Shown piece after piece: positions 1-64,000 of a stretch of DNA of 64,000 nucleotides. Under the pieces are notes generated by a model, which was not told the origin of the DNA, searched no databases, and saw nothing but the letters and a program-made list of their open reading frames with translations. Where the stretch lies: contig NZ_PEBH01000001.1 of NCBI RefSeq assembly GCF_008698235.1, forward strand, positions 287,617 through 351,616, in the 5' to 3' direction. The first letter of the stretch is position 1, and each line of letters starts with the position of its first letter. A program made the position numbers and the translations under genes. This DNA is from Bifidobacterium rousetti (lineage in GTDB: Bacteria > Actinomycetota > Actinomycetes > Actinomycetales > Bifidobacteriaceae).

Positions 1-2
1 TG

Positions 3-635
3 CGCGAACGCTACCCGCACGCGCGCATCCTCGGCGTAGACAGCTCGCTCGACATGATCGCCGCCGCACGCGCCGCCCACCCCGACATCGAATTCGCGCT
101 GTGCGACGTATCTCGGGCCGAACTGCTCGACGCCCTGCCGCACGACTTCGACATCGTCTTCTCCAACGCGTGCATCCAATGGGTGCCCGACCACCCGCAC
201 CTCATTCCGAACCTCATCGGGCTGCTGCGCGAAGGCGGCACGCTCGCCGTGCAGACACCCATGAACTACGAGGAGCCCATCCACCGCATCATCGCCGGAC
301 TCGTCCACTCCCCGGAATACGCCGACCGGCTGCCCCAGCAGCGCGAGTTCTTCAACCTCACGCCGCCCGACTACTGGGAGCTCCTGCACGCGCACGCATC
401 ACGGTTCCGCATGTGGAAGACCACCTACATGCACACCCTGCCCTCGCACGAGGCCATCATGGACTGGTACCGCGGCACCGGACTGCGCCCCTACCTCCAG
501 GCGCTCGCCGACGACGCCGAACGGGCGGATTTCGAACGGCAGGTGTTCGACCGCGTTCGTAATGAGTATCCCACGCAGTCCGACGGCAGCATCATCTTCC
601 CGTTCCCGCGCTTCTTCTTCACGGCCGTCAGTTAG
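3..635 (+). CDS. tam: Trans-aconitate 2-methyltransferase, 3' part
   Basis: SAM-dependent methyltransferase that methyl-esterifies trans-aconitate, a spontaneous by-product that inhibits the citric acid cycle. The gene enters from the left edge, so the N-terminus with the glycine-rich SAM motif I is missing; the frame is open from base 3. Visible are the post-I acidic loop (LGVDSSLDMI), the family stretch NACIQWVPDHPHLIPNL and the C-terminal TTYMHTLPSHEAIMDWYRG, ending FPRFFFTAVS. The length and motif order match the C-terminal five-sixths of the E. coli Tam family. A strong hairpin follows 40 bases downstream. Confidence 0.85.
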   Translation, partial: RERYPHARILGVDSSLDMIAAARAAHPDIEFALCDVSRAELLDALPHDFDIVFSNACIQWVPDHPHLIPNLIGLLREGGTLAVQTPMNYEEPIHRIIAGLVHSPEYADRLPQQREFFNLTPPDYWELLHAHASRFRMWKTTYMHTLPSHEAIMDWYRGTGLRPYLQALADDAERADFERQVFDRVRNEYPTQSDGSIIFPFPRFFFTAVS

Positions 636-675
636 CCATACGGCGTCGCCGTCCCTCGTCCGGCTCTAGGCCTTC

Positions 676-720
676 CGAGAGAAGCCGTCGCTGGCGGATA
701 CTCAGCGACGGCTTCTCTCG
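676..720. terminator. 17-bp perfect inverted repeat after tam
   Basis: Arms 676-692 and 704-720 (CGAGAGAAGCCGTCGCT and its complement) enclose an 11-base loop. No T-tract follows on either strand, so it is a strong RNA hairpin of terminator type but not a textbook intrinsic terminator. Confidence 0.6.
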
Positions 721-810
721 AAGACGCCCCTGTTCTCGAGAAACACCCTCGCTTGGCGCGTCCCGCGTCAGATTCTCTCGAAATGCGTGACGTCGGGTTG
801 TCCAGTGCCT

Positions 811-852
811 CCATATAGTTACCAATGGTCATTATCTTTGGTAAGTATATGG
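811..852. promoter_or_regulatory. Large palindromic operator ahead of the marR-exporter operon
   Basis: Two 15-base arms, CCATATAGTTACCAA (811-825) and TTGGTAAGTATATGG (838-852), are perfect complements except for one central G opposite G. They sit just upstream of a MarR gene, and the right arm runs into its ribosome binding site (GGAGG at 851-855). Palindromes of this kind are typical MarR autoregulatory operators. The AT-rich middle (ATTATC) probably includes the promoter -10 region. Binding by the adjacent MarR protein is inferred. Confidence 0.75.
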
Positions 853-861
853 AGGCTGCTG

Positions 862-1419
862 ATGGACGATCCGAACACGCGGCCGGCATCCGAAAGGCTG
901 TCGGCCGCATACGTGCGGCTGCTGCTGGACGCCTGCTGGAAGGCGAAAAGCGTCACCGAGCTCATGCCCGAACTACCCAAAGGCATGAAACCGCGCTACG
1001 TACACGTCATCGACGCGGTCTGGCACATCAACGAGCCCTGCGGACAGCGCACACCCAAGGCGCGCGTGGGCGACGTGAGCGCCTTCCTCGGCGTCACCAC
1101 ACCCAGCGTCACCAAGCTCATCGGCGAAATGTCCAACCGAGGCCTGCTCGTCAAACACGCGGACGACACCGACCGTCGCGCGGTCACGCTCACACTCACC
1201 GAACGGGGACTCGCCATCCGCAAGGCGTATGTGGCCGACTATCACGAGCATCTGGGCGAACTGCTCGCCGGCGTCACCCAGGAGGAATGCGAGACCGTGG
1301 CGCGCGTGATGAGCCGTACGCTGCGGCTCATGCGGGACGACGGATGGCAGGCGGCCGAGAACGATCGGGAGACGGACGGCCGACGAATGACGGACGGAAA
1401 GGACGACAACGAATCATGA
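862..1419 (+). CDS. MarR family transcriptional regulator
   Basis: Winged helix-turn-helix regulator of 185 residues, usually a dimeric repressor released by small phenolic or drug-like ligands. The DNA-binding part runs from about residue 68 (VGDVSAFLGVTTPSVTKLI) to the wing with the MarR signature DDTDRR near residue 105. The start at 862 is chosen for GGAGG at 851-855; upstream starts would read through the operator. Its stop overlaps the start of the exporter gene (ATGA), so the two are translationally coupled. The product most likely represses this two-gene operon by binding the palindrome at 811-852; the ligand cannot be read from sequence. Confidence 0.85.
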   Translation: MDDPNTRPASERLSAAYVRLLLDACWKAKSVTELMPELPKGMKPRYVHVIDAVWHINEPCGQRTPKARVGDVSAFLGVTTPSVTKLIGEMSNRGLLVKHADDTDRRAVTLTLTERGLAIRKAYVADYHEHLGELLAGVTQEECETVARVMSRTLRLMRDDGWQAAENDRETDGRRMTDGKDDNES

Positions 1420-2894
1420 ACGAACGAACCACGCCGCACACGCAGACGCCACGAACGCCCCGGACGACGGCCGACGCCAAACGCCCCGTCGGCGCGAAGC
1501 TCACCGTCGCCGTCATCGCGCTCGCCATCCTCACCTTCCTCGGCATCCTGTCCGAGACGTCGCTCAACATCGCCTACTCCACGCTCATGGAGGAGTTCTC
1601 GATCGGCGCGTCCGTCGTGCAATGGCTCACCACCGGCTACCTGCTGCTGTTGTCCATCGCGATTCCGAGCTCGCCGTTCATGGTGCGCCGTTTCGCCACC
1701 CGCACCCTGTTCGTCGCGGCCGTCGCGATATTCACGCTCGGCACGTTGATCGGCGCGCTCGCCGCAAGCTTCCCGATGCTGCTCGCCGCGCGTCTGGTCA
1801 TGGCGCTCGGCACCGGCATCTCGCTGCCGCTCATCACCAACATCATCCTGGAGAAGGCGCCGCTCGAACAACGAGGAGCGATGCTCGGCATCGTCAGCCT
1901 CGTCACCTGCGCCGCCCCCGCCGTGGGGCCGGTGTTCGGAGGCGTGGTCATGGAGTACCTCGACTGGCATTGGATCTTCTACACGATGCTGCCGTTCCTC
2001 GTGCTCTCGTTCGCGCTCGGCATGGCTTCGGTGCCTGAGATCCGTCATCCGGGGGACAAGGAGCACGCCTCGATCAGCGTGCCGTCGCTCATGCTGGTGG
2101 CGTTGGGCCTCGCCGGCCTCATCGTGGCGGTGAGCTTCTTCGCCGAATGGAACGGCGACTGGCGGTTCTGGGCCACGCTTGTCGCGGCCGTGGCGGTGCT
2201 CGCCGTATTCGTGGCTGTGCAGCTTCGCATGGAGCATCCGCTCATCGAGGTGCGCGTGTTCGGCTACGCGGGGTTCTCGCTCGGCATGCTCATCCTGCTC
2301 ATGGCCTCGGGCGGCGTGCTGGGATTGAACTTCCTGCTGCCGATCCTGTTGCAGCGCGGCTTCGGCCATGGCTCGCTCGTCGCGGCGCTGATCCTGCTGC
2401 CGGGCGCGGTCGTCGGCGCCATCGCGGCCCCGATGATCGGCGGCGCGTTGAAGAGCCACTTCCCGCCGAAGTTCATCCTGTGCGGATTCGTCGGCGTCAC
2501 CGTGACGGACATCGCGCTCATCGTGGGGCACGCGAACGTGTGGGTGGTGGCCGTCGCGTACGCGCTGTTCATGGCGTCCTCCGGCTTCGTGCTCGTGCCC
2601 GACCAGACCCATGCCCTGAACCAGCTGCCCGCGCGGCTCAACGCGGACGGTTCGGCCGTGATGAACACCGTCCAGCAGTTGGCCGGCGCGATCGGCACCG
2701 CCGTGGCCAGCGCCCTGATCACCAAGTTCGCCGCCTCCGCCGCGCGCTCCGGCGCCTCGCAGTCCGATTCGTATCTTGAAGGGTTCGCGTCGAGCATGTG
2801 GGTCATCGCCGGGTTGGCCGTGGCCGGCATCGTCCTCGCCGCGCTCATGTTCCGCTTCTCCACGCGCCGCCCACCCGAGATGACCGAGGTGTGA
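1416..2894 (+). CDS. MFS multidrug exporter, DHA2 (14-TM) type
   Basis: Inner-membrane proton-coupled drug exporter of 492 residues. A hydrophilic N-terminal tail of about 30 residues precedes the first helix (LTVAVIALAILTFLGILS). About fourteen hydrophobic segments follow, with the DHA2-type first-loop sequence VVQWLTTGYLLLLSIAIP and motif-C-like AAPAVGPVFGG near one third of the length. It overlaps the upstream MarR gene by four bases, the classic drug-inducible repressor-pump arrangement. The substrate is unknown. The next gene is separated by about 200 bases, so the operon probably ends here. Confidence 0.88.
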   Translation: MNERTTPHTQTPRTPRTTADAKRPVGAKLTVAVIALAILTFLGILSETSLNIAYSTLMEEFSIGASVVQWLTTGYLLLLSIAIPSSPFMVRRFATRTLFVAAVAIFTLGTLIGALAASFPMLLAARLVMALGTGISLPLITNIILEKAPLEQRGAMLGIVSLVTCAAPAVGPVFGGVVMEYLDWHWIFYTMLPFLVLSFALGMASVPEIRHPGDKEHASISVPSLMLVALGLAGLIVAVSFFAEWNGDWRFWATLVAAVAVLAVFVAVQLRMEHPLIEVRVFGYAGFSLGMLILLMASGGVLGLNFLLPILLQRGFGHGSLVAALILLPGAVVGAIAAPMIGGALKSHFPPKFILCGFVGVTVTDIALIVGHANVWVVAVAYALFMASSGFVLVPDQTHALNQLPARLNADGSAVMNTVQQLAGAIGTAVASALITKFAASAARSGASQSDSYLEGFASSMWVIAGLAVAGIVLAALMFRFSTRRPPEMTEV

Positions 2895-3101
2895 TTCCGC
2901 GCGGAACGGCATGAAAAGACCGGTCCCGGTCCCGATATTCGGTTGATTCCCAAACATGCGGGGCGTGGGCCGGCCTTCGGGCGTAGGATGAATCACCGTG
3001 CTCGCCCGTATGGGAACCCACCCGCACGTTCCCTATGCGCGCTATACGTGCGGAAACCCATGCGGCATGAATGCGAGGTAAACGCGAAGAGGGAGATGGC
3101 G

Positions 3102-3908
3102 ATGATGACGGTGGGCGTGATGGCCATGGTGGCTTTCGCCGCGGTGCTGTACGGATTGGACAAGTCGCTGGCCCCCGGCGCGGGCATCCTCGCCGTGGCC
3201 ACGCTCACCGCCGTCATGCCAGCCAAGGAGGCCACCGGCATCACGCTCATCATGGCGATCGTGGCCGACTGGAGCGCCATCTGGGCGTACCGCGGCAACG
3301 TGTCGCGTCGTTCGCTCATCCGCCTGTTCCCGTTCGTCGCCGTAGGCATCGCGGCGGGGGCCGGATTCCTGTTCGTGGCGGACAACACCGTCACGCGCCT
3401 GACGATCGGCGTGATCCTCGCGGTGTTCGTGTCGATGTACTTCCTGTCGCTCGCACGCAAACGGATGGCGGGAACGGACCGGACGACGCATGCCGGCCGG
3501 GGGCAGGCGGCGGCATCGGACTCCGACGACCATGCCGGAAACGGGAAGACGACGCTCTCCCTCGCCAAACGCGTGGTATGCGGCGCGCTCGCCGGGTTCA
3601 CCACGATGGTGGCCAACGCTGGCGGGCCGATCACGTCCATCTACTTCCTGTCCGAGAACCTGAGCGTCATGCGGTTCCTGGGCACCACCGCATGGTTCTA
3701 TCTCATCATCAATCTGGTCAAACTGCCGTTCTCCATCGGCCTGGGCATGATCACATGGACGAACTTCACGGCGATGGCGTGGACGATCCCGCTGGTGGTC
3801 GTCGCGGTGCTCTGCGGGCGTTGGGTGGCCCGGCGCGTGAGCCAGCCCATGTTCAGCATGCTCGTCTACGTACTGTCCGTCGTGGCGGTCGTCCGTCTGT
3901 TCCTGTGA
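3102..3908 (+). CDS. TauE/SafE family sulfite or sulfonate exporter-like membrane protein
   Basis: Integral membrane protein of 268 residues with about eight hydrophobic segments and the two-repeat layout of the TauE/SafE (DUF81) family, which moves sulfite, sulfoacetate or related anions. Visible family stretches are the proline-containing AVMPAKEATGITLIMAIVAD near the N-terminus and CGALAGFTTMVANAGGP in the second half. A hydrophilic loop of about 35 residues separates the halves. The start at 3102 is chosen because GAGGGA ends 7 bases upstream; ATG codons at 3096 and 3105 are alternatives. The gene stands alone and its substrate is not evident. Confidence 0.8.
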   Translation: MMTVGVMAMVAFAAVLYGLDKSLAPGAGILAVATLTAVMPAKEATGITLIMAIVADWSAIWAYRGNVSRRSLIRLFPFVAVGIAAGAGFLFVADNTVTRLTIGVILAVFVSMYFLSLARKRMAGTDRTTHAGRGQAAASDSDDHAGNGKTTLSLAKRVVCGALAGFTTMVANAGGPITSIYFLSENLSVMRFLGTTAWFYLIINLVKLPFSIGLGMITWTNFTAMAWTIPLVVVAVLCGRWVARRVSQPMFSMLVYVLSVVAVVRLFL

Positions 3909-4099
3909 GGCGTCCGCCCATGCATCGCAGGAACAAGCAGCCTTCCTTCGTCATCCACCGGACGGCCGAGCAATCGTGATTCCGCAATCGCTTTGATGGC
4001 GGGTTTCATGCGTTTCAGGTCGATATGTTTCTTTTTCAGGGCCTTCGCGTCTTGATCGAAGGCCCTGATTGTGCTGATGGCCAACGGTTCAGAGCGCAT
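3866..4099 (-). pseudogene. RelE/YafQ-like toxin, 3'-truncated remnant
   Basis: The reading frame begins at an ATG that overlaps the stop of the adjacent antitoxin (ATGCGCTCTGA), the usual toxin-antitoxin arrangement. It encodes the typical YafQ-like opening FDQDAKALKKKHIDLKRMKP. After about residue 40 similarity to the family stops, and the frame runs into low-complexity sequence antiparallel to the 3' end of the TauE gene. The catalytic core and C-terminus of a normal 90-residue toxin are absent, so the mRNA-cleaving activity should be lost. Confidence 0.65.
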
Positions 4100-4381
4100 C
4101 GAAATAACCGTCCATATCCTCGACCGTCGAGAAGGTGTGCGTGTATTCACCGTCCTTCGCCTGACGGCGTGCCTCGGCATTGCGCAGTCGCTTGACCTCC
4201 TCCTCAAGGTCACGGAAATGGCGGTAGTCGTGTTCGTGATGATGAAGTACACGGGCTCGTTGTTGCGCAGCACCGTGACGGGGACTCCGTCCGCTACTTT
4301 CGCGAATTCCGCGCTGGCGGTTCCTCGCCCGAACCGACTGATGGGGACGAGTGTGTCCACCGGAACCATCAATTGCGCCAT
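4089..4381 (-). pseudogene. RelB/Phd-like antitoxin with internal frameshift
   Basis: The first half reads MAQLMVPVDTLVPISRFGRG and continues to PVYFIIT, a Phd/RelB-type DNA-binding domain with a good ribosome binding site (GGAGG). The second half is in another frame (HDYRHFRDLEEEVKRLRN, ending YFDAL). One base appears to be missing near 4230-4240. With the base restored, the protein would be about 97 residues and would end over the toxin start. The pair is therefore a toxin-antitoxin relic with both genes damaged, unless the missing base is a sequencing error. Confidence 0.65.
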
Positions 4382-4503
4382 ATCAAACCTCCATGCTGAG
4401 AAACATGTATATTTACATGCTGTCACCATGGGGGTTGCTACATCAGGCGACTATGCGGCAATCGTGGGCATGCGTGCGATAGCACGGTGCGGGCGTCCCC
4501 GGA

Positions 4504-5114
4504 TCACTCGCGAATGGCGCAGCCCGTGGCGTATTCGGCGGCGGTGGCGACGCCGCGGTGCATGAGCGCGGTCATCACATCCGCCAGCTCCTCCTCGGGT
4601 GCATCCATGCCGGAGGCGACCCACTGCTCGAGCACCGCGCAGATCGCGCCCGACCAGAACCGCGCTGCGTAGCGTGGCCCGGTCTCCGCGGCGGAAGGCC
4701 CGTGGTTCATGTGCCGTTGCATCGCGTCCGTGATCCGTCCGCATATCCCGCTTTCAGCAACAGACGGTACTGCGGGGCGATGGCGCGCACCCCGGCGAGC
4801 AGCGCCAGCCACGCCTTATGCGTCTGGGTGATCGGGTCGTATGCGGTCAGCGTCCGGTTCACCGTCTCGATGAGACCATCCAGATATTCGGCGAGGATCG
4901 CCTCCTTCGAGGCGTAGTTGCGGTAGTAGGCGTTGCGGGAGACCCCCGCGCGCCTCGCGATGTCCGTCACGGTGATCGCGGCGAACGGCTTGGCCTCCAT
5001 GAGCTGGATGAGCGCCCCCTCGATGCACTTGCGCACGAAGGCGTTCGACTCCTCGTTGTTGCGGTGCAGGGTGGCGATGCGCCGGCTGTCAGCGTCCACG
5101 TCGCAGACCCCCAT
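4504..5114 (-). pseudogene. TetR family regulator split by a frameshift
   Basis: The N-terminal helix-turn-helix domain is intact (AITVTDIARRAGVSRNAYYR, preceded by a family-typical first helix) and continues to YRLLLKAG. It then shifts out of frame near 4745, and the ligand-binding C-terminal half (CGRITDAMQRHMNHG, ending EYATGCAIRE) continues in the next frame. Restoring one G in the run before ATATGC joins both halves into a protein of about 200 residues. The gene is divergent from a dehydrogenase gene, with a palindrome at 5191-5210 between them, so it was probably that gene's repressor. It is either inactivated or affected by a sequencing error. Confidence 0.75.
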
Positions 5115-5190
5115 GTCACATTCTCCCGTCTTCTGTCATGTCCGATGGCGGCGCGCTTGCGTCGCGGCGGCGGCTTCCATTAGCGTCAAT

Positions 5191-5210
5191 GATGTCACAC
5201 ATGTTACATC
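5191..5210. promoter_or_regulatory. Palindromic operator between tetR relic and dehydrogenase
   Basis: GATGTCACACATGTTACATC is a near-perfect dyad (half-site GATGTMACA). It lies 23 bases before the dehydrogenase start and 77 bases before the divergent TetR start, the expected place for a TetR operator controlling both. Binding is inferred from position and symmetry. Confidence 0.6.
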
Positions 5211-5232
5211 ACATCGACGAAATGACAACACC

Positions 5233-6150
5233 ATGAACGACAACACCATGACACACGCAAGGCAACGCAAGAACAGCGGGAAAAGCACGAAAACCATCCT
5301 CGTCACCGGAGCATCGGGCGGCATCGGCAAACAGACCGCACTCGCGCTGGCTCGCCAGGGGCATACCATCATCATGCACGGGCGCAACCCGAACAAGACA
5401 CGCGAGGCGCGGGACCGGATCATCGAACAAAGCAGCAACCCCAACGTGACCTGCCACATCGCCGACCTGTCGCTGATGAGCGAAGTCAAACGCTTCGCCG
5501 ACGAGATCCGCGCCAAACACGACCGGCTCGACGTGCTCATCAACAACGCCGGAGGACAATTCGGCGATACACGCGAAACCACGACGGAAGGCCACGAAAA
5601 GACATTCGCCATCAACACGCTCGCGCCATTCCTGCTCACCAACCTGCTGCTGCCCCTACTGGAACAAAGCCCATCCGCACGCATCGTGACCGTATCCAGC
5701 GAATCCTACCGGCAAGCCGGACGGCCCATGCTCGACGACATCGAACTCGAACACCACTACTCGATGACACGTGCCTACGGATCGTCGAAACTCTACGTAT
5801 GGTGGCTCATGCGACAGCTCGACGAACGACTCAAAACGGCCGGCATCACCAACATCACCGTCAACACCGTCGAACCCGGATCGGCCATCACCGGACTGCA
5901 ACGCGAATCCCTGCGCAAATCCCCGTTCATGCTGCCCCTCATCATCCTTTGGATGCCATTCATGCGCACCGCGGCACACGGCGCACGAACCAGCGTGCAC
6001 ATGGCCACCTCCCCAGAAGTCGAAGGCATTAGCGGCGGATTCTGGGGCAACCGCAAACCCAAACGCATCAACCCCAAATGGATCTCACCCGAAGGGGAGA
6101 GGCGCGTCTGGGAATACTGCGAACAGGTCTGCAAACCCTATCTCCAATAG
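5233..6150 (+). CDS. Short-chain dehydrogenase/reductase
   Basis: NAD(P)-dependent oxidoreductase of about 305 residues with a Rossmann fold. Cofactor motif TGASGGIG lies near residue 25, the structural motif NNAGG near residue 105, and the catalytic Tyr-Lys pair in YGSSK near 181-185, with the catalytic serine in TVSSESYR. The arrangement resembles the retinol-dehydrogenase/light-dependent-reductase-like branch, where the substrate is bulky and hydrophobic. The start may be 5233 or 5248; neither has a strong ribosome binding site. It is divergent from the broken TetR gene, so it may now be expressed constitutively. The substrate is unknown. Confidence 0.85.
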   Translation: MNDNTMTHARQRKNSGKSTKTILVTGASGGIGKQTALALARQGHTIIMHGRNPNKTREARDRIIEQSSNPNVTCHIADLSLMSEVKRFADEIRAKHDRLDVLINNAGGQFGDTRETTTEGHEKTFAINTLAPFLLTNLLLPLLEQSPSARIVTVSSESYRQAGRPMLDDIELEHHYSMTRAYGSSKLYVWWLMRQLDERLKTAGITNITVNTVEPGSAITGLQRESLRKSPFMLPLIILWMPFMRTAAHGARTSVHMATSPEVEGISGGFWGNRKPKRINPKWISPEGERRVWEYCEQVCKPYLQ

Positions 6151-6198
6151 CCCTGCGATAGCCCCACGCATAGCCCCGCGACACCGGCGACTCCGGCA

Positions 6199-6228
6199 TT
6201 GACTTCAAGCGCTTGAGGCCAGTAGCGT
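6199..6228 (+). promoter_or_regulatory. MerR-type promoter with palindrome in an 18-base spacer
   Basis: A -35-like TTGACT (6199-6204) and a weak -10 (TAGCGT, 6223-6228) flank the dyad CTTCAAGCGCTTGAGG (6203-6218). Extended spacers filled by a palindrome of this kind are typical of promoters activated by MerR family proteins. No MerR gene is adjacent. The site lies about 95 bases upstream of the cupin gene. Confidence 0.5.
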
Positions 6229-6320
6229 ACAAGACCGTGCATCCGGACGTGACATACACGACACGATGCACGGCCGACCACGACGCCGGCCGACACAAAG
6301 AACACAAGGAAAGGACGATC

Positions 6321-6719
6321 ATGGACAATCCAAGCGCATTCCCGATCGGGGAACCGAACGACGCCTACGCGCAGTACTTCGACGGACAAAGCTACCTGGC
6401 TGCGCTCGCCGGCGATGACCAGGTGAGCGTGGCGAACGTGACGTTCGAGGCCGGCTGCACGAACCATTGGCATGTGCATCACGGCGTTTGCCAGATCCTG
6501 CTCGCCGTGGGCGGCCGCGGCTACTACCAGATCGAAGGGCTCGATCCGGTCGAGATGAAGCCCGGCGACGTGGCCTACATCCCGCCGGAGACCAAACACT
6601 GGCACGGCGCCGCTCCCACCGAGGCGTTCGCGCACATCGCCATCATGCCGAAACGCGATGGTGCCTCCAACGAATGGCTCGAGCCCGTCGACGAGGAGGA
6701 ATACCGCAGGCTCGTGTAG
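6321..6719 (+). CDS. Small cupin-domain protein
   Basis: Single-domain cupin of 132 residues. Cupin motif 1 is visible as the metal-binding cluster HWHVHHG near residues 51-57, and motif 2 as GDVAYIPPETKHWHGA near 87-102, giving the usual His ligands for a divalent metal. Proteins of this size include quercetinase-like, carboxymuconolactone-decarboxylase-associated and redox-stress cupins; the reaction cannot be decided. The start follows AAGGAAAGG. The upstream MerR-type promoter suggests induction by redox or chemical stress. Confidence 0.8.
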   Translation: MDNPSAFPIGEPNDAYAQYFDGQSYLAALAGDDQVSVANVTFEAGCTNHWHVHHGVCQILLAVGGRGYYQIEGLDPVEMKPGDVAYIPPETKHWHGAAPTEAFAHIAIMPKRDGASNEWLEPVDEEEYRRLV

Positions 6720-6735
6720 CCTCGTGGGACATCGT

Positions 6736-7697
6736 CTATTGCAGGAACCAACGCCATGCGGGAACCACGTCGATGGTTCCCGCAGGAGTGGTGACGCTTC
6801 CCCCCCTCATCCAATGAGATAAGCGTTCCGTGCCGTAGGCCCGTATTGGACATAGCTGCCGTGAGGTTGCCTATCTCGCTGCGGAATTTATTGCTCAACG
6901 ACGGGTCCGCGAAGTCGGCGACGTTTGTGCTGTCAATGCCGGTCCGTACTGCGACCTGGATCAGTTGATATGGCTCGCCGGTCGCCTCGTCTCCGACGAC
7001 GAAGTCCACTTCCGGGCAGTTTTTGGCTGAATATGAGGCGATCGCGTTGCTTCGGTTGTCGCCGTATCGTCGTTTGAGCTCTATGAACACCGCCGTTTCC
7101 AGCCGTTGCCCGAGGTCGAGATGATTGGCGGGCGCCACGGCCAATGAGAGGCCGGGGTCGACGGAGTAGACCTTGTACGAGGATTTGGGGTTGTCGCGAA
7201 TGGAGAGGGTGAAGTCGCTCACTTTGAATAGCAGGTGCGCATCTTCAAAATCGTCCATCAGGTCATACAGCTTGGGGCCGGAGACCGGAACCTGCATGCC
7301 GCGCAGGGCTTTGATCTGGGCGTTGACGGAGAATTTGAGTCCTGTGGACCGCATGGCGTTGCGGGAAAAACGCGTGGCGACTCGCATCGAGGTGGTGCCG
7401 AATCGTTCCAGGACATCCTTGATTACGATCTCATCTGCATAGCCCTGAAGCATGCGCATGCGGTCAAGCGTGCCCATGCGCTGCACGGCGGGGAATCCTC
7501 CCACGTTGAGATATTCAACGAACGCGGATTGCAGCGGGCGCCGTGTGTTCGCGGAATACTCCCCGGCGATCCGGGTCGTCGGAATATCGTGGAACAGGCA
7601 ATACTCCTTGAAACTCAGAGGCCACATCTCCCTTGACAGGGACCGGCCGCGCAGGTTCGTGGGAATGTCCGAAGACAGCAGCTTCGATGAGGAGCCA
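6736..7697 (-). pseudogene. AAA/DUF4143 ATPase, N-terminally truncated and frameshifted
   Basis: The recognisable protein begins abruptly at GSSSKLLSSDIPTNLRGR, which in intact family members lies after the Walker A and B motifs; the ATP-binding half is therefore missing. The middle and the DUF4143 nuclease-like domain follow (MWPLSFKEYCLFH, GGFPAV, then ENCPEVDF-type KNCPEVDFVVG). At the C-terminus a run of seven G (seven C on the plus strand, about 6798-6804) puts the end out of frame; with six, the protein would end with the family-typical TPAGTIDVVPAWRWFLQ at 6736. Just upstream lies the palindrome array at 7709-7799. The gene should be inactive. Confidence 0.8.
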
Positions 7698-7708
7698 TAT
7701 ATTTCTCC

Positions 7709-7799
7709 ATCTTCTTCTGCCTGCAATGAAGATGCTATCACATCTTCATCTGTGTTCGATGAAGATTGAATTCTATCTTCATCGAACACAAACGAAGAT
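7709..7799. repeat. Three 25-bp palindromes ATCTTC-N13-GAAGAT at 33-bp spacing
   Basis: Units lie at 7709-7733, 7742-7766 and 7775-7799. Each has invariant ATCTTC and GAAGAT ends, a 13-base variable middle and an 8-base spacer, giving an exact 33-bp period. Units two and three are further linked by a 16-bp perfect inverted repeat (TGTGTTCGATGAAGAT and its complement). Read on the minus strand in the frame of the truncated ATPase, each unit gives an 11-residue repeat of form SSxxxxEDxxx. The same array with two units occurs at 15775-15832. Function unknown. Confidence 0.85.
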
Positions 7800-7857
7800 A
7801 TGGGCGCAGCTACAGTGGAAGAGGAGAGCCCGAAAGCGTGGATACTTCCGCTGGAAT

Positions 7858-8949
7858 CTAATACCGCGGTACGGGCGCGGGTGGGATCTGGCCGGTTTTG
7901 CCCTGCATGTCGGAGGCGAGGTACTGCATGTCGAGGGCGGCCACGGCGCCGTCCGCGACAGCGGTGACGACCTGGCGCAGGTCCTTGGCGCACACGTCGC
8001 CGGCCGCGTAGACGCCCGGGACGTTGGTGCGCTGCTTCGCGTCGACCCTGATGTACCCGCGCTCGTCGAGGTCGACGAAGTCACGGACCAGCGTGGTGTT
8101 GGGGATGAACCCGGCGAACACGAACACGCCGAACGTCATGCCGCGTCGTGCCCGGTATTCGGTGGTTTCACCGGTCGTTCGATCCCGCAGTCGGGCCCAG
8201 CGCAGGCATCCGTCGCCCACGGAGCTGTCATCGGCGGATTCCCCGTCGGGAGATGACCCGACCGCTTCCAACACGGTATTGAACCTGACGTCGATCTTCG
8301 GATGGTGCATGCATTTCTCGGCCACCTGCGCGGCGCAGGTGAACCCGTGTCCGCGCACCAGCACGGTGACATGGTCGGCGAACTGCGTCAGGTACACCGC
8401 ATCCTCGGCGGCCGAATAGCCGCCGCCGATGACGAACACCTCGTAGCCGTTGTAGATGTTGCCCGCCGAGGTCGCGCAGTAGGCCACCGAGCGGTCGGCG
8501 AACTCCCGCTCGCCCGTGAACCCGGCGCGGCGCGGTACCGCCCCGGTCGCGATCAATACGCTGAACGCGCGCACCACGCCCTTGGATGTGGCGACGACCT
8601 TGACGTCCCCGCGGGGGTCGATCATCTGCACCTTCGCCTCGAGGAACTCCGCGCCGAACCCGGCCGCCTGGCGGTGCATCGACTCGGCGAGCCATTGGCC
8701 GGTCGCCCGCTCGATGCCCGGATAGTTGCGCACCTCGGAGGTGAGCGTGATCTGGCCGCCGTACGAACCGGCCTCGACGACCAGCGTGCGGTAGCCGGCG
8801 CGCGTCATGTAGATCGCCGCCGACAATCCGGCGGGGCCGCCGCCGATGATGACGGCGTCGTAGAGATCGCCTTCCGTGTTGTCCCCGGCGACGCCGGTCG
8901 GGGAAAGGACGGGCAGCGGCACCGAGGCCGCATCCTTGTTTTCGCTCAT
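7858..8949 (-). CDS. Thioredoxin-reductase-like NAD(P)/FAD oxidoreductase without the CxxC pair
   Basis: Flavoprotein of 363 residues with the thioredoxin reductase fold. FAD motif GGGPAGLSAA is near residue 37, the NAD(P) motif GGGYSAAED near 190, and the C-terminal FAD stretch GVYAAGDVCAKDLRQV near 318. The usual redox centre CxxC is CATS, so the second cysteine is serine. It therefore cannot form the active-site disulfide of a true thioredoxin reductase and resembles ferredoxin/flavodoxin-type or orphan members. ATG 8949 is preferred; a GTG at 8988 is in frame. No partner gene (thioredoxin, peroxiredoxin) is adjacent. Confidence 0.82.
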   Translation of the reverse strand: MSENKDAASVPLPVLSPTGVAGDNTEGDLYDAVIIGGGPAGLSAAIYMTRAGYRTLVVEAGSYGGQITLTSEVRNYPGIERATGQWLAESMHRQAAGFGAEFLEAKVQMIDPRGDVKVVATSKGVVRAFSVLIATGAVPRRAGFTGEREFADRSVAYCATSAGNIYNGYEVFVIGGGYSAAEDAVYLTQFADHVTVLVRGHGFTCAAQVAEKCMHHPKIDVRFNTVLEAVGSSPDGESADDSSVGDGCLRWARLRDRTTGETTEYRARRGMTFGVFVFAGFIPNTTLVRDFVDLDERGYIRVDAKQRTNVPGVYAAGDVCAKDLRQVVTAVADGAVAALDMQYLASDMQGKTGQIPPAPVPRY

Positions 8950-9188
8950 GGCCCGTACGGTAGATGCGCAAACCTCACCCCATGTCACGGGCCGGTTACG
9001 CCGAGGAAAACCGGTGCTGCGAACAACACGCCAGCCGTTCTTCGCCCACGATCCCGCGTCGCACAGCAGTCACTGACGGTCTGCAGGCATGAATCGCGCT
9101 CCCGTGGCACCCCGCATACGACGTACGGACCGGTCGGACTAAGCTGAAATACGTGTGACCGACATGCGCGAAACAAAGGAGATTTGAC

Positions 9189-10241
9189 ATGGCCATGGAT
9201 TCGCAGCTGAATATGAGGTCGACGGAAAGCACGGAACCGACGGTGGCTGACACGGCGTCGGCCAACGGCGGCACGGTCGTGAATCTTGAGGGCATCACGA
9301 CCATCGCCAGCATAGGCACGGGCACGATGGGCCACGCCATCGCATTGCAGTTTGCCCTTACCGGCTATCCGACGCGGTTGATCGGACGCAGCGAATCGTC
9401 CCTGAACCGCGCGATGGCGAACATCCGCACGGACGCCACGACGCTTGCGGATGCGGGTCTGCTGCGGGGCGACGAGGGCGTGGACGACGTGCTTGCGCGC
9501 ATCATGCCGGTCGTCGGCTACGAGCGGGGCGTCGCCGGCGCCGATTTCGTCATCGAGGCGATCGCCGAGAACCTCGACGTCAAGCGCGAGGTCTGGCGTG
9601 AGATCGAACAGTTCGCGCCCGCGGACGCGATCTTCGCCACGAATACTTCCGGATTGAGCCCGACCGCCGTCGCCGAAGCGCTTGAGCGGCCGGAGCGGTT
9701 CGTGGTCGCGCACTTCTGGAACCCCGCCCACCTGATGCCGCTGGTCGAGGTCGTGCCGGGGGAGCGTACCGACCCGCAAACGCTCGGCACCACGGTCGAA
9801 CTCATGAAGCGCATCGGCAAGAAGCCGGCGCAACTCAACAGGGAGGCGCTGGGGTTCATAGGCAACCGGCTGCAGATGGCGGTGCTGCGCGAGGAGTTCC
9901 ACATCATCCAGGAGGGCATCGCCGACGCCGCCACCGTCGACGATGTGATGAAGTACAGTTTGGGCCGCCGCTGGAATCTGGTCGGTCCGGTCGCGAGTAT
10001 CGATCTGGGTGGACTCGACGTGTTCTACAACATCAGCACCTATTTGTTCGACGACATGGACAACGGCACAGGTCCGAGCCCGCTGCTCACCAAAAAGGTC
10101 AAGGCCGGTGATCTCGGCGCGAAGACCGGCCGAGGCTTCTTCTCCTGGCAGGGCGAGACCGGCAAACGCATCATTGAGCGCCGCGACGCGGCCCTGCTGC
10201 AGGCCCTGAAGGAGGACATGGCCGAAGACGAGGACCGCTGA
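9189..10241 (+). CDS. 3-hydroxyacyl-CoA dehydrogenase family protein
   Basis: NAD-dependent dehydrogenase of 350 residues. The N-terminal Rossmann domain shows IGTGTMGHAIA near residue 42, where most members have GxGxMG. The catalytic region has ATNTSGLSPTAVAEAL and HFWNPAHLMPLVEVV (catalytic His). The C-terminal domain contains EALGFIGNRLQMA and ends with GAKTGRGFFSW. The family covers 3-hydroxybutyryl-CoA dehydrogenase and L-gulonate 3-dehydrogenase. No acyl-CoA genes are nearby, so a CoA substrate is not certain. A strong AAAGGAG lies upstream of the start, and a long hairpin ends the transcript. Confidence 0.82.
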   Translation: MAMDSQLNMRSTESTEPTVADTASANGGTVVNLEGITTIASIGTGTMGHAIALQFALTGYPTRLIGRSESSLNRAMANIRTDATTLADAGLLRGDEGVDDVLARIMPVVGYERGVAGADFVIEAIAENLDVKREVWREIEQFAPADAIFATNTSGLSPTAVAEALERPERFVVAHFWNPAHLMPLVEVVPGERTDPQTLGTTVELMKRIGKKPAQLNREALGFIGNRLQMAVLREEFHIIQEGIADAATVDDVMKYSLGRRWNLVGPVASIDLGGLDVFYNISTYLFDDMDNGTGPSPLLTKKVKAGDLGAKTGRGFFSWQGETGKRIIERRDAALLQALKEDMAEDEDR

Positions 10242-10248
10242 CAGAAGG

Positions 10249-10320
10249 GTATGAGGGCTTCTCCCCGTGTCCCGAATACGCTTGAACTGCGATTCGGAAC
10301 ATAGGGAGAAGCCCTCATAC
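10249..10320. terminator. Nested hairpin between convergent genes
   Basis: Perfect 17-base arms GTATGAGGGCTTCTCCC (10249-10265) and its complement (10304-10320) enclose a second stem (CCGAAT at 10272-10277 with ATTCGG at 10292-10297). It lies between the dehydrogenase and a convergent small gene, so it probably terminates both directions. Confidence 0.75.
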
Positions 10321-10347
10321 GATCAATCGACGTGTTGTCGCCTGAGC

Positions 10348-10530
10348 TCAGTCCCTGATGCCCTTGGTGAGCGGGATCAGCATGAGCGGCAGGACGATGC
10401 CGACCAGCCCGACGATGACGCCCTGGTTGAAGGCGTTCCATTCGGGCAGCAGACCCATGCACATGCCGAGGGCGAACAGAATGCCGCCGATGGTGCCGAG
10501 AATCATGGATACGAAGTTCTTCCTGGTCAT
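10348..10530 (-). CDS. Small two-TM membrane protein
   Basis: 60-residue protein with a basic start (MTRKNF) and two hydrophobic segments, SMILGTIGGILFALGMCMGL and GVIVGLVGIVLPLMLIPL, ending with TKGIRD. The start at 10530 is supported by AAGGAG 10 bases upstream. It resembles short bifidobacterial membrane proteins of unknown function. It is divergent from a broken membrane-protein gene at 10636 that has a similar glycine-rich hydrophobic stretch, so the two may once have worked together. Confidence 0.7.
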   Translation of the reverse strand: MTRKNFVSMILGTIGGILFALGMCMGLLPEWNAFNQGVIVGLVGIVLPLMLIPLTKGIRD

Positions 10531-10635
10531 GATGATGACTCCTTCTTGGTGATGACAACCGCCGTCGTCTGCCGTTGACGCCGACGACGATACGCGTCGT
10601 TTTCCGGACGATTGTTGATGGAATGTTGACGATTC

Positions 10636-11054
10636 ATGAAAAGCTGCGTTATGGTCAAGCCGGCCAAACGCCCCTTTCTGGCGAAACTGGCCGGCAGACT
10701 CGCCAAACGACACACCAACGGGGGAGCGGCGGCGCGGGCGGCACGCCTGTATCTCAACTGGACCAGCTGGGAGAACGACGACCGAGTCGCGCTTGCCACC
10801 GTTTTCTCCGTGTTGCTCGGTGCCGCCATGGCCGCGCTCAAACTGGCGATGGGCATCGCCACGATGTCCGTGCTGTTCATTTGGAATCCCAGCACACCGC
10901 GAATGCAGATCAATCCTCCGGACTGTTCGGCATCGGACTCGGCGCGCTGTCCATCCTCATCGGACTATGGATGCTGCTGCGCAAACGATGGCCCGAACAG
11001 GCCATAGCCAACCCGGCCGGCACTACCATGTCATCGAAAGTATCAGGCGAATAA
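10636..11054 (+). pseudogene. Small membrane protein with frameshift
   Basis: The first part encodes MKSCVMVKPAKRPFLAKLAG and a hydrophobic segment (VALATVFSVLLGAAMAALKL), then loses hydrophobicity near 10890. In the neighbouring frame a matching second half appears: SGLFGIGLGALSILIGLWML followed by LRKRWPEQ and a polar tail ending KVSGE at 11054. Joined, the two would form a protein of about 140 residues with two or three membrane segments. A one-base change near 10890-10920 explains the break. Confidence 0.55.
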
Positions 11055-11064
11055 CCGACAACCC

Positions 11065-12528
11065 ATGACAACCATACGGAAGACCCCACACCCGATCATG
11101 ACCGACAATCGTCACACAGACACCACGCCCATCAACCCGACCCACGAAACCACACCGGTTTCGTCGACACCTGCACCAACCATCACCGACCGTCAGTGCA
11201 CCGCGATCTTCGTGGTTCTCCTAGCCGCATGCATCGCCGGCGCGTTCGCGCAAACCGCGCTCACCACCGCGCTGCCCGCCATCATGACCAGCCTCGACAT
11301 CTCCGCGGTGCTCGGCAACTGGCTCACCAGCGGATTCTCACTCGCCATGGGCGTGATCATCCCCGCCACCGCGTTCATGATGAAACGATTCCCGACCAAG
11401 CCCCTGTTCCTCGTAGGCCTCGCCATGTTCGCCGGCGGCCTGCTGCTCGCCGCCGTCTCGACGAGCTTCCCGCTGCTCATGGCGGCCCGGATCATCCAGG
11501 CGTTCGGCTCGGGCGTCTCCCTGTCGATGACGCAGGTCATCATCCTCGCCCTGTACGCCGAATCCGGCGTCGGCACCGCCATGGGCTTCTACGGTCTCGC
11601 CGTATCCGCCGCCCCGGTGATCGCCCCGACCTTGGCCGGCATCATGGTCGACAACTGGGGATGGCAGTCGATCTTCTGGGTCTCCGGCGTGATCTCGGCC
11701 GCGGTGTTGGTCATCGCGCTGCCGCTGATGCGCAACGTGCTCAAGACCACGCGCGACGCGCACCTCGACGTGCTTTCGTTCATCCTGTCCGCATTCGGAT
11801 TCGCGGGACTCCAGCTCGGCTCCAGCAACCTCGGTGTGCGACCGTTCGCGAGCCTCGAGGTCGGCGGCGCACTGCTGCTCGGAGTGGCCTGTCTTGCGCT
11901 GTTCGCTGTGCGGCAGTTGCGCATCGATCATCCACTGCTGGAGCTGCGCATCTTCGCCGTGTGCGACTTCACCGTGGCGGTGCTGCTGAGCATGTTCCTG
12001 TACGCTGTGCTCATCGCCGGCTCCACGATCCTGCCGATCTACATGCAGCAGATGGACGGTGCATCCGTGACCGTCTCGGCCTTGTCGATGCTGCCGGGAT
12101 CCTTGGTGATGGCCGCGTCCTCGCCGATCACCGGTCGCGTATTCGACCGCTTCGGCATCCGCCCGCTCGCGGTTGGCGGCATGGCGTTGCTCGCTGTGAC
12201 GATGGTTCCGTTCGGTTTCCTCACCTCCGCGACGCCGATCTGGTGGCTTGCCATCGTGTTCGCCGTGCGTTCGATCGCCGTGTCGATGGTGATGATGCCG
12301 GCCGCCACATGGGGTCTCGCCTCCGTGGATCGCGCGCATGCCAGCGACGCGAGCGCCCTGTTGACATCGCTCAGGACGATCGCCGGCGCGCTCGGCTCTG
12401 CCGTGTTCGTGGCCATCATGGTCGCCTGCGGCAACAATCCCGCCGGCGTGAATGTGGCGTTCTGGGCCATGATCGCGCTGACGGCAGCCGGCTTTGTCAT
12501 GGCCGTCCTCTTCTGTCGCAAGCGCTGA
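11065..12528 (+). CDS. MFS multidrug exporter, DHA2 (14-TM) type
   Basis: Exporter of 487 residues with a polar 45-residue N-terminus and about fourteen membrane segments starting at CTAIFVVLLAACIAGAFAQT. The DHA2-type stretch LGNWLTSGFSLAMGVIIP and motif-C-like AAPVIAPTLAGIMVDNW are present, followed by SIFWVSG. It belongs to the same family as the exporter at 1416 but is not a recent copy. No clear ribosome binding site precedes ATG 11065 or the in-frame ATG 11098. Its last 33 bases and the following bases recur at 13265-13313, so the 3' end has been duplicated or its neighbourhood rearranged. Confidence 0.85.
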   Translation: MTTIRKTPHPIMTDNRHTDTTPINPTHETTPVSSTPAPTITDRQCTAIFVVLLAACIAGAFAQTALTTALPAIMTSLDISAVLGNWLTSGFSLAMGVIIPATAFMMKRFPTKPLFLVGLAMFAGGLLLAAVSTSFPLLMAARIIQAFGSGVSLSMTQVIILALYAESGVGTAMGFYGLAVSAAPVIAPTLAGIMVDNWGWQSIFWVSGVISAAVLVIALPLMRNVLKTTRDAHLDVLSFILSAFGFAGLQLGSSNLGVRPFASLEVGGALLLGVACLALFAVRQLRIDHPLLELRIFAVCDFTVAVLLSMFLYAVLIAGSTILPIYMQQMDGASVTVSALSMLPGSLVMAASSPITGRVFDRFGIRPLAVGGMALLAVTMVPFGFLTSATPIWWLAIVFAVRSIAVSMVMMPAATWGLASVDRAHASDASALLTSLRTIAGALGSAVFVAIMVACGNNPAGVNVAFWAMIALTAAGFVMAVLFCRKR

Positions 12529-12608
12529 GCCGGTTTCTGGGATCCGCGGACCCGCCGGCGCGCCGCCCACGAGACTATGCTGAAAGTAAGCGGATGACGG
12601 GAGCATCA

Positions 12609-12842
12609 ATGAACGCGGAAAACACATTCACCATGATGGGCATCACAACGCAATGGGATGACGACACCATCGTCATCAGCGAAGATGGTTATCCCCGTAA
12701 AGCGGTGTTAACCAATGATGGCCGGATCCTTTCCTCCACGTTCGGTGTCGAGGGGGAGTCGTTCCTCCATCACTGGTTCAATCGGGTGAAGCCTACTGTG
12801 GACGGGCTTCGTGCCATTGATCGCGAATACGCCAATGCCTGA
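12609..12842 (+). CDS. Hypothetical protein paired with a DUF4160 gene
   Basis: 77-residue acidic protein (MNAENTFTMMGITTQWDDDT, ending REYANA) with no recognised motif. GGGAG lies 6 bases before the start. Its stop overlaps the start of the following DUF4160-type gene (ATGCCTGA), which indicates a co-translated pair. DUF4160 genes are often paired with a small second protein (commonly DUF2442) in suspected toxin-antitoxin modules. This protein is not clearly DUF2442. Confidence 0.55.
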   Translation: MNAENTFTMMGITTQWDDDTIVISEDGYPRKAVLTNDGRILSSTFGVEGESFLHHWFNRVKPTVDGLRAIDREYANA

Positions 12843-13106
12843 GATCTTCAGCTTCGCCGGCTATTCCATCTATTTCACGGCTCTCGACCGGGACCATGGT
12901 GTGCATGTACATGTGCTCAAGGCTCCCGACACGACCTCGCACGGTTCGTGTTGAATGCCGATGGAACGGTCTCGCTGGCACACAACAAGGGTGGACTATC
13001 TGCGAAAAGCATTCGCAGACTCCAGTTCTTCCTCACCTCGAACTATGGGGATGTGCTTGCCGCCGGGCGCATGTTCTTCGGCGATGACTATCATTTTGAC
13101 CGCTGA
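12835..13106 (+). pseudogene. DUF4160-type protein with frameshift
   Basis: The start reads MPEIFSFAGYSIYFTALDRD followed by HGVHVHVLK, the typical DUF4160 beginning (MPEI...H.H). The frame is then lost near 12925. The second half continues in another frame as SRHDLARFVLNADGTVSLAH and ends GDDYHFDR at 13106. One base lost after AAG explains it. The reconstructed protein would be about 90 residues, normal for the family. The gene overlaps the upstream hypothetical gene. Confidence 0.65.
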
Positions 13107-13264
13107 CTTTTCGTCTGTTCGTGTATGGCCTCAGTCCATTTTCGCCTGCTGTGCATGCGATTGTCGGCGTGTTTTCTCTTGAGGCAAGTGGACAGTATTC
13201 GACAAGGTGATGGCGCAGGCGACGAACTACAAGTTGCACTTGGAGTGAACAATCTGATGGCATC

Positions 13265-13313
13265 GTCATGGCCGTCGTCTTCTGCCGCAAGCGGTGAGCC
13301 GGTTCCCGGGATC
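13265..13313 (+). repeat. Second copy of the MFS exporter 3' end
   Basis: This 49-base stretch matches 12496-12544 at 44 positions. It covers the last codons of the exporter (VMAVxFCRKR, stop) and the first bases after it. In this copy the sequence after the stop forms the left arm of a perfect terminator; in the first copy the right arm is missing. The gene pair at 12609-13106 lies between the two copies. Confidence 0.75.
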
Positions 13314-13340
13314 ACATTGTGTCGAGTCCCGGGAACCGGC
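13298..13340. terminator. Terminator hairpin between convergent transcripts
   Basis: Perfect 14-base arms GCCGGTTCCCGGGA (13298-13311) and its complement (13327-13340) with a 15-base loop, followed by GTCTTTC. It lies 15 bases past the end of the minus-strand quinone reductase gene and probably ends transcription from both sides. Confidence 0.75.
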
Positions 13341-13354
13341 GTCTTTCGATCAGC

Positions 13355-13879
13355 TCACTTGGTCAGGAACGCCTTGTACGCCTCAACCTGCGCGGCCAGC
13401 GCCTCGTCGCTGATGCCGAAGGACGCGAACGTGACGAACGGCTTGACCCACGTGGCGTTGATGTGGTTGGCGGTGCCCTCGAACGGCACGAGCACCTGGT
13501 CGATGGTGAAGCGGTTGTCGCCGTCCGGCTGATACTTCGACTCCGGTGATCCGGTGGACACGGCGACGACGAACTCCTTGCCCTCGAACGCGTGGCCTTC
13601 GGAGCCGTACGCCCAGCCGTGCTCCAGCACCACATCCTCCCACTCCTTGAGGAGCGCGGGGGAGGAGAACCAGTAGAGCGGGAACTGGAACACGACGCGG
13701 TCGGCGGCCTCGACGGCCTGCTGCTCGGCCTTCACGTCGATGTTGCCGTCCGGGTACAGCGCGTACTCGTCGCGCACGGTCACGTTCTCCAGTTCGCCGG
13801 CGGCATCGGCCAGCGTCTTGTTCACGTGGGACTGTCCGTTCAGATTCGGGTGGAACACCAGAACCAGCGTCTTCTTCAT
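13355..13879 (-). CDS. NAD(P)H-dependent quinone reductase, flavodoxin-like (KefF/MdaB type)
   Basis: 174-residue flavodoxin-fold oxidoreductase. The N-terminus MKKTLVLVFHPNLNGQSHVN has the phosphate-binding strand-loop, and the family signature QFPLYWFSSPALLKEWEDVV follows at about residues 73-92. The glycine-rich STGSPESKY lies near 112. Members bind FMN or FAD and reduce quinones with two electrons, protecting against electrophiles. AAGGAG lies upstream of the start. A palindrome at 13905-13920 suggests control by a dedicated repressor; no regulator gene is adjacent. Confidence 0.85.
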   Translation of the reverse strand: MKKTLVLVFHPNLNGQSHVNKTLADAAGELENVTVRDEYALYPDGNIDVKAEQQAVEAADRVVFQFPLYWFSSPALLKEWEDVVLEHGWAYGSEGHAFEGKEFVVAVSTGSPESKYQPDGDNRFTIDQVLVPFEGTANHINATWVKPFVTFASFGISDEALAAQVEAYKAFLTK

Positions 13880-13904
13880 ATCATGCTCCTTGTCTTCGGC
13901 GATT

Positions 13905-13920
13905 TGATGGTCAACCATCA
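13905..13920. promoter_or_regulatory. Palindromic operator for quinone reductase
   Basis: TGATGGTCAACCATCA has perfect 7-base arms around a CA centre and lies 26 bases upstream of the reductase start. Position and symmetry suggest a repressor site, for example for a HxlR or MarR type protein. Confidence 0.55.
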
Positions 13921-14058
13921 GTGTCGCAAATGGCGGGACTGGCACGCACGGCGCTACGTCGTAGGCGAACAGGATGACGTATGCGTCCGTGCGGCACGTT
14001 GTCGGCGACACTCATTACGGTTTACAGCCATGTGTTCCCTACTGATGGCCATGTGCCC

Positions 14059-14075
14059 GCAGACCGGTGGTCTGC
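14059..14075. promoter_or_regulatory. Palindrome upstream of MFS exporter
   Basis: GCAGACC and GGTCTGC form perfect 7-base arms around GGT, about 190 bases before the exporter start. It is a candidate operator; the binding protein is unknown. Confidence 0.35.
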
Positions 14076-14262
14076 CTGGCAGGTACGAGTACTGAGGTCT
14101 CCGAGCCGAGACTTCGGACCAAGGCGGGGCCATACCCAAATGCGCGTAATGGCCGCCCGATCATCGTCAGCAATCGTCAGCAAGCATCGTCATCACAACA
14201 AACGGCGCGACATGCCGCGTTTTCCGCGTATGCGTCCAATGAAGAAAGATACAGAACACATC

Positions 14263-15636
14263 ATGTCTCAGAACAACCATGCCGTCGAAACGACGGCAAT
14301 CGCACATGACTGGCGCGAGGACGGCTGGATGCGCCGCGTCGCGCTCCTGCTCGCCGGTCAGGCGTTCTCCCTGCTCGGTTCCAGCATCGTCCAATATGCC
14401 CTGTGGTGGTGGATCGTCCTCGAATCGCGCACCGGCGCGTCCATGCTGTTCGCCACCCTGTTCGGCGTGGTGCCGCAGGCCATCGTCTCCATGTTCGGCG
14501 GCCCCATGGCCGACCGGTACAACCGCAAGATCCTCATCATGCTGCCCGATCTCATCATCGCGGCCGTCACTGTGTTCCTGTCCGTGAGCTTCGCGCTGGG
14601 ATGGGCGAACCTCGCGGTGATCTTCGCGGTCCTGTTCATCCGCTCGGCGGGCGGCGGCATCCAGATGCCCGCGGTCCAATCGTTCATCCCCGATGTGACG
14701 CCTACGGGCAAGTTGTTGCGCGTCAATTCGATCTACGGCGTCATCAATTCGGCGAACATGATCGTCGCGCCGGCGATCGCCGCCGTGCTCATCAACATGG
14801 TGCCGTTGTGGTCGATCCTGCTGGTCGATGTGACGACCGCGGTCATTGGCGTCGGCTTCGTCGCGATGATCCGCGTGCCGGCGAAACGTCCGGCGGACGG
14901 ATCAAAGGTAGATGCCGACGTGGCCGACGCGGCAGGGGAGCCGTTGCCGGACGGACCGCTGCCGCTCGCCGTCCTCAAACGCACGTTCGAGGACGTCAAG
15001 GACGGCTTCGCCTACACGATGCGTCACCCGTACCTCAAGGGCGTGGTGCTCGGCGACGCGTTCACCTGCTTCATGTCCGTTGCGCCGATGAACCTCACCC
15101 TGTTGCTCATGACCCGCGAATACAAGGGCATTGATCTGAATCTCGGGTTCGTGCATCTCACCACCGCGTCCGACAAGCTCGCCGCCAACGAGTTGGGTTT
15201 GAGCGTCGGCATGCTGCTCGGCGGCGCGCTCATGTCCGCGTTCGGCTTGAAGCTGCTGCGGAAGGCCCGCGCGCAGATGCTCATGGTGGCGTTCGGCATC
15301 GCGATGGTGGGCGTCACCGTCATCGGGCTTGGCATCGCGTCGAACCTACTCGCGTATCTCATCATCGACGTGCTCAACGGCGTCGCCTCGGCCCTGTGCG
15401 TCGGCCCGATGCGCACGATCATGCAGTCCGAATCCGATGAGTCGATGACCGGGCGCGTGTTCGGCCTGGACAACACGTTCGCCACGTTCGGCATGCCGTT
15501 GGGCATGCTGATCTTCGCCCCGCTCGCCGACGTGATTCCGATCGCGTGGGTGTTCATCGCCGGAGGCCTGCTCACCCTGCCCGTCGCCTGGTACGTGCTG
15601 TATTTGACCCGGCGCGGCGTATCCGCGCGAACCTGA
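14263..15636 (+). CDS. MFS exporter, macrolide-efflux (12-TM) type
   Basis: 457-residue transporter with about twelve membrane segments. The N-terminal helix ALLLAGQAFSLLGSSIVQYA is typical of the MefA/enterobactin-exporter branch. It is followed by the loop motif GPMADRYNRKILIMLPDLII (motif A form) and IRSAGGGIQMPAVQSFIPDV. A polar central loop of about 60 residues separates the halves. The start is uncertain: ATG codons at 14230, 14239 and 14263 are in frame and none has a strong ribosome binding site. It probably exports a hydrophobic drug-like compound; the substrate is unknown. Confidence 0.83.
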   Translation: MSQNNHAVETTAIAHDWREDGWMRRVALLLAGQAFSLLGSSIVQYALWWWIVLESRTGASMLFATLFGVVPQAIVSMFGGPMADRYNRKILIMLPDLIIAAVTVFLSVSFALGWANLAVIFAVLFIRSAGGGIQMPAVQSFIPDVTPTGKLLRVNSIYGVINSANMIVAPAIAAVLINMVPLWSILLVDVTTAVIGVGFVAMIRVPAKRPADGSKVDADVADAAGEPLPDGPLPLAVLKRTFEDVKDGFAYTMRHPYLKGVVLGDAFTCFMSVAPMNLTLLLMTREYKGIDLNLGFVHLTTASDKLAANELGLSVGMLLGGALMSAFGLKLLRKARAQMLMVAFGIAMVGVTVIGLGIASNLLAYLIIDVLNGVASALCVGPMRTIMQSESDESMTGRVFGLDNTFATFGMPLGMLIFAPLADVIPIAWVFIAGGLLTLPVAWYVLYLTRRGVSART

Positions 15637-15774
15637 GTCGCGTCCGGCGCCGTCCATGCCTATCAGCGCGACGTGCCATCGATGTTGGCGGGGAGGCAAG
15701 GCATGGCAGCTGGTAGCTGAATCGAACGCGAATACGGAGACGAGGGGAACGAACATGGTGGTGGATAACACCCT

Positions 15775-15832
15775 ATCTTCACTTGCTGGAAGTGAAGATA
15801 GGGGTAAATCTTCTCTCATGAAGAGTGAAGAT
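15775..15832. repeat. Two 25-bp palindromes ATCTTC-N13-GAAGAT at 33-bp spacing
   Basis: Units at 15775-15799 and 15808-15832 have the same fixed ends, 13-base middles, 8-base spacer and 33-bp period as the three-unit array at 7709-7799. The middles are different and are themselves partly palindromic (ACTTGCTGGAAGT). On the minus strand they read as 11-residue repeats SSLxxxEDxxL. No ATPase gene is attached here. The array lies in the 221-bp gap between the exporter and the TetR gene. Confidence 0.85.
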
Positions 15833-15857
15833 GGGGATTGGATGATCTCTTCCGGGG

Positions 15858-16499
15858 CTATGCGCGGGTGCCTTCGGCATGATCGTTGGGCTTGGCTGCT
15901 TGGTTTTCGCCAGCGTCCGCGGTATGTGGGGCGATGCGGGGGAGCAGCTCCTCGGACATGAACCGGCCGATCTCGGTGGGGTCGATGAGATCGCGATCGT
16001 TGAGCGCCGCACGGAAGATGCCGAGAATACCCGAAAGATAGAAATGCTTGAGCAGCTCCAGCCGACGGCGTTCCTGCGGGTCTTTGATATCCTCGACGTT
16101 CGGGGTGTCCGGGAACAGGATCGGCTGGATGTACGGCCATACGCTGTTTTCGGCTCGTTCCACGAACTTCGGGTCTCCATGCGGACCGAGCAGCACCCTG
16201 CCATAGCGGAACAGCGTCATGGGCACATCCATCAGTTCGGGCGTGATGGCAAGCTGGCCGTCGCGCATCGATGCGGAGAGCATCGCGTCGCGCTGCGTGA
16301 TCAGGTCGTCCTCGATCTGGTCGCGCACGTCCCGCACCGACGAGAAGTACAGGTAGAACGTGGCCCTGTTGTAGCCGGCGAGATCGGTGATCTGTTTCAC
16401 GCTGATCTTCTCGATGGGCTTCTCCTCGTACAGCTTCCAGAACGCCTCCTTGATGTTCCTGATGGTCTGTCCGGTCAGTTCCGGGTTCTTCCTGGCCAC
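15858..16499 (-). CDS. TetR family transcriptional regulator
   Basis: 213-residue regulator. The N-terminal helix-turn-helix spans about residues 25-50 (KISVKQITDLAGYNRATFYL YF-type). The C-terminal ligand domain is helical and ends in a polar tail (HTADAGENQAAKPNDHAE). The start is GTG 16499, eight bases after AAGGAG. The gene is divergent from an ABC efflux cassette across 136 bases that contain imperfect ATCACTCGA-type half-sites near 16525 and 16603, so it most likely represses that cassette and itself. Confidence 0.85.
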   Translation of the reverse strand: MARKNPELTGQTIRNIKEAFWKLYEEKPIEKISVKQITDLAGYNRATFYLYFSSVRDVRDQIEDDLITQRDAMLSASMRDGQLAITPELMDVPMTLFRYGRVLLGPHGDPKFVERAENSVWPYIQPILFPDTPNVEDIKDPQERRRLELLKHFYLSGILGIFRAALNDRDLIDPTEIGRFMSEELLPRIAPHTADAGENQAAKPNDHAEGTRA

Positions 16500-16635
16500 T
16501 GCTCACGCTCCTTGAATCACTCAGGGGAATCACTCGATATATCACGGGAAATTGTCGATTGATGATTGCCGTCGACCCCATTATCGTGTGATGCGACGAC
16601 ATACTGTCGAGTAATCACAAGAGAGGAAACCGACC

Positions 16636-17337
16636 ATGTCCTTCCTTCAATTCCATGACGTCGTGCGCCGTTACGGCAGCGGCGAATCCGAAGTGCTGGC
16701 ACTGAACCACGCGACCTTCGACATCGAGAAAGGCGAGCTCGCCGTCATCCTCGGTGCATCGGGCGCCGGCAAATCCACCACGTTGAACATCCTCGGCGGC
16801 ATGGACCGCGCCACCTCCGGCACCGTCACCATCGACGGCAAGGACGTGACCAAGGCCAGCGAGGCGGAACTGACCGATTACCGTCGCTTCGACGTCGGAT
16901 TCGTGTTCCAGTTCTACAACCTCGTGCCCAACCTCACGGCCCTTGAGAACGTGGAGCTCGCCAGCCAGATCTGCCCCGACGCGCTCGACGCCCGCGAGAC
17001 CCTGAAGAAGGTCGGGCTGGGGGAGAGACTCAACAACTTCCCGGCGCAGCTCTCCGGCGGCGAGCAGCAGCGCGTCGCCATCGCGCGCGCCCTCGCCAAG
17101 AACCCGAAGCTCCTCTTGTGCGACGAACCGACCGGCGCGCTCGACTACAACACCGGCAAGCAGATCCTCCAACTGCTGCAGGACGCCTGCCGCGACCGCG
17201 GCATCACCGTCGCCCTCGTCACGCACAACTCCGCGCTGGCCCCGATGGGCGACCGCCTGATCCGCTTCCGCTCCGGCAAGGTCACCGAGATCAAGCACAA
17301 CCCGAACCCGACGCCCATCGCCGACATCGAATGGTAG
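16636..17337 (+). CDS. ABC transporter ATP-binding protein (MacB/LolD type)
   Basis: 233-residue ATPase. Walker [10 protein letters not shown] is near residue 41, the Q-loop [18 protein letters not shown] near 97, the signature [15 protein letters not shown] near 140, Walker [13 protein letters not shown] near 160 and the H-loop VTHN near 195. This is the family that drives FtsX-domain permeases rather than classical import. It is followed after 8 bases by its permease gene and preceded by a divergent TetR regulator. The substrate is probably an antimicrobial compound or peptide. Confidence 0.93.
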
Positions 17338-17345
17338 GAAGCGAC

Positions 17346-19856
17346 ATGGGACACGCACATGGCGCGCGCAAGGCGCGCACGAAACGCACCGCACTCTACA
17401 AGGACGCCTGGCGCGCGATCGCAGGCAACGGCAAACGCTTCGCGGCGATCGCGGTGATCTGCGCGGTCGGCGTGATGATGATGGGCGCCCTCTCCTCGAT
17501 CAGCAACGACCTGCGCGCGGGCATGGACGAATTCCTCGACACGACGTCGATGCATGATCTGAACATCGTCTCCACACTCGGCTTCGACGACGATGACATC
17601 GCCGCGCTGCGGGGTGTGGACGGCGTGGCCGAGGCCGCCGGAGTACGATCCTCCAACGCGTACACGAAGATCGACGACAAGCAGGCGTCGGCCACGGTGA
17701 CCGCGCTCAACGACCGCCGCATCGACGAGCCGTATCTGACCGAAGGGCGACTTCCCAAGGCCGCGCACGAGATCGCCGTGACCGGCCAGTACCTGACCGA
17801 CAGCGGCAAGAGGATCGGCGACACGCTCACGTTCACCGTCGACGAGTCTTCGGCGTCGACCGGCACGTTCGAGGACGGCGACTACACGATCGTCGGCACG
17901 GTCATCGATCCGAACGACATCGTCAACCCCACCGGACCGCTCGCACTCGTGACCGCATCGAAGACCGTATACCCGCTGTTCGTCGACCAGCAGGCGGTGG
18001 CCGACGACGACGCGCCGTACACGTCCGCCGCGATCAGGGTGGACGGCGCCAGCGCGATGAACACCTACGATGACGCCTACCTCGACCGAGTGGCCGACGT
18101 GCAGTCGAACATCGAAAAGATCCAACCGGAGTCCCCGGCCACATGGATCATCCGCGACCGCAGCGTCCTGGCAAGCTGGGCGGACGTGAAGACCGAATCC
18201 GAGATGATCAGCCGCCTCGGCAAGCTGTTCCCGATCCTGTTCCTCGTCATCGCGATCCTCGTGAGCCTGACCGCGGTGGCGCGCATGGTGGAGGAGGACC
18301 GCCAGCTCATCGGCACCTACAAGGCGCTCGGCTACACGCGGCACGAGACGATGCTCAAGTACCTCATCTACTCGGCCGCCGCCGTGCTCGTCGGAGGCGT
18401 CATCGGCGACCTGATCGGTCTGCTCGGCCTGCCGCTCGTGTTCACCAAGCGCATGTTGCACCTGCTGTACGTGATCCCCACCTACCCGCTGCTCATCGAC
18501 TGGACGATCGGACTGGGCGGCATCACCCTGTTCCTCGTGCTCATCACCGGCAGCGCGATGGCGGTATGCGCCGGGTCGCTCCGGCTGGACCCCGCGGAAC
18601 TGCTGCGTCCGAAGGCGCCGAAGGCCGGCAGGACCATCCTGCTGCAGCGGATCGGCTTCGTGTGGAACCACCTGAGCTTCCTCGGCAAGGTGACCGCGCG
18701 CAACCTGTTTAGATACAAGTCCCGCGCGCTGATGGTGATCATCGGCGTGCTCGGCTGCACCGCGCTCATGACCGCCGGATTCGGCATGGGCTCGTCGGCG
18801 CTCACGCTCATGCCTCGCCAGTTCGACGAGATCGCGAAATACGACGTCATGGCCGTGACCTCGCCGGCCGACCATGACGCGGCGCAGCGTGACCTCGACA
18901 GCGACCGTGACGTCGACTCCTCGCTGCCGTTGCATGTCGAAAGCGGCACGCTGTCCGCGGCAGCGGGGGAGACGGGTGAGTCCGGCGGCAACGCCTCCGA
19001 CGAGAAGCTGACCGTGCAGCTCATGGTCGTGCCCGACGGCGAATCCCTCGACGGCTACCTTGACCTGCATACGAGCGACGGGGAGGCGCTCACGCTCGAC
19101 ATGTCGGATTCCGGTTCGGCGGTCGTCACCGCCAACGCTGCGAAGACACTGTCTTTGTCCGGTGGCGGCAAGGTCTCCCTGACCGATGCGATGAACGACA
19201 CGACCGAGGTGAAGGTGACCGGCGTGGCCCAGTACTACACCGGCAACATCGTGGTCATGTCCGAAAGCGCGTACCGTTCCGCCTTCGACATCGACGACGA
19301 CACGGATCTGACGCTCAACGCCGACCTCATCAAGGTGAAGGGCGATGACGACGCGCAGATCTCGTTCGCCGACCGACTGGCCTCGCAGGACGAATACCTG
19401 TCCGTGACGAGCGCCGCCAAGCAGATGAGGGACTTCGGCAAGAGCTTCATGATCTTCTTCGTGATGATCGGCTTCATCGTAGTCATGGCGGCCATCCTCG
19501 CCGTGGTGGTGCTCTACACGCTCGCCTCCACGAACATCTCCGAGCGCGAACGCGAGCTCGCCACCATCAAGGTGCTGGGCTTCCGCAGGAAGGAGGTGCA
19601 CGGGTATGTGAACAAGGAGCTGCTGCTGCTCGCCTGCATCGGCATCGCGATCGGTCTGCCGTGTGGACGTGGCCTGCTCGGCTTCCTGCTGAGCCAGCTC
19701 GACCTGCCGGGCATGAACATCGTGCCGAACGTGGCATGGTACTGCTATGCCACGGCCGCCGCGCTGGCGCTGCTGTTCACCGTGCTGGTGGAACTCGCCA
19801 CGAACCGTTCCCTTGACCGCATCGACATGGTCGGCGCGCTGAAGAGCCCCGAGTGA
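17346..19856 (+). CDS. ABC transporter permease with two FtsX domains
   Basis: 836-residue membrane protein of the MacB-like type. One N-terminal membrane helix (FAAIAVICAVGVMMMGAL) is followed by a large extracytoplasmic domain of about 280 residues. A three-helix FtsX domain follows (ILFLVIAILVSLTAVARMVE onward), then a second soluble domain and a C-terminal FtsX domain (FMIFFVMIGFIVVMAAILAV, then ELATIKVLGFRRKEV). Such permeases act mechanically on substrates outside the membrane. The gene follows its ATPase in one operon and ends at two terminators. Confidence 0.9.
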   Translation: MGHAHGARKARTKRTALYKDAWRAIAGNGKRFAAIAVICAVGVMMMGALSSISNDLRAGMDEFLDTTSMHDLNIVSTLGFDDDDIAALRGVDGVAEAAGVRSSNAYTKIDDKQASATVTALNDRRIDEPYLTEGRLPKAAHEIAVTGQYLTDSGKRIGDTLTFTVDESSASTGTFEDGDYTIVGTVIDPNDIVNPTGPLALVTASKTVYPLFVDQQAVADDDAPYTSAAIRVDGASAMNTYDDAYLDRVADVQSNIEKIQPESPATWIIRDRSVLASWADVKTESEMISRLGKLFPILFLVIAILVSLTAVARMVEEDRQLIGTYKALGYTRHETMLKYLIYSAAAVLVGGVIGDLIGLLGLPLVFTKRMLHLLYVIPTYPLLIDWTIGLGGITLFLVLITGSAMAVCAGSLRLDPAELLRPKAPKAGRTILLQRIGFVWNHLSFLGKVTARNLFRYKSRALMVIIGVLGCTALMTAGFGMGSSALTLMPRQFDEIAKYDVMAVTSPADHDAAQRDLDSDRDVDSSLPLHVESGTLSAAAGETGESGGNASDEKLTVQLMVVPDGESLDGYLDLHTSDGEALTLDMSDSGSAVVTANAAKTLSLSGGGKVSLTDAMNDTTEVKVTGVAQYYTGNIVVMSESAYRSAFDIDDDTDLTLNADLIKVKGDDDAQISFADRLASQDEYLSVTSAAKQMRDFGKSFMIFFVMIGFIVVMAAILAVVVLYTLASTNISERERELATIKVLGFRRKEVHGYVNKELLLLACIGIAIGLPCGRGLLGFLLSQLDLPGMNIVPNVAWYCYATAAALALLFTVLVELATNRSLDRIDMVGALKSPE

Positions 19857-19860
19857 TCCC

Positions 19861-19889
19861 CGGATGACGGGAGCGATTCCCGTCATCCG
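19861..19889 (+). terminator. Terminator after ABC permease
   Basis: CGGATGACGGGA (19861-19872) pairs perfectly with TCCCGTCATCCG (19878-19889) around a 5-base loop, 5 bases past the permease stop. Confidence 0.75.
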
Positions 19890-19910
19890 CTCCATTCTCA
19901 TCGTTGGAAT

Positions 19911-19952
19911 AAAGCCGCAAAGCCTTACGGGAGTAGGGCTGATCGGCTTTTT
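19911..19952 (+). terminator. Second intrinsic terminator before the prophage
   Basis: AAAGCCG (19911-19917) pairs with CGGCTTT (19944-19950), with an inner AGCC/GGCT stem, and a run of T follows. It is the last clearly chromosomal element before the prophage end. Confidence 0.7.
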
Positions 19953-19997
19953 CATTTCCCGGCGAAACCTGCGTTTTCCTACCGATTCCTGAAAAAA

Positions 19998-20078
19998 TGT
20001 GGGCAAAATGTGGGCAAAAATCGAGGCCCGGAAACAGCGTCGCGACACGTGTCCGCGACCGTTTCCGGGCCTCGATTT
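19998..20078. other. Candidate left prophage end: tandem 11-bp repeat and cruciform
   Basis: TGTGGGCAAAA is repeated directly at 19998-20008 and 20009-20019. It is followed by an inverted repeat with 18-base perfect arms (20018-20035 and 20061-20078) and an inner GTCGCG/CGCGAC stem. This is where chromosomal gene order gives way to phage genes. No tRNA is present, so an attachment site here would be intergenic. The attachment core cannot be fixed without the right end, and no integrase is adjacent. Confidence 0.4.
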
Positions 20079-20087
20079 CTCTCAAAC

Positions 20088-20127
20088 GGAGGGGGTATGC
20101 GCGCGACGCGGCACGCGTACCCCCTCC
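20088..20127. terminator. Terminator of the repressor-ImmA operon
   Basis: GGAGGGGGTA (20088-20097) pairs perfectly with TACCCCCTCC (20118-20127), touching the stop codon of the minus-strand ImmA gene. No long T-tract follows. Confidence 0.6.
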
Positions 20128-20520
20128 TTATGCCGCCGCGCTGTCGTGCAGCAGCTGCTTGTAATCCTCCACCATCTGCAGGGTCACGTCGAGCGCCTGC
20201 GCGATGAGATAGCTGTCGCCCTCGTACATGCGCTCGGCGACCGCGTATTCGGTGGGTCTGATGAGTCGGGTCGCCGCATCCCTTCGTGCTCGTTTTTCGG
20301 CCTTGACGTCGTGGGCGGTGTCGCATCCCCGGTCGCGGTGCCGGGCGTGGGCGAGTTCATGGGCCAGCGTGCAGCGCTGCATGTATTCGGGCATGTTCTC
20401 GTCGATGATGATGAGTCGCGCCTGATCGTAGTAGTATCCGCATTTCCCCGTGGCCAGTGGCCGTTCCTCGACCGTGACCCCCATGTGCGCGGCTTCCTCG
20501 AGCAGGTCTTCGTACCGCAT
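20128..20520 (-). CDS. ImmA/IrrE family metallopeptidase
   Basis: 130-residue zinc peptidase with the catalytic HELAH at residues 54-58. In ICEBs1 and many prophages, ImmA cleaves the phage repressor after DNA damage and so triggers induction. It lies directly downstream of the repressor gene on the minus strand (13-base gap), the standard arrangement. ATG 20520 is preferred because AGGAAGG lies about 8 bases upstream; a GTG at 20526 is in frame. The probable substrate is the product of the gene at 20534. Confidence 0.88.
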   Translation of the reverse strand: MRYEDLLEEAAHMGVTVEERPLATGKCGYYYDQARLIIIDENMPEYMQRCTLAHELAHARHRDRGCDTAHDVKAEKRARRDAATRLIRPTEYAVAERMYEGDSYLIAQALDVTLQMVEDYKQLLHDSAAA

Positions 20521-20533
20521 GACCACAGCCTTC

Positions 20534-20950
20534 CTATTCGCGCGGGGTGTTCATCTCGTTTTCCTTGTCCGGGTCGGTGCTGGCCATGAGGCCGAATTCC
20601 TCCGGATGCGCCGCGATGCGGTCGGCGAGGGAGCCGGCGTCGTTCGCGGACGCCCGTGATGGTTCCATGCGGTTTCGGGCCTCGATGCGCCGGGCCTCGG
20701 AGATGATGCGACGCAATACCTGGACGGGATCCGCGTTGCACACATCGCAGATCAACAGAAACTCGGACAGACGCACGGGAGCCTTGAGACCAAGGCGGAG
20801 ATCTCTGACTCTGTTGTAGCTAATTGATTTTCCAAGCTCAGCGGCTAATCCTCTGTCTGAAAATCCATTGGCTCGCAGCATTCTTGCAATAGCTTCAGTC
20901 GCGCATATATCGTATGCGGTCCATTCATAACTTTTCGTCGGCATGCTCAT
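20534..20950 (-). CDS. Prophage repressor with XRE-type helix-turn-helix
   Basis: 138-residue DNA-binding protein. The helix-turn-helix lies at about residues 18-55 (IARMLRANGFSDRGLAAELG, then ISYNRVRDLR). The C-terminal half is charged and has no LexA-like protease site, which fits inactivation by the neighbouring ImmA peptidase. It is divergent from the early operon, with the CACTTG operator array at 20965-21046 between them. ATG 20950 or 20944 is the start; no strong ribosome binding site is seen, so the transcript may be nearly leaderless. Confidence 0.82.
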   Translation of the reverse strand: MSMPTKSYEWTAYDICATEAIARMLRANGFSDRGLAAELGKSISYNRVRDLRLGLKAPVRLSEFLLICDVCNADPVQVLRRIISEARRIEARNRMEPSRASANDAGSLADRIAAHPEEFGLMASTDPDKENEMNTPRE

Positions 20951-20964
20951 ATCTTACGGGCTAA

Positions 20965-21046
20965 CACTTGATGACACGCCATCACTTGATGACACGCCGT
21001 CACTTGACGCCATGCTCGCAAGTGCTATCTTCATAGCTAGCAAGTG
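20965..21046. promoter_or_regulatory. Repressor operator array and early promoter
   Basis: Five CACTTG half-sites: direct copies at 20965, 20983 and 21001 (18-bp spacing, each followed by a TGACACGCC-like stretch), and inverted copies (CAAGTG) at 21019 and 21041. The third overlaps a -35-like TTGACG (21004-21009), which is 16 bases from a -10-like TATCTT (21026-21031) driving the rightward operon. Repressor bound here would block this promoter and probably the leftward one as well. Confidence 0.75.
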
Positions 21047-21070
21047 ATAGCACAGAAAGGAGTCAGAGAG

Positions 21071-21289
21071 ATGGACGCCAAGGAAACCGAGGAGCCCCGG
21101 ACCGAGACCAAGGCCACGGTCACCGCGGTCGGAGCCGTGAGGGTCTTCACCGCCGAACGCGAGGACGGAACCCGACTGAACGTCACCGGCCACGCGGACG
21201 GCACCCTCACCATCCGCATCGGACGCGGAGGCGACGGCCCAAGCTTCACGCTCAGCGAGAACGCCGCCGACCTCCTCCTCACCCTCTAA
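21071..21289 (+). CDS. Hypothetical early phage protein
   Basis: 72-residue protein (MDAKETEEPRTETKATVTAV, ending DLLLTL), first gene of the rightward operon. AAAGGAG lies 8 bases before ATG 21071. The alternation of hydrophobic and polar residues suggests a small beta-rich domain. Its place next to the operators is where cro-like or antirepressor genes usually lie, but no helix-turn-helix is visible. Confidence 0.65.
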   Translation: MDAKETEEPRTETKATVTAVGAVRVFTAEREDGTRLNVTGHADGTLTIRIGRGGDGPSFTLSENAADLLLTL

Positions 21290-21350
21290 ACCCACACGAA
21301 AACCCCGGCCGGCAATATCCGGCCGGACCCAACCCGAAAGGAGCCCCATC

Positions 21351-21614
21351 ATGACGGACCGCAAATACCTCGACGCCGCCGCCAAACTCACCAAACTGAC
21401 ACGCGACCGCCAACTCACCCACAGGACGCCGCGCACCGAGATCGCGCACAACACCTGCCTCAACCGGGCCAGCGTCGCCAAATACCTCGACCGCAGCGTG
21501 GACATGCCCCTCACCGTGTTCATCGCCACACAGGACATGACCGGCGGAGACCCCGTCGCCACCCTCGCCCACGTATGCGAGGAATACGGCATCACCCCAA
21601 AGGAAACCGCATGA
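21351..21614 (+). CDS. Small HTH-like early protein
   Basis: 87-residue protein. The segment TEIAHNTCLNRASVAKYLDR has the spacing of a helix-turn-helix, and the C-terminal helix VATLAHVCEEYGITPK resembles XRE family ends. A Cro-like or excision-control role is plausible from its position near the repressor operators. AAAGGAG lies 11 bases upstream of the start. Function not established. Confidence 0.6.
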   Translation: MTDRKYLDAAAKLTKLTRDRQLTHRTPRTEIAHNTCLNRASVAKYLDRSVDMPLTVFIATQDMTGGDPVATLAHVCEEYGITPKETA

Positions 21615-21616
21615 CA

Positions 21617-22231
21617 TCAACCAAGAACCCTACGGCGCTTCACATAGCCGAAGCCCTGCTCGCATTCCAGGCTGCGACGGTTCCCGAGCTCGCTCGTCCA
21701 GACGACACCGATCGAGACCCTGACGCGAGGAGACCCATAGAAACCGTTGCCGTACCGGCCGGCGTCCTCACGCAGCTTCTCGAGCATGAGAGGGGCGTCG
21801 AGCTTGAACTCGCCCAAACCGGGCAAAGCCTCCCTGAACCCCTCGGCTATGGTCTCGCCCTCGCAACGGACAAGGACGGACACGTCACGTGCCTCGAGAC
21901 CGCAGTCATTCCGGACGAGGAGGACGGAATCCGAGGCATCGTACTCGACCGACCAACGATAGACGGTCTGATCGAGGCCGGACGCCAACGCCCGTTGAGC
22001 GATCAGATTCGCGTGTTCTCCTATCTCGTTCGCCTTGGCTGCCAGCTCATTGGCGGACGAGGCGGCGTCACGGGAATCGGTGGAGATGCGGTTCGCTTCC
22101 TTCGCGATTCGGTTCGCATCCTCCGCGAGCTTGTTCGCCTTGCGCGTCTGGAACAGGGCGACCAGCCCGGAGACGCAACCCACGACACCGCCGACGGCTC
22201 CGACCGCCGTCCAGAAATCACCCCAACCCAC
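21617..22231 (-). CDS. Membrane-anchored coiled-coil protein on the opposite strand
   Basis: 204-residue protein reading against the early operon. A membrane helix (AVGAVGGVVGCVSGLVALF) near the N-terminus is followed by a coiled coil with alanine-rich heptads (ANKLAEDANRIAKEANRIS to LAAKANEIGEHANLIAQ, about residues 28-78) and a beta-rich C-terminal domain. The start is probably GTG 22231, directly after a -10-like TAGAAT, which suggests a leaderless transcript. An intrinsic terminator lies just upstream (22250-22282). This independent unit has the look of a lysogenic accessory gene, for instance superinfection exclusion; function inferred only from topology and orientation. Confidence 0.7.
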   Translation of the reverse strand: MGWGDFWTAVGAVGGVVGCVSGLVALFQTRKANKLAEDANRIAKEANRISTDSRDAASSANELAAKANEIGEHANLIAQRALASGLDQTVYRWSVEYDASDSVLLVRNDCGLEARDVSVLVRCEGETIAEGFREALPGLGEFKLDAPLMLEKLREDAGRYGNGFYGSPRVRVSIGVVWTSELGNRRSLECEQGFGYVKRRRVLG

Positions 22232-22249
22232 ACCCCGGATTCTATCCGG

Positions 22250-22282
22250 AACAAAGAAAAAGCCGCCGGATCCAGCGGCGGC
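22250..22282 (-). terminator. Minus-strand terminator upstream of the antisense gene
   Basis: GCCGCCG (22262-22268) pairs with CGGCGGC (22276-22282); read leftward it is followed by TTTTTCTTTG. It would stop leftward read-through before the antisense gene and insulate its own promoter. Confidence 0.65.
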
Positions 22283-22305
22283 CACGTCAAATGAAAGAAG
22301 GTCAA

Positions 22306-22590
22306 ATGACACTCCCAACCCTACAGGACACGACACGCGACAGCCAGACCACAGGCGTGTTCCACGGCCTGACCGTCAGCGGCCAACCCCCATACATCAC
22401 GCCACTGGCCACCCGGATCCCCGCAAGCGTCGAAGCGAACATCATCCGGCTTGGCGCCGCCGAACCCACGCGCATCATGCTCGAGATCGGCCCCGAAAAC
22501 ATGCGACGCCACGTCGCCCTCACCCCCGACGACACGCGACGGTTCGCCCGACGGCTCCTCACCCTCGCCGACCACATCAAGGAGGCGTGA
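22306..22590 (+). CDS. Hypothetical early phage protein
   Basis: 94-residue protein (MTLPTLQDTTRDSQTTGVFH, ending LADHIKEA), preceded by GAAGG. The last 35 residues are predicted helical (TPDDTRRFARRLLTLADHIK). It starts the second block of the rightward early operon. No motif recognised. Confidence 0.65.
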   Translation: MTLPTLQDTTRDSQTTGVFHGLTVSGQPPYITPLATRIPASVEANIIRLGAAEPTRIMLEIGPENMRRHVALTPDDTRRFARRLLTLADHIKEA

Positions 22591-22591
22591 C

Positions 22592-22891
22592 ATGAGCGCA
22601 TACATGCCCGAACAGCACCGGCGCAACATCCGCCGGATCGGAGACCTCATCGACGACGTGACCGGCCTGCTCGACGAATACCGGCGGCTCGACCCGAACA
22701 TCCTCACGTTCGCCGACACCATCAACGAGCTCGTGGACGCGCGCATCAGCCTCACCAACACCATCCGAGCCATACGGCAGGAAGTCGAAGCGCAGGCCAT
22801 CGAACAGGCCCGCCGGCTCGAACCCGAACCCGTCACCCTCGAAATCCCCATCATCAGCATCCCCGACCACGACCACAAGGACCAGGCATGA
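22592..22891 (+). CDS. Hypothetical early phage protein, helical
   Basis: 99-residue, mostly helical protein (RRIGDLIDDVTGLLDEYRRL, then DTINELVDARISLTNTIRAI), preceded by AAGGAGG. It starts two bases after the previous stop and overlaps the next gene by 4 bases, so it is translationally coupled. No function recognised. Confidence 0.65.
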   Translation: MSAYMPEQHRRNIRRIGDLIDDVTGLLDEYRRLDPNILTFADTINELVDARISLTNTIRAIRQEVEAQAIEQARRLEPEPVTLEIPIISIPDHDHKDQA

Positions 22892-23136
22892 AAAACGACA
22901 CGACAACCCCCATGGAGGGGGAGACCATGACCGTCGCGGAAGCCGCCAAATACCTCGGCTGCGCGCCCAAAACCCTCGCCAACCACAGGTACCTCAACGA
23001 CGGGTGGCCCCGATACATCAAAATCGGCCCGCCACCGGCGGAAGGCAAACAGGACCGGAGAAAAGTCGTATACGAGGCCGCCGACGTACGACGTTTCCGG
23101 GACAGCGGATTCATGACCCACACGGAAGCGAGATGA
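22888..23136 (+). CDS. Excisionase-type helix-turn-helix protein
   Basis: 82-residue protein with the MerR/excisionase-like motif MTVAEAAKYLGCAPKTLANH and then GWPRYIKIG, a typical HTH_17 domain that bends DNA at attachment sites or promoters. An internal ATG at 22927 is an alternative start. It could be the prophage excisionase or an early regulator. The partner integrase is not in the window. Confidence 0.7.
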   Translation: MKNDTTTPMEGETMTVAEAAKYLGCAPKTLANHRYLNDGWPRYIKIGPPPAEGKQDRRKVVYEAADVRRFRDSGFMTHTEAR

Positions 23137-23139
23137 CCC

Positions 23140-23439
23140 ATGAGCAGCAGCGCCAAACAACAGGCAAGCCGACGCGAGGAACTACGCCTCACCGCGCAGG
23201 AACGCCTCGACACCGACACCGCGAACCGCATCCTGTTCCTCCTCACGCAGATCGACGACAGCATGGACGAGATCGGCCGACTGTTCCCCGACTACGCGCG
23301 GAAGACCATCATCACGTTCACCGAGATCACCGGCACCAAAGGGCTCACCGCCCGGCTCGGCCACGACCTCGACTACGGGAACGCCAGCCGGTTCATGTAC
23401 ACGCTCGACCAGCTCGCACGGGAAGGAACATGGCGATGA
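23140..23439 (+). CDS. Hypothetical early phage protein
   Basis: 99-residue protein, mainly helical (ANRILFLLTQIDDSMDEIGR). It starts 3 bases after the previous stop and overlaps the next start. No motif recognised. Confidence 0.6.
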   Translation: MSSSAKQQASRREELRLTAQERLDTDTANRILFLLTQIDDSMDEIGRLFPDYARKTIITFTEITGTKGLTARLGHDLDYGNASRFMYTLDQLAREGTWR

Positions 23440-23645
23440 CACGCAAGGACACGCTCCTCGCCGCCCTATGGCTGCTCGCGCTCGCCACCGCCGCGGCCAC
23501 GACCCTATGGGCGGGCATGTGGCTCATGGCGGGACTCCTGCGCGCGGGCACGCTCAGCGTCCTCCACCTGACCGCATTCATCCTGGGCGGCGGCGTCGGC
23601 ACGCTCCTATGGGCGCCATTCGACGACCGGAAGGAACAGCGATGA
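23430..23645 (+). CDS. Small two-TM membrane protein
   Basis: 71-residue protein with two hydrophobic segments, LLAALWLLALATAAATTLWA and LTAFILGGGVGTLLWAPF, and a charged tail DDRKEQR. GGAAGGAAC lies just before ATG 23430; ATG 23436 is an alternative. Embedded in the early operon by overlaps at both ends. Role unknown. Confidence 0.6.
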   Translation: MAMTRKDTLLAALWLLALATAAATTLWAGMWLMAGLLRAGTLSVLHLTAFILGGGVGTLLWAPFDDRKEQR

Positions 23646-24160
23646 CGACGGCCGATAGCTTCACCCCTTGCCCGCCCGGCGACCCCGTCGCCAATAGCTT
23701 CACACTCTGCCTGCCCGGCGACCCCGTAGCCAAAGGCCGGCCCCGCGTCTACCACGGGCACGCCATCACACCCCGCAAAACCGTTCACGCGGAGGAACGC
23801 CTGTTCGCCGAATTCCGCCGCAAATACCCGAACGCCAAACCCCTCACCGGGCCGGTACGCATCAGGGCGGAGTTCTGGATGCGCCGACGCGGCAAACCCG
23901 ACATCGACAACCTGCTGAAAACCATCCTCGACGCGTTGAACGCGGTCGCCTACATGGACGACGCGCAGGTCATCGAACTCCAAGCCGCCAAACGCATGCC
24001 CGACCAGCGGATACGCGGCGTCCGAGGCCAATACCGCAACAGGAAGACCGGCGACCCATACACGTGGCAGGGACGCGAATACGAACCCCACCTGTACGTG
24101 GAAATCACCGAACTGCCCGCCTACGGGCCCGACACGGAAAACATTCCGACAACCAGATGA
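23642..24160 (+). CDS. RusA-type Holliday junction resolvase
   Basis: 172-residue endonuclease. The family core is clear: DPVAKGRPRV near the N-terminus, then the active-site region KPDIDNLLKTILDALNAVAY with the acidic residues that bind magnesium, followed by MDDAQVIELQAAKRM. RusA proteins resolve four-way junctions that arise during phage recombination and replication. The first 20 residues contain a short duplication (PPGDPVANSF, LPGDPVAKGR), so the true start may lie slightly downstream. Confidence 0.88.
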   Translation: MTTADSFTPCPPGDPVANSFTLCLPGDPVAKGRPRVYHGHAITPRKTVHAEERLFAEFRRKYPNAKPLTGPVRIRAEFWMRRRGKPDIDNLLKTILDALNAVAYMDDAQVIELQAAKRMPDQRIRGVRGQYRNRKTGDPYTWQGREYEPHLYVEITELPAYGPDTENIPTTR

Positions 24161-24170
24161 AAGGCAAAAC

Positions 24171-24551
24171 ATGAACCACACCGAATACATCACGCAGACG
24201 CTCATCGACGACGAGAACATGCCCGCCGACCTCGCCGCGCTCTACCCGACCGCCAGCAAGATCGCGGACGCGGCCAGCGCGTTCATCGACAAGGCCGACC
24301 AGTCGATCCTCAAAAAGAACCTCACCGGCCAGAAAGCGCAGATCGTCGCCAAATGCATCGACATCTGCCAGCACGTCATCAAGGAAGGCGCCGCCATCAG
24401 CCGACTTCTACGCAACCCGAACGGCAGCATCCAAACCCTCAACGAACAGGCCCACGACATGCGCCAGCCCGACACGGACGAGAGCATCGCCGAAGTCGTC
24501 GCCGAAATCGAACCCGCAAACACCGACACCACGAACGGAGACAGGCAATGA
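24171..24551 (+). CDS. Hypothetical early phage protein
   Basis: 126-residue helical protein (DIAAL-type helices; KAQIVAKCIDICQHVIKEGA) with an acidic tail (DTDESIAEVVAEIEPANTDT). It overlaps the next gene by 4 bases. Its place directly before genes for a nuclease and a single-strand-binding-like protein suggests a recombination or replication role. No motif recognised. Confidence 0.6.
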   Translation: MNHTEYITQTLIDDENMPADLAALYPTASKIADAASAFIDKADQSILKKNLTGQKAQIVAKCIDICQHVIKEGAAISRLLRNPNGSIQTLNEQAHDMRQPDTDESIAEVVAEIEPANTDTTNGDRQ

Positions 24552-24997
24552 CCGACACCACGACCCGCACCAACACGGATACCACCCGCAGCATCCCGAC
24601 AACGATGACCTTCAACACCGGCGGCCAGCTGACCACCATGACCGACACCGGGCTCGCCGAACAATACGAGCGGCTGCTCGCCCGCCAGGCCGAACGCGTC
24701 ATCATCCTGCAAGCCGAAATCAAGGAACGCCAGGACGAACTCGACACCCTGAAAAACCTCATCCTCGAACAACACCCCCAACCCGGCACCTACCAGGCGG
24801 GCGACCACAGAGTGCAGGTCAAACAGGGAAGCCGCCGCATCGACGCGAAACGATTCGAACACGCATACCCCGCCACCCAGTACCCGAACGCCTACCAGCT
24901 GAAACCGAAACCGTTAAGCCAGCTCGAACGCGAATTCACCGCCGACGCGATGAACGAATACGCGGTCAGCACGAAACCCATGGTGGTGGTCTCATGA
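24548..24997 (+). CDS. Hypothetical phage protein with central coiled coil
   Basis: 149-residue protein with a Thr/Asp-rich start and a coiled-coil segment at about residues 40-78 (LARQAERVIILQAEIKERQD). A basic domain follows (GDHRVQVKQGSRRIDAKR). The layout resembles small DNA-binding accessory proteins encoded beside phage PD-(D/E)XK nucleases. Function not proven. Confidence 0.6.
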   Translation: MTDTTTRTNTDTTRSIPTTMTFNTGGQLTTMTDTGLAEQYERLLARQAERVIILQAEIKERQDELDTLKNLILEQHPQPGTYQAGDHRVQVKQGSRRIDAKRFEHAYPATQYPNAYQLKPKPLSQLEREFTADAMNEYAVSTKPMVVVS

Positions 24998-25197
24998 ACC
25001 GCCTGCACACGGGCAACATCGCCGACATCATCGCCCGCACCATCAGCGAATACGACCTGAAAGCCGACGACGGCCAATCACCCACCGACGACCTGTACAT
25101 GATCCGCAGCAGCCAGCTCGACGAACTCAGCCTGACCGCCGCCCTGCGCATCAGCGAACAGACCGCGAAACTCGAACGGAAGGAACAACAGCCATGA
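24994..25197 (+). CDS. Hypothetical small phage protein
   Basis: 67-residue acidic protein (MNRLHTGNIADIIARTISEY, ending KLERKEQQP). It overlaps both neighbours by 4 bases. No motif recognised. Confidence 0.55.
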   Translation: MNRLHTGNIADIIARTISEYDLKADDGQSPTDDLYMIRSSQLDELSLTAALRISEQTAKLERKEQQP

Positions 25198-26138
25198 ACG
25201 ACGCCAGCCAGGTGCTCGCGGTGGCACGACTGCTCGCCGACGACACCAGCATCCCACCGGAACCCGCCACACAGGGGCGACGCCAGCCACCCGCCGACAA
25301 CCAGCCCAAACGAACCGACACCGGCGAGGAGCCGCGACTGTGGCCCGAAATCCGCATGATGATCGAAACCGGCATCCGCGACCAGCCACGCGAAAAACAA
25401 CGCGAGATCGGCCCCAGCGAACTCGGAGTGGACTGCGTGCACTGCCTCGCCGCGAAACTCGCAGGATGGCCCCAGACCCGCAGCGTCGCATGGATGCCGT
25501 TCATCGGCACCTGCGTGCACGAGCACTTCGAGAGAATGTTCGGCGACATCGAACGGTTCGAAACCGAAATGCGCGTCACCGTGGGCACGCTCAACGGCAT
25601 CTACGGGAACACCGGCCTCCACGGCAGCATCGACCTGTACGACCGGAAGACGGGCAGCACCATCGACTGGAAGATCACCGGGGACGCGACCATCCGCACC
25701 GCGAAAACCCAAGGCCCATCCCAACAATACCGGGTACAGGCCAGCCTCTACGGCATCGGCTTGGAAAACATGGGGGAGACCTGCGAACGCAACTGCATCT
25801 ACATGCTGCCCCGCAACCGGACGTCACTCAACGACGCCTACACGTGGGAGACCCGGTTCGACCCGCAGCCGGGGCGATGGGCCATGAGCCGCGCGCAACT
25901 GCTCATCAACCTCATGGACCTCATCGAACTCGAGGACGGGACGGACGTCAGGGACGCGTGGATCCACGGCCTGCCGAAAACCCGGACGCACTGCTTCCAA
26001 TGCGGCACATGGCCCGACGACAACCTCGGCGAGGCGTCCGAACTCAACGCCGACGAGTATCCGCCCGTCCCCGACAAATGGCGGCGGCTCGTCCCATTGA
26101 TCGAACCCACCTACAGGGAAAGTGAGCGCACCATGTGA
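25194..26138 (+). CDS. PD-(D/E)XK nuclease, Cas4/RecB-like
   Basis: 314-residue nuclease. The motifs are in order: GTCVHEHFERMF (motif I histidine) near residue 108, GSIDLYDRKTGSTIDWKITG with catalytic Asp and Asp-x-Lys near 143-160, and QQYRVQASLYGIG (Q-x6-Y) near 180. Cysteines at DCVHC (about residue 82) and HCFQC (about 268) could hold an iron-sulfur cluster, as in Cas4/AddB proteins. It probably processes DNA ends in phage recombination, together with the adjacent OB-fold-like protein. Confidence 0.82.
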   Translation: MNDASQVLAVARLLADDTSIPPEPATQGRRQPPADNQPKRTDTGEEPRLWPEIRMMIETGIRDQPREKQREIGPSELGVDCVHCLAAKLAGWPQTRSVAWMPFIGTCVHEHFERMFGDIERFETEMRVTVGTLNGIYGNTGLHGSIDLYDRKTGSTIDWKITGDATIRTAKTQGPSQQYRVQASLYGIGLENMGETCERNCIYMLPRNRTSLNDAYTWETRFDPQPGRWAMSRAQLLINLMDLIELEDGTDVRDAWIHGLPKTRTHCFQCGTWPDDNLGEASELNADEYPPVPDKWRRLVPLIEPTYRESERTM

Positions 26139-26245
26139 GACAAGACCCTCGGAAACGTTGGAACACCAACGATCCCCATATCCGGCATGAAGGCCGAAAA
26201 CAAAACAGGACAACCAGAAACAGACCATTAGAGAAAGTTGAAAAC

Positions 26246-27010
26246 ATGTACGGCCAACCCCAATACCAGCAGCAGAACAGCCAGCCGCAGCAGCCGGCGG
26301 CGCCCATGAGCCTCGACAGCGTCATGTCCGGAGGCGTGCCCAGCGCGTTCAGCAAGGACGACCCAATCGGCACGTCCGTCACCGGCGAGATCATCAGCAT
26401 CGAAGCGCAGCAGCAGACCGACTTCACCACCGGCGCCCCCTTGTTCTTCCCGAACGGCAACCCGAAGCCGCAGGTCGTCATCCATTTGAAGACGAGTCTC
26501 CACGATCCGGCGCAGGAGTACGACGACGGCGTGCGCAGCATCTACGTGAAGGGGTACAACATCAAGACCCTGCGCATTGCCAGCCAACAGGCGGGCGTCG
26601 GCAACTGGCCGCGCGTCGGTGACCGGTTCACGGCCACGTTCTCCGGCACGCAGCCGGCCAAGCAGCGCGGCTACAACGACGCGAAACTGTACTCGTACCA
26701 GATCGTCCCCGGCAACGCGAACAAGGCGGCGTTGGACGCGGCCATGGCCGACCCGTACGCCGGCCAGCCCGCGCAGCCGGCCCCGTCGGCGCAGCCGATG
26801 CAGTATTCGCAGCCGCAGCAGTTCCAGCAGCCCGCGCAGCCGGCCGGCCCGACCCCGCAGCAGGCGACCCAGATCTACCAGCTGAAGGCGGCGGGCAGGA
26901 CGCCGAACGACATCGCCGGCATGCTCGGGCTCACCGTCGCCCAGGTGCTCGCCGTGGCCGACGCCGCCAATCCCGGCATGCACGCGGGCAGTGAGGATAC
27001 GGAGTTCTGA
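26246..27010 (+). CDS. Single-strand-binding-like phage protein
   Basis: 254-residue protein. A Gln-rich N-terminus (MYGQPQYQQQNSQPQQPAAP) precedes a beta-rich OB-fold-like domain at about residues 45-165 (GTSVTGEIISIEAQQQTDFT, then RVGDRFTATFSG). A Pro/Gln-rich linker leads to a C-terminal helical HTH-like segment (AAGRTPNDIAGMLGLTVAQV) and an acidic tip EDTEF, as in single-strand-binding proteins. ATG 26246 is preferred over an upstream in-frame start because the region before it is unlike coding sequence and AGAGAAAG precedes it. Position next to the nuclease and primase supports a replication role. Confidence 0.7.
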   Translation: MYGQPQYQQQNSQPQQPAAPMSLDSVMSGGVPSAFSKDDPIGTSVTGEIISIEAQQQTDFTTGAPLFFPNGNPKPQVVIHLKTSLHDPAQEYDDGVRSIYVKGYNIKTLRIASQQAGVGNWPRVGDRFTATFSGTQPAKQRGYNDAKLYSYQIVPGNANKAALDAAMADPYAGQPAQPAPSAQPMQYSQPQQFQQPAQPAGPTPQQATQIYQLKAAGRTPNDIAGMLGLTVAQVLAVADAANPGMHAGSEDTEF

Positions 27011-27198
27011 TGGCCGCACACGTTCCGCCGACCACCGACGCACGCCGACAGCAGCTCATGCTCGCCGACTATCTCGCCGAATACGCGCGTGCCAACCAAT
27101 GGGTCATGCTCGAGGACGGCGACCTCGACGAGCTCGCCGCGAACCTCGTCATCGATGGCTGGCGGAACGGTCACGGCACGCGAAAACAGCCCACGTGA
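27010..27198 (+). CDS. Hypothetical small phage protein
   Basis: 62-residue acidic, helical protein (MAAHVPPTTDARRQQLMLAD). It overlaps the previous stop (TGATGG) and is the last gene before the iteron region. No motif recognised. Confidence 0.55.
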   Translation: MAAHVPPTTDARRQQLMLADYLAEYARANQWVMLEDGDLDELAANLVIDGWRNGHGTRKQPT

Positions 27199-27204
27199 CC
27201 ATAC

Positions 27205-27428
27205 GTTACCGGTAACGCTGATATCGGTTCAAAAGCCGACGGTAACGTTACCGCGCGTTACCGGTAACAAAAACCGTTCATTTTTTGGTAACGCGGTAAC
27301 AAAAAATCGTGTGCGCGGTAACGCATGAAAGCCAATGATTCCAATACCTAAGAGCACTGGTAACAAAAAAAGAGGGGTATATCTCCTCAACAAAAAGTCA
27401 AGATAGGAGGGAGCCATTATTTGTTACC
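27205..27428. repeat. GGTAAC/GTTACC iteron array, candidate phage replication origin
   Basis: Eleven copies of GGTAAC or its complement lie at 27205, 27211, 27241, 27247, 27257, 27263, 27287, 27295, 27317, 27359 and 27423. Several form the perfect palindrome GTTACCGGTAAC, and some are followed by A-tracts (AAAAAA). The 281-base gap has no gene and lies directly upstream of the helicase-primase gene. Clustered short repeats plus AT-rich stretches beside a replicase gene are typical of phage origins; an operator function is the alternative. Confidence 0.65.
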
Positions 27429-27479
27429 TCCATTCTGCTCCGTTTCTGCCCACTCGACCGATTTTCAGAAAGGAAAAGC

Positions 27480-29927
27480 ATGGCCGGCATGTATGACGAT
27501 TACGCTCCGATCCCAGCCGAGGACCTGCCCGTGAAATACGCCGGCTGCTTCGGACTGCTCGAACTCACGTTCACGCCGCCGAACGACTTCGACCGCGTGA
27601 TGACCATCACCGGGCACACGCTCCAGCTCATCACCGACGAAAGCGACGGCGGACGACGCAGCAAACAGCTCGTCATGCACGCCGGATACCAGAAAGCCAT
27701 CTGGGAGCTGCGCGAGGGACACCTCCGCTACTGCCCGTCGCAGGACAGGCTCTGGCGGCGTGACCCCGACGTGGCGGACCATCCCGGCGACCGGCGTCTG
27801 CTCAACAGCTGGCACCCCGTCAAGACCATCGAGGACGAATACCACATCGGCAACGGGACGAACGACCGCAGCCGCAACCACTCGATGAGCGCGACCATCA
27901 TGCGCGAAGCCAAACGCGCGCAATGGTTCAAACAGGTCCAACGCGGCGTGCGCATCGACCCATGCGTCTGGTTCCGACAAAACGGGCGTGTGGTTTGCCT
28001 GCGGGGCGATGATGACATGGCCGTAACCCAGACGTTCGACCCCAAAGGCATGGGCAACGCGGCCATCGAACAGGCGACACGCATATGCCGGTGGCTCACC
28101 GCCGACGACAAATCCTGCGCGAACCTGCTGCGCATGTTCGCGACCCCATGGCTCGAACCGTTCAAACAGCTCACCTACGTGCTGTCCGGACACGGCGGCG
28201 ACGGCAAGACGCTGCTCATGCTCAACGCCATCCAGGGCGTACTGGGCGAACGGAAATCGTTCCCCGCGTTCAAGGCGACCGACTACTGCAGCAAAGCCTA
28301 TTCACTCGCCCGAGAGTCGATGAACGACGCCATGGCAGGCAAAGCATTCGCCTACGACGACGAAGCCGGCGAAATCACGGACACCATGCTGCCCTCACTG
28401 CGCGCACTGTCCACAGGATCCCGCGTGCAGGCCCGAGTGACCGGAGGCAAGTACTATGCGATGACACCGACCGCGACCATCGTGCTGCTGACCAACATGC
28501 CGTTCGCCGACTCCAGCGAACCATCCGACCGACGCAGGTTCGTCAAAGTCGAGATGCATTCGCGCGAAGGCCGCTCATACGACGAATACCACGCCATCGA
28601 ACTGTTCATCCGGGAACATCCGGCCGCGTTCTACGCGGCCAGCTGCCGCCTATGGGAGCAGGGCGACGAGCCCGAACTCGTCAACCTCAGCCCGTCACGC
28701 GCCATCAGCGACGAAATGTACTGGCTCATCAGCGAGATCCTGACCAACGAGGAGAAGTACGGGCGGCCGATCGCCAGCCGAGACGCCTACCGGGACGAAT
28801 TCCACGCCTCCATCCCACGGGAGACCATGGCACTGCTCGGACTGGCCAACGGCACCACGAGAATGCTCGGCAGCAGGATGCGAATCGTCCAGGTGAAGGA
28901 CGCGGCACGGTTCGACGTGTACCGTCAGGCGGTCGAATCCGAATCCGACGACGAGCCCGAACAGCCCGCGCGAATCGAGGCGCCGAAGGCGCAAGCCTCC
29001 GTCATGCCCGGCGTTGACAGTCTCATGCCATTGGATCCGCCGGTGTCCTGCCGGGACGGCGCCCTCATCGTGGAACGCGCATGCCGTGGCGAGATCGGCT
29101 TCGCCTACTGCGAGGGCAAACGCAAGGGCGACCAGTTCGACGAGAAGGTGTCACTGAGCTGGAAACGGCTCAACCCCAACGACACGACGCACGCGACCGC
29201 CGACAGCGTGCGCCAGGAGTGGACACGCTACTGCTGTCCGCCGTTGGGGCGCACGTTCGTCATCGACTGCGACACGGACAAGGACCATCCCGACCGTCCG
29301 CACGGCTTCCAGCTGCTGCAGGCTCTGGTCGGGCCATACGGTGGCGCGGCGTTGCCGTCCACGCTCGCCGTGCGTTCGCCGCATGGCCTGCATCTCTACT
29401 ATCGGGTGCCCGCCGGGTGGGAGCCGTCCCAATTGCTGAACGCCGTGCATCCCGAGGGCATTCCGATCGACCTGCGCGTCAGCAACCGGGGGTACGTGCT
29501 CGGTCCCGGCAGTCGGGCGAACGGCGGCGACTACCTGCTGGTCGATACGCCTCCGGAATCCGGCATCCCGGACGCGACCCCGGAGCTGATGGCGTTCCTC
29601 GACTCGCATGAGTACACGGACAGGCCGAAAAACGGTTCGCCGGCGCCGACCGCTGCGGAGCCGGTCAGACTCAGCCTCGAACAGGTGATGGCCGACGACA
29701 TGACGTTGCGCCGCGAACCGGGCGGACGGCCCGACATGTCGCCGGTCCCCGAGGGGCAACGCAATCAGGTGCTGCATGACTGGGCGTACGGGAGGGCCGT
29801 GAACCATCCCGAGAACCGGCCGGCCATCGAACGCGACCTGTATGAGCGTGGCCGCGCGTCCGGGTTGAAGGATCCGGAACTCGCGACCATATGGAAATCA
29901 ATCACACGACAACTCGGAAAAAACTAG
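27480..29927 (+). CDS. Replicative helicase-primase with inverted domain order
   Basis: 815-residue protein. The N-terminal half is a D5/SF3-type helicase: Walker A LSGHGGDGKTLLM near residue 236, Walker B FAYDDEAGE near 298 and the sensor VLLTNMPFAD near 340. The C-terminal half (from about 520) is a primase-polymerase domain: metal-binding FVIDCDTDKDH near 592, SPHGLHLYYRVP near 636, IDLRVSNRGYVLGPGS near 663. Phage and plasmid proteins normally carry these as PrimPol first and helicase second. The gene follows the iteron array and has a good AGAAAGG. It should unwind the origin and make primers. Confidence 0.85.
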   Translation: MAGMYDDYAPIPAEDLPVKYAGCFGLLELTFTPPNDFDRVMTITGHTLQLITDESDGGRRSKQLVMHAGYQKAIWELREGHLRYCPSQDRLWRRDPDVADHPGDRRLLNSWHPVKTIEDEYHIGNGTNDRSRNHSMSATIMREAKRAQWFKQVQRGVRIDPCVWFRQNGRVVCLRGDDDMAVTQTFDPKGMGNAAIEQATRICRWLTADDKSCANLLRMFATPWLEPFKQLTYVLSGHGGDGKTLLMLNAIQGVLGERKSFPAFKATDYCSKAYSLARESMNDAMAGKAFAYDDEAGEITDTMLPSLRALSTGSRVQARVTGGKYYAMTPTATIVLLTNMPFADSSEPSDRRRFVKVEMHSREGRSYDEYHAIELFIREHPAAFYAASCRLWEQGDEPELVNLSPSRAISDEMYWLISEILTNEEKYGRPIASRDAYRDEFHASIPRETMALLGLANGTTRMLGSRMRIVQVKDAARFDVYRQAVESESDDEPEQPARIEAPKAQASVMPGVDSLMPLDPPVSCRDGALIVERACRGEIGFAYCEGKRKGDQFDEKVSLSWKRLNPNDTTHATADSVRQEWTRYCCPPLGRTFVIDCDTDKDHPDRPHGFQLLQALVGPYGGAALPSTLAVRSPHGLHLYYRVPAGWEPSQLLNAVHPEGIPIDLRVSNRGYVLGPGSRANGGDYLLVDTPPESGIPDATPELMAFLDSHEYTDRPKNGSPAPTAAEPVRLSLEQVMADDMTLRREPGGRPDMSPVPEGQRNQVLHDWAYGRAVNHPENRPAIERDLYERGRASGLKDPELATIWKSITRQLGKN

Positions 29928-29944
29928 CCAAGGAGGAAACCGAA

Positions 29945-30232
29945 ATGAGCATCATCAGCCACGAGGCCGAACTCAAATACCCTGCCGGCATACCCGGCAT
30001 GGATCCCACGCCACTCCGCTCCGGATACATGGATGGCGCCGACCGCGAGCCCACGGACGCGGAGGTCGAGGCGGCCGCGGAACAGCTCTACTACATGGAC
30101 TGCAACGCCGCCGGCCTGTTCCTCGACCTCAACTGGAACGCGGTGCCCAACGGCAACAAAGCCTACTACCGGAATCGTGTGAGGAAGATTCTCGACGCCG
30201 CACGCAACAAGGCCATGGAGGAAACCGAATGA
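29945..30232 (+). CDS. Hypothetical phage protein
   Basis: 95-residue protein with AAGGAGG before the start (MSIISHEAELKYPAGIPGMD). The second half (AEQLYYMDCNAAGLFLDLNW, then YYRNRVRKILDAARN) is helical. It overlaps the following lipoprotein start by 4 bases. No motif recognised. Confidence 0.6.
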   Translation: MSIISHEAELKYPAGIPGMDPTPLRSGYMDGADREPTDAEVEAAAEQLYYMDCNAAGLFLDLNWNAVPNGNKAYYRNRVRKILDAARNKAMEETE

Positions 30233-30528
30233 ACGCCAATACGATAGTCCGCCGCAAACTCCGCGTGCTCGCGGGATGCCTGCTCATCATCCTCGCGGGT
30301 CTTCTCGCCGGCTGCGGCGGGGACACGTCCCGGCCGGACGGGCCCGACACGGACACGACCGCCGTCACGGCAAGCGAATGCTCCACGGATGACACGCTGT
30401 TCCAGACATGCGTCGTCACCATGACCGACACCAGACGCGTCACCTGCATAGTCAGCCAAGGATCCCGTTTCGCCGCCATGTCCTGCGACTGGGATCACGC
30501 CGACGGGGCGGACAAGGGCTGGGAGTGA
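30229..30528 (+). CDS. Small phage-encoded lipoprotein
   Basis: 99 residues. A basic start (MNANTIVRRKLRVL), a hydrophobic core and the lipobox LLAGC place the lipidated cysteine near residue 28, so the mature protein is anchored outside the membrane. The mature part has four further cysteines (SECSTDD, QTCVV, VTCIV, MSCDW), enough for two disulfides. Prophage lipoproteins of this size often block superinfection at the cell surface; here that is inference. Confidence 0.75.
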   Translation: MNANTIVRRKLRVLAGCLLIILAGLLAGCGGDTSRPDGPDTDTTAVTASECSTDDTLFQTCVVTMTDTRRVTCIVSQGSRFAAMSCDWDHADGADKGWE

Positions 30529-30537
30529 CCGAAACCG

Positions 30538-31002
30538 ATGACGGGCGTCAGAAAACGCGCATGCGAGCCGAAACCGCCATGGCTCCGGCTCATGGCGCCC
30601 CCAGGCAACATGAGCCGGCTCGAGGCGGACATCTGCGGCGGATGCTCCCACTGGATACTCAGATGCAAGCAAGGCGTCTGGGAGTCATGGGATCCCGGCG
30701 TCATCACAGGCGACGACCTGACCGTGGCCATCATCCTGGGCAGGCGCCTCACCCGGCTCGAACCCGTGTACGGCAGCACGGCGCCGAGACTCATCGACGT
30801 ATGCGGCGAACGCGGGATCCGCCCCGACGCCCAGTATCTGGCCGAACACCGGTGCGGGCTCATGCCGGTCAGCCGACGGCCATACAGGCCGCGGAAAACA
30901 AGCCGGACAAGCAAACCATGGGATGCGGGCGTCACGGTGAGCGACGCCGACATCCGCGAATTCGAACGAATCTGGAACACGCCATTAAGGAGAACGCAAT
31001 GA
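30538..31002 (+). CDS. Hypothetical phage protein with Cys cluster
   Basis: 154-residue basic protein. A CGGCSHWILRC motif near residue 33 could bind zinc. A helical middle is followed by a basic stretch (RRPYRPRKTSRTSKP). It overlaps the next start by 4 bases. No function recognised. Confidence 0.55.
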   Translation: MTGVRKRACEPKPPWLRLMAPPGNMSRLEADICGGCSHWILRCKQGVWESWDPGVITGDDLTVAIILGRRLTRLEPVYGSTAPRLIDVCGERGIRPDAQYLAEHRCGLMPVSRRPYRPRKTSRTSKPWDAGVTVSDADIREFERIWNTPLRRTQ

Positions 31003-31187
31003 CCACAGCGGTGCAACGGGAACTCATCCTCAAATGGGCGGGCCGAGGCTACACGCCATTGGAGATCGGCAGCCTGCTGAAACTTCCCACGGAACAGGTG
31101 AGGGCCATCATCGAGAACCCCGACGGACAACCGAAACACGACTGCCGCGTCGAATTCATCGAACCGCCCAGCTTCGACGGACTGTGA
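30999..31187 (+). CDS. Small HTH-like phage protein
   Basis: 62 residues; the segment LKWAGRGYTPLEIGSLLKLP with TEQVRAIIENP has the look of a helix-turn-helix that recognises DNA in a sigma-region-4 or LuxR-like way. AAGGAGAA precedes the start. Possible regulator of late genes; not proven. Confidence 0.55.
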   Translation: MTTAVQRELILKWAGRGYTPLEIGSLLKLPTEQVRAIIENPDGQPKHDCRVEFIEPPSFDGL

Positions 31188-31234
31188 CAGACGAGCCAAT
31201 ACACGACATACACGAAAAAGGGAGGGAACAGGCC

Positions 31235-31996
31235 ATGGGCGTATGCCAGTCATGCCACGCCGAAACCAAGCCGGAACGAACATTGTGCACACGCTGTCGC
31301 ATCAGGTTCGCACGCCTGCTGATCAGCCTCGGCAGGGACATCACGCCCATGCGCGACAGCCTCGACGCCACGCTGCACCCCGGAGGGCATCAGCCGAACC
31401 GCATCCAACCCAGCACGCCGCCCACCCCCATCCGGCTCGACGTGCTCGACATGATGGACCTGCTCGACTCCACGGCCCACCAGTTGTGGCACATCCTCGA
31501 CGGCGTCGAACAGGACCACGAACGCTCACTGTACGGGACGCTCCTCGCCTGCGCGAGGCATCCGCGCCTCGACAGGTTCCACGACGCCGGCCTTTACCTG
31601 GACACGTTCACGCGCATCGGCCGGCAGATAGACCTGCTGCTCGACCCGCCGTCCGAACGCCAGCCCATAGGCCGCTGCACCAACCCGTTGTGCGGCGTGG
31701 AACTCGTCGCGGGAAGCCGGGACCAGTGGATCACCTGCCCCATATGCGGCACGGAACAGCGCGTGCTCACGGTACGGCTCGAATGGCTGCGACGCCTCTG
31801 CTCCGACCCGGAGAAGACGGGAAGCGCGGCGGAGATCAGCAAGGTGTTCACCGTCTGCGGCATCATCGTCCGGCGGAACACCATCAGCCAGTGGGCCAAA
31901 CGCGGCCGGATCGCCCCGGCCGGGGACGGCCTGTACCGGTACGGGGACGTATGGCGGCAGGTCGAACTTGACAAACAGGACGACTGTCACCGATAA
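31235..31996 (+). CDS. Zinc-ribbon protein with C-terminal DNA-binding-like domain
   Basis: 253-residue protein with two zinc-binding regions: CQSCHAETKPERTLCTRCR at the N-terminus and CTNPLCGVEL...CPICG near residues 150-170. A helix-turn-helix-like C-terminus (EISKVFTVCGIIVRRNTISQ WAKRG) follows. Proteins of this build are common in actinobacterial prophages upstream of the HNH-terminase genes. A role in late gene control is possible. GGGAGGGA precedes ATG 31235. Confidence 0.65.
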   Translation: MGVCQSCHAETKPERTLCTRCRIRFARLLISLGRDITPMRDSLDATLHPGGHQPNRIQPSTPPTPIRLDVLDMMDLLDSTAHQLWHILDGVEQDHERSLYGTLLACARHPRLDRFHDAGLYLDTFTRIGRQIDLLLDPPSERQPIGRCTNPLCGVELVAGSRDQWITCPICGTEQRVLTVRLEWLRRLCSDPEKTGSAAEISKVFTVCGIIVRRNTISQWAKRGRIAPAGDGLYRYGDVWRQVELDKQDDCHR

Positions 31997-32010
31997 TTGC
32001 AGTGGGATTA

Positions 32011-32045
32011 GTGGGTCAACAACCGGAAAATGGTTGCTGACCCAC
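32011..32045. terminator. Hairpin between early and accessory genes
   Basis: GTGGGTCAACAACC (32011-32024) pairs with GGTTGCTGACCCAC (32032-32045), one mismatch, 7-base loop. It lies 14 bases after a stop codon; no strong T-tract. Confidence 0.55.
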
Positions 32046-32138
32046 AGTCATATCCAAGGGTTGACGGCCGCACGGCGGACGCCTTTTCGGTTGGCGCCAG
32101 CGGCGACGCCGCGCAGGCTGCCGCCCTATCATTGGCGT

Positions 32139-32444
32139 ATGCCAACCGAAAACGAAACACCGGAGCAGCGCGCCGAACGCCTGCAACAGGAACAAGGCCG
32201 TGCGATAGCCTGGATCTCCGAGAAATGGAAGCGGCAGCAATGCCCCATATGCGACGGCACCGAGTGGACCGTCGGCAACGTCGTGGAGGTACGCCAATTC
32301 GAGGACGGCAACATCGTCCTCGGCGGGGGCTCAACCCTCATACCGCTCGTACCGATTTCATGCTCCGACTGCGGATACACGTTCTTCATCAACGCGTTGA
32401 AATCCGGTACCATCAAACGACCTGAAGGCCCGGCGAGCGCATGA
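32139..32444 (+). CDS. Small zinc-ribbon protein
   Basis: 101 residues with CPIC near residue 35 and CSDCGY near 75, a two-knuckle zinc ribbon, and a hydrophobic strand between. It overlaps the following membrane-protein gene by 4 bases; the two look like a functional pair and are insulated by hairpins on both sides. Function unknown; lysogen fitness or superinfection immunity is possible. Confidence 0.6.
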   Translation: MPTENETPEQRAERLQQEQGRAIAWISEKWKRQQCPICDGTEWTVGNVVEVRQFEDGNIVLGGGSTLIPLVPISCSDCGYTFFINALKSGTIKRPEGPASA

Positions 32445-32890
32445 GCGGCAAGATCGTCGGTTCCATTAAGCCAGACCAGCCTGTTGAGTCCAACATCCTT
32501 ACGGTCAAGGAGGATTTCATGCCTGTGCGGGTCACGGACCTCCGACATCTCAAACGGGACATCAAGGCCATTCCGGATGGTCAGGGAAAGTTCGACAACG
32601 CTTTCTGGGGGTTCGGCGGCGTGGGCGTGCCTCTCATCATTTCGGAACTGGTCCAACCCAACGCCACGAACAATATCGGCTTCTATGCGGGAATAGTGTT
32701 CATGGTCATTGCCGTCGTCTTCAAGCTGTTCGGATGGAAGGCGCGGAACGATCGCAATGCGATGATCCGCCGCATCATGGAGAACATCAATGATTTCTCG
32801 AACGGCGAGCTTGCCGACGAATCCGATCCGCCGGGCTTCCGGGCAAGACTCCAGGACGCGGTGATCCGTCGAATACAGGGAACTTCCTGA
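32441..32890 (+). CDS. Two-TM membrane protein paired with zinc ribbon
   Basis: 149 residues with hydrophobic segments VGVPLIISELVQP and GFYAGIVFMVIAVVFKLFGW in the middle and soluble ends. GTG or other downstream starts are possible; ATG 32441 overlaps the previous gene. It is followed by a strong terminator. Role unknown. Confidence 0.6.
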   Translation: MSGKIVGSIKPDQPVESNILTVKEDFMPVRVTDLRHLKRDIKAIPDGQGKFDNAFWGFGGVGVPLIISELVQPNATNNIGFYAGIVFMVIAVVFKLFGWKARNDRNAMIRRIMENINDFSNGELADESDPPGFRARLQDAVIRRIQGTS

Positions 32891-32899
32891 ACATGTGGG

Positions 32900-32925
32900 A
32901 GCCCCGGCAGATGCCGGGGCTTTCT
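32900..32925 (+). terminator. Intrinsic terminator
   Basis: AGCCCCGGC (32900-32908) and GCCGGGGCT (32913-32921) form a perfect stem with loop AGAT, followed by TTCTC, ten bases past the membrane-protein stop. Confidence 0.8.
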
Positions 32926-32954
32926 CATATCCAGACACGCGAACGGGGGCGGGT

Positions 32955-33344
32955 ATGTCTTACAAGGTATGTTCCACGCCGGGATGCCCCCGGCTCATCG
33001 ACCACGGGGCGCGCTGCACGGAATGCCAGCGTCGGAAGGACCGTGAACGCAGAACCAAAGGAAACCCGTATTCGAACGCGAGACACCGCAGGTTCAGACG
33101 CAAGGTCCTCGCAAGAGACCCATACTGCGTATGCCCCGGAGATACCCGGGCAGGTGGGTGCGGTGGGCACGAGGGCTTGTGCGGCAAACCCTCGACAGTC
33201 GCCGACCATTTCCCGTACGAGCGCAGCGAACTCGTGGACATGCACAAGGACCCGAACGACCCGCAATATGGTCGCGGCCTGTGCGAAGCATGCCACAACA
33301 GCAAAACCGCGAAGACAAGACCATTCGGCTTCCGCGAAACCTGA
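32955..33344 (+). CDS. HNH endonuclease next to terminase
   Basis: 129-residue HNH nuclease. A zinc-binding N-terminus (CSTPGCPRLIDHGARCTEC) precedes the HNH core: ADHFPYERS (first His), then LCEACHNSKTAKTRP. HNH proteins beside the terminase genes of HK97-type phages support DNA packaging by nicking or cleavage with the large terminase. The start at 32955 follows GGGGGCGGG. The transposon at 33445 now separates it from the terminase small subunit, which may weaken late transcription. Confidence 0.85.
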   Translation: MSYKVCSTPGCPRLIDHGARCTECQRRKDRERRTKGNPYSNARHRRFRRKVLARDPYCVCPGDTRAGGCGGHEGLCGKPSTVADHFPYERSELVDMHKDPNDPQYGRGLCEACHNSKTAKTRPFGFRET

Positions 33345-33436
33345 ACACGCCGGCGCCCGACATCGGCGACGCCGTGAACGACGCGACGCGAAGCCTTGAA
33401 GCAAACAAAACAACATCTTCCGAACGCTCGCGAACA

Positions 33437-33472
33437 AAACAAAAGGGTCTGTTAGACCAAAGTGTTGGTTTC
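33437..33472. repeat. Left end: 8-bp target duplication plus 28-bp inverted repeat
   Basis: AAACAAAA at 33437-33444 is the target duplication, followed by the 28-bp inverted repeat 33445-33472. Two related GTTAGAC-N4-AGTGT copies lie further inside at 33506 and 33601. Confidence 0.9.
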
Positions 33473-33537
33473 CACACAGGAACCAGTAATGGTAAAAAAG
33501 TGTCCGTTAGACTAAAGTGTGCATATCGTTACAAACA

Positions 33538-33584
33538 CAGGAAGGCCTGATCGTCAAATACCTATCAGCGATCAGGTCTTCCTG
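33538..33584. terminator. Hairpin at the left end of the transposon
   Basis: CAGGAAGGCCTGATCG (33538-33553) pairs with CGATCAGGTCTTCCTG (33569-33584) with a single G-T pair. It lies downstream of the leftward restriction-modification genes and probably terminates them, protecting flanking DNA. Confidence 0.7.
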
Positions 33585-33640
33585 CTTAATAACTGCGCAT
33601 GTTAGACACGAGTGTGCATATAATGCACGGAATATTAAAG

Positions 33641-34681
33641 TCAGAGAATTGTGCTTAGAGACTTGACGTCAGATGACGCATTGACGATGATGCGATGCAT
33701 GTAGGCATCCATGTACGCCCAGTCCGGAGCCCCGTCAATGGAGACCGGGAGTTTGATCTCGTCATTTCTCATGTACTCCAATTTCCATTTATCGACGAAC
33801 CCGTACTTCTGGCGTCCGACACGCTCGATGCAGGTACCGACGAAGAGCATCTGTCCGCGACTCATCTTGGTCTTCGGATAGAGCACATGCACGTCATCCG
33901 AAGCCCAGAACGGCTCATCTTGATAGAACGTCTTGCCCACATTGCCGTTGTATGCGACGGTGAGCGTGCCAGCGGGGTGTAAGTGCCCGTTATTCGAGAT
34001 GCGGGCGGTGATGCCGTTGTTCACGTTCGCCGCGCTGATGAACGGAATGTTTCCCGGGCGCATGTCAGCACTGGTGAGGCGTACACCCTTCTTGATGTCG
34101 AACAGGTCTTCGATTTTGAATGGCCGCCACGTTGACGTATCGACCGTATGCTTGCCATCATCGGTTTGCATCAGATTCTCGAGACTCGCCTCAGATTCTT
34201 GCATGACTTCGGACATGTAGGCATCCATGTATGCCCAGTCGGGATCGCCTTCAGCATCGATAGGGATTTTGAACCTGTCTTGTTTGATGCTTGTTATCGA
34301 AATGGAATCTCCCCACGTATATTTCCGGGACAATGACGCACGTAACGCCGTTATGAGAAACAGAAAACATGGTTCTGTGACACACTCTCCATCCAGCGGA
34401 TAAAGTGCGATGTTGTGGCTGTCGTTTGAACAGAACGCCTTCGACTGGTACGAGAAAGTGAGCGTTTTCCCTCCGATTATAATGCAATTGCCATCGTCAA
34501 TCCATGTGGTCGGACAGTCGATACACGTCATCACACCGTTGTTTCCCGATTGCGCAGTGACATAAGATACTTCTCCGCTATCCGGCTGGATGTTCTTCTG
34601 TGGGATGCTTTTGGTGTTGGTCATGCGAAAAATGCTTGAGACAAGAACGTCTTTCCACCCGCTCGCATCAATCCTCGCCAT
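33641..34681 (-). CDS. Restriction-modification specificity subunit, BcgI-B/HsdS type
   Basis: 346-residue DNA-recognition subunit made of two target-recognition domains of about 170 residues, each ending in the same signature: GDPDWAYMDAYMSEVM and GAPDWAYMDAYMHRII. The second domain begins WRPFKIEDLFDIKKGVRL, typical of HsdS/BcgI-B domains. Each half should read one half of a split recognition sequence. The start ATG 34681 overlaps the stop of the upstream catalytic subunit, so the two are coupled. Size fits BcgI-B (341 residues). Confidence 0.85.
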   Translation of the reverse strand: MARIDASGWKDVLVSSIFRMTNTKSIPQKNIQPDSGEVSYVTAQSGNNGVMTCIDCPTTWIDDGNCIIIGGKTLTFSYQSKAFCSNDSHNIALYPLDGECVTEPCFLFLITALRASLSRKYTWGDSISITSIKQDRFKIPIDAEGDPDWAYMDAYMSEVMQESEASLENLMQTDDGKHTVDTSTWRPFKIEDLFDIKKGVRLTSADMRPGNIPFISAANVNNGITARISNNGHLHPAGTLTVAYNGNVGKTFYQDEPFWASDDVHVLYPKTKMSRGQMLFVGTCIERVGRQKYGFVDKWKLEYMRNDEIKLPVSIDGAPDWAYMDAYMHRIIVNASSDVKSLSTIL

Positions 34682-36479
34682 CGGTATCACCACCCTTCTG
34701 AATGGCAATGGTTACGGTATTGTCATCGACGCTCACGCGGCTCGAATACATGGCCGTGGATGTCAGCTTCTCGCTGAACGTCTTCGCGTCGATACCCTTC
34801 TTAAACATCAGGTAGTCCATCGCCGTCTTGCGGAAGTTCTCCTCAAAAATCTCGAACGGCTTCTGCGGAACCTGATATGACAGGTGCTCGGTAGGGTTGA
34901 CCCACTGGCACGTCTCGTCGCCAGACTGCTTTTCCACGACCTCAACCCAATGGGCCTCGATTGCCGCCCACTTACCGTAGACGTCATGACGGCCCTTGTT
35001 CTTGACCGTCGCCAGACCATCAGACTCCATGTAGCAGGCGAAGAACTCCTTGCCGTCCTGCCCGACGCCTGCCTCGAACACGAAGATACTCGTGGTTACA
35101 CCGACACCAAAGAACAGATCCTCTGGGAGCTTGACGACTTTCAACAGACGGTGGCGCTTCAGAATTCGCTGCATCTGCGTTTTACTAGTCTTTTCCAGTT
35201 TCTTATCGGGTAGGATGAACGCACACAGAGTATGTGCAGCGACGCTGTCTAGTACGTTCTCGACGATGGTCATGCACCCATACTTTCTTTCGTAGGGTGG
35301 GTTCATCAGCACCTTCGTGATGGGCTTCGATTGCATCCATTTGGACGCGGCCTCGGTACGGGCGTCCATCTGCTCAAGGTTCGTCTTTCCGTCCTTGTGA
35401 ATCAGCATGTTCGCGCACGCGAGGGCGTAAATCTCACGGTCTAACTCGATGCCGTACAGGTGACTCGACTTAATCTCCGCCGCCTCATCTGTCTGCATGC
35501 CACCCGCCTCACGAATCATGTTCGCCATAGCTTTCACGAGGAAGCCGCCGGAACCACACGTAGCGTCCAGAATGTAATCTCCCTTGTTCACATCGAGTAT
35601 CTTGTACATGAAATCCGTGATGTGCTCAGGAGTGAACACTTGACCCGCCTCGGACTTCTTCTTGTACCGGTTGAACTCGTTGAAGAAGATTCCCATTACA
35701 TCCTCTCCACGCCACTCGTTCGAGTTAATGCACTCGGAAATCTCGACGACGCAATCAATGAAGTTGTTAATTGCGTTCTGGTTGTCCGTGGTATTCATCT
35801 TGATGTCGGAATACTCTTCCAGTAGGATGTCAATCTTCGCGTTTTGCTTACGACTGTTTTCCAGCGACTTAGAAAGAGTCGAGTGAATCGCCGTATGGAA
35901 CGTCGCATAGTCCATATCCTTGAGGCGCTTCAAACCCGCGCCGTAACGCTCAGCGACCAAGGCGCACGCAGTGAAAATCATACGATGGTACAGGTTCTTG
36001 ATGCCGAACTCGAAGTGAAGGCAGTTGTTGATGCGGGCGGTTAGCTCGTAGATGTGCTTCTTGTCGATGCTGTCCACTGTGTAAAGAGACAGATAGTAGC
36101 TGACGTTTTGCAGTTTATTGGGCGTCTTGGCCTCTTCCTCGCCCTTGAACACGCGAACGTCATCGCCGTTGTACAAAATGCCGATGACCTTCTCATATTG
36201 CGCCTGCATGATGCGGACGTTCTTCAGCACCTCGTCCACCTGCGCCTTACCGAGCGCAATGCGCGTCGCCTTGACCTCCAAGACCACTGCAACATCGTTT
36301 TTATTGTTCGGTAAATACCACCCGTCGGGCTTGTCGGCAACACCCGGGAACCCGAGCTGGTTGAACGTGGTTATCTGCCCCGTGCCGGACCGAGCGCCAT
36401 CCTTGCCGTCCAGCGAGGACAGACCTAGCACTTTGTCTGCCTCCAGACGGACCTTGTCTTCAGTCATTTCAGCGGCCAT
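34668..36479 (-). CDS. Combined nuclease-methyltransferase subunit, BcgI-A-like
   Basis: 603-residue protein. The N-terminal part contains a PD-(D/E)XK-type motif (DVAVVLEVKAT near residue 65). The centre is an N6-adenine methyltransferase with motif I DATCGSGGFLVKAM near 300 and motif IV NPPYERKYG near 390. The C-terminal part is helical. A nuclease fused to a methylase and followed by a two-domain specificity subunit is the BcgI (type IIB) layout; those enzymes cut on both sides of the site. ATG 36479 is chosen because AGGGGAGG ends 8 bases upstream. Recognition sequence cannot be predicted. Confidence 0.82.
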   Translation of the reverse strand: MAAEMTEDKVRLEADKVLGLSSLDGKDGARSGTGQITTFNQLGFPGVADKPDGWYLPNNKNDVAVVLEVKATRIALGKAQVDEVLKNVRIMQAQYEKVIGILYNGDDVRVFKGEEEAKTPNKLQNVSYYLSLYTVDSIDKKHIYELTARINNCLHFEFGIKNLYHRMIFTACALVAERYGAGLKRLKDMDYATFHTAIHSTLSKSLENSRKQNAKIDILLEEYSDIKMNTTDNQNAINNFIDCVVEISECINSNEWRGEDVMGIFFNEFNRYKKKSEAGQVFTPEHITDFMYKILDVNKGDYILDATCGSGGFLVKAMANMIREAGGMQTDEAAEIKSSHLYGIELDREIYALACANMLIHKDGKTNLEQMDARTEAASKWMQSKPITKVLMNPPYERKYGCMTIVENVLDSVAAHTLCAFILPDKKLEKTSKTQMQRILKRHRLLKVVKLPEDLFFGVGVTTSIFVFEAGVGQDGKEFFACYMESDGLATVKNKGRHDVYGKWAAIEAHWVEVVEKQSGDETCQWVNPTEHLSYQVPQKPFEIFEENFRKTAMDYLMFKKGIDAKTFSEKLTSTAMYSSRVSVDDNTVTIAIQKGGDTDGED

Positions 36480-36671
36480 GTCGTTCACCTCCCCTCATGG
36501 TGAACGATGTTTGGTTGATCCGGGGTAGCAGGCCGTTATCGCTTACCCCTCTAATTTCACGGTTAGACATCTCTTCTTCCGTCCTATCGTGTGTGTGAAT
36601 AGATACGGAAGGCTGATATCGGAGGTGTATGTATTCGCTAAACGCCGATTCACATCTCTGTGGCACGAGAA

Positions 36672-36707
36672 ATGCCCGTCAGACCGTGTTCCGGGCCTGA
36701 CGGGCAT
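36672..36707. terminator. Terminator between the two restriction-modification operons
   Basis: ATGCCCGTCAG (36672-36682) and CTGACGGGCAT (36697-36707) are perfect 11-base arms. Located in the 286-bp gap after the endonuclease gene; it separates the two operons. Confidence 0.7.
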
Positions 36708-36765
36708 CCTCTTTACCTATGCCGAACGATAGGGCCGCTACGAGCGTCCTATGCGTTCATAAGGG

Positions 36766-37665
36766 CTATTCCATGAATCTCCATACGTCCGTGACGAGCA
36801 GGTTATCAAGAGTGCTGATCTGCTGTCTCAGCAGATCATCGGTGCGCATGATCGGCCTGAGGTCGCAGTAATAGACGCCATCCAACGGATTGAGACGGAT
36901 GGTATACCCCTTGAAATGGCCGGTGAGGAACGTCTGTGCCACCCTCTGCCGCCGCATGTCGTTCCCTCCCGCCCTCTGGACGTCGTTGAGGAACACCGCG
37001 AAATGGGGCATGTCCTCGCTGTCCGTCAATGCGTTGTACATGAACTTGTCGATGAAGATTTTGTCGATGCGGTCCTTGCTCGACGTCTTGACCGAACCGA
37101 TCGCCTTGGTCTCGCCGTCCCTCTTCACGATCAGATCGTGCTGGTACGCCATGTTGAACGGCTCCACGCCCTCGACACGTATGGGCACCTGCACGGTGCC
37201 CTCCTCGGTCCTCGCGCCGATCTCGTTGAGGATGCGGCGGATGTACTTCTCGAACAGATCGCCGTTGAGTTTGCGGGCGGTGTTCGCGCTCGGCAGGGAA
37301 TCAAGGGCGGCACCGATGGACTGCTGGCAAGTGTATACGAAGTTGTTCAGAGTCCGTCTCGCGTCGGCGTCGTGCTCGATGCCGCGTATGTCATGCAACG
37401 CCGACATCACGGTGCGCTCCGCGGAGTCGAACTCGTCATCGGTTATCATCAGATCGCTGTTGAGGGGCCGGGTGATCTTGAAGTTCCCGTCAGTGCCGTA
37501 CTGGTAGAAGTTGTATACATGCTCGTTCGTGGACACGATGACGGCCTGCAACGCGCCCGAATGCACGTACTGAAGGTATTCACGGCAGAAATCGGCCCAA
37601 TCGCCCACGGTGGTGAACCTGTCCTTGTCCTGCGCCCACTCCGCTAGCTGTCGTAGCGTCATCAT
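36766..37665 (-). CDS. Type II restriction endonuclease
   Basis: 299-residue protein encoded directly after the methyltransferase, with a four-base overlap (ATGATGA region). The likely catalytic core is QHDLIVKRDGETKAIGSVKT followed by SSKDR: an aspartate, a spacer and S-x-K, a variant PD-(D/E)XK. A helical N-terminus of about 110 residues precedes it. The position and overlap make it the cognate nuclease of the methyltransferase. The exact family and cut site are not recognised. Confidence 0.75.
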   Translation of the reverse strand: MMTLRQLAEWAQDKDRFTTVGDWADFCREYLQYVHSGALQAVIVSTNEHVYNFYQYGTDGNFKITRPLNSDLMITDDEFDSAERTVMSALHDIRGIEHDADARRTLNNFVYTCQQSIGAALDSLPSANTARKLNGDLFEKYIRRILNEIGARTEEGTVQVPIRVEGVEPFNMAYQHDLIVKRDGETKAIGSVKTSSKDRIDKIFIDKFMYNALTDSEDMPHFAVFLNDVQRAGGNDMRRQRVAQTFLTGHFKGYTIRLNPLDGVYYCDLRPIMRTDDLLRQQISTLDNLLVTDVWRFME

Positions 37666-38618
37666 CGTATCGATCGCCTTCTCTCGTAGTTGTCCCTGTC
37701 GAACGCCATCCACTGCTCTATCGTCCGTGAGTGGTCTATGGCGTCGAGACGTTCCGTGGCCCACTGGTTGTACTCCGCGTTCTCGTCGCACGCGAGCCAT
37801 AGGCGATGCAGCTGGGACGCGACCACCGCCGTCGTGCCGGAGCCGGAGAACGGGTCAAGGATGACGTCCCCCTCGTTGCTTGCCGCGAGGACGAGCTTGC
37901 GCAGCAGCTCCTCCGGCTTCTGCGTGGGATGCGGCGTCTTCTCGTTCATGCCGTTGCACGTCGTGGGTATCTCGATGACGTCCTTCGGCTTCGCGCCCAA
38001 CGGGTTGGGTGTCCAGTGACTGCCCTTGCGGCCGTACTGCGACGAGTCCGCCTGCGGATGGTCCGGGTATTTCAACGTGTGCTTGCCATACGGTATGCGC
38101 ACGGAATCATAGTTGATGTGCTTGAAGTCCTTCTTCCGTAGGTGAAGGATGCTCTCGTGCGACCGGCCCCAGTCCTTGCCGAGGTTCGCCTTGTTGCGAT
38201 AGAACCACACCAGCCACCGGCAGGATGCGAAGTACCTCATCGACGGGTGCTTGAGATCGGCAAGTATCTCGCTGAAACCGCAGATGTACAGGCTACCGGT
38301 CGGCTTGAGGATGCGTGATGCCTGTTCTATCCACGTCATCGACCATTCGATGTACTGCTCCTGAGAGCCGAAATCGTCCCAGTCGGCCTTCCTGATGTTA
38401 TACGGCGGGTCCGCGAACACCATGTCAACGGATTCGTCCCTGATGTGCTTCATCCATTCGATGCTGTCCCCGAGGAACAGGACGCCATCGGGGAACCCTG
38501 TCGATTCCTGTACCGGCGGATCGCCCGGTATGAACATGCTGCTCATGTCCATGCTTCTGCGATCGGGCATGGACACGTCCAGCATGGGGTGATCTATGGC
38601 TGCGACCTTCTTAGGCAT
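37662..38618 (-). CDS. Type II DNA methyltransferase, beta class
   Basis: 318-residue methyltransferase. Motif IV DPPYNIRK near residue 75 comes before motif I LDPFSGSGTTAVVA near 258, the order of beta-class enzymes that methylate N6-adenine or N4-cytosine. The motif HPTQKPEELLRKLV lies just before motif I. It protects host and phage DNA against the downstream endonuclease. ATG 38618 is preferred; an in-frame start at 38642 is possible. Confidence 0.9.
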   Translation of the reverse strand: MPKKVAAIDHPMLDVSMPDRRSMDMSSMFIPGDPPVQESTGFPDGVLFLGDSIEWMKHIRDESVDMVFADPPYNIRKADWDDFGSQEQYIEWSMTWIEQASRILKPTGSLYICGFSEILADLKHPSMRYFASCRWLVWFYRNKANLGKDWGRSHESILHLRKKDFKHINYDSVRIPYGKHTLKYPDHPQADSSQYGRKGSHWTPNPLGAKPKDVIEIPTTCNGMNEKTPHPTQKPEELLRKLVLAASNEGDVILDPFSGSGTTAVVASQLHRLWLACDENAEYNQWATERLDAIDHSRTIEQWMAFDRDNYERRRSIR

Positions 38619-38668
38619 CGTACTGCTTCGCCTTTCCGTCAATACCGTCGATTATGCGAGACGGTATG

Positions 38669-38857
38669 TCACCTGTTCCCGTCGCCGTTATCGTCCGGTC
38701 TGACGCTCATGCTGAACGGGATGCCCTGTTCGCGCACCACCGCCTTGAGGAAGATCGTCACCGCGCCGGACAGACTCAGGCCGAGTTCGTCGAACACCTT
38801 GTTCGCCTCGTCTTTGAGTTCCGGGTCTATTCGCATGGTCGTCGTGGGAATGCTCAT
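38669..38857 (-). CDS. Orphan RelB/DinJ family antitoxin
   Basis: 62-residue ribbon-helix-helix protein: strand TTTMRIDPELK, then helices KDEANKVFDELGLSLSGAVT and IFLKAVVREQGIPF, a textbook RelB/DinJ domain. GAAAGGA lies upstream. No RelE/YafQ toxin follows; the next gene is the methyltransferase. It may instead be the transcription regulator of the restriction-modification operon, acting at the dyads at 38877-38929. That role is inferred. Confidence 0.8.
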   Translation of the reverse strand: MSIPTTTMRIDPELKDEANKVFDELGLSLSGAVTIFLKAVVREQGIPFSMSVRPDDNGDGNR

Positions 38858-38876
38858 GGAGCCGTCCTTTCAATCG

Positions 38877-38929
38877 GATAGGTAACCACATCGTAACCCA
38901 TCCGACATGACAGGTGACACCATGTGTCA
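38877..38929. promoter_or_regulatory. Two dyads upstream of the antitoxin-methyltransferase operon
   Basis: GGATAGGTAAC...GTAACCCATCC (about 38877-38904) is an imperfect dyad, and TGACAC-CAT-GTGTCA (38915-38929) is a perfect one. They lie between the antitoxin start and the transposase 3' end and are candidate operators for the ribbon-helix-helix protein. Confidence 0.55.
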
Positions 38930-39940
38930 CACGGGCATGGGCATGCCCACGTACATGCGTCGGGTGATGCGGTACACGCCGTTGACGAGCTGACGGCCCA
39001 CGGTGTTGCGCTGGTCGATGACGCCGCTCTTGAACGCCTCGGTCCATTTGAACCACGACAGGTAGGACTGGAGGTGCTTCGTGGACACGCCCTTGAAGCC
39101 GTGCATGAAGTCCTTGAGGCGCGAGTGCAGGCTGTTGATGCGGTTGATCGCGTGCGCGTGCGAGTCCTGCTGCTCCAGCTTCGCGCCGAGACGGTCCAGC
39201 ACGGCCGGATACGCCCCGGCCTTGTCGGTGACCACGAGCGCGCCCTTGCCGATACGGCCATCAAGCACTTTAAACGCACGCTCACGGCCGAGGGAGCCAC
39301 GCCCGGACACTACGAGGAACGACGCGCCCTCGTCGTCGATGCCGGTGACCACGCACACCTGCTCCTTGCTCAGGCCCCTCTTGGATGCCTTGCCGTTGCT
39401 CTTGCGGGCCGGGCGGGGCATGGTGCCCTTCCGGTAGCCCTTGTAGCTCTCACGGAAGTACGTCTCATCGATCTCCACACGGTCCCCGGCGCAGGCGTTG
39501 AACGAGGGGTTGTAGCGCTGGATGCACTCGATGACGCGACGGCGCATGAACCACGCGGTACGCAGGCACACGCCGCACTTCTCGGCACATGCGCGCAGGG
39601 ACAACTGGTCGATGAACGCCTCGATGTACGTCATCCACGTCTCCACGGAAAGCTTGGACATGCCCATGACGCGCCCGACCTTGGCGGTGAACGTGCGGTT
39701 GCAGTCCTTGCAATACCAACGCTGATTACCGTTCTTGGTCCTGCCGTTCTTCCTGATGGCGATGGAGCCGCACTTCACGCACGCATCGGCCGGGACCTCC
39801 TGAGAGCCGGTGCCGAACATGTCCTCGTACACGATGGAACGCAGGGCCTCGATCGCACGACGACGCTCGTCGTCGTCTAGCAGGGACAGCCCGTCCCTGA
39901 CACTGCTCACCAGCCTCGCAGCCCTGTTCCACTTGCTCAT
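38927..39940 (-). CDS. IS1595 family transposase
   Basis: 337-residue transposase. The zinc ribbon CVKCGSIAIRKNG ... WYCKDCNRTFTAK lies near residues 53-85, a helix-turn-helix region follows, and the DDE core has VEIDETYFRES (first Asp), VVTDKAGAY (second Asp) and SHAHAINRINSLHSRLKDFM, the ISXO2-like end. It lies 40 bases from the right inverted repeat and is read inward, as usual. It appears intact, so the element may still be mobile. Confidence 0.92.
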   Translation of the reverse strand: MSKWNRAARLVSSVRDGLSLLDDDERRRAIEALRSIVYEDMFGTGSQEVPADACVKCGSIAIRKNGRTKNGNQRWYCKDCNRTFTAKVGRVMGMSKLSVETWMTYIEAFIDQLSLRACAEKCGVCLRTAWFMRRRVIECIQRYNPSFNACAGDRVEIDETYFRESYKGYRKGTMPRPARKSNGKASKRGLSKEQVCVVTGIDDEGASFLVVSGRGSLGRERAFKVLDGRIGKGALVVTDKAGAYPAVLDRLGAKLEQQDSHAHAINRINSLHSRLKDFMHGFKGVSTKHLQSYLSWFKWTEAFKSGVIDQRNTVGRQLVNGVYRITRRMYVGMPMPV

Positions 39941-39979
39941 ACCGCCATTGTATGCACTTCGTAGCTACTATGCAAGTCA

Positions 39980-40015
39980 GAAACCAACACTTTGGTCTAA
40001 CAGACCCAAACAAAA
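39980..40015. repeat. Right end: 28-bp inverted repeat plus 8-bp target duplication
   Basis: 39980-40007 is the exact reverse complement of 33445-33472; the next eight bases, 40008-40015, repeat AAACAAAA. The perfect state of both suggests a recent insertion. Confidence 0.9.
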
Positions 40016-40243
40016 AGCAGGAACACCGCACATCCCTCGCCGACACCGGTCGAAAACGCTGAAAATGTTGGAATCTCAACGTTTTTTCGACACGGGGGGT
40101 GGGGGTGAACGTGTGTTGGGCTGGAACCGCCGGAGAGGTGTCTCGCGGGTGCGCGTGTTTCAAATGTCAATCCGGGCGGGCCCGCAAGGGGCTTTTGCCC
40201 GTCTGTCGCTTGGGCGCAAGGCCCTGACGAGAGGTGAGTGATC

Positions 40244-40780
40244 ATGACCAGTGGAGGAAGGCGTGTGCGTTCGGGGCCGCCGCCGGACCCGAATTCGAGG
40301 ACGAGCGAGCGTCGCGGCTATACGCTGCGCGCCCTGCCGAACACGGAGTATTCGGGAAGACCGTTGAAGTTCCCGTTGCTGCCGCTGCCCGACGATGAGA
40401 CGAACCGGCGTGAGGCCGAGGTGTGGAAGTGGCTGTGGAGGCAGCCGCAGGCGCGTGCGTGGAAGCTCGCCCAATACCGGTACATGGTGCATGACCTCGC
40501 CATGTACTGCCGCATGTTCGTGTTGTGCGAACAGCCGGGGGCGAAGACGTCGGATCGTGTGCTCATGCTTCGCCTGTCCGATCGCATCGGTCTGAGTCCC
40601 GCCGGATTGGCGTCGTTGGGTTGGAAGATCGCGGAGGATGACTCGCAGTCGCCTGTTGTGGACAGCGAGTTCACGAGGCGTCTCGCCGAGAAGCGTCGCC
40701 GAGAGGCGCAGGAGGAGCGTGAGGCCGGTGACGACAGGCCGCACGTGTATCAGCGGCGGATGAGCGGCAATGGCCGATGA
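40244..40780 (+). CDS. Terminase small subunit
   Basis: 178-residue protein. An N-terminal Gly/Arg/Pro-rich tail, then a helical region (REAEVWKWLWRQPQARAWKL, then YMVHDLAMYCRMFVL) and a charged C-terminus (RRLAEKRRREAQEEREAG), as in P27-type small terminases that bind pac or cos DNA. It overlaps the large subunit by 11 bases. ATG 40244 follows GAGAGGTGA; a GTG at 40238 is in frame. Confidence 0.75.
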   Translation: MTSGGRRVRSGPPPDPNSRTSERRGYTLRALPNTEYSGRPLKFPLLPLPDDETNRREAEVWKWLWRQPQARAWKLAQYRYMVHDLAMYCRMFVLCEQPGAKTSDRVLMLRLSDRIGLSPAGLASLGWKIAEDDSQSPVVDSEFTRRLAEKRRREAQEEREAGDDRPHVYQRRMSGNGR

Positions 40781-41891
40781 CGAGTGGATCATCGATTTCC
40801 CCACGTTGGGCCATCTGGTGTGCGCGTGGATAGAACGGCATTGCCGGCAGCCTGACGGCCCCTTGCGCGGCAGGCCGGTCCAACTGTCCGACTGGCAGTA
40901 CTGGCTGGCGGCGAACAGGTGGCGGGTGCGTGAGGACGCGCCGTATGTGCCTCCGGAGGAGGTCACGGTCGATAACCCCATGGTGCTCAACCAGGCGTTC
41001 ACGTACCGTATGACTTTGACCGTCGGCCCCCAGAAATGGGGCAAGGGCCCTTGCACGGCGTTTTTCACCGCCGCCGAGGGGTGCGGCCCGGTCGTGTTCG
41101 ACGGTTGGGCGCAGGAGGGCGACGCGTATCGTTGCGCCGACAACGGCTGCCCGTGCGGCTGGCAGTGGCCGTACAATCCCGGCGAGCCGAGGGGCAGACG
41201 GCATCCGTCGCCGCTCATCCAGCTGACCGCGAACAGTGAGGAGCAGGTGCGCAACATGTACCGTCCGCTGGTCGCCACAATCCTGCTTGGCCCGCTCAAG
41301 GAGATGATGAAGGTGCGTGACACGTTCATCCGTATCATCCAGCCCGGCCGTGAGGGGGACGCCGACGCGTTGGACCTCGACCGCATCGATGTGGTCACCG
41401 CTTCCGCGAAGTCCCGGTTGGGTAATCCGATCACGGACGCTGAACAGGATGAGGCGGGCCTGTACACGAAATCGAACGGGATGATCGCCGTGGCGACCAC
41501 GCAGCGTCGAGGCGCTGCCGGCATGGGCGGACGCACGCATGCGTGGACGAACGCTTGGGATCCCGGTGAGAACTCGTATGCGCAGCAGGTGTTCGAGACG
41601 GGTGAGGACGACGTGTTCGTGTTCTACCGGAACCCGGATCTGGCGAAGAGCCTGCGGCATCGGGATGGGCGCCCGTTGGATTTCAACATCAAGGCCGAAC
41701 GTCTCAAGATGCTCGAATACGTGTACCGGGGAAGCCCGTGGGTGGATTTGAACTCGATTGAATCGGAGGCCAAGTCGCTGATGAAGACCGACCCGACGCA
41801 GGCGGAACGGTTCTTCGGCAACCGTCTGGTGCAGGGTGGCGGCGCATGGCTCGAAGACGGATTGTGGGAGAGCTGCTATGCCGGCGCATGA
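40770..41891 (+). CDS. Terminase large subunit, ATPase part
   Basis: 373-residue ATPase half of the packaging motor. An atypical Walker A (GPQKWGKGPCTAFF) is near residue 90, the TerL-type stretch IQLTANSEEQVRNMYRPLV near 150, and the Walker B-like region RIDVVTASA near 205. It ends at ESCYAGA where other large terminases continue into the nuclease domain. The nuclease part starts 14 bases before this stop in another frame. Together they give a normal-size terminase of about 590 residues. Confidence 0.85.
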   Translation: MADDEWIIDFPTLGHLVCAWIERHCRQPDGPLRGRPVQLSDWQYWLAANRWRVREDAPYVPPEEVTVDNPMVLNQAFTYRMTLTVGPQKWGKGPCTAFFTAAEGCGPVVFDGWAQEGDAYRCADNGCPCGWQWPYNPGEPRGRRHPSPLIQLTANSEEQVRNMYRPLVATILLGPLKEMMKVRDTFIRIIQPGREGDADALDLDRIDVVTASAKSRLGNPITDAEQDEAGLYTKSNGMIAVATTQRRGAAGMGGRTHAWTNAWDPGENSYAQQVFETGEDDVFVFYRNPDLAKSLRHRDGRPLDFNIKAERLKMLEYVYRGSPWVDLNSIESEAKSLMKTDPTQAERFFGNRLVQGGGAWLEDGLWESCYAGA

Positions 41892-42528
41892 ACTGTGGTT
41901 GGAGAACCCGCCGAAAGGCACCCGCGTGTGCGCCGGGTTCGACGGCAGTGAGAACGACGATTGGACGTGCATCAAGATGGAGACCGTGTCCGGGCTGATC
42001 TTCACGCCACGGTACGGGCCTGACCGGCGTCCGACGATATGGAATCCGAAGCAGTGGGGAGGCCGCATCCCGCGCGCCGAGGTGTCGGCCGCGTGGGCCG
42101 AGCTCAACGACCGGTACAGGATAGAACGCGCCTACTGCGATCCGGGTTTCCGCGACGAGATGTCGTGGGAGAGCGAGATCGAGGCGTGGGACCGCGCCTA
42201 TGGTCCGCGCAGGTTCATCCCGTGGACGATGAGCGGGTCCAGCCGCGTCGGCGCCGTCTACGAGGCGCTGCGACGGTTCGAGGCCGATCTGACGACCCGG
42301 CGGATCACGCAGGATGGATGTCCGATCACCCGCACCCACATGATGAACGCCAGAAAGGTCGCCAAATCGTTGGAACGTTACGGGTTGGCCAAACCGCAGC
42401 AGAACAGGAAGATAGACGCCGCGGTGACCAGCATCCTCGCCCATGAGGCCGCGTGCGACGCTCGCGCCGCGGGATGGGGTGCGAGGAAACACAATTACAT
42501 GCTCACGGGGTCTTCGACAAGGAGGTAG
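41878..42528 (+). CDS. Terminase large subunit, nuclease part
   Basis: 216 residues forming an RNase H-like nuclease: CAGFDGSENDDWTCIKMET (first acidic residue) near residue 20, AYCDPGFRDEMSWESEIEAW near 80, and NRKIDAAVTSILAHEAACDA (last acidic residue) near 180. ATG 41878 has GGGAGAG 6 bases upstream, so independent, coupled translation is likely. The overlap with the ATPase gene could also allow a frameshift fusion. The split state may be natural or the result of a point deletion. Confidence 0.82.
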   Translation: MPAHELWLENPPKGTRVCAGFDGSENDDWTCIKMETVSGLIFTPRYGPDRRPTIWNPKQWGGRIPRAEVSAAWAELNDRYRIERAYCDPGFRDEMSWESEIEAWDRAYGPRRFIPWTMSGSSRVGAVYEALRRFEADLTTRRITQDGCPITRTHMMNARKVAKSLERYGLAKPQQNRKIDAAVTSILAHEAACDARAAGWGARKHNYMLTGSSTRR

Positions 42529-42530
42529 GA

Positions 42531-43958
42531 ATGTACGATACGCCCGAACAGGTGAACGCGGTGACGAACCTCCTCGCCATGAAGATCCAGAACCGTCGTC
42601 CCGCCATCCGCCAGCACACGGATTACGTGCTGGGCGTGCGCGGCAAGCTCAAGTTCGCCAGCGAGGAATTCAAACGCTACATGTCGGACCGGTTCAGCGA
42701 CTTCTCCGACAATTGGTGTCTTCCCGTCGCGCAGGCGCCGGTCGAACGCATCAGGTTCAAGGGGTTCACGCCCTATGAGGACGTGCAGCTGGATTCTCAT
42801 GTCATGCGCTGCCTTGACCGCAACGATTTCGAGCGTGGATTGCAGGAGGCGGCGCTGATGATGACCACGGCCGGCCGGTCGTTCATCCTGGTATCGCAGC
42901 GGCCGGATGGCGGGGCGCGCATCAGCTTCGAGCATCCCGACAGCGCGGCCATCATCTACGATCCTCTGACAGGAGACCCGACGGCTGGTCTGCTGGTGCG
43001 TCAGGACGACGAACGCGAATACGGTACCCTGCTGCTGCCCGACCGCGTGTTCGATGTGCGGCGGCGCAAACCGGTCACCGTGACCGAACAGCGGTTGGAA
43101 CCGGATGTGAACGGCTGGGAGTTCCTGCCGGACACGGAACGTGTCAACCCGTTCGGGGAGATCCCGATGCGCGAGTTCCGCAACCAGATGCTGCTCGACA
43201 ATTCACCCATCAGCGACATCGCCCAGGTCGAATCCATGCAGGACGCCGTGAACATCGTCTGGGCGTATCTGCTCAACGCGCTTGATTTCGCGTCGCTGCC
43301 CGCACGCGTCATCACTGGCGGAGACGAGCTGGTCGAGCCCGTGTTCGACAAGCAGACCGGCGAACAGGTCGGTGAGAAGCCCATAGAGCTCGACAAGCAG
43401 GTGATGGAACGCATCTACCATTTCACCGGCGACAACGTGAACATCGCCGAGTGGACGAGTGCGAACCTGCAGGCGTTCATTCCCGTCATCGAGAAGGCCG
43501 TCGAGCATGTGGCGGCGGAGACGCGCACCCCCGGCCATTATCTGCTGACCAATGCCGAGGTGCCCGCCACAGGGTACGAGGTCGCCGAGGCGGGTCTTGT
43601 GTCGAAGACCATCGAACGCATCAGCTTCCTGAAATCCCCGTTGCGTGACATCTGCCGTATGGCGATGCTCACCGAAGGCGATGAGACGTCGGCGCGCATC
43701 ATCGCCGACAGCAGGGTGACGTTCGCCACGCCGCAATACCGGAGCGAAACGCTCATGGCCGACGCGATGCTCAAATACAAGCAGCTCGGATACCCGTTGC
43801 AGTGGGTCGCCGAACAGATGGGACAGTCACAGGACGAGATCCAACGCATCCTGCGCATGAAGCAGGACGAGGAATCCGATCCCGAAATGATGGAGATAGC
43901 CCGAAGCCTGACCACGGAGGCATCCGATGACACTGGAAGCGGTGACACTGGACGGTAA
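42531..43958 (+). CDS. Portal protein (SPP1 gp6-like)
   Basis: 475-residue portal. The N-terminal wing contains VLGVRGKLKFASEEFKRYMS and DNWCLPVAQAPVERIRFKGF. The stem/crown region contains PFGEIPMREFRNQM and ESMQDAVNIVWAYLLNALD, and TRTPGHYLLTNAEVPATGYE lies late, all typical of the SPP1-type portal family. It forms the dodecameric DNA channel at one capsid vertex. GGAGGTAGGA precedes the start. Confidence 0.88.
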   Translation: MYDTPEQVNAVTNLLAMKIQNRRPAIRQHTDYVLGVRGKLKFASEEFKRYMSDRFSDFSDNWCLPVAQAPVERIRFKGFTPYEDVQLDSHVMRCLDRNDFERGLQEAALMMTTAGRSFILVSQRPDGGARISFEHPDSAAIIYDPLTGDPTAGLLVRQDDEREYGTLLLPDRVFDVRRRKPVTVTEQRLEPDVNGWEFLPDTERVNPFGEIPMREFRNQMLLDNSPISDIAQVESMQDAVNIVWAYLLNALDFASLPARVITGGDELVEPVFDKQTGEQVGEKPIELDKQVMERIYHFTGDNVNIAEWTSANLQAFIPVIEKAVEHVAAETRTPGHYLLTNAEVPATGYEVAEAGLVSKTIERISFLKSPLRDICRMAMLTEGDETSARIIADSRVTFATPQYRSETLMADAMLKYKQLGYPLQWVAEQMGQSQDEIQRILRMKQDEESDPEMMEIARSLTTEASDDTGSGDTGR

Positions 43959-45150
43959 ACGTCTCGCCACGGTCGAAATGACCGCGCTGCGAGCTGCCCG
44001 CAAGGCATGGAAGCGCGTCGATCCGAACAACATCGAAGCCAGTTGGACGCTGACAAGCCGTGATTTCGTCCAACTCATGGGCGTATTGCAGGCCAAGGCC
44101 GCGGACATCGCCGTGGACTACACGGTGCAGGCGCTCGCCGAACAGGGCGAATACGTGGAACCGCACGGTTTCGTGGACACGTTCGCGTTCGGCGATGGGT
44201 ACGCGCCCAGCGGCATCCGCCTGGCCGACTACTTCCGCTCGCCGATACTGGGCGTGCTGCACGCCATCAAACAAGGCTCGCCGCCGGTTCAGGCGCTCCA
44301 GTTCGGGCTGAAGCAACTGGGCACGCTCACCGTGCTGCTCGTGGACGACACCCATCGCAGCGCCGCAGGCGTGAGCATCGCCCAACGCGACGATGTCGGC
44401 TACGTGCGAGTGGAGGCCGCGGACTGCTGCAGCCGATGCATGATCCTCGCCGGCAAATACTACCGGTACAACGAGGGGTTCCTACGCCACCCGCACTGCC
44501 ATGGACGTCATCTGCCGGTCAAGGGAAGGGAGCAGGCCGAACGCGCGGGATGGGTCACGGACCCGATGAGAGGTTTCCAGGCGTTGAGCCGGGAGGAACA
44601 GGACCGACGGTTCGGCAAGGCGAACGCGCAGGCGATCCGGGACGGCGCCGACATCTTCCAGGTCGTCAACAGCCGACGCGGCATCCAAGGACTCGGCGCC
44701 CGGAAGGGGCGTAGGAGCGGCACCGTGTTCATGACCACCACGGAGGGTACGACCCGCTACGGCTGGTCCCGCATGCTGGCGGACCAGCAGGGGCGCACGC
44801 AGAAACGCAGGCTCACGCCCGAGGGCATCTACGCGCTGTCCCGCAGCCGCGAAGAGACCATCAGGCTGTTGGAGCGCGAAGGCTACATCATCGCCCCCGA
44901 CTGGCGCGAGAAGGTGCCGGAAATCCGCAAAGGCATGTGGCTGCACAACAACACATACCGTCAGGGGCGCACGGTGACGCAGACCGCCGCGCAACGACGG
45001 CTGGAAAACGCCAGACTCCGGTACATGGCCGCGTTGGACGGCCGTAACCCGTATGACACGTCCAAGCCGGTCACCCCCGAGGTGCTGGCGCGGGCGGAGA
45101 GGAATTTCCGTCGATGGCTGTCCACCGGCGGCGAGATCTACACCAACTGA
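43927..45150 (+). CDS. Minor head protein (MuF/head morphogenesis type)
   Basis: 407-residue protein that overlaps the portal gene by 32 bases. The N-terminal two thirds are helical. The Cys/His cluster AADCCSRCMILAGKYYRYNE followed by HPHCHGRHLPV near residues 160-200 is the signature of the MuF/VG15-like head proteins injected or used in capsid assembly. The C-terminal 120 residues are basic. Confidence 0.8.
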   Translation: MTLEAVTLDGKRLATVEMTALRAARKAWKRVDPNNIEASWTLTSRDFVQLMGVLQAKAADIAVDYTVQALAEQGEYVEPHGFVDTFAFGDGYAPSGIRLADYFRSPILGVLHAIKQGSPPVQALQFGLKQLGTLTVLLVDDTHRSAAGVSIAQRDDVGYVRVEAADCCSRCMILAGKYYRYNEGFLRHPHCHGRHLPVKGREQAERAGWVTDPMRGFQALSREEQDRRFGKANAQAIRDGADIFQVVNSRRGIQGLGARKGRRSGTVFMTTTEGTTRYGWSRMLADQQGRTQKRRLTPEGIYALSRSREETIRLLEREGYIIAPDWREKVPEIRKGMWLHNNTYRQGRTVTQTAAQRRLENARLRYMAALDGRNPYDTSKPVTPEVLARAERNFRRWLSTGGEIYTN

Positions 45151-45164
45151 ATCGAAAGGAAACA

Positions 45165-45782
45165 ATGGTGGAGAACCAGAACAACCCCGAAGGCGAAACC
45201 CTCGACGGTCAGGAGACCCCGCCGGACAACGGCGACGACTGGCAGTCGAAATTCGAGGGGCAACGCAAGGTCAACCGCGACCTCGAGGCGAAACTCGACG
45301 ATGCGCGCAAACGCCTCGACCGCATGGACGAGGTGGAGAAGCAGCTCGCCGCACTGCAGGGCAAGGAAGCGGAATACGAGAAGGCCAAGCAGCTCGAGCA
45401 GATCAACGCGCAGGCCATCGCCCAAGCGAACCAGCGCGTGCTCAAAGCGGAAGTGAGGGCCGCTGCCAGCGGCAAGCTCAACGATCCCGGCGACGCCCTG
45501 CGCTACCTCGACCTGACCGCGTTCGAGGTCAATGAGGACGGTGAGGTCGATTCCACCGCCATCGGCGCCGCCATCGACCAGCTGCTCGCATCCAAACCGT
45601 ATCTCGGGAAAGCCGAGACGACGCCCAAGGGCGTCAGCATCAAGCCGCCCAGCGGAACGCGGGACGGCGACGACCATCAAGGCCAGCTCACCCGAGATGA
45701 CCTGAAGAACATGACCCCGCAACAGATCGTCGAAGCCCAGAACAAGGGCCGTCTCAACGACCTGCTCGGCGTCACCAACTGA
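45165..45782 (+). CDS. Scaffold protein
   Basis: 205-residue, acidic, helical protein with a long coiled coil at about residues 25-105 (KLDDARKRLDRMDEVEKQLA). The C-terminal segment (DDLKNMTPQQIVEAQNKGRL) is the usual DUF4355-like capsid scaffold ending. It lies directly upstream of the capsid gene. GAAAGGA precedes ATG 45165. Confidence 0.82.
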   Translation: MVENQNNPEGETLDGQETPPDNGDDWQSKFEGQRKVNRDLEAKLDDARKRLDRMDEVEKQLAALQGKEAEYEKAKQLEQINAQAIAQANQRVLKAEVRAAASGKLNDPGDALRYLDLTAFEVNEDGEVDSTAIGAAIDQLLASKPYLGKAETTPKGVSIKPPSGTRDGDDHQGQLTRDDLKNMTPQQIVEAQNKGRLNDLLGVTN

Positions 45783-45804
45783 CCAGACAAGGAGGAAGGC
45801 CATC

Positions 45805-46647
45805 ATGGCCATCACTAATTTCATTCCCGAGATCTGGAGCGCGAACATCATCGTGGAACTCCAGAAGGCGCTCGTGTTCGGCGCGCTCGCAAACCGCGAC
45901 TACGAGGGCGACATCTCCAATGCGGGCGATACCGTGCACGTCACCGGCATCCAGGACATCACCGTGGGCGACTACACGGCGCACACGGACATCGCCATCG
46001 AGGCCGCGTCCGACAAGGACATGGGCAGCCTCGTCATCGACCAGGCGAAGTACTTCGCGTTCGAACTGGACGACGTGGAGAAGCGTCAGGCGCTCGGCGG
46101 GCTGCAGGCGCAGTTCACGTCCAACGCCGCCTACCAGCTGGCGGACGCCGCCGACCAGTATGTGGCCGGTCTCATGGCCGCCGCCGCGGGCTCCACGGTG
46201 CCGGCGGTCACGTCCAACGCCACCACGCCGACCGACGCCTACAACACGATGGTCAAGCTGCGTACCGCCCTCGACAAGCAGAACGTGCCCACGACCGGAC
46301 GCTGGGTGGTCATCAGTCCGGACGTGTACGCGCAGCTGCTGCTCGACAACCGGTTCATCAGCGCCACGGAAAGCGCGCACAACACGCTGCAGAACGGTCT
46401 GGTCGGCTCCGCGGCCGGCTTCCAGATCCATGTGAGCAACAACACTCCGTACGACGATAAGACCAAGGCGTTCACGCTGATCGCCGGCACGAACGCGGCG
46501 ACCACGTTCGCGCAGCAGATCGCCAGCGTGGAGGCGGCGCGCATGCAGAACCGGTTCGCCGACATGGTCAAGGGCCTGCACCTGTACGGCGGCAAGGTGT
46601 TCAAGCCGAAGCAGCTCGCCAAGGTCTCCTACACGCTGGAGGCCTGA
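45805..46647 (+). CDS. Major capsid protein
   Basis: 280-residue HK97-fold coat protein of the P22-coat-like branch: FIPEIWSANIIVELQKALVF at the start, then DTVHVTGIQDITVGDY, FAFELDDVEKRQALGG and the late WVVISPDVYAQLLLDNRF. It follows the scaffold gene at the normal place, with AAGGAGGAAGG before the start. It is probably the most abundant virion protein. Confidence 0.9.
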   Translation: MAITNFIPEIWSANIIVELQKALVFGALANRDYEGDISNAGDTVHVTGIQDITVGDYTAHTDIAIEAASDKDMGSLVIDQAKYFAFELDDVEKRQALGGLQAQFTSNAAYQLADAADQYVAGLMAAAAGSTVPAVTSNATTPTDAYNTMVKLRTALDKQNVPTTGRWVVISPDVYAQLLLDNRFISATESAHNTLQNGLVGSAAGFQIHVSNNTPYDDKTKAFTLIAGTNAATTFAQQIASVEAARMQNRFADMVKGLHLYGGKVFKPKQLAKVSYTLEA

Positions 46648-46648
46648 C

Positions 46649-47083
46649 ATGGCGGGCAATTACGAGGATCTTCCCTACGTGGGCGACTTCGGGCGTAGGC
46701 TGCTCGCCTGTTCCACGCTCGAGGAGGCGCAGCAGCTCATCGGCTCGACCGGCGGGGATGCCCCCGCCGTGAGCGTGGACACCCTTTCCGGTGTGACGGC
46801 CACGGGCAGGGCCATGATGAAGGCCGCTGACGCGGCCGCGGCGCGCACCGCCATCGGCGCGGGCAGCAGCTCGTTCTCCGGCTCCTACACGGATCTGACG
46901 AACAAGCCGACCCTCCCCGCAGCACCCGCGGCGGCGACCACGGCGAAGGCGGGCCTCGTCAAACAGGCGAGCATCGCCGACGGCGCGGACGCCGCCGCCA
47001 TCGTGGCGGCGCTCAAGACCGCAGGCATCGCCGTGGCCCCGGCCAGCGCGGACCAGCCGCAGGCCGACCAGCCCGGATTCTGA
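46649..47083 (+). CDS. Head fibre or decoration-like protein
   Basis: 144 residues rich in Ala, Gly and Ser. The segments SFSGSYTDLTNKPTLPAAPA and TTAKAGLVKQASIADGADAA match the head-fibre/tail-collar type repeats. It starts one base after the capsid stop. Its likely role is a capsid surface decoration; evidence is from composition and position. Confidence 0.65.
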   Translation: MAGNYEDLPYVGDFGRRLLACSTLEEAQQLIGSTGGDAPAVSVDTLSGVTATGRAMMKAADAAAARTAIGAGSSSFSGSYTDLTNKPTLPAAPAAATTAKAGLVKQASIADGADAAAIVAALKTAGIAVAPASADQPQADQPGF

Positions 47084-47106
47084 CATATAGGAGTGGAGGA
47101 ACGCGG

Positions 47107-47691
47107 GTGGAACCATTGGCATCATTGAACGATCTGGCCAAATACAAGGTCGAATACGATGACGAACAGTTGGCGCAAGGCCTGCTGGATTCGGTGTCAA
47201 GCGCCATCCGCGCCGCCGCCGGCTGCCCGATATCGCTCGGCACGTACACCATCGACCTGCCCAGCGAGCAGTCTCGCAAACTCGACCTGCCGTGCAAGGC
47301 GGTCCGCAGCGTCGAAAGCGTGCTGTTGGACGGCGAGGAATGCGACGATTGGGTGCGGTTCGGCTCCGCGCTCTACCGGGACAAGCCGTGGGGGCCGTTC
47401 AACCGTCCTCCGGTAACCGTCACCGTCACGCTCACCATGGGATGGGACCCGGTCCCCGAGGACATCGTCCGTCTCTGCTGCTCGTACGTGGCCGCGGCCA
47501 TAAGCCAGCATGCGGACGGCGGCCCCGGCGCGCACAGGGGCATCTCCTATGAGCGTATCGATGACGCGCAGGTCGGATACTCGCAGGGCGGTACCGAGGT
47601 CATCGACGCCGCCGAACTGCCCGACACGACGAAACGCAGCCTGCGCAGGCGTTTCGGCGTCATGGGCGTGAGCATAGGGGTGTTCCGGTGA
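47107..47691 (+). CDS. Head-tail connector (gp6/gp15-like)
   Basis: 194-residue protein with GTG start after AGGAGTGGAGG. It begins with a helical connector domain (LNDLAKYKVEYDDEQLAQGL, LDSVSSAIRAAAGCPIS) followed by a beta-rich part with VTVTLTMGWDPVPEDIVRLC, typical of adaptor proteins under the portal. It overlaps the next start by 4 bases. Confidence 0.8.
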   Translation: MEPLASLNDLAKYKVEYDDEQLAQGLLDSVSSAIRAAAGCPISLGTYTIDLPSEQSRKLDLPCKAVRSVESVLLDGEECDDWVRFGSALYRDKPWGPFNRPPVTVTVTLTMGWDPVPEDIVRLCCSYVAAAISQHADGGPGAHRGISYERIDDAQVGYSQGGTEVIDAAELPDTTKRSLRRRFGVMGVSIGVFR

Positions 47692-48077
47692 GGATCAGCA
47701 GCGGATTCCTCGACAGGTCCCGGCGCAACGCCGTCAGCCTGATGCGGGACACGTGCCGCGTCGTCCGCAAGGGACGACCCGTCACCGGCCCGGACGGCGC
47801 CGTGACCGTGCCGGAGACCGAAATCTACTCGGGCCCATGCAAGGTGCAGACCGCGGGCGGCATCGGCTCGGAAAGCACCCAACTGGGAGGCGTCACGCAG
47901 ATTTGGCTGCTCTACCTGCATTTCCCCTACGGGACCGTGGGGTTGAAATCAGGGGACATCGCCACCGTCACGTCAACGAATCCCGGCGTGGGCGTGCGCA
48001 CGTACCGGCTGGTCAACCCGCAGGGCGAGCAGACGCTAGCGACCGCCGAACGGTGGAACGTCAAGGAGGTGGACTGA
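47688..48077 (+). CDS. Head-closure-like protein
   Basis: 129-residue, beta-rich protein (SLMRDTCRVVRKGRPVTGPD, then TVPETEIYSGPCKVQTAGG) of the DUF6093 type found after the connector gene in actinobacterial siphoviruses. GTG start. It shares one base with the next gene. Confidence 0.72.
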   Translation: MRISSGFLDRSRRNAVSLMRDTCRVVRKGRPVTGPDGAVTVPETEIYSGPCKVQTAGGIGSESTQLGGVTQIWLLYLHFPYGTVGLKSGDIATVTSTNPGVGVRTYRLVNPQGEQTLATAERWNVKEVD

Positions 48078-48469
48078 TGGGCAACGTCATGACCCTGGAC
48101 ACGAGCGAACTCGACCGGCTCGCCGCCGACTGGCGGTCTGCGGCCGCGAAGACGCCGAACAGGTTCAAGCCGACGTTCAGCCGCGCCGGCCTGAACGTCA
48201 AGAACGCCATCAACGACGACCTGTCCAGATCACGCAACGGCGGTTTCCGCCGTATCCGCGTCTCCTACGACCTGCTGCCCTCGGCGGAAGGCGTCGGAGT
48301 GGAGATCGGGCCACGCTCCGGCGGCGTGAACAGTCTCGCCAACATCGCGTTTTTCGGCACGTCACGAGGCGGAGGCACCCACCTGTTCTACGAGTTCGGC
48401 GAACAGGAGATGCCGGAACTGCAATCGCAGGTGCAACGGGTGGCGACGGAGATGATGACGCATGGCTGA
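48077..48469 (+). CDS. Tail-completion protein, HK97 gp10-like
   Basis: 130-residue protein: a helical start (TSELDRLAADWRSAAAKTPN), a central RAGLNVKNAINDDLSRSR and the family-typical NIAFFGTSRGGGTHLFYEF, ending with a helix. It joins head and tail. AAGGAGG precedes the start; it overlaps the next gene by 8 bases. Confidence 0.75.
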   Translation: MGNVMTLDTSELDRLAADWRSAAAKTPNRFKPTFSRAGLNVKNAINDDLSRSRNGGFRRIRVSYDLLPSAEGVGVEIGPRSGGVNSLANIAFFGTSRGGGTHLFYEFGEQEMPELQSQVQRVATEMMTHG

Positions 48470-48878
48470 CCTTCGCGCCGCACTGTACGCGCTCGTCCCC
48501 GAACTCGACTACATGAGCCGGTACGAGGGCGTGCACCCGACGGATTCCGACCAGCCTCCGTGGATGATACTGACCGTCAGCCTCGGCGTCTCCGACGTCA
48601 GCCAGGCGCGGCAGGTCAGCAGCCACGAGGCCACGCTCGAAGCGCGCATCGCCGCGCTCACGCCCGAACAGGTGGACATCGCGGCCCTGACCCTGCTCGA
48701 CGCGGTCACGGGCGCAAGACCCGTGGCCGACGGCGTCTCATGCGGGGCGCTCAACAACACGTTCGACTCCGAGACCTACAACACGGGCGACTCCGGAGGC
48801 GTCATCGGCACGGTGACCGCAGCCGCATACTCCGTGCGCGTGCTGCGGTGGAAAACCATATGGAGCCGACATGGTTAG
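48462..48878 (+). CDS. Tail terminator-like protein
   Basis: 138-residue protein (MADLRAALYALVPELDYMSR). The mixed alpha-beta layout and its place between the gp10-like protein and the tail tube fit a tail terminator, which caps the tube. No invariant motif. Confidence 0.65.
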   Translation: MADLRAALYALVPELDYMSRYEGVHPTDSDQPPWMILTVSLGVSDVSQARQVSSHEATLEARIAALTPEQVDIAALTLLDAVTGARPVADGVSCGALNNTFDSETYNTGDSGGVIGTVTAAAYSVRVLRWKTIWSRHG

Positions 48879-49053
48879 GTACATCCGAGTCAAGGACAAG
48901 TGCACCGGCCACCGTTTCGACGTGTCCGACCAAGACCCCCGCCTACGCGAGGGCCTGTTCATACCGCTCAACCGGGCGGACTATCCGCCATCCACGATCC
49001 CGAGGCCCATGAAACCCCGGCTTCACCATATCCAGAAACCACCAAGGAGATAA
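48871..49053 (+). CDS. Hypothetical small tail-module protein
   Basis: 60 residues, basic (MVRYIRVKDKCTGHRFDVSD, ending IQKPPRR). It overlaps the previous gene by 8 bases and ends 3 bases before the tail-tube start. Small proteins of this type are common at this place in actinobacterial phages; role unknown. Confidence 0.6.
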   Translation: MVRYIRVKDKCTGHRFDVSDQDPRLREGLFIPLNRADYPPSTIPRPMKPRLHHIQKPPRR

Positions 49054-49056
49054 ACC

Positions 49057-49590
49057 ATGGCACAAGGAACACCGATTCCGGCGACCCCCATCGACGGCAA
49101 GATGAAGGTCGTCGTCGTACCGGCGCTCGCCGACCCGTCCAAACCGCTCATGTCCGAGCTCACGGCCGAGACCGTGCTCGACATCAGCTGCTATCTGACC
49201 TCCGACGGCTGGCCGCTGACCACAGGTCAGGACTCCATCGCCGACGAGCGTTTGTGCAGCTCCCAGACGTACGACATCCCCGGCCGGAAGACCAGCGACA
49301 ACAAGACGCTGACCGTCATCGACAACACGAACACCGAACTGGAGGACACCGCGAACAAGGCGGTCGAAACCCTGTACGAGGGGGCGACCGGCTACTTCGT
49401 CGTCCGTCGAGGACTCGACTATGACGTGGACTTCAAGGAAGGCCAGAAGGTCAGCGTCTACCCGTTCCGATGCGGCGAGAAGCAGTACGTCGCCAACGAG
49501 GCGAACACCACAATCCGCTCCACCATCCCCTACGGCATCACAGGCCCTTGGTATACGGACACCGCGGAGGTCACGGCCCCAAAAGCGTGA
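49057..49590 (+). CDS. Major tail tube protein
   Basis: 177-residue, beta-rich protein with AAGGAG before the start (MAQGTPIPATPIDGKMKVVV). The core shows DISCYLTSDGWPLTTGQDSI and GYFVVRRGLDYDVDF, typical of siphovirus tube proteins. It ends EVTAPKA, and the last codons form the slippery heptamer CCCAAAA (49578-49584). A minor extended form is predicted (next entry). Confidence 0.85.
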   Translation: MAQGTPIPATPIDGKMKVVVVPALADPSKPLMSELTAETVLDISCYLTSDGWPLTTGQDSIADERLCSSQTYDIPGRKTSDNKTLTVIDNTNTELEDTANKAVETLYEGATGYFVVRRGLDYDVDFKEGQKVSVYPFRCGEKQYVANEANTTIRSTIPYGITGPWYTDTAEVTAPKA

Positions 49591-49886
49591 CGCCGCTGAC
49601 GGTGAAGGCCGTCGCCCGTGAGGGCGGACAGACCGTCACCGTGACCGAGCCCGTGGATTCAGGGCTCCAGCGGCGCTACAAGATCACCGACGCCAACGCC
49701 AAGCCCGCCGTCGCATACGACACCGTCGTGGCCACTGACGGCGGATGGATCGCATTCCCGGAGAACGGGCAGGTGAACGGCACGGAAGGACAGGTGATCA
49801 CCGTGGTCGATAACACGACCAGCGGCGCGCTCGCCCGTAAGACCGGAACCGCGACACTGCCCGCACCCACACCCACCGCGGGCTGA
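49057..49886 (+). CDS. Tail tube protein, -1 frameshift form with Ig-like C-terminal domain
   Basis: If ribosomes slip back one base on C-CCA-AAA at 49578-49584, translation continues past the stop into an open frame of about 100 codons ending at 49886. The extension reads SVTPLTVKAVAREGGQTVTV and onward to TATLPAPTPTAG, a beta-strand pattern of an Ig-like or Big-type surface domain with a proline-rich end. The extension has no start codon or ribosome binding site of its own. Tube proteins with frameshift-added Ig-like domains are established in other siphoviruses. The efficiency cannot be read from sequence. Confidence 0.75.
49578..49584 (+). promoter_or_regulatory. -1 slippery heptamer, tail tube
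   Basis: CCCAAAA is positioned as C CCA AAA in the tube frame, the canonical X XXY YYZ form, two codons before the stop. Confidence 0.8.
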
Positions 49887-50022
49887 CCGCGTCGGGGAGA
49901 AAAAATGTCCGCACGGTGGGCTTTCTGCCTTTCGCCACCGTGCGGCTCTCCTCTCTTCAGGGACATCGGGAGGAACCGACACCCGAAAGGCAGCAAAAAA
50001 CTTCCGTCGAAAGGCAATAGCA

Positions 50023-50544
50023 ATGTCCATCACCGTGAAACGCGCCGAACGCAGCCTCGAGATCTGCACCGACCTGACCATGCTCGACAAGGTCGATGAA
50101 CTCACCCGCAGGCTGTCCAAGCATTCCGACCAGCTGGCCGACCCCGACCGCATCGAAGCGGCCCGCGAACTCAAGAAGCTCGAACACCAGTTGGACGAGA
50201 ACACGCTCGTCGTCAAACTGCAGGCCGTCACCGGGCGAGCCTACGCGGAAGCGCTCGCCGCGTCCGCTGTCGAAAAGGACGCGCAGCACCCCGAAGGCAC
50301 CGACTGGTTCAACGTGGTGCGACTGCTCGCCCCCGAAGCCACCGTCGAAGCCCATTGGAAAACCGGCGAGGCGTGCGAATTCCAGCCCGACATGGACTGG
50401 CCCGCGCTCATGGACTCCATGAGCGACTTCCAATGCGCCCAGCTCCTGCAAACCGTCGTCGGACTCGGCAGGGAGACCGGCGCCGGCCCAAAAGCAGCGT
50501 TCAAGAGAGCATCCAGCATTCTGCAAAACTCCGGGACGAACTGA
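50023..50544 (+). CDS. Tail assembly chaperone, short form (gpG-like)
   Basis: 173-residue protein with GTCGAAAGG upstream (MSITVKRAERSLEICTDLTM). It is helical and acidic and lies between the tube and tape-measure genes. Near its end GPKAAFKRAS is encoded over a CCCAAAA heptamer (50487-50493). The lambda G/GT pair and equivalents in most siphoviruses use such a slip to make a long chaperone that recruits the tape measure. Confidence 0.82.
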   Translation: MSITVKRAERSLEICTDLTMLDKVDELTRRLSKHSDQLADPDRIEAARELKKLEHQLDENTLVVKLQAVTGRAYAEALAASAVEKDAQHPEGTDWFNVVRLLAPEATVEAHWKTGEACEFQPDMDWPALMDSMSDFQCAQLLQTVVGLGRETGAGPKAAFKRASSILQNSGTN

Positions 50545-50915
50545 AACTCGCCCGCCAGCTCGGCATCAGCTACAAACGGCTGATGGGCTGGGAGCCGCGA
50601 CGCCGCATCATCCGGGACGGCGACGCATGGGTGGTGGAGACAGAACCCGAATGGGACGAACAGGAACGCGAATGGATGCTCGCGCTCGCCGAATGGGAGT
50701 CCACCCTCTGCCCGTCCTGCGGGAACCCATCCGACTGGTGCCACGACCAGACGCGCGAACGCGACACCACCGCCCAGATCGAACGCTGCTTCATCACCGA
50801 CGCGCGAGTGAAGGTCATGGACGCCTATCGCAACGACATGAAACGGCAGGGCGGACAGATCAGCAGGGAGGAAGCGCTCACCACGCGCATCATCCCCAAC
50901 ATCCCCAACCAATAA
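50023..50915 (+). CDS. Tail assembly chaperone, -1 frameshift form (gpGT-like)
   Basis: Slippage at 50487-50493 joins the first 155 residues to a second frame, SSVQESIQHSAKLRDELKLA then RQLGISYKRLMGWEPRRR, which continues to 50915 and ends IIPNIPNQ. The second part contains CPSCGNPSDWCHDQ, a possible zinc site, and a helical C-terminus. It has no convincing start of its own in the proper region. Total about 297 residues. Confidence 0.8.
50487..50493 (+). promoter_or_regulatory. -1 slippery heptamer, tail chaperone
   Basis: C CCA AAA in the short-chaperone frame, the same heptamer as in the tail tube gene. Confidence 0.8.
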
Positions 50916-50930
50916 AAGAAAAGAGGAACG

Positions 50931-53900
50931 ATGGCCGAACGCTCGATAACGATGCGGCTCATGCTCGACGCGAAACAATTCGAATCCGGCATGCAATCCG
51001 CGGCGAACTCAACGGAGGCCATCGGCCAGAAGTCGCAATCCTCAAAAGGCAAGCTCGACATGCTCGCCAGCGGTGTCATGAAGGTCGGCGCCATGGCCGC
51101 GGCGGGCATGGCTGTCGCCGTCAAATCCTACGCGGAATTCGACGAGGCCATGTCCAACGTGGCGGCCAACACCGGTGCAAGCGCCGACGAGCTCAGCCGA
51201 CTGCGACAGGCCGCGATCGACGCCGGCAAGGACACCGTATACAATGCGACCGAATCCGCGAACGCCATCAACGAGCTGGCGAAGGCCGGCATGAGCACCA
51301 CGGACGTCCTGTCCGGCGGCCTGAGCGGAGCGTTGAACCTCGCCGCATCCGACGGCATGGAGGTCAGCGAGGCCGCCGAACTGATGAGCTCCACGCTCGC
51401 CCAGTTCAATCTGACAGGCCGTGACGCCGCATCCGTGGCCGACGCGCTGGCCGCCGGCGCCGGCAAGGCGCAGGGCTCCGCCCATGATCTCGGATACGCG
51501 TTGTCCCAGTCCGGTATGGTCGCCAACAGTTTCGGCATCTCCATGACGGAAACCGTGGGAACGCTCGCCGCGTTCGCGAACGCCGGCATGATCGGCAGCG
51601 ACGCCGGCACGAGCCTCAAGACGATGCTCATCGCGCTCGCCAACCCGAGCACGAAGGCCGCGGACCTGATGAAGGAGCTCGGCATCAACGCCTACGACGC
51701 CCAGGGCAACTTCGTGGGGCTTGAGGGCTTGGCGGGCCAGTTGAAGACCGCCATGAGCGGCCTGTCACAGGAGCAGCGCAACCAGGCCCTCGCCACGATC
51801 TTCGGCAGCGACGCCATCCGAGCCGCGAACGTGCTGTACAACGAAGGCTCGGACGGCATCGCGCAATGGACTCAGGCGGTGTCCGAATCCGGGTACGCGC
51901 AGGAGATGGCCGCCAAGAAGACCGACAATCTCAAGGGCGACATCGAACAGTTGGGCGGCAGTTTCGACACGCTGCTGCTGACGCTCGGCGAAGGCGCGAA
52001 CGGGCCGATGCGAACCGTGGTCCAAGGCCTCGAGGGCATGATCGACGCATTCAGTTCACTGCCCGCACCGGTCCAGCAGACCATCGTGCTCGCCGCGGCC
52101 GCTGGCGGAGGCCTGACCGCGTTCCATAAGACTCTTTCCCCGTTGAACACCAGCACGAGCAGGTTCGGGCAGACGCTGGGCCAGCTCATCGACCCGTTCC
52201 AGCGTGTCATCAACGCGGCGCCGGCCTTCCAGTCGGCGTTCACCATGATCACCGCGTCCTTCGCCGGGCCGGAACGACAGATGCAGGTGTTCGGCACGAC
52301 CGTCACCCGAACCCAAGGAGTCATGCAGGGCATGAGCGCCGTCGGACAGGGGCTAATGTCCATGCTGGGAGGCCCGTGGGGCATTGCCATCACCATCGCG
52401 GCCGCCGCATTGGGGTCGTTTGCACAGAGTGCCGCCGAAGCGAAACAGCGCGCCGACTCGCTGCAGACCGCACTCGAGTCTACCGGCGACGCCAGCAAGC
52501 AGATCATCGAAAACCTGTCGAACGCGAAGATCGACAACTCATGGCTTGTTCCCGACAATATTGAACAGGCGTACTACGGGTATAAGACCCTCGGTGAAGC
52601 ACTCGACGGCGTGGGCATCAAGATGAGCGACGCCGCGCTCGCGGCTGAAGGCAACGCGGACGCCATGGCACGTGTGAAGAAGGTCACGGACGAGATGATC
52701 GCGTCCGGCGGCAAACAGCGCGAACTCGCGGGAATCATCCTCTCGCAGATCAACGAGGAAGCCGAGAACTACGACAAGGCCACCGCCGCCGCGAACAACA
52801 AGAAGAACGCGTTGGACGAGGTCAACAAAGTCACGGGTGACGCTACAGCGTCAACCGACGCGCTCACCGATTCGACGAGCAAGGCGTCATCCGCGTCCGA
52901 CATTCTTGCGGACAGTTTCGGCGCCACCGCCGACGCGGTCAACGAGCAGGGAGCCGCCCTGTCGGAGGTCATCGACGCGTTGAACACCTATTACGGTTTC
53001 GCGTTGAGCGTGTCCGACGCGGACATCAGCCTTCATGACTCGTTCGACAAGGCCACGCAGTCCATCCAGCAGAACGGCGCTTCGCTCGACCTGAACACGG
53101 AGCAGGGGCGCGCGAACCAGAGCGCGTTGAACGACGTGGCCGAAGCCGCGATGAAGGCCGCGGAGGCGCATGCGAAGAACGGCGAAGGCATGGAAAGCAT
53201 CGGCCCGATGCTGGACGATGCGCGCAACCGGTTCATCGAATACGCGCAGGCCATGGGACTGAGCGCGGACGAGGCCGCGCAACTGGCCGACAAATACGGG
53301 TTGAACCGTGAGGCCCTGCAACAGCTCATCGACACCACGAACAGTACGCCCGAGTCGAAGAACATCGACGTGACCACCACTGGCATCGACACCGCGCAGG
53401 AGATGCTCGACCAGGTCGGACTGACCGTGCAGACGCTGCCAAACGGCGAGGTCAAGATCAGCGGCGACAACACGGAGGCGTTGAACGCCATCAGCCAGGT
53501 GGCTGGCACGCCCATCGACCCGAAAACCGGAACGCTCACATTGGACAAGAACCAGTATGATATGGCCCTCGCGTTGGCGAACGGCGCGAAGATCGACCCG
53601 AAAACGGGATACCTGAAAGCCGACAACAACGAGTTCTGGCAGAAATTCAGCCAGACGCAAGGCTGGAAGATCGATCCGAAGACCGGCGTCATCAAGGGCG
53701 ACAACGGGCCGTTCCAAGCGGCGAAAACGCAGGTGGACAATACGAGCATCGGCGCGAAGACCGTGCAGGTGAACGCGAACACTGGAGGCTTCTGGGGTGC
53801 GATGAACCGCATCCTGTCCAGCGTGTTCAGCGTCAACGTGAGCGTGGGCGGCAAGGGCGCGACCGGAGGCCTGTTCGGCAACGGCCTGTTCCTGCCCGGC

Positions 53901-54317
53901 TATGCGACGGGAGGCCCCATCGTGTCGGGCATGATGCGTGGACCCGGCACCGGTACGAGCGACAGCATCCAATTGCGCAACGCCCGAGTGGCCGACGGCG
54001 AGTTCGTCACCAAGGCCGCAGCGGTCCGCCATTACGGTCCCGAGACCATGTATGCGATGAACAACATGAGCATCCCGAAAAGCCTGTTCTCCGACTATGA
54101 GGCGTATGGGCAGCTGGGATCCGCGAAACGGTATTCCCCGGTGCTCCAACTGCCGGGGAACACGGGAGGTGCGGACGCCGGGCAGATCGCGGCGGCGGTG
54201 TCCGACGCGTTGCGGGGCATCGACTGGAGCCTGTACCTCAACGGCGACGTGCTCGCCGGCGAACTGTCAGGCCCGTTGAGCCGGCAGTTCACACGGGACA
54301 AGATGAGAGGACTCTGA
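50931..54317 (+). CDS. Tape measure protein
   Basis: 1,128-residue protein that sets tail length and passes into the host during DNA entry. The N-terminal part is the phage tail tape-measure domain (YAEFDEAMSNVAANTGASAD, ELAKAGMSTTDVLSGGLSGA, SMTETVGTLAAFANAGMIGS). Hydrophobic segments near residues 445-510 follow. Near the C-terminus are three short repeats of the form IDPKTGxLxxD (about residues 863, 885 and 912), then a Gly-rich stretch. AAGAGGAACG precedes the start. At about 3 residues per nucleotide-rise unit the tail would be of the order of 170 nm by the usual 1.5 angstrom per residue rule. Confidence 0.93.
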   Translation: MAERSITMRLMLDAKQFESGMQSAANSTEAIGQKSQSSKGKLDMLASGVMKVGAMAAAGMAVAVKSYAEFDEAMSNVAANTGASADELSRLRQAAIDAGKDTVYNATESANAINELAKAGMSTTDVLSGGLSGALNLAASDGMEVSEAAELMSSTLAQFNLTGRDAASVADALAAGAGKAQGSAHDLGYALSQSGMVANSFGISMTETVGTLAAFANAGMIGSDAGTSLKTMLIALANPSTKAADLMKELGINAYDAQGNFVGLEGLAGQLKTAMSGLSQEQRNQALATIFGSDAIRAANVLYNEGSDGIAQWTQAVSESGYAQEMAAKKTDNLKGDIEQLGGSFDTLLLTLGEGANGPMRTVVQGLEGMIDAFSSLPAPVQQTIVLAAAAGGGLTAFHKTLSPLNTSTSRFGQTLGQLIDPFQRVINAAPAFQSAFTMITASFAGPERQMQVFGTTVTRTQGVMQGMSAVGQGLMSMLGGPWGIAITIAAAALGSFAQSAAEAKQRADSLQTALESTGDASKQIIENLSNAKIDNSWLVPDNIEQAYYGYKTLGEALDGVGIKMSDAALAAEGNADAMARVKKVTDEMIASGGKQRELAGIILSQINEEAENYDKATAAANNKKNALDEVNKVTGDATASTDALTDSTSKASSASDILADSFGATADAVNEQGAALSEVIDALNTYYGFALSVSDADISLHDSFDKATQSIQQNGASLDLNTEQGRANQSALNDVAEAAMKAAEAHAKNGEGMESIGPMLDDARNRFIEYAQAMGLSADEAAQLADKYGLNREALQQLIDTTNSTPESKNIDVTTTGIDTAQEMLDQVGLTVQTLPNGEVKISGDNTEALNAISQVAGTPIDPKTGTLTLDKNQYDMALALANGAKIDPKTGYLKADNNEFWQKFSQTQGWKIDPKTGVIKGDNGPFQAAKTQVDNTSIGAKTVQVNANTGGFWGAMNRILSSVFSVNVSVGGKGATGGLFGNGLFLPGYATGGPIVSGMMRGPGTGTSDSIQLRNARVADGEFVTKAAAVRHYGPETMYAMNNMSIPKSLFSDYEAYGQLGSAKRYSPVLQLPGNTGGADAGQIAAAVSDALRGIDWSLYLNGDVLAGELSGPLSRQFTRDKMRGL

Positions 54318-54318
54318 T

Positions 54319-55146
54319 ATGCCCGACTACATGGGATTGACCAGACGACGCTACGATCTGGACAATGTGGCGCCGTTGAGCCTTGACGGGCATCCGCTCG
54401 ACTGGTACGGGGCGGACCCGTCTGACGGGTGGTTGCAGATCGACTCCGCGGATATCGCCACCAGCTTCCAGCAGGTTCCGGGCCGGTCGGGCGGCATCGA
54501 CATGACGTTGGAGGATGAGACTGGCGCGGCCGCCATCGGCCGACTGTCCATCAGCCTCGGCATCGTCATCAGCGGAGACGAACAGCAGGCCACCGAATCA
54601 AAGCTGCGCATCGGCACCCTCATCGGCCGGGATGTGACGGTCAAATGGCGTGCGCTGCCCGGCGAATACCATGGGCGTCTCTCACGGGACGCATGGAACG
54701 ACATCCACCTGGGTCCCGTGTTCTTCCAGTCCACGACCACATTGACCATCAGCGCGGACCCGTTCCTACGATATCCGCGCCAGACGATTCCACTGCTTGA
54801 CGGCGAGGACGCGTTCCTGTTCACCGTGCCCGGCAACAGGCCGACGCGTCCACGGTTCACACTCACACCCACCGCCGGAGTGGAACGGGTGCTCATCCGG
54901 GATAACGGGGAGCGTGCGATGACGGTCAAACTGCCTGCGGCGGCTGACGGAGGCAGGCCGCTCGTCGTCGATGCGGAGACGCGCACGCTCCGATTCGGCT
55001 CCGCGCTCGCAGGGCTGACATTGGACAGCGACTGGTTCAATCTCACGCCCGGCCGACATTCGATAACCATCGGCAGGGAGCCGACGGCCGACGGAAGGAC
55101 ACTATCATCCGGCTGGCTGTCCTTTGTCCCGCTGGGATTGATATAG
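54319..55146 (+). CDS. Distal tail protein
   Basis: 275-residue protein (MPDYMGLTRRRYDLDNVAPL). Its N-terminal beta domain contains TSFQQVPGRSGGIDMTLEDE, matching the Dit/SPP1 gp19.1 signature, and FFQSTTTLTISADPFLRYPR near 145. Dit forms the hub between tube and tail tip. It starts one base after the tape-measure stop. Confidence 0.83.
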   Translation: MPDYMGLTRRRYDLDNVAPLSLDGHPLDWYGADPSDGWLQIDSADIATSFQQVPGRSGGIDMTLEDETGAAAIGRLSISLGIVISGDEQQATESKLRIGTLIGRDVTVKWRALPGEYHGRLSRDAWNDIHLGPVFFQSTTTLTISADPFLRYPRQTIPLLDGEDAFLFTVPGNRPTRPRFTLTPTAGVERVLIRDNGERAMTVKLPAAADGGRPLVVDAETRTLRFGSALAGLTLDSDWFNLTPGRHSITIGREPTADGRTLSSGWLSFVPLGLI

Positions 55147-55158
55147 GGAAGGCAAAGC

Positions 55159-57687
55159 ATGTTTTTCGCACGATACGATCGGGACGGCAACCAGCTCGCC
55201 CCGGTTCCGGAACCCACGAAGGCGCGTCTGCTGCGCAACGTGAACGGCAAGGACCAGCTGACGCTCGCGTTCCGAAGCGCGGACGCCATCGACTTCGGCG
55301 ATCGGATCACGCTTCTCGACAGCATGGGGGAGGTTCGCGAGTACATCGCCCAATCCCCGCAGCTCATACGAGCCGACGGCCGCCCCTATCTGACCGTCGT
55401 GTGCAACGGGTCCATGGCGGAGCTCGAAGGCAAGGGCATCAAGGACAAGCGCAACCGGTCCGCGACCGCCACCTTATGCTTGACGAAGGCGTTGGAGGAC
55501 ACACGATGGAAGGTCGGCGCCGTGGAAGGCTCCAAGACCGCCGACCTGAGCTTCTATGACACGAACGCGTTGCAGGCTGTGCAGGACATCTGCGACACGT
55601 ACGGGTTGGAGGCCGTCGCCTCCTATACGGCGGACGACGATCATGTGACCGGACGTACACTGTCTCTTCTGGAACGGCAGGGAAGGGACACGGGTATCCT
55701 GCGCAGGTTCGAGTACGCCGCCGATTTGTCCAGCATCCAACGCACCTACAGCGCCGGGCTCGTGTACACGCGGGTGCATGGGCGCGGCAAGGGCTTGCAG
55801 GACACCGACACCGGCGAAACCGGGGATGCGGACAGGGACGGGTACAAGCGCAAGCTCACGTTCGAGGACATCAACAACGGCAGGGACTACGTCGAGGACG
55901 TGGAGGCCACCGAACGATGGGGCGTGCTTGATGCGGACGGCGTACGCCAGCCGGTGGAATGCTACTACGAGAACACGCAATGCGAGGACAAGCGGCAGCT
56001 GCTCGACGAGACTCGCGAATACCTCGACAAGGTGAAGGTGCCGCAGATCACCTACGAGGCTGACGTGACGGCGTTCGCCCGCGCCGGGTTGGACGTGGAC
56101 GGCATCGCCTTGGGCGACAAGGTGCAGCTGGTCGACCAGCCGTCCGGAATCCGCGTCGAGGGGCGTGTCACCGAACTGGACGAGAACCTGCTTGACACGT
56201 CGGACACGAAACTGACCCTGGGCAGCATCATCGAACCGTTCACGCTCATCGACAGGCGCGTGCAGGAGACAGTGCAGGAGCTCATGGGCTCCCGCCAGTC
56301 ATGGGATGACGCCGCTTCGCTTACGCCATCCTATGTGGACGGGGTGATAGCCGGGTTGAACGCGCAGATGAACGCGACCGGAGGCTACACGTATTTCGTG
56401 CCCAACGAGGGCGTTTACGTGTATGACAAGCCTCGTGACGCGAATCCGACGATGGTGATTCACATCGGGGGCGGTTTCATGCGCATCGCCAACAGCCGGC
56501 AGTCGAACGGCGAATGGGCTTGGCGGACGATGGGCACGGGAGCCGGACTGGTGGCCGACACCATCGTGACCGGCCTGTTGAAGGGCGGCAAGAGCTGGTG
56601 GAATCTCAATACCGGTGAGGTCAATTTCGAATCCGGGGTCATCCATAACACGTCGAACACGGTGAGCATCAACCTGACCACGGGCGAGGTCGTCCTCAGA
56701 CGTGGACGTATCAGTGACGGTGGAGGCAACAGTTGGGATCTGACCAACGGAGGCGGGATCACGATCACTGACGGCAGCATCAGCATCAGCGGCTATGTCG
56801 ATGGCAGACGCTGCACGACAACCATTGACGCGAGCGGTTTCAACGTGACGGGCGGCAATGGCGGCGGAACCATGACCGACAACAACGGGAACGTCGCCCT
56901 GCGATCCAGCACTTTGGGGCCCGATGACAACAATTATCTGAAGGTGGGCGGCAGCAACGCATTACAGCTCTACAATTCCGGCCGCGAGCTGTTCACCATT
57001 CAGGGCGGGACGAGTTACAGCAGCCTGTTTCAGGCGTCCGCGCTCGGCAACCAGCCGTTTTTGGAGGTGGGTGATGATCCGCAGGGGCAGTCGGGATCCA
57101 CTGTCATCCACACGGCATCCGGGCAGGATTACCCGTGCATCGGCATCAGCCCGTCCGCCTCGTATATGTTGCTGAACGGCAACGCCTACCTCGTCGCATC
57201 GGACAGTGGTTGGGCGGGGGTCTACGGCATCGAGGTCGGCAACCATGGATACGACATCCTCGCCACTGACACCAGCATCCAGATGCTCACACCCAGCCAT
57301 AACGCCAGAATCGACCTCACCAACAACTACAGCGCGATCGTCTATAGCGGCTATCACGTCATGGTCAGTGCCGACGGCGTCGGCACCGTCACCAAAGCCG
57401 CATCGGCAAGCACAGCGGATACGGGTGTGCTCGACAGCAGGCTCATGACACTCGCGGACGAGGGTCTCGACCTTGATTCGCCCGACGCGTATGCGACCAT
57501 GCCGGCCGGTATCGAGGAGATACCCCTCGGCAAGCTGCACGACGTCCTACGCCTGCTCGTGGACGGCGACACTGCCGGCGCGAAGACCCTGCTCGACCAG
57601 TACGAAAGCGAACAGCGGGTATGGACGCAGGCCGACTACGACGCGATGAACATCCCCACCCCGTCGGCATCGCTATCACTCAAATAG
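55159..57687 (+). CDS. Tail tip protein (Tal/prophage endopeptidase tail type)
   Basis: 842-residue protein. The N-terminal 380 residues are the Tal-type hub domain (ARLLRNVNGKDQLTLAFRSA, then DALGVEAV-like CDTYGLEAVASYTADDD, and AFARAGLDVDGIALGDKVQL VDQ near 315). The rest is beta-rich, with Gly/Ser/Thr/Asn repeats (VSINLTTGEVVLRRGRISDG), and a helical end. It closes the tail tube and may contact the host surface. No catalytic peptidase motif was identified. Confidence 0.8.
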   Translation: MFFARYDRDGNQLAPVPEPTKARLLRNVNGKDQLTLAFRSADAIDFGDRITLLDSMGEVREYIAQSPQLIRADGRPYLTVVCNGSMAELEGKGIKDKRNRSATATLCLTKALEDTRWKVGAVEGSKTADLSFYDTNALQAVQDICDTYGLEAVASYTADDDHVTGRTLSLLERQGRDTGILRRFEYAADLSSIQRTYSAGLVYTRVHGRGKGLQDTDTGETGDADRDGYKRKLTFEDINNGRDYVEDVEATERWGVLDADGVRQPVECYYENTQCEDKRQLLDETREYLDKVKVPQITYEADVTAFARAGLDVDGIALGDKVQLVDQPSGIRVEGRVTELDENLLDTSDTKLTLGSIIEPFTLIDRRVQETVQELMGSRQSWDDAASLTPSYVDGVIAGLNAQMNATGGYTYFVPNEGVYVYDKPRDANPTMVIHIGGGFMRIANSRQSNGEWAWRTMGTGAGLVADTIVTGLLKGGKSWWNLNTGEVNFESGVIHNTSNTVSINLTTGEVVLRRGRISDGGGNSWDLTNGGGITITDGSISISGYVDGRRCTTTIDASGFNVTGGNGGGTMTDNNGNVALRSSTLGPDDNNYLKVGGSNALQLYNSGRELFTIQGGTSYSSLFQASALGNQPFLEVGDDPQGQSGSTVIHTASGQDYPCIGISPSASYMLLNGNAYLVASDSGWAGVYGIEVGNHGYDILATDTSIQMLTPSHNARIDLTNNYSAIVYSGYHVMVSADGVGTVTKAASASTADTGVLDSRLMTLADEGLDLDSPDAYATMPAGIEEIPLGKLHDVLRLLVDGDTAGAKTLLDQYESEQRVWTQADYDAMNIPTPSASLSLK

Positions 57688-57701
57688 GCAAGGAGAAACC
57701 C

Positions 57702-59492
57702 ATGGCAGAAGCGCTTGACGACTTCCGCACCATCGACGTGCATTTCGACACGGCGAACGACATCGTGCCTCCCATCCGGTTGAACGCCGGCGACATCAAC
57801 GGGCGACGCATACGCATCATCGTCACGGACCGGGGCAAGCCCGTCAACGGGGAGGGCATGACGGCACGCCTGTTATGGAACATCGCGCCATCATCACCGA
57901 CATCCGGCGGAGGCATCGACACCATGACATTGGAGGCGTACCAGCTGGACGAAACCCATACGACCGCCGCGTGGGCGGCGGACGTGTCCCGGCACCTGCT
58001 GCTCAACGGCGGACGAACAAGCGTGGCGGGATTGGAGATCACCAAGACCAACGGCGACGTGATCTGCTCCAGCAACATCGACGTAATCGTGGAGGCGGCG
58101 GTCATCAGGGCCACGGCCCCGGAAATCCTCGACCCGCTCAAGGAACTGCATGACGCGTTGAAGAACTCACAGGAGGCGGATTCGACGGCGACCGAAGCGA
58201 AGAAAACCGCCGAACAGGCCGTTGAGATCGCCAATCAGGCGAAGGCCACGGCCGAAGAGCTCGTCAACGAGGCGTCCACGTCAGCCAAGGCCGCGGCCGC
58301 ATCGGAGAAGAACGCCAAGACGAGCGAAACGAACGCCGCGGCCAGCGCATCCGCGGCGAAGACGAGCGAGACCGCGGCGAAGGCATCTCAGGACGCGGCT
58401 GCCTCAAGCGCCACTCAGGCAGCGGACAGCAGCGAACAGGCAGGCTCCCACGCCGAAGCGGCTTCCGCCAGTGCCACGCAGGCAGCGGCGTCCGCGAAGA
58501 CCGCCACCGACGCGGCCGAATCCTCCACGCAGTCGAAGAACGCCGCAGCCGATAGCGCCGGCGCGGCGAAGGCGAGCGAGACCGCGGCGAAGGCATCGCA
58601 GGATGCGGCCGCGGCCAGCGCCGCCGCCGCGGCCGACGCGGCGGAGCATTTCAACGTGGAGGTGCGCACCGTCACGAAACTGCCCGCAGGCAGCGAACCG
58701 ACCGCGTCCGCCGAGAAGGTGGGCGCCAAATGGGCCATCGACCTTGGACTGGTCACCGGTGACAGGGGAGAGAACACAGCGGCCATCAGCGAGGTCACGG
58801 CATCCTATGTGCCCGGCGGCACCACGCCGGGGCTGACCGTCACAGCCGGTGGCACGCCCGAGAACCGCACCCTGCATTTCGAGGCCACCGGTCTCGAAGG
58901 TCCCGACGGCCACACGCCCACATTGATGCCCGGAACGGTGACAAGCCTGCCCGAGGGCAGCCAGCCCACGTTCGAACTCGTCGCAGACCCGGACACGCCC
59001 TGGGCGTACACGGTGAACATGGGCATCCCCGCCGGGCATGACGGCTCGGACGCGACAGTGACGGCCGGGGCGGGCATCACCGTCACGGACGGCAGCGTCG
59101 CGGTCAAACCCAAGACCGGGGGAGCGGTCACCGCCGACGCGGGCGGCGTGGCGGTGGCGGTGGACGGCACGACCATCCGCATCGTGGACGGCGTGCTCAC
59201 CGGGGCGGGACAGGGGGCGAGCGTCGCCACGGAAACCGTGACGTTCACGCCGGACGCCTTCGACGACAATCTCACGGCGACACTGCCTGTGCCGAACGCC
59301 GCCGGCGCGAAACTGCTCGTCGGCCCCAACGCGAACAGCATCGACAACGTGCGCCTATGGGCCGAAGCCCAGCCCATCGCCCAAGGGCATGACAACGTTC
59401 CGGAAATCCCGGACGGTTCGCTGCGTCTGACACTGACGAACGAACTGACGGCTGACTTAGCCGTCGAGGTATGGATCTTCAAGGAGGCATAA
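57702..59492 (+). CDS. Baseplate upper protein (BppU-like) with Ala-rich coiled coil
   Basis: 596-residue protein. The N-terminal 150 residues resemble BppU (RTIDVHFDTANDIVPPIRLN, then DRGKPVNGEGMTARLLWNIA). Residues about 160-320 form a long Ala/Ser/Lys coiled coil (SEKNAKTSETNAAASASAAK) with internal duplications. The C-terminal part carries Gly/Pro-rich segments (GPDGHTPTLMPGTVTSLPEG) and a beta domain. AAGGAG precedes ATG 57702. It presumably carries the next protein, the diversified receptor-binding protein, on the baseplate. Confidence 0.78.
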   Translation: MAEALDDFRTIDVHFDTANDIVPPIRLNAGDINGRRIRIIVTDRGKPVNGEGMTARLLWNIAPSSPTSGGGIDTMTLEAYQLDETHTTAAWAADVSRHLLLNGGRTSVAGLEITKTNGDVICSSNIDVIVEAAVIRATAPEILDPLKELHDALKNSQEADSTATEAKKTAEQAVEIANQAKATAEELVNEASTSAKAAAASEKNAKTSETNAAASASAAKTSETAAKASQDAAASSATQAADSSEQAGSHAEAASASATQAAASAKTATDAAESSTQSKNAAADSAGAAKASETAAKASQDAAAASAAAAADAAEHFNVEVRTVTKLPAGSEPTASAEKVGAKWAIDLGLVTGDRGENTAAISEVTASYVPGGTTPGLTVTAGGTPENRTLHFEATGLEGPDGHTPTLMPGTVTSLPEGSQPTFELVADPDTPWAYTVNMGIPAGHDGSDATVTAGAGITVTDGSVAVKPKTGGAVTADAGGVAVAVDGTTIRIVDGVLTGAGQGASVATETVTFTPDAFDDNLTATLPVPNAAGAKLLVGPNANSIDNVRLWAEAQPIAQGHDNVPEIPDGSLRLTLTNELTADLAVEVWIFKEA

Positions 59493-59496
59493 CAAC

Positions 59497-60885
59497 ATGG
59501 TCATACAGTTGTTCATCGGCGGTTTCAAGGTCGCCAGACCGTTGACAGGCATCACGTTGGACAGGACGACGGCCTCGCTGAAAACCGGCGAATCCATCGA
59601 CGTGACGGTCACGCTCGCGCCGTCGGACGCGAGCAACAAACGCTACCACGTCACCAGTTCGAACGAGTCCCTCGTCGCCGTGACACGCAAGGAGAACAAC
59701 ACGTGGACGATCACGGCCGCGGCGAACCCGCCTGCGGGAGGCGACGCCACCATCACCGTGGCAAGCGCCGTGAACCCGACCGTGAAGGCGACGCTGACCG
59801 TCGCGGTACGCGTCCCCGTGACGTCCATCACGGTGGACAAGCCGACCATCAGCGGCGACACGAAGACCAGCACGGACATCGTGTTCACCGTACTGCCTGA
59901 GAACGCCACGGACAAGTCCCTGACCGTGACCAGTTCGGACACGACACTGGCCACCGTGGCGAAGAAGAGCTCGGACGGCAACAAACACACGTACACCGTC
60001 ACGTACGTGAAGGGCGGCGAGGGCGTCATCAAGGCCGTCAGCGTCTCCGACCCCACCGTCACCGCATCCTCGGCGTTCACGGCCGTCCAGACCGGTCCGA
60101 GTGACGAGGAGAAGGCGGCGTGGACTGCGGCCAGACAGAAGGAGGTCACGGCCGGCACATACAAGGGCAAGGTGCCGTCGGCGTCCTTCGAACCGCTCGA
60201 TGGCTGGCTGCCGTTCGACGGCATGGGGTCCACGCCGGCGGAGATCATCGCCGCGTGCGCCCGTGCGAACGATTTCTCCGCGTTGTTCGTCGGCGACTAC
60301 ATGGACATCACCGTATCCGGCAACCAGATGCGCTACGAGGTGGCCGGCATCGACCAGTACTATCAGAGCGGCGTCAACGACAAGCATCACGTGCTCATGG
60401 TGCCGACCAGCCTGTGGCCCACGACGATGGCGTTCGACACGGGCAATGTCAACGACTACGCCCCCTCCGACCTGCACGTGTGGGAGCAGGGCGCGTTCCT
60501 GAACGCGCTTCCCGCGACGACGAGGAACAGCATTCTCGAGGTCAAGATCCCGTACGTCAATTATTCGGGCGGTTTCTCGAATCTTGCGTGCAAGGTGTTC
60601 AGCCTGTCCGAAATCGAGGTGTTCGGCGCGAAGACCTATTCGGCGGAGACCGTCGTCAACAAGGGAACGAGCGGCAAGAGCCCGCACACGCATCTCAAAA
60701 GCGTGTTCCCGGACAATGCGTCGCGCGTCAGGAAGGCGAACAACACCGCCGCATGGTGGTGGCTCAGGTCCGCGTACTCCGGCTATAGCAGCTATGTGTG
60801 CGACGTGTCGGCCTCCGGCTCCGCTGACCGTTTCGGTGCCCGCTATACGGCCGGGCGCGCCTGCCCTTGCTTCACGCTCGGCTGA
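59497..60885 (+). CDS. Receptor-binding protein, target of the diversity-generating retroelement
   Basis: 462-residue protein. Two BIG2-like Ig domains occupy about residues 12-105 and 108-195 (TGITLDRTTASLKTGESIDV, then VTSITVDKPTISGDTKTSTD). A C-terminal lectin-fold-like domain of the DUF6273 type follows (GKVPSASFEPLDGWLPFDGM, WPTTMAFDTGNVNDYA) and ends with AWWWLRSAYSGYSSYVCDVS. Codons 424-461 are the variable repeat. The variable residues Y, Y, S, Y, R, G, R, Y replace eight template asparagines. This is the usual DGR design, in which the binding face of a tail-tip protein is diversified to change host receptor. Confidence 0.9.
   Translation: MVIQLFIGGFKVARPLTGITLDRTTASLKTGESIDVTVTLAPSDASNKRYHVTSSNESLVAVTRKENNTWTITAAANPPAGGDATITVASAVNPTVKATLTVAVRVPVTSITVDKPTISGDTKTSTDIVFTVLPENATDKSLTVTSSDTTLATVAKKSSDGNKHTYTVTYVKGGEGVIKAVSVSDPTVTASSAFTAVQTGPSDEEKAAWTAARQKEVTAGTYKGKVPSASFEPLDGWLPFDGMGSTPAEIIAACARANDFSALFVGDYMDITVSGNQMRYEVAGIDQYYQSGVNDKHHVLMVPTSLWPTTMAFDTGNVNDYAPSDLHVWEQGAFLNALPATTRNSILEVKIPYVNYSGGFSNLACKVFSLSEIEVFGAKTYSAETVVNKGTSGKSPHTHLKSVFPDNASRVRKANNTAAWWWLRSAYSGYSSYVCDVSASGSADRFGARYTAGRACPCFTLG
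60765..60879 (+). repeat. DGR variable repeat (VR)
   Basis: 115 bases aligned without gaps to 61415-61529 (offset exactly 650). There are 15 mismatches, at 60775, 60784, 60791, 60793, 60829, 60830, 60835, 60836, 60841, 60842, 60844, 60870, 60875, 60876 and 60878; every one faces an A in the template. The GC-rich stretch 60848-60869 is identical in both and is the likely initiation-of-homology (IMH) core. Confidence 0.95.
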
Positions 60886-60897
60886 AAGCCGAGCCCC

Positions 60898-60940
60898 GGC
60901 GCACGCCTTCGGCGTGCGCCCCCTTCGCCCCGTAGGGGCG
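60898..60940. promoter_or_regulatory. Two GC-rich hairpins just after VR
   Basis: GGCGCACGCC/GGCGTGCGCC (60898-60907 and 60911-60920, loop TTC) and CGCCCC/GGGGCG (60926-60931 and 60935-60940, loop GTA). In the Bordetella phage DGR a hairpin or cruciform right after the IMH is needed for efficient target recognition; the position here, about 20-60 bases after VR, fits that. A terminator role is an alternative; there is no T-tract. Confidence 0.7.
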
Positions 60941-60987
60941 CGAAATCCGGGAGGCGGATCGTCGGGGGGGGTGAAAGGTTATCGGTT

Positions 60988-61407
60988 ATGAGTGGAGTGC
61001 TTGCACGGAACCGGGGAGAAAGCCGCCTCGGATACTACGACAATGCCCGCAACATACAGGTGGAGATCATCAGACTGATGGGCAGCGAGAAGATAATCCC
61101 GAAAAGCTACCGTTTCACGCTGGCGTTGCCGACCGTGCAGGACGCGAAACGCCTCGTCCAGCACGTCACCCACGGATCCGACTTCTACCCGTCCGACCCG
61201 CAGCGGCTATGGGAGCGCAAGCGGCATTGGCTGGAGGCGGTCGGCTGCTGCGACGATCTGATCATGGACCTGCAACTCATACGGGAGGTCGGGCTCGCCC
61301 CGGACACGCGACGATTCGACCGTGTCGTGGCCGCGCTCGAACACGAGAAGGCCATGCTCCGCAACCAGTTGAGGCAGGCCCGCGTGGTAGGCTCGAAACT
61401 CGGTTGA
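60988..61407 (+). CDS. DGR accessory variability determinant (Avd-like)
   Basis: 139-residue basic, helical protein between VR and TR. The segment GYYDNARNIQVEIIRLMGSE then KSYRFTLALPTVQDAKRLVQ and further helices (RLWERKRHWLEAVGCCDDLI, RRFDRVVAALEHEKAMLRNQ) give the four-helix bundle pattern of Avd proteins. Avd binds the reverse transcriptase and template RNA as a pentamer. GAAAGG lies 11 bases before ATG 60988. Its stop lies 8 bases before the template repeat. Confidence 0.82.
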   Translation: MSGVLARNRGESRLGYYDNARNIQVEIIRLMGSEKIIPKSYRFTLALPTVQDAKRLVQHVTHGSDFYPSDPQRLWERKRHWLEAVGCCDDLIMDLQLIREVGLAPDTRRFDRVVAALEHEKAMLRNQLRQARVVGSKLG

Positions 61408-61414
61408 TGTCCAG

Positions 61415-61529
61415 CAGGTCCGCGAACTCCGGCAATAGCAACAATGTGTGCGACGTGTCGGCCTCCGGCTCCGCTGACAATTTCAATGCCAACAATACGG
61501 CCGGGCGCGCCTGCCCTTGATTCAAACAC
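61415..61529 (+). repeat. DGR template repeat (TR)
   Basis: 115-base non-coding template. Read in the frame of VR it has eight AAC/AAT codons at the diversified positions, a code that cannot give a stop codon when its adenines are changed. Right after the GC-rich IMH-like stretch it has TGA where VR has TGC. It is transcribed with avd and the reverse transcriptase. Confidence 0.95.
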
Positions 61530-61755
61530 CCCGCCCCTGCGGCGAGGCCCCAGACCCAGTAGCGACACAGCGAAAGCAGAGGGATTTTTTGAAGGGGACA
61601 TCGACCATCGCGGCGAACCGCCGCGTGAATACGCACCCGGACGCGGGTGGCGGACGCTCACGTGCATGGCGTGGCACTGACGGTTCGCCATGTTGCATGC
61701 CATCCCGCTACGCGGCTGTCGGACCGTCTGGAAAAGCCGTGCCGGGTGCCCTCCT
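61530..61755 (+). ncRNA. DGR template RNA 3' spacer
   Basis: No gene is seen between TR and the reverse transcriptase. The region is structured: GCGGCG/CGCCGC (61610-61615 and 61619-61624, loop AAC) and CACCCG/CGGGTG (61634-61639 and 61644-61649). In Bordetella phage the RNA spacer after TR primes cDNA synthesis together with Avd; this segment holds the equivalent position. RNA boundaries are unknown. Confidence 0.6.
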
Positions 61756-62895
61756 ATGAGCAACGAGGACCGTCGCAGGGCGAGACGCCAGCGTCGCGAG
61801 GCCAAACGCGCGGCCAACAGGGCGAAGCGGACGAAGCAATGCACGATCGAGTCCATAGCCGACCTCAACACGCTCGAACAGGCCGCGTTCGCCGCGGCCA
61901 GCGGCGTCAGTTGGAAGGCATCGACCCAATCCTACATGCTTCATCGACTGCCGCGCATCGTGGAGGCCCGACGCAAGCTTCTCGCCGGCGAGGACGTGAC
62001 CCTGCCGCGCCGCTACTTCGACCTATGGGAGAGGGGCAAGCTCAGACACATACAGGCCGCGCGCTTCCCGGAACGGGTCATACAGAAGGCCCTGTCCCGT
62101 CAGGTGCTGCTGCCCGTCTACACGCCGACCTTCACCAGCGGCAACTCCGCCAACACGCGAGGACGCGGCACCATGTACGCGATACGACGACTCAAACGGC
62201 AATTGGCCAGACACTATCGCCGGCATGGACGGGACGGCTGGATCCTGCTATGCGACTATCGGAACTATTTCGGCAGCATCCCGCGCGAACTCGTGCTCGA
62301 ACAGGCGGCACGGCTCATAGACGATCCACGCGTGCTCGCCCTCATCCGCCGCATGCTCGACCGGGAACGCGGCGACTACGGTTTGGGATTGGGCGCGGAA
62401 CAGAACCAGATCCTCGCCGTCGCCTACCCGTCCCGCATCGACCATTGGCTGGAGGAGATGAGCGGCTGCGAGGCCACGGGCCGCTACATGGACGACGTGT
62501 ATGTGATCGACAATGATCGAGACCGATTGCGGGACGTCCTGCGCATGATCGAATACCTGTCGTGGCGTCTCGGGCTGACGCTGAATCCGAAAAAGACTCG
62601 ACTGGTGAAGCTGTCCCACGGTTTCACGTTCCTGAAACGCAAATGGAGCATCACCGATTCGGGGCGCATCGTGGTCCGTCCGGCACGCAAGGGCATCACC
62701 CATGAGCGCCGCAAACTCAAACGAATGGCGAGACTCGCGGGCAGGGGCATCCTCACGACGGCCGCGTTCGAACGCTCGTACATGTCATGGCGTGGCGGAT
62801 TGGACCATGTCAACGGGCGCCGCTCGCAGCGGACGATGGACGTCCTGTACCGCAGGCTGCTCGACGAAATCCAAGACGAAAGGGAGGCACAGTGA
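61756..62895 (+). CDS. DGR reverse transcriptase
   Basis: 379-residue group II-intron-like reverse transcriptase. After a basic N-terminus (RRRARRQRREAKRAANRAKR) come RFPERVIQKALSRQVL, TFTSGNSANTRGRGTMYAIR, the first catalytic Asp in LLCDYRNYFGSIP near residue 171, the motif-4 region GLGLGAEQNQILAVAYPSRI near 213, and the catalytic YMDD box in GRYMDDVYVI near 244. A thumb-like basic C-terminus follows. It makes error-prone cDNA from TR adenines. ATG 61756 is preferred; ATG 61690 is in frame, and neither has a clear ribosome binding site. Confidence 0.93.
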   Translation: MSNEDRRRARRQRREAKRAANRAKRTKQCTIESIADLNTLEQAAFAAASGVSWKASTQSYMLHRLPRIVEARRKLLAGEDVTLPRRYFDLWERGKLRHIQAARFPERVIQKALSRQVLLPVYTPTFTSGNSANTRGRGTMYAIRRLKRQLARHYRRHGRDGWILLCDYRNYFGSIPRELVLEQAARLIDDPRVLALIRRMLDRERGDYGLGLGAEQNQILAVAYPSRIDHWLEEMSGCEATGRYMDDVYVIDNDRDRLRDVLRMIEYLSWRLGLTLNPKKTRLVKLSHGFTFLKRKWSITDSGRIVVRPARKGITHERRKLKRMARLAGRGILTTAAFERSYMSWRGGLDHVNGRRSQRTMDVLYRRLLDEIQDEREAQ

Positions 62896-63254
62896 CCGAA
62901 ACACTGCCGGTATGGGCGGTGATACTCACATCGATCCTGGGAACGGGAGGCGTGGGAGGAACCATCATCGTCCAGTTCATCAAACATCTCGAATCGAATC
63001 GGAAGGCCGACCCGCAGCTGGTCGAGATCCTCGACAAGCAGCAGATCATGGAAGCCGGCATGAAGGCGCTCCTGTTCGACAAGATAGCCCGACTGCACGC
63101 GGAGACCGTGGAACGGGGCCTGCCCGTCAGCACGGAGATCAAGACCCGCACGGAGGCCGCGTACCAGGCGTATGCGGCGCTTGGCGGCAATGGCGTCGGC
63201 AAGCATTACCGTGACGAGCTCATCGAGGCGCACGCGAACATCGAACGCCCATGA
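62892..63254 (+). CDS. Hypothetical phage protein with N-terminal membrane helix
   Basis: 120-residue protein beginning at GTG 62892, overlapping the RT stop, with AGGGAGG upstream. One hydrophobic segment (WAVILTSILGTGGVGGTIIV) is followed by an amphipathic helical part (KHLESNRKADPQLVEILDKQ). Small one-TM proteins before the holin often take part in lysis (second holin or lysis regulator); not proven. Confidence 0.65.
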   Translation: MTETLPVWAVILTSILGTGGVGGTIIVQFIKHLESNRKADPQLVEILDKQQIMEAGMKALLFDKIARLHAETVERGLPVSTEIKTRTEAAYQAYAALGGNGVGKHYRDELIEAHANIERP

Positions 63255-63275
63255 GCCTCCACGCCTGATTTTTCC

Positions 63276-63300
63276 AAGCCACCCGCCGGGTGGCTTTTTT
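63276..63300 (+). terminator. Intrinsic terminator before the lysis genes
   Basis: AAGCCACCC (63276-63284) and GGGTGGCTT (63288-63296) with loop GCC, ending in a six-T run at 63295-63300. Confidence 0.9.
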
Positions 63301-63324
63301 ATTGCCCACAGAAAGGGGACAACC

Positions 63325-63759
63325 ATGGCGAACACGCCGAACAAGGCCGACCACAAGGCCCAATCCACCATACCGGGACTCACCTTGGAGAGGACGAAAA
63401 GCATCATCCTGCTTCTGGTGCAGCTGTACAGCGTCCTGCAGACGGGACTGTCGCTGGCCGGCATCTCCAGCCTGCCGTTCACCACCGATCAGGTCTCGAC
63501 GGCCATCACCGGCGTCATCGCGGTCGTCGCATCCGTCTACTCGTGGTGGCGAAACAACAATCTGACCACGGCGGCCGTAGCCGGCCAGCAGCTCACCAAC
63601 GCCATCAAGAACGGAAGCGTCTCCACTGTGCAGGGGACGGACGCGGCGCCTGCCACTGCCACGCCAGTGGCTGACATGTCCGCCCTGTACGCGACCGACG
63701 ACAACGGCGACACCGTGGTGGACGAGCTGACCGGAACCCCGGTCATCAACGTGGAGTGA
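63325..63759 (+). CDS. Holin
   Basis: 144-residue protein with GAAAGGGG before ATG 63325. Two membrane segments (SIILLLVQLYSVLQTGLSLA and AITGVIAVVASVYSWW) lie around residues 25-75, with RNNNLTTAAVAGQQLTNAIK directly after, the signature of SPP1/phi-type holins. A polar tail of about 50 residues follows. It makes the membrane lesions that release or activate the endolysin encoded next. Confidence 0.87.
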   Translation: MANTPNKADHKAQSTIPGLTLERTKSIILLLVQLYSVLQTGLSLAGISSLPFTTDQVSTAITGVIAVVASVYSWWRNNNLTTAAVAGQQLTNAIKNGSVSTVQGTDAAPATATPVADMSALYATDDNGDTVVDELTGTPVINVE

Positions 63760-63762
63760 CCG

Positions 63763-64000
63763 ATGGCCAGCGTCCAGACACTCATCGACCGCATGATCTA
63801 CTGGTGCCGTGACGCCAACATGGGGTACAGCCAGTACGACAGGTGGAACTTCACTCCGGCGGGAGGCAACTGCGACTGCTCGTCGCTGGTCATCCACTGC
63901 CTGCAGGAGGCGGGATTCGACACCGGCGGGGCGACCTACACGGGCAACATGTGGATGAACCTCGCCGCGCGGGGCTGGTCGCGCCTCCCCGCCGACGGGC
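63763..64000 (+). CDS. Endolysin, N-terminal part
   Basis: The gene runs off the right edge; 79 residues are visible. The start MASVQTLIDRMIYWCRDANM is followed by YDRWNFTPAGGNCDCSSLVI HC, in which the cysteine of CDCSSL is the probable nucleophile of a CHAP/NlpC-P60-like cysteine peptidase or amidase. It follows the holin by three bases, the normal lysis cassette order. The catalytic His and the wall-binding domain lie outside the window. Confidence 0.8.
   Translation, partial: MASVQTLIDRMIYWCRDANMGYSQYDRWNFTPAGGNCDCSSLVIHCLQEAGFDTGGATYTGNMWMNLAARGWSRLPADG

What the first reader, a model, noticed from the sequence alone, without database searches (positions are those of the whole stretch)
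59497..62895. Complete diversity-generating retroelement in a bifidobacterial-type prophage
The receptor-binding gene, VR, Avd-like gene, TR and reverse transcriptase are all present in order. TR and VR align without gaps over 115 bases at an offset of exactly 650, and all 15 mismatches fall at TR adenines (VR has T five times, G six times, C four times). Adenine-only change is the fingerprint of DGR mutagenesis, so VR has been diversified at least once. The target has two Ig-like domains and a lectin-like end, which suggests switching of host surface receptors.
Basis: partly seen in the sequence, partly recalled or inferred. Interest (0 to 1): 0.93.

Follow-up and report, generated by a model that had tools for sequence, protein, structure and literature searches.

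The report
Prophage retroelement diversifying tail-tip protein
This Bifidobacterium prophage carries all the parts of a diversity-generating retroelement, a known kind of system that is predicted to rewrite, by inaccurate copying of an RNA, the tip of a likely host-binding tail protein; its relatives share a one-base mark that likely tells the master copy from the copy to be rewritten.

Summary
TR and VR align over 115 bases; all 15 mismatches are at TR adenines. Only 11 lie in the mutable stretch. The other four lie at or beyond a position that is A in TR and C in VR in 52 of 59 related elements, often where the change is silent. It looks like the mark separating template from target, not mutagenesis. 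Two sister prophages of the same genus (95.8% identical over 10 kb) have identical TRs and VRs differing at 15 positions, 14 at TR adenines, so the lineage diversifies. Ten of ten loci found by RT-2 RNA in Actinomycetota genomes are DGRs; four of them were new to the session. The target's DUF6273 end, as modelled, matches a solved C-type-lectin-like domain. DGRs in bifidobacterial prophages were already proposed in print, and Rfam already has another DGR spacer RNA family. New member of a known kind. Activity in this very strain was not tested: the one identical record shows no variation.

The parts
59497..60885 (+). Target gene, 462 aa: two Big_2 Ig-like domains, then a DUF6273 C-type-lectin-like end that carries VR
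   Evidence: Pfam PF02368 (two stretches) and PF19789 8.7e-20; model pLDDT 93.0, fold match
60765..60869 (+). VR, mutable stretch; 11 substitutions, all at TR adenines; eight AAY template codons, all changed
60845..60879 (+). IMH-like 3' end of VR: 25 bases identical to TR (60845-60869), then the mark GCTT (C at 60870) and the last bases of the alignment
   Evidence: the name IMH is by analogy with BPP-1
60876..60894 (+). Small inverted repeat GCTCGGC-TGAAA-GCCGAGC that holds the stop codon of the target gene
   Evidence: read from sequence
60898..60920 (+). Hairpin 3' of VR, 10-bp arms, loop TTC
   Evidence: such hairpins in 40 of 60 loci against 1.2% of shuffles
60988..61407 (+). Avd-like gene, 139 aa, predicted four-helix bundle
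61415..61529 (+). TR (template repeat); mark GATT with A at 61520
61545..61769 (+). Structured spacer RNA, Rfam RF03077 (RT-2), 103.8 bits, between TR and the body of the RT gene
61690..62895 (+). Reverse transcriptase; likely start 61756 (379 aa); YMDD, motif 4 LGAEQNQ
   Evidence: PF00078 6.9e-11, phrog_1423 5.5e-69

Best explanation
This is a complete diversity-generating retroelement in a tailed-phage prophage of Bifidobacterium: its TR and VR differ only at template adenines, and its RNA is predicted to be copied by the error-prone RT with the Avd-like protein and the copy then written into the 3' end of the tail-tip target gene. Steps: the avd-TR-spacer-RT transcript would fold at the RT-2 spacer, which would seat the RT and Avd (inferred from BPP-1). 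The RT misreads A, so eight AAY codons are randomised, and no A-to-N change in the mutable stretch can give a stop codon. The cDNA would replace VR up to the GC-rich IMH. The hairpin 3' of VR and the base that is A in TR and C in VR would mark VR as the recipient, so that TR stays constant. The result is a varied DUF6273 lectin-like tip on two Ig-like domains that likely binds the host surface. Shown: anatomy, adenine-only TR/VR difference, VR change with constant TR between sister prophages, conservation of spacer RNA, hairpin and mark. Inferred: biochemistry, activity in this strain, the mark's role, receptor binding.
For: 15 of 15 TR/VR mismatches at A. RT nearest to the BPP-1 DGR RT among solved structures. 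Same gene order as BPP-1: target, avd, TR, RT, then lysis genes. Avd-like model matches BPP-1 Avd. RT-2 RNA in 55 of 85 sources scanned; the BPP-1 spacer hits another Rfam family, RF03022 Phage_DGR, at the same place. A search by RNA gave TR/VR plus RT in 10 of 10 loci, four of them new to the session. Sister prophages L011/L012: TR 0 of 110 different, VR 15 different, 14 at TR-A; L064/L065 (99.8% alike): VR 17 of 17 at TR-A. Hairpins 3' of VR in 40 of 60 loci against 1.2% in shuffles. Mark TR-A/VR-C in 52 of 59 elements; silent in 21 of the 47 in which a third codon position is possible.
Against: The only identical public record (L002, 7,311 bases compared, 100%) shows no VR variation; it may be the same isolate. 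The Avd-like protein has no significant Pfam hit, its profile does not align with BPP-1 Avd, and its fold match ranks below S23-family proteins. Pairing between TR end and spacer was not found (mean z +0.46 over 34 loci). TR/VR pairs in relatives were accepted only if at least 80% of mismatches were at A, so the adenine share there (803 of 820) is partly by selection; the sister comparison is not selected on VR-VR differences. 13 of 89 loci gave no TR/VR pair, though L021 did at a lower threshold. RT-2 was absent in 30 of 85 sources.
Confidence: 0.95

Rival explanations
1. The cassette is a DGR that has lost activity in this prophage: VR was diversified in the past and is now frozen.
For: The identical record L002 has the same VR; no same-strain variants available; RT motif 4 reads NQ, not SQ.
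Against: The three genes are open and TR/VR intact. NQ elements show the same adenine-only pattern as SQ elements (16 NQ: 189 of 389 A changed, 3 other changes; 9 SQ: 122 of 274, 2 other).
Confidence: 0.15
2. The fixed TR-A/VR-C difference is not a directional mark but a by-product of selection on the encoded protein.
For: In 26 of the 47 cases in which the base can be a third codon position, A would give a TGA stop and C gives Cys; the window is one of these.
Against: In 21 of 47 it is silent (11 CGA/CGC, 10 GGA/GGC), and in 5 of 52 that frame is closed, yet the base is still C. Caveat: the third-position frame is the only open one in 22 of the 47.
Confidence: 0.12
3. A non-DGR reverse transcriptase (group II intron, retron or defence RT) beside a chance repeat.
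For: Weak profile similarity to group II and defence RTs, expected for all RTs.
Against: Group II model 71.8 bits against a cut-off of 300; adenine-only TR/VR, Avd-like gene, BPP-1 RT as best solved match.
Confidence: 0.01

Closest known systems
Bordetella phage BPP-1 DGR (mtd-avd-TR-brt)
   Same: Gene order, place before the lysis genes, adenine-only TR/VR change (17 A sites), GC-rich IMH, hairpin 3' of VR, four-helix Avd, a spacer RNA family between TR and RT (RF03022 Phage_DGR)
   Different: IMH differs from its template copy at five places, one of them an A, with no GAT/GCT mark; RT motif IGSLTSQ; target is Mtd, not a DUF6273 protein; spacer is not RT-2 at the gathering score
DGR of Roseburia phage Shimadzu (LR596903)
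   Same: RT 43% identical, annotated Avd, RT-2 RNA (144.9 bits), DUF6273 tail fibre (23.8 bits, cut-off 23.5), mark TGATTC/TGCTTC
   Different: Baseplate genes of a contractile-tail phage nearby; motif LGSETSQ
DGRs of Faecalibacterium phages Pioen, Taranis and Roos (PMC11792537)
   Same: RT-2 RNA in Pioen and Taranis (175.1 bits each), DUF6273 targets, GGATTT/GGCTTT mark; adenine-linked variation at VR among genomes cognate to Roos is in print (passages)
   Different: RT about 33% identical, other host phylum; Roos itself was not examined beyond its RT hit
Reverse-transcriptase genes near tail genes in B. breve and B. longum prophages (PMC8705816)
   Same: Authors propose likely DGRs in bifidobacterial prophages (passages)
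   Different: The passages that I read describe RT genes near tail genes, not TR/VR or an RNA; I did not compare sequences
Rfam RF03022 Phage_DGR
   Same: Spacer RNA of a phage DGR, same place between TR and RT (L099)
   Different: Not the family that the window hits; the window hits RF03077 RT-2

Membership tests
Diversity-generating retroelement | TR/VR near-identical repeats that differ at template adenines | tested here: met
   15 of 15; 11 of 11 in the mutable stretch
Diversity-generating retroelement | RT of the DGR kind with motif 4 (I/V/L)GxxxSQ and YxDD | tested here: met
   YMDD and LGAEQNQ; SQ is NQ here, a variant that PMC3521204 names among the 15 of 155 elements that depart from SQ. 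Best solved match BPP-1 RT. The tree of 32 rows cannot by itself decide the clade: its only outgroup is two group II RTs, and retrons are not in it
Diversity-generating retroelement | VR at the 3' end of a target gene with a variable scaffold (C-type-lectin-like or Ig) | tested here: met
Diversity-generating retroelement | Accessory protein Avd | tested here: inconclusive
Diversity-generating retroelement | Hairpin 3' of VR after IMH | tested here: met
   60898-60920; 40 of 60 loci against 1.2% of shuffles
Diversity-generating retroelement | RT-dependent mutagenic retrohoming in cells | not testable with these tools
   Needs culture; lineage-level variation seen in sister prophages
Rfam RT-2 RNA (RF03077) | Covariance-model score over the gathering score of 40 bits | tested here: met
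   103.8 bits, model positions 1-222 of 222
Group II intron | RT-maturase over the NCBIfam cut-off | tested here: not met
   71.8 bits against 300

The most novel reading that the evidence does not exclude
A whole clade of gut-phage DGRs tells template from target by one base: the place just 3' of the GC-rich IMH is A in TR (GATT) and C in VR (GCTT), held at the nucleic-acid level whether or not the change is silent, and the Rfam 'RT-2' RNA is the structured spacer of this clade's DGR RNA, a counterpart of Phage_DGR in BPP-1, so that such DGRs can be found by RNA alone.
Probability: 0.55. Interest if true: 0.5.

Novelty: new member of a known kind. Interest (0 to 1): 0.4.

Why it matters
It gives a complete, intact DGR in a Bifidobacterium prophage, where the paper that I found proposed DGRs from RT genes near tail genes. 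The comparison ties the Rfam family RT-2, whose record title names only a reverse transcriptase, to DGRs (10 of 10 loci found by RNA, four new to the session). It shows a fixed TR/VR mark in 52 of 59 relatives, which makes the question of how a DGR spares its own template directly testable by a single-base change in a reporter. It also shows that an NQ motif-4 RT is a stable, adenine-specific type. The TR would allow about 2e12 protein variants.

Tried and rejected
A pairing between the TR 3' end and 100 bases of the spacer, as a priming helix, was tested with duplex energies against shuffles: mean z +0.46 over 34 loci, so it is not claimed.

Further VRs in the own genome: a DNA search with TR found only TR itself and the known VR.

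The small inverted repeat 60876-60894 was first taken for the DGR hairpin; the comparison picks the next one (60898-60920) as the strongest in the window, and relatives often have CTTGC or CTTGT loops there. Both are listed.

Sequence comparison of the target with solved structures gave only the Ig-like part; the DUF6273 part gave nothing better than E 0.053 to an antibody domain, and the profile A2 nothing better than 0.32. BFVD matches are largely Ig-domain and DUF6273 phage proteins. Mtd and other DGR variable proteins do not appear among the 50 rows, most of which Ig domains fill; this is inconclusive.

The mark is not strict: of 59 elements 7 had no GAT at the place. In L003 and L034 the alignment stopped short, in L008 it shifts by a base, in L069, L073 and L090 TR has GGCTCC against VR GGCTTC, and in L070 TR has GCTT. 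L108 from the RNA search also lacks it (9 of 10 have it). It is absent in BPP-1, ANMV-1, VP58.5 and ZX4290 (0 of 4) and present in Acutalibacter phage Fontainebleau and Faecalibacterium phage Taranis. The search for it asked for GAT in TR and for G and T on either side in VR, leaving the middle base free.

RT-2 is not needed for the mark: many loci without RT-2 at the gathering score have it (such as L046, L052, L057).

A scan for direct repeats at the right prophage end gave no convincing att site (that scan covered only 5 kb of the right side).
Full report
What is there. The window holds, in order on the + strand, a target gene (59497-60885), an Avd-like gene (60988-61407), TR (61415-61529), the Rfam RNA RT-2 (61545-61769) and an RT gene ending at 62895. 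TR and VR align without gaps at offset 650 over 115 bases; 15 of 15 mismatches are at TR adenines. Upstream lie tail genes (tape measure, Dit, endopeptidase tail protein) and downstream a holin; terminase and portal, head protease and major head protein lie further upstream. An IMG/VR record of 46,387 bases, identical over the 7,311 bases compared, places the prophage at window 20128 to the equivalent of 66514, and an integrase gene ends exactly there (L017:4004-5131). So the phage looks complete; I did not find att sites.

Correction of the count. The A at TR 61520 is C in VR. In 59 elements, left after removing near-identical TRs from 76 pairs, 52 have GAT at this place in TR and in 52 of 52 VR has GCT; 7 have no GAT there. 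GAT elsewhere in TR stays A in 13, becomes C in 2 and G in 1. The base can be a third codon position in 47 of the 52 (the only open frame in 22; more than one frame is open in 25): 26 are TGA to TGC, 11 CGA to CGC and 10 GGA to GGC, so 21 are silent, and the next codon is Phe in 47 of 47; in 5 that frame is closed. Among TR adenines 5' of the mark, 842 of 1,645 are unchanged and 152 are C. Selection on protein cannot explain the silent cases. I read the base as part of the difference between IMH (VR) and IMH* (TR), which in BPP-1 comprises five bases and lies in the 3' element needed for retrohoming. For the window, 11 mismatches remain as diversification, all at A (21 A of 105 bases; 1.4e-9). 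The related elements are not independent of each other, so no probability is given for 52 of 52.

Does it diversify? Four pairs have identical TRs and different VRs: L011/L012, two prophages of the window's genus, 95.8% identical over 10 kb, VR 15 different and 14 at TR-A; L064/L065, 17 of 17; L046/L047, 14 of 15; L057/L060, 22 of 23. Five pairs are near-identical contigs with identical VRs (L027/L028, L073/L074, L073/L076, L091/L092, L003/L010). Six pairs have TRs that differ too: L058/L059 (TR 1; VR 16 of 17 at TR-A), L052/L053 (1; 18 of 19), L054/L063 (2; 15 of 17), L081/L085 (6; 19 of 23), L062/L084 (14; 15 of 26) and L020/L023 (46; 17 of 50). For the window's own phage only the identical record exists, so activity in this strain is inferred.

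The RNA. RT-2 scores 103.8 bits in the window against a gathering score of 40. It was found in 55 of 85 sources scanned: window 1 of 1, 4 of 8, 18 of 18, 10 of 16, 6 of 17, 1 of 6, 15 of 19. Near-identical loci were not all sent. Six of the 30 sources without it are in the RT tree within one subclade (88/87), which also holds L072 and L080, with RT-2; four are the BPP-1, ANMV-1 and two Vibrio phage DGRs. The BPP-1 spacer hits the Rfam family Phage_DGR (RF03022, 104.7 bits), so Rfam already holds one DGR spacer RNA and RT-2 takes the same place in this clade. The IMG/VR loci had been chosen by RT, so I also searched by RNA alone: 7 of 396 genomes of the phylum and 3 of 112 of the genus have it (the own genome in both; strict filters, weak matches may be lost; 0 of 14 control genomes). 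Ten of ten loci carry TR/VR with at least 80% of changes at A, plus an RT. Of the ten, three are the genus members that the RT search had found, three are identical to IMG/VR loci (L107/L025, L111/L024, L113/L037) and four are new (L108, L109, L110, L114). The spacer of BPP-1 folds, recruits RT and Avd and primes cDNA (PMC12875486, passages); the same role is inferred here. In the held library I saw no paper linking RT-2 to DGRs; the one paper with the accession is the Rfam 15 update, whose one passage lists RT-2 in a table. A DGR paper that cites the 2017 RNA survey does so for protein domains (PMC8143477, sections 21 and 22 and passages); the other paper was not opened. The 2017 survey itself is not held, so priority is open.

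The site. A perfect stem of at least 7 bp with a loop of 3 to 5 within 70 bases of the GCT nearest the VR end occurs in 40 of 60 loci against 1.2% of shuffled segments (mononucleotide shuffles). BPP-1 needs such a hairpin for efficient homing (PMC3240598, abstract and passages).

Known or new. DGRs are a known class, and bifidobacterial prophages with RT genes near tail genes were proposed as likely DGRs in 2021 (PMC8705816, passages). For Faecalibacterium phage Roos, whose RT is 32.7% identical to this one, VR variation with loss of adenine is in print (PMC11792537, passages). This is a new member. The link of RT-2 to DGRs and the fixed mark are lineage-wide features that I did not see in the papers searched; they deserve a test.

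Noticed in passing
L017:4004-5131 (G000:C11:353003-354130, just beyond the window): Integrase (phrog_1, 3e-62) that ends exactly at the right border of the IMG/VR prophage record; marks the prophage's right end.
   Followed up: partly
L108 (G360) and L070: DGRs in which TR itself carries the target-type GCTT instead of GATT; natural exceptions to the mark, useful to see whether TR is then overwritten.
   Followed up: no
L069, L073, L090: A subgroup whose TR/VR boundary differs one base later (TR GGCTCC, VR GGCTTC): a C-to-T difference in place of A-to-C.
   Followed up: no
L053: The best-scoring VR lies about 4 kb downstream of TR (7749 against 3794), beyond the RT, unlike the usual upstream place; a second target gene is likely.
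   Followed up: no
window 34668-36488, - strand: Gene on the opposite strand similar to phage DNA methyltransferase and helicase families (phrog_13671, 1.5e-54) within the prophage.
   Followed up: no
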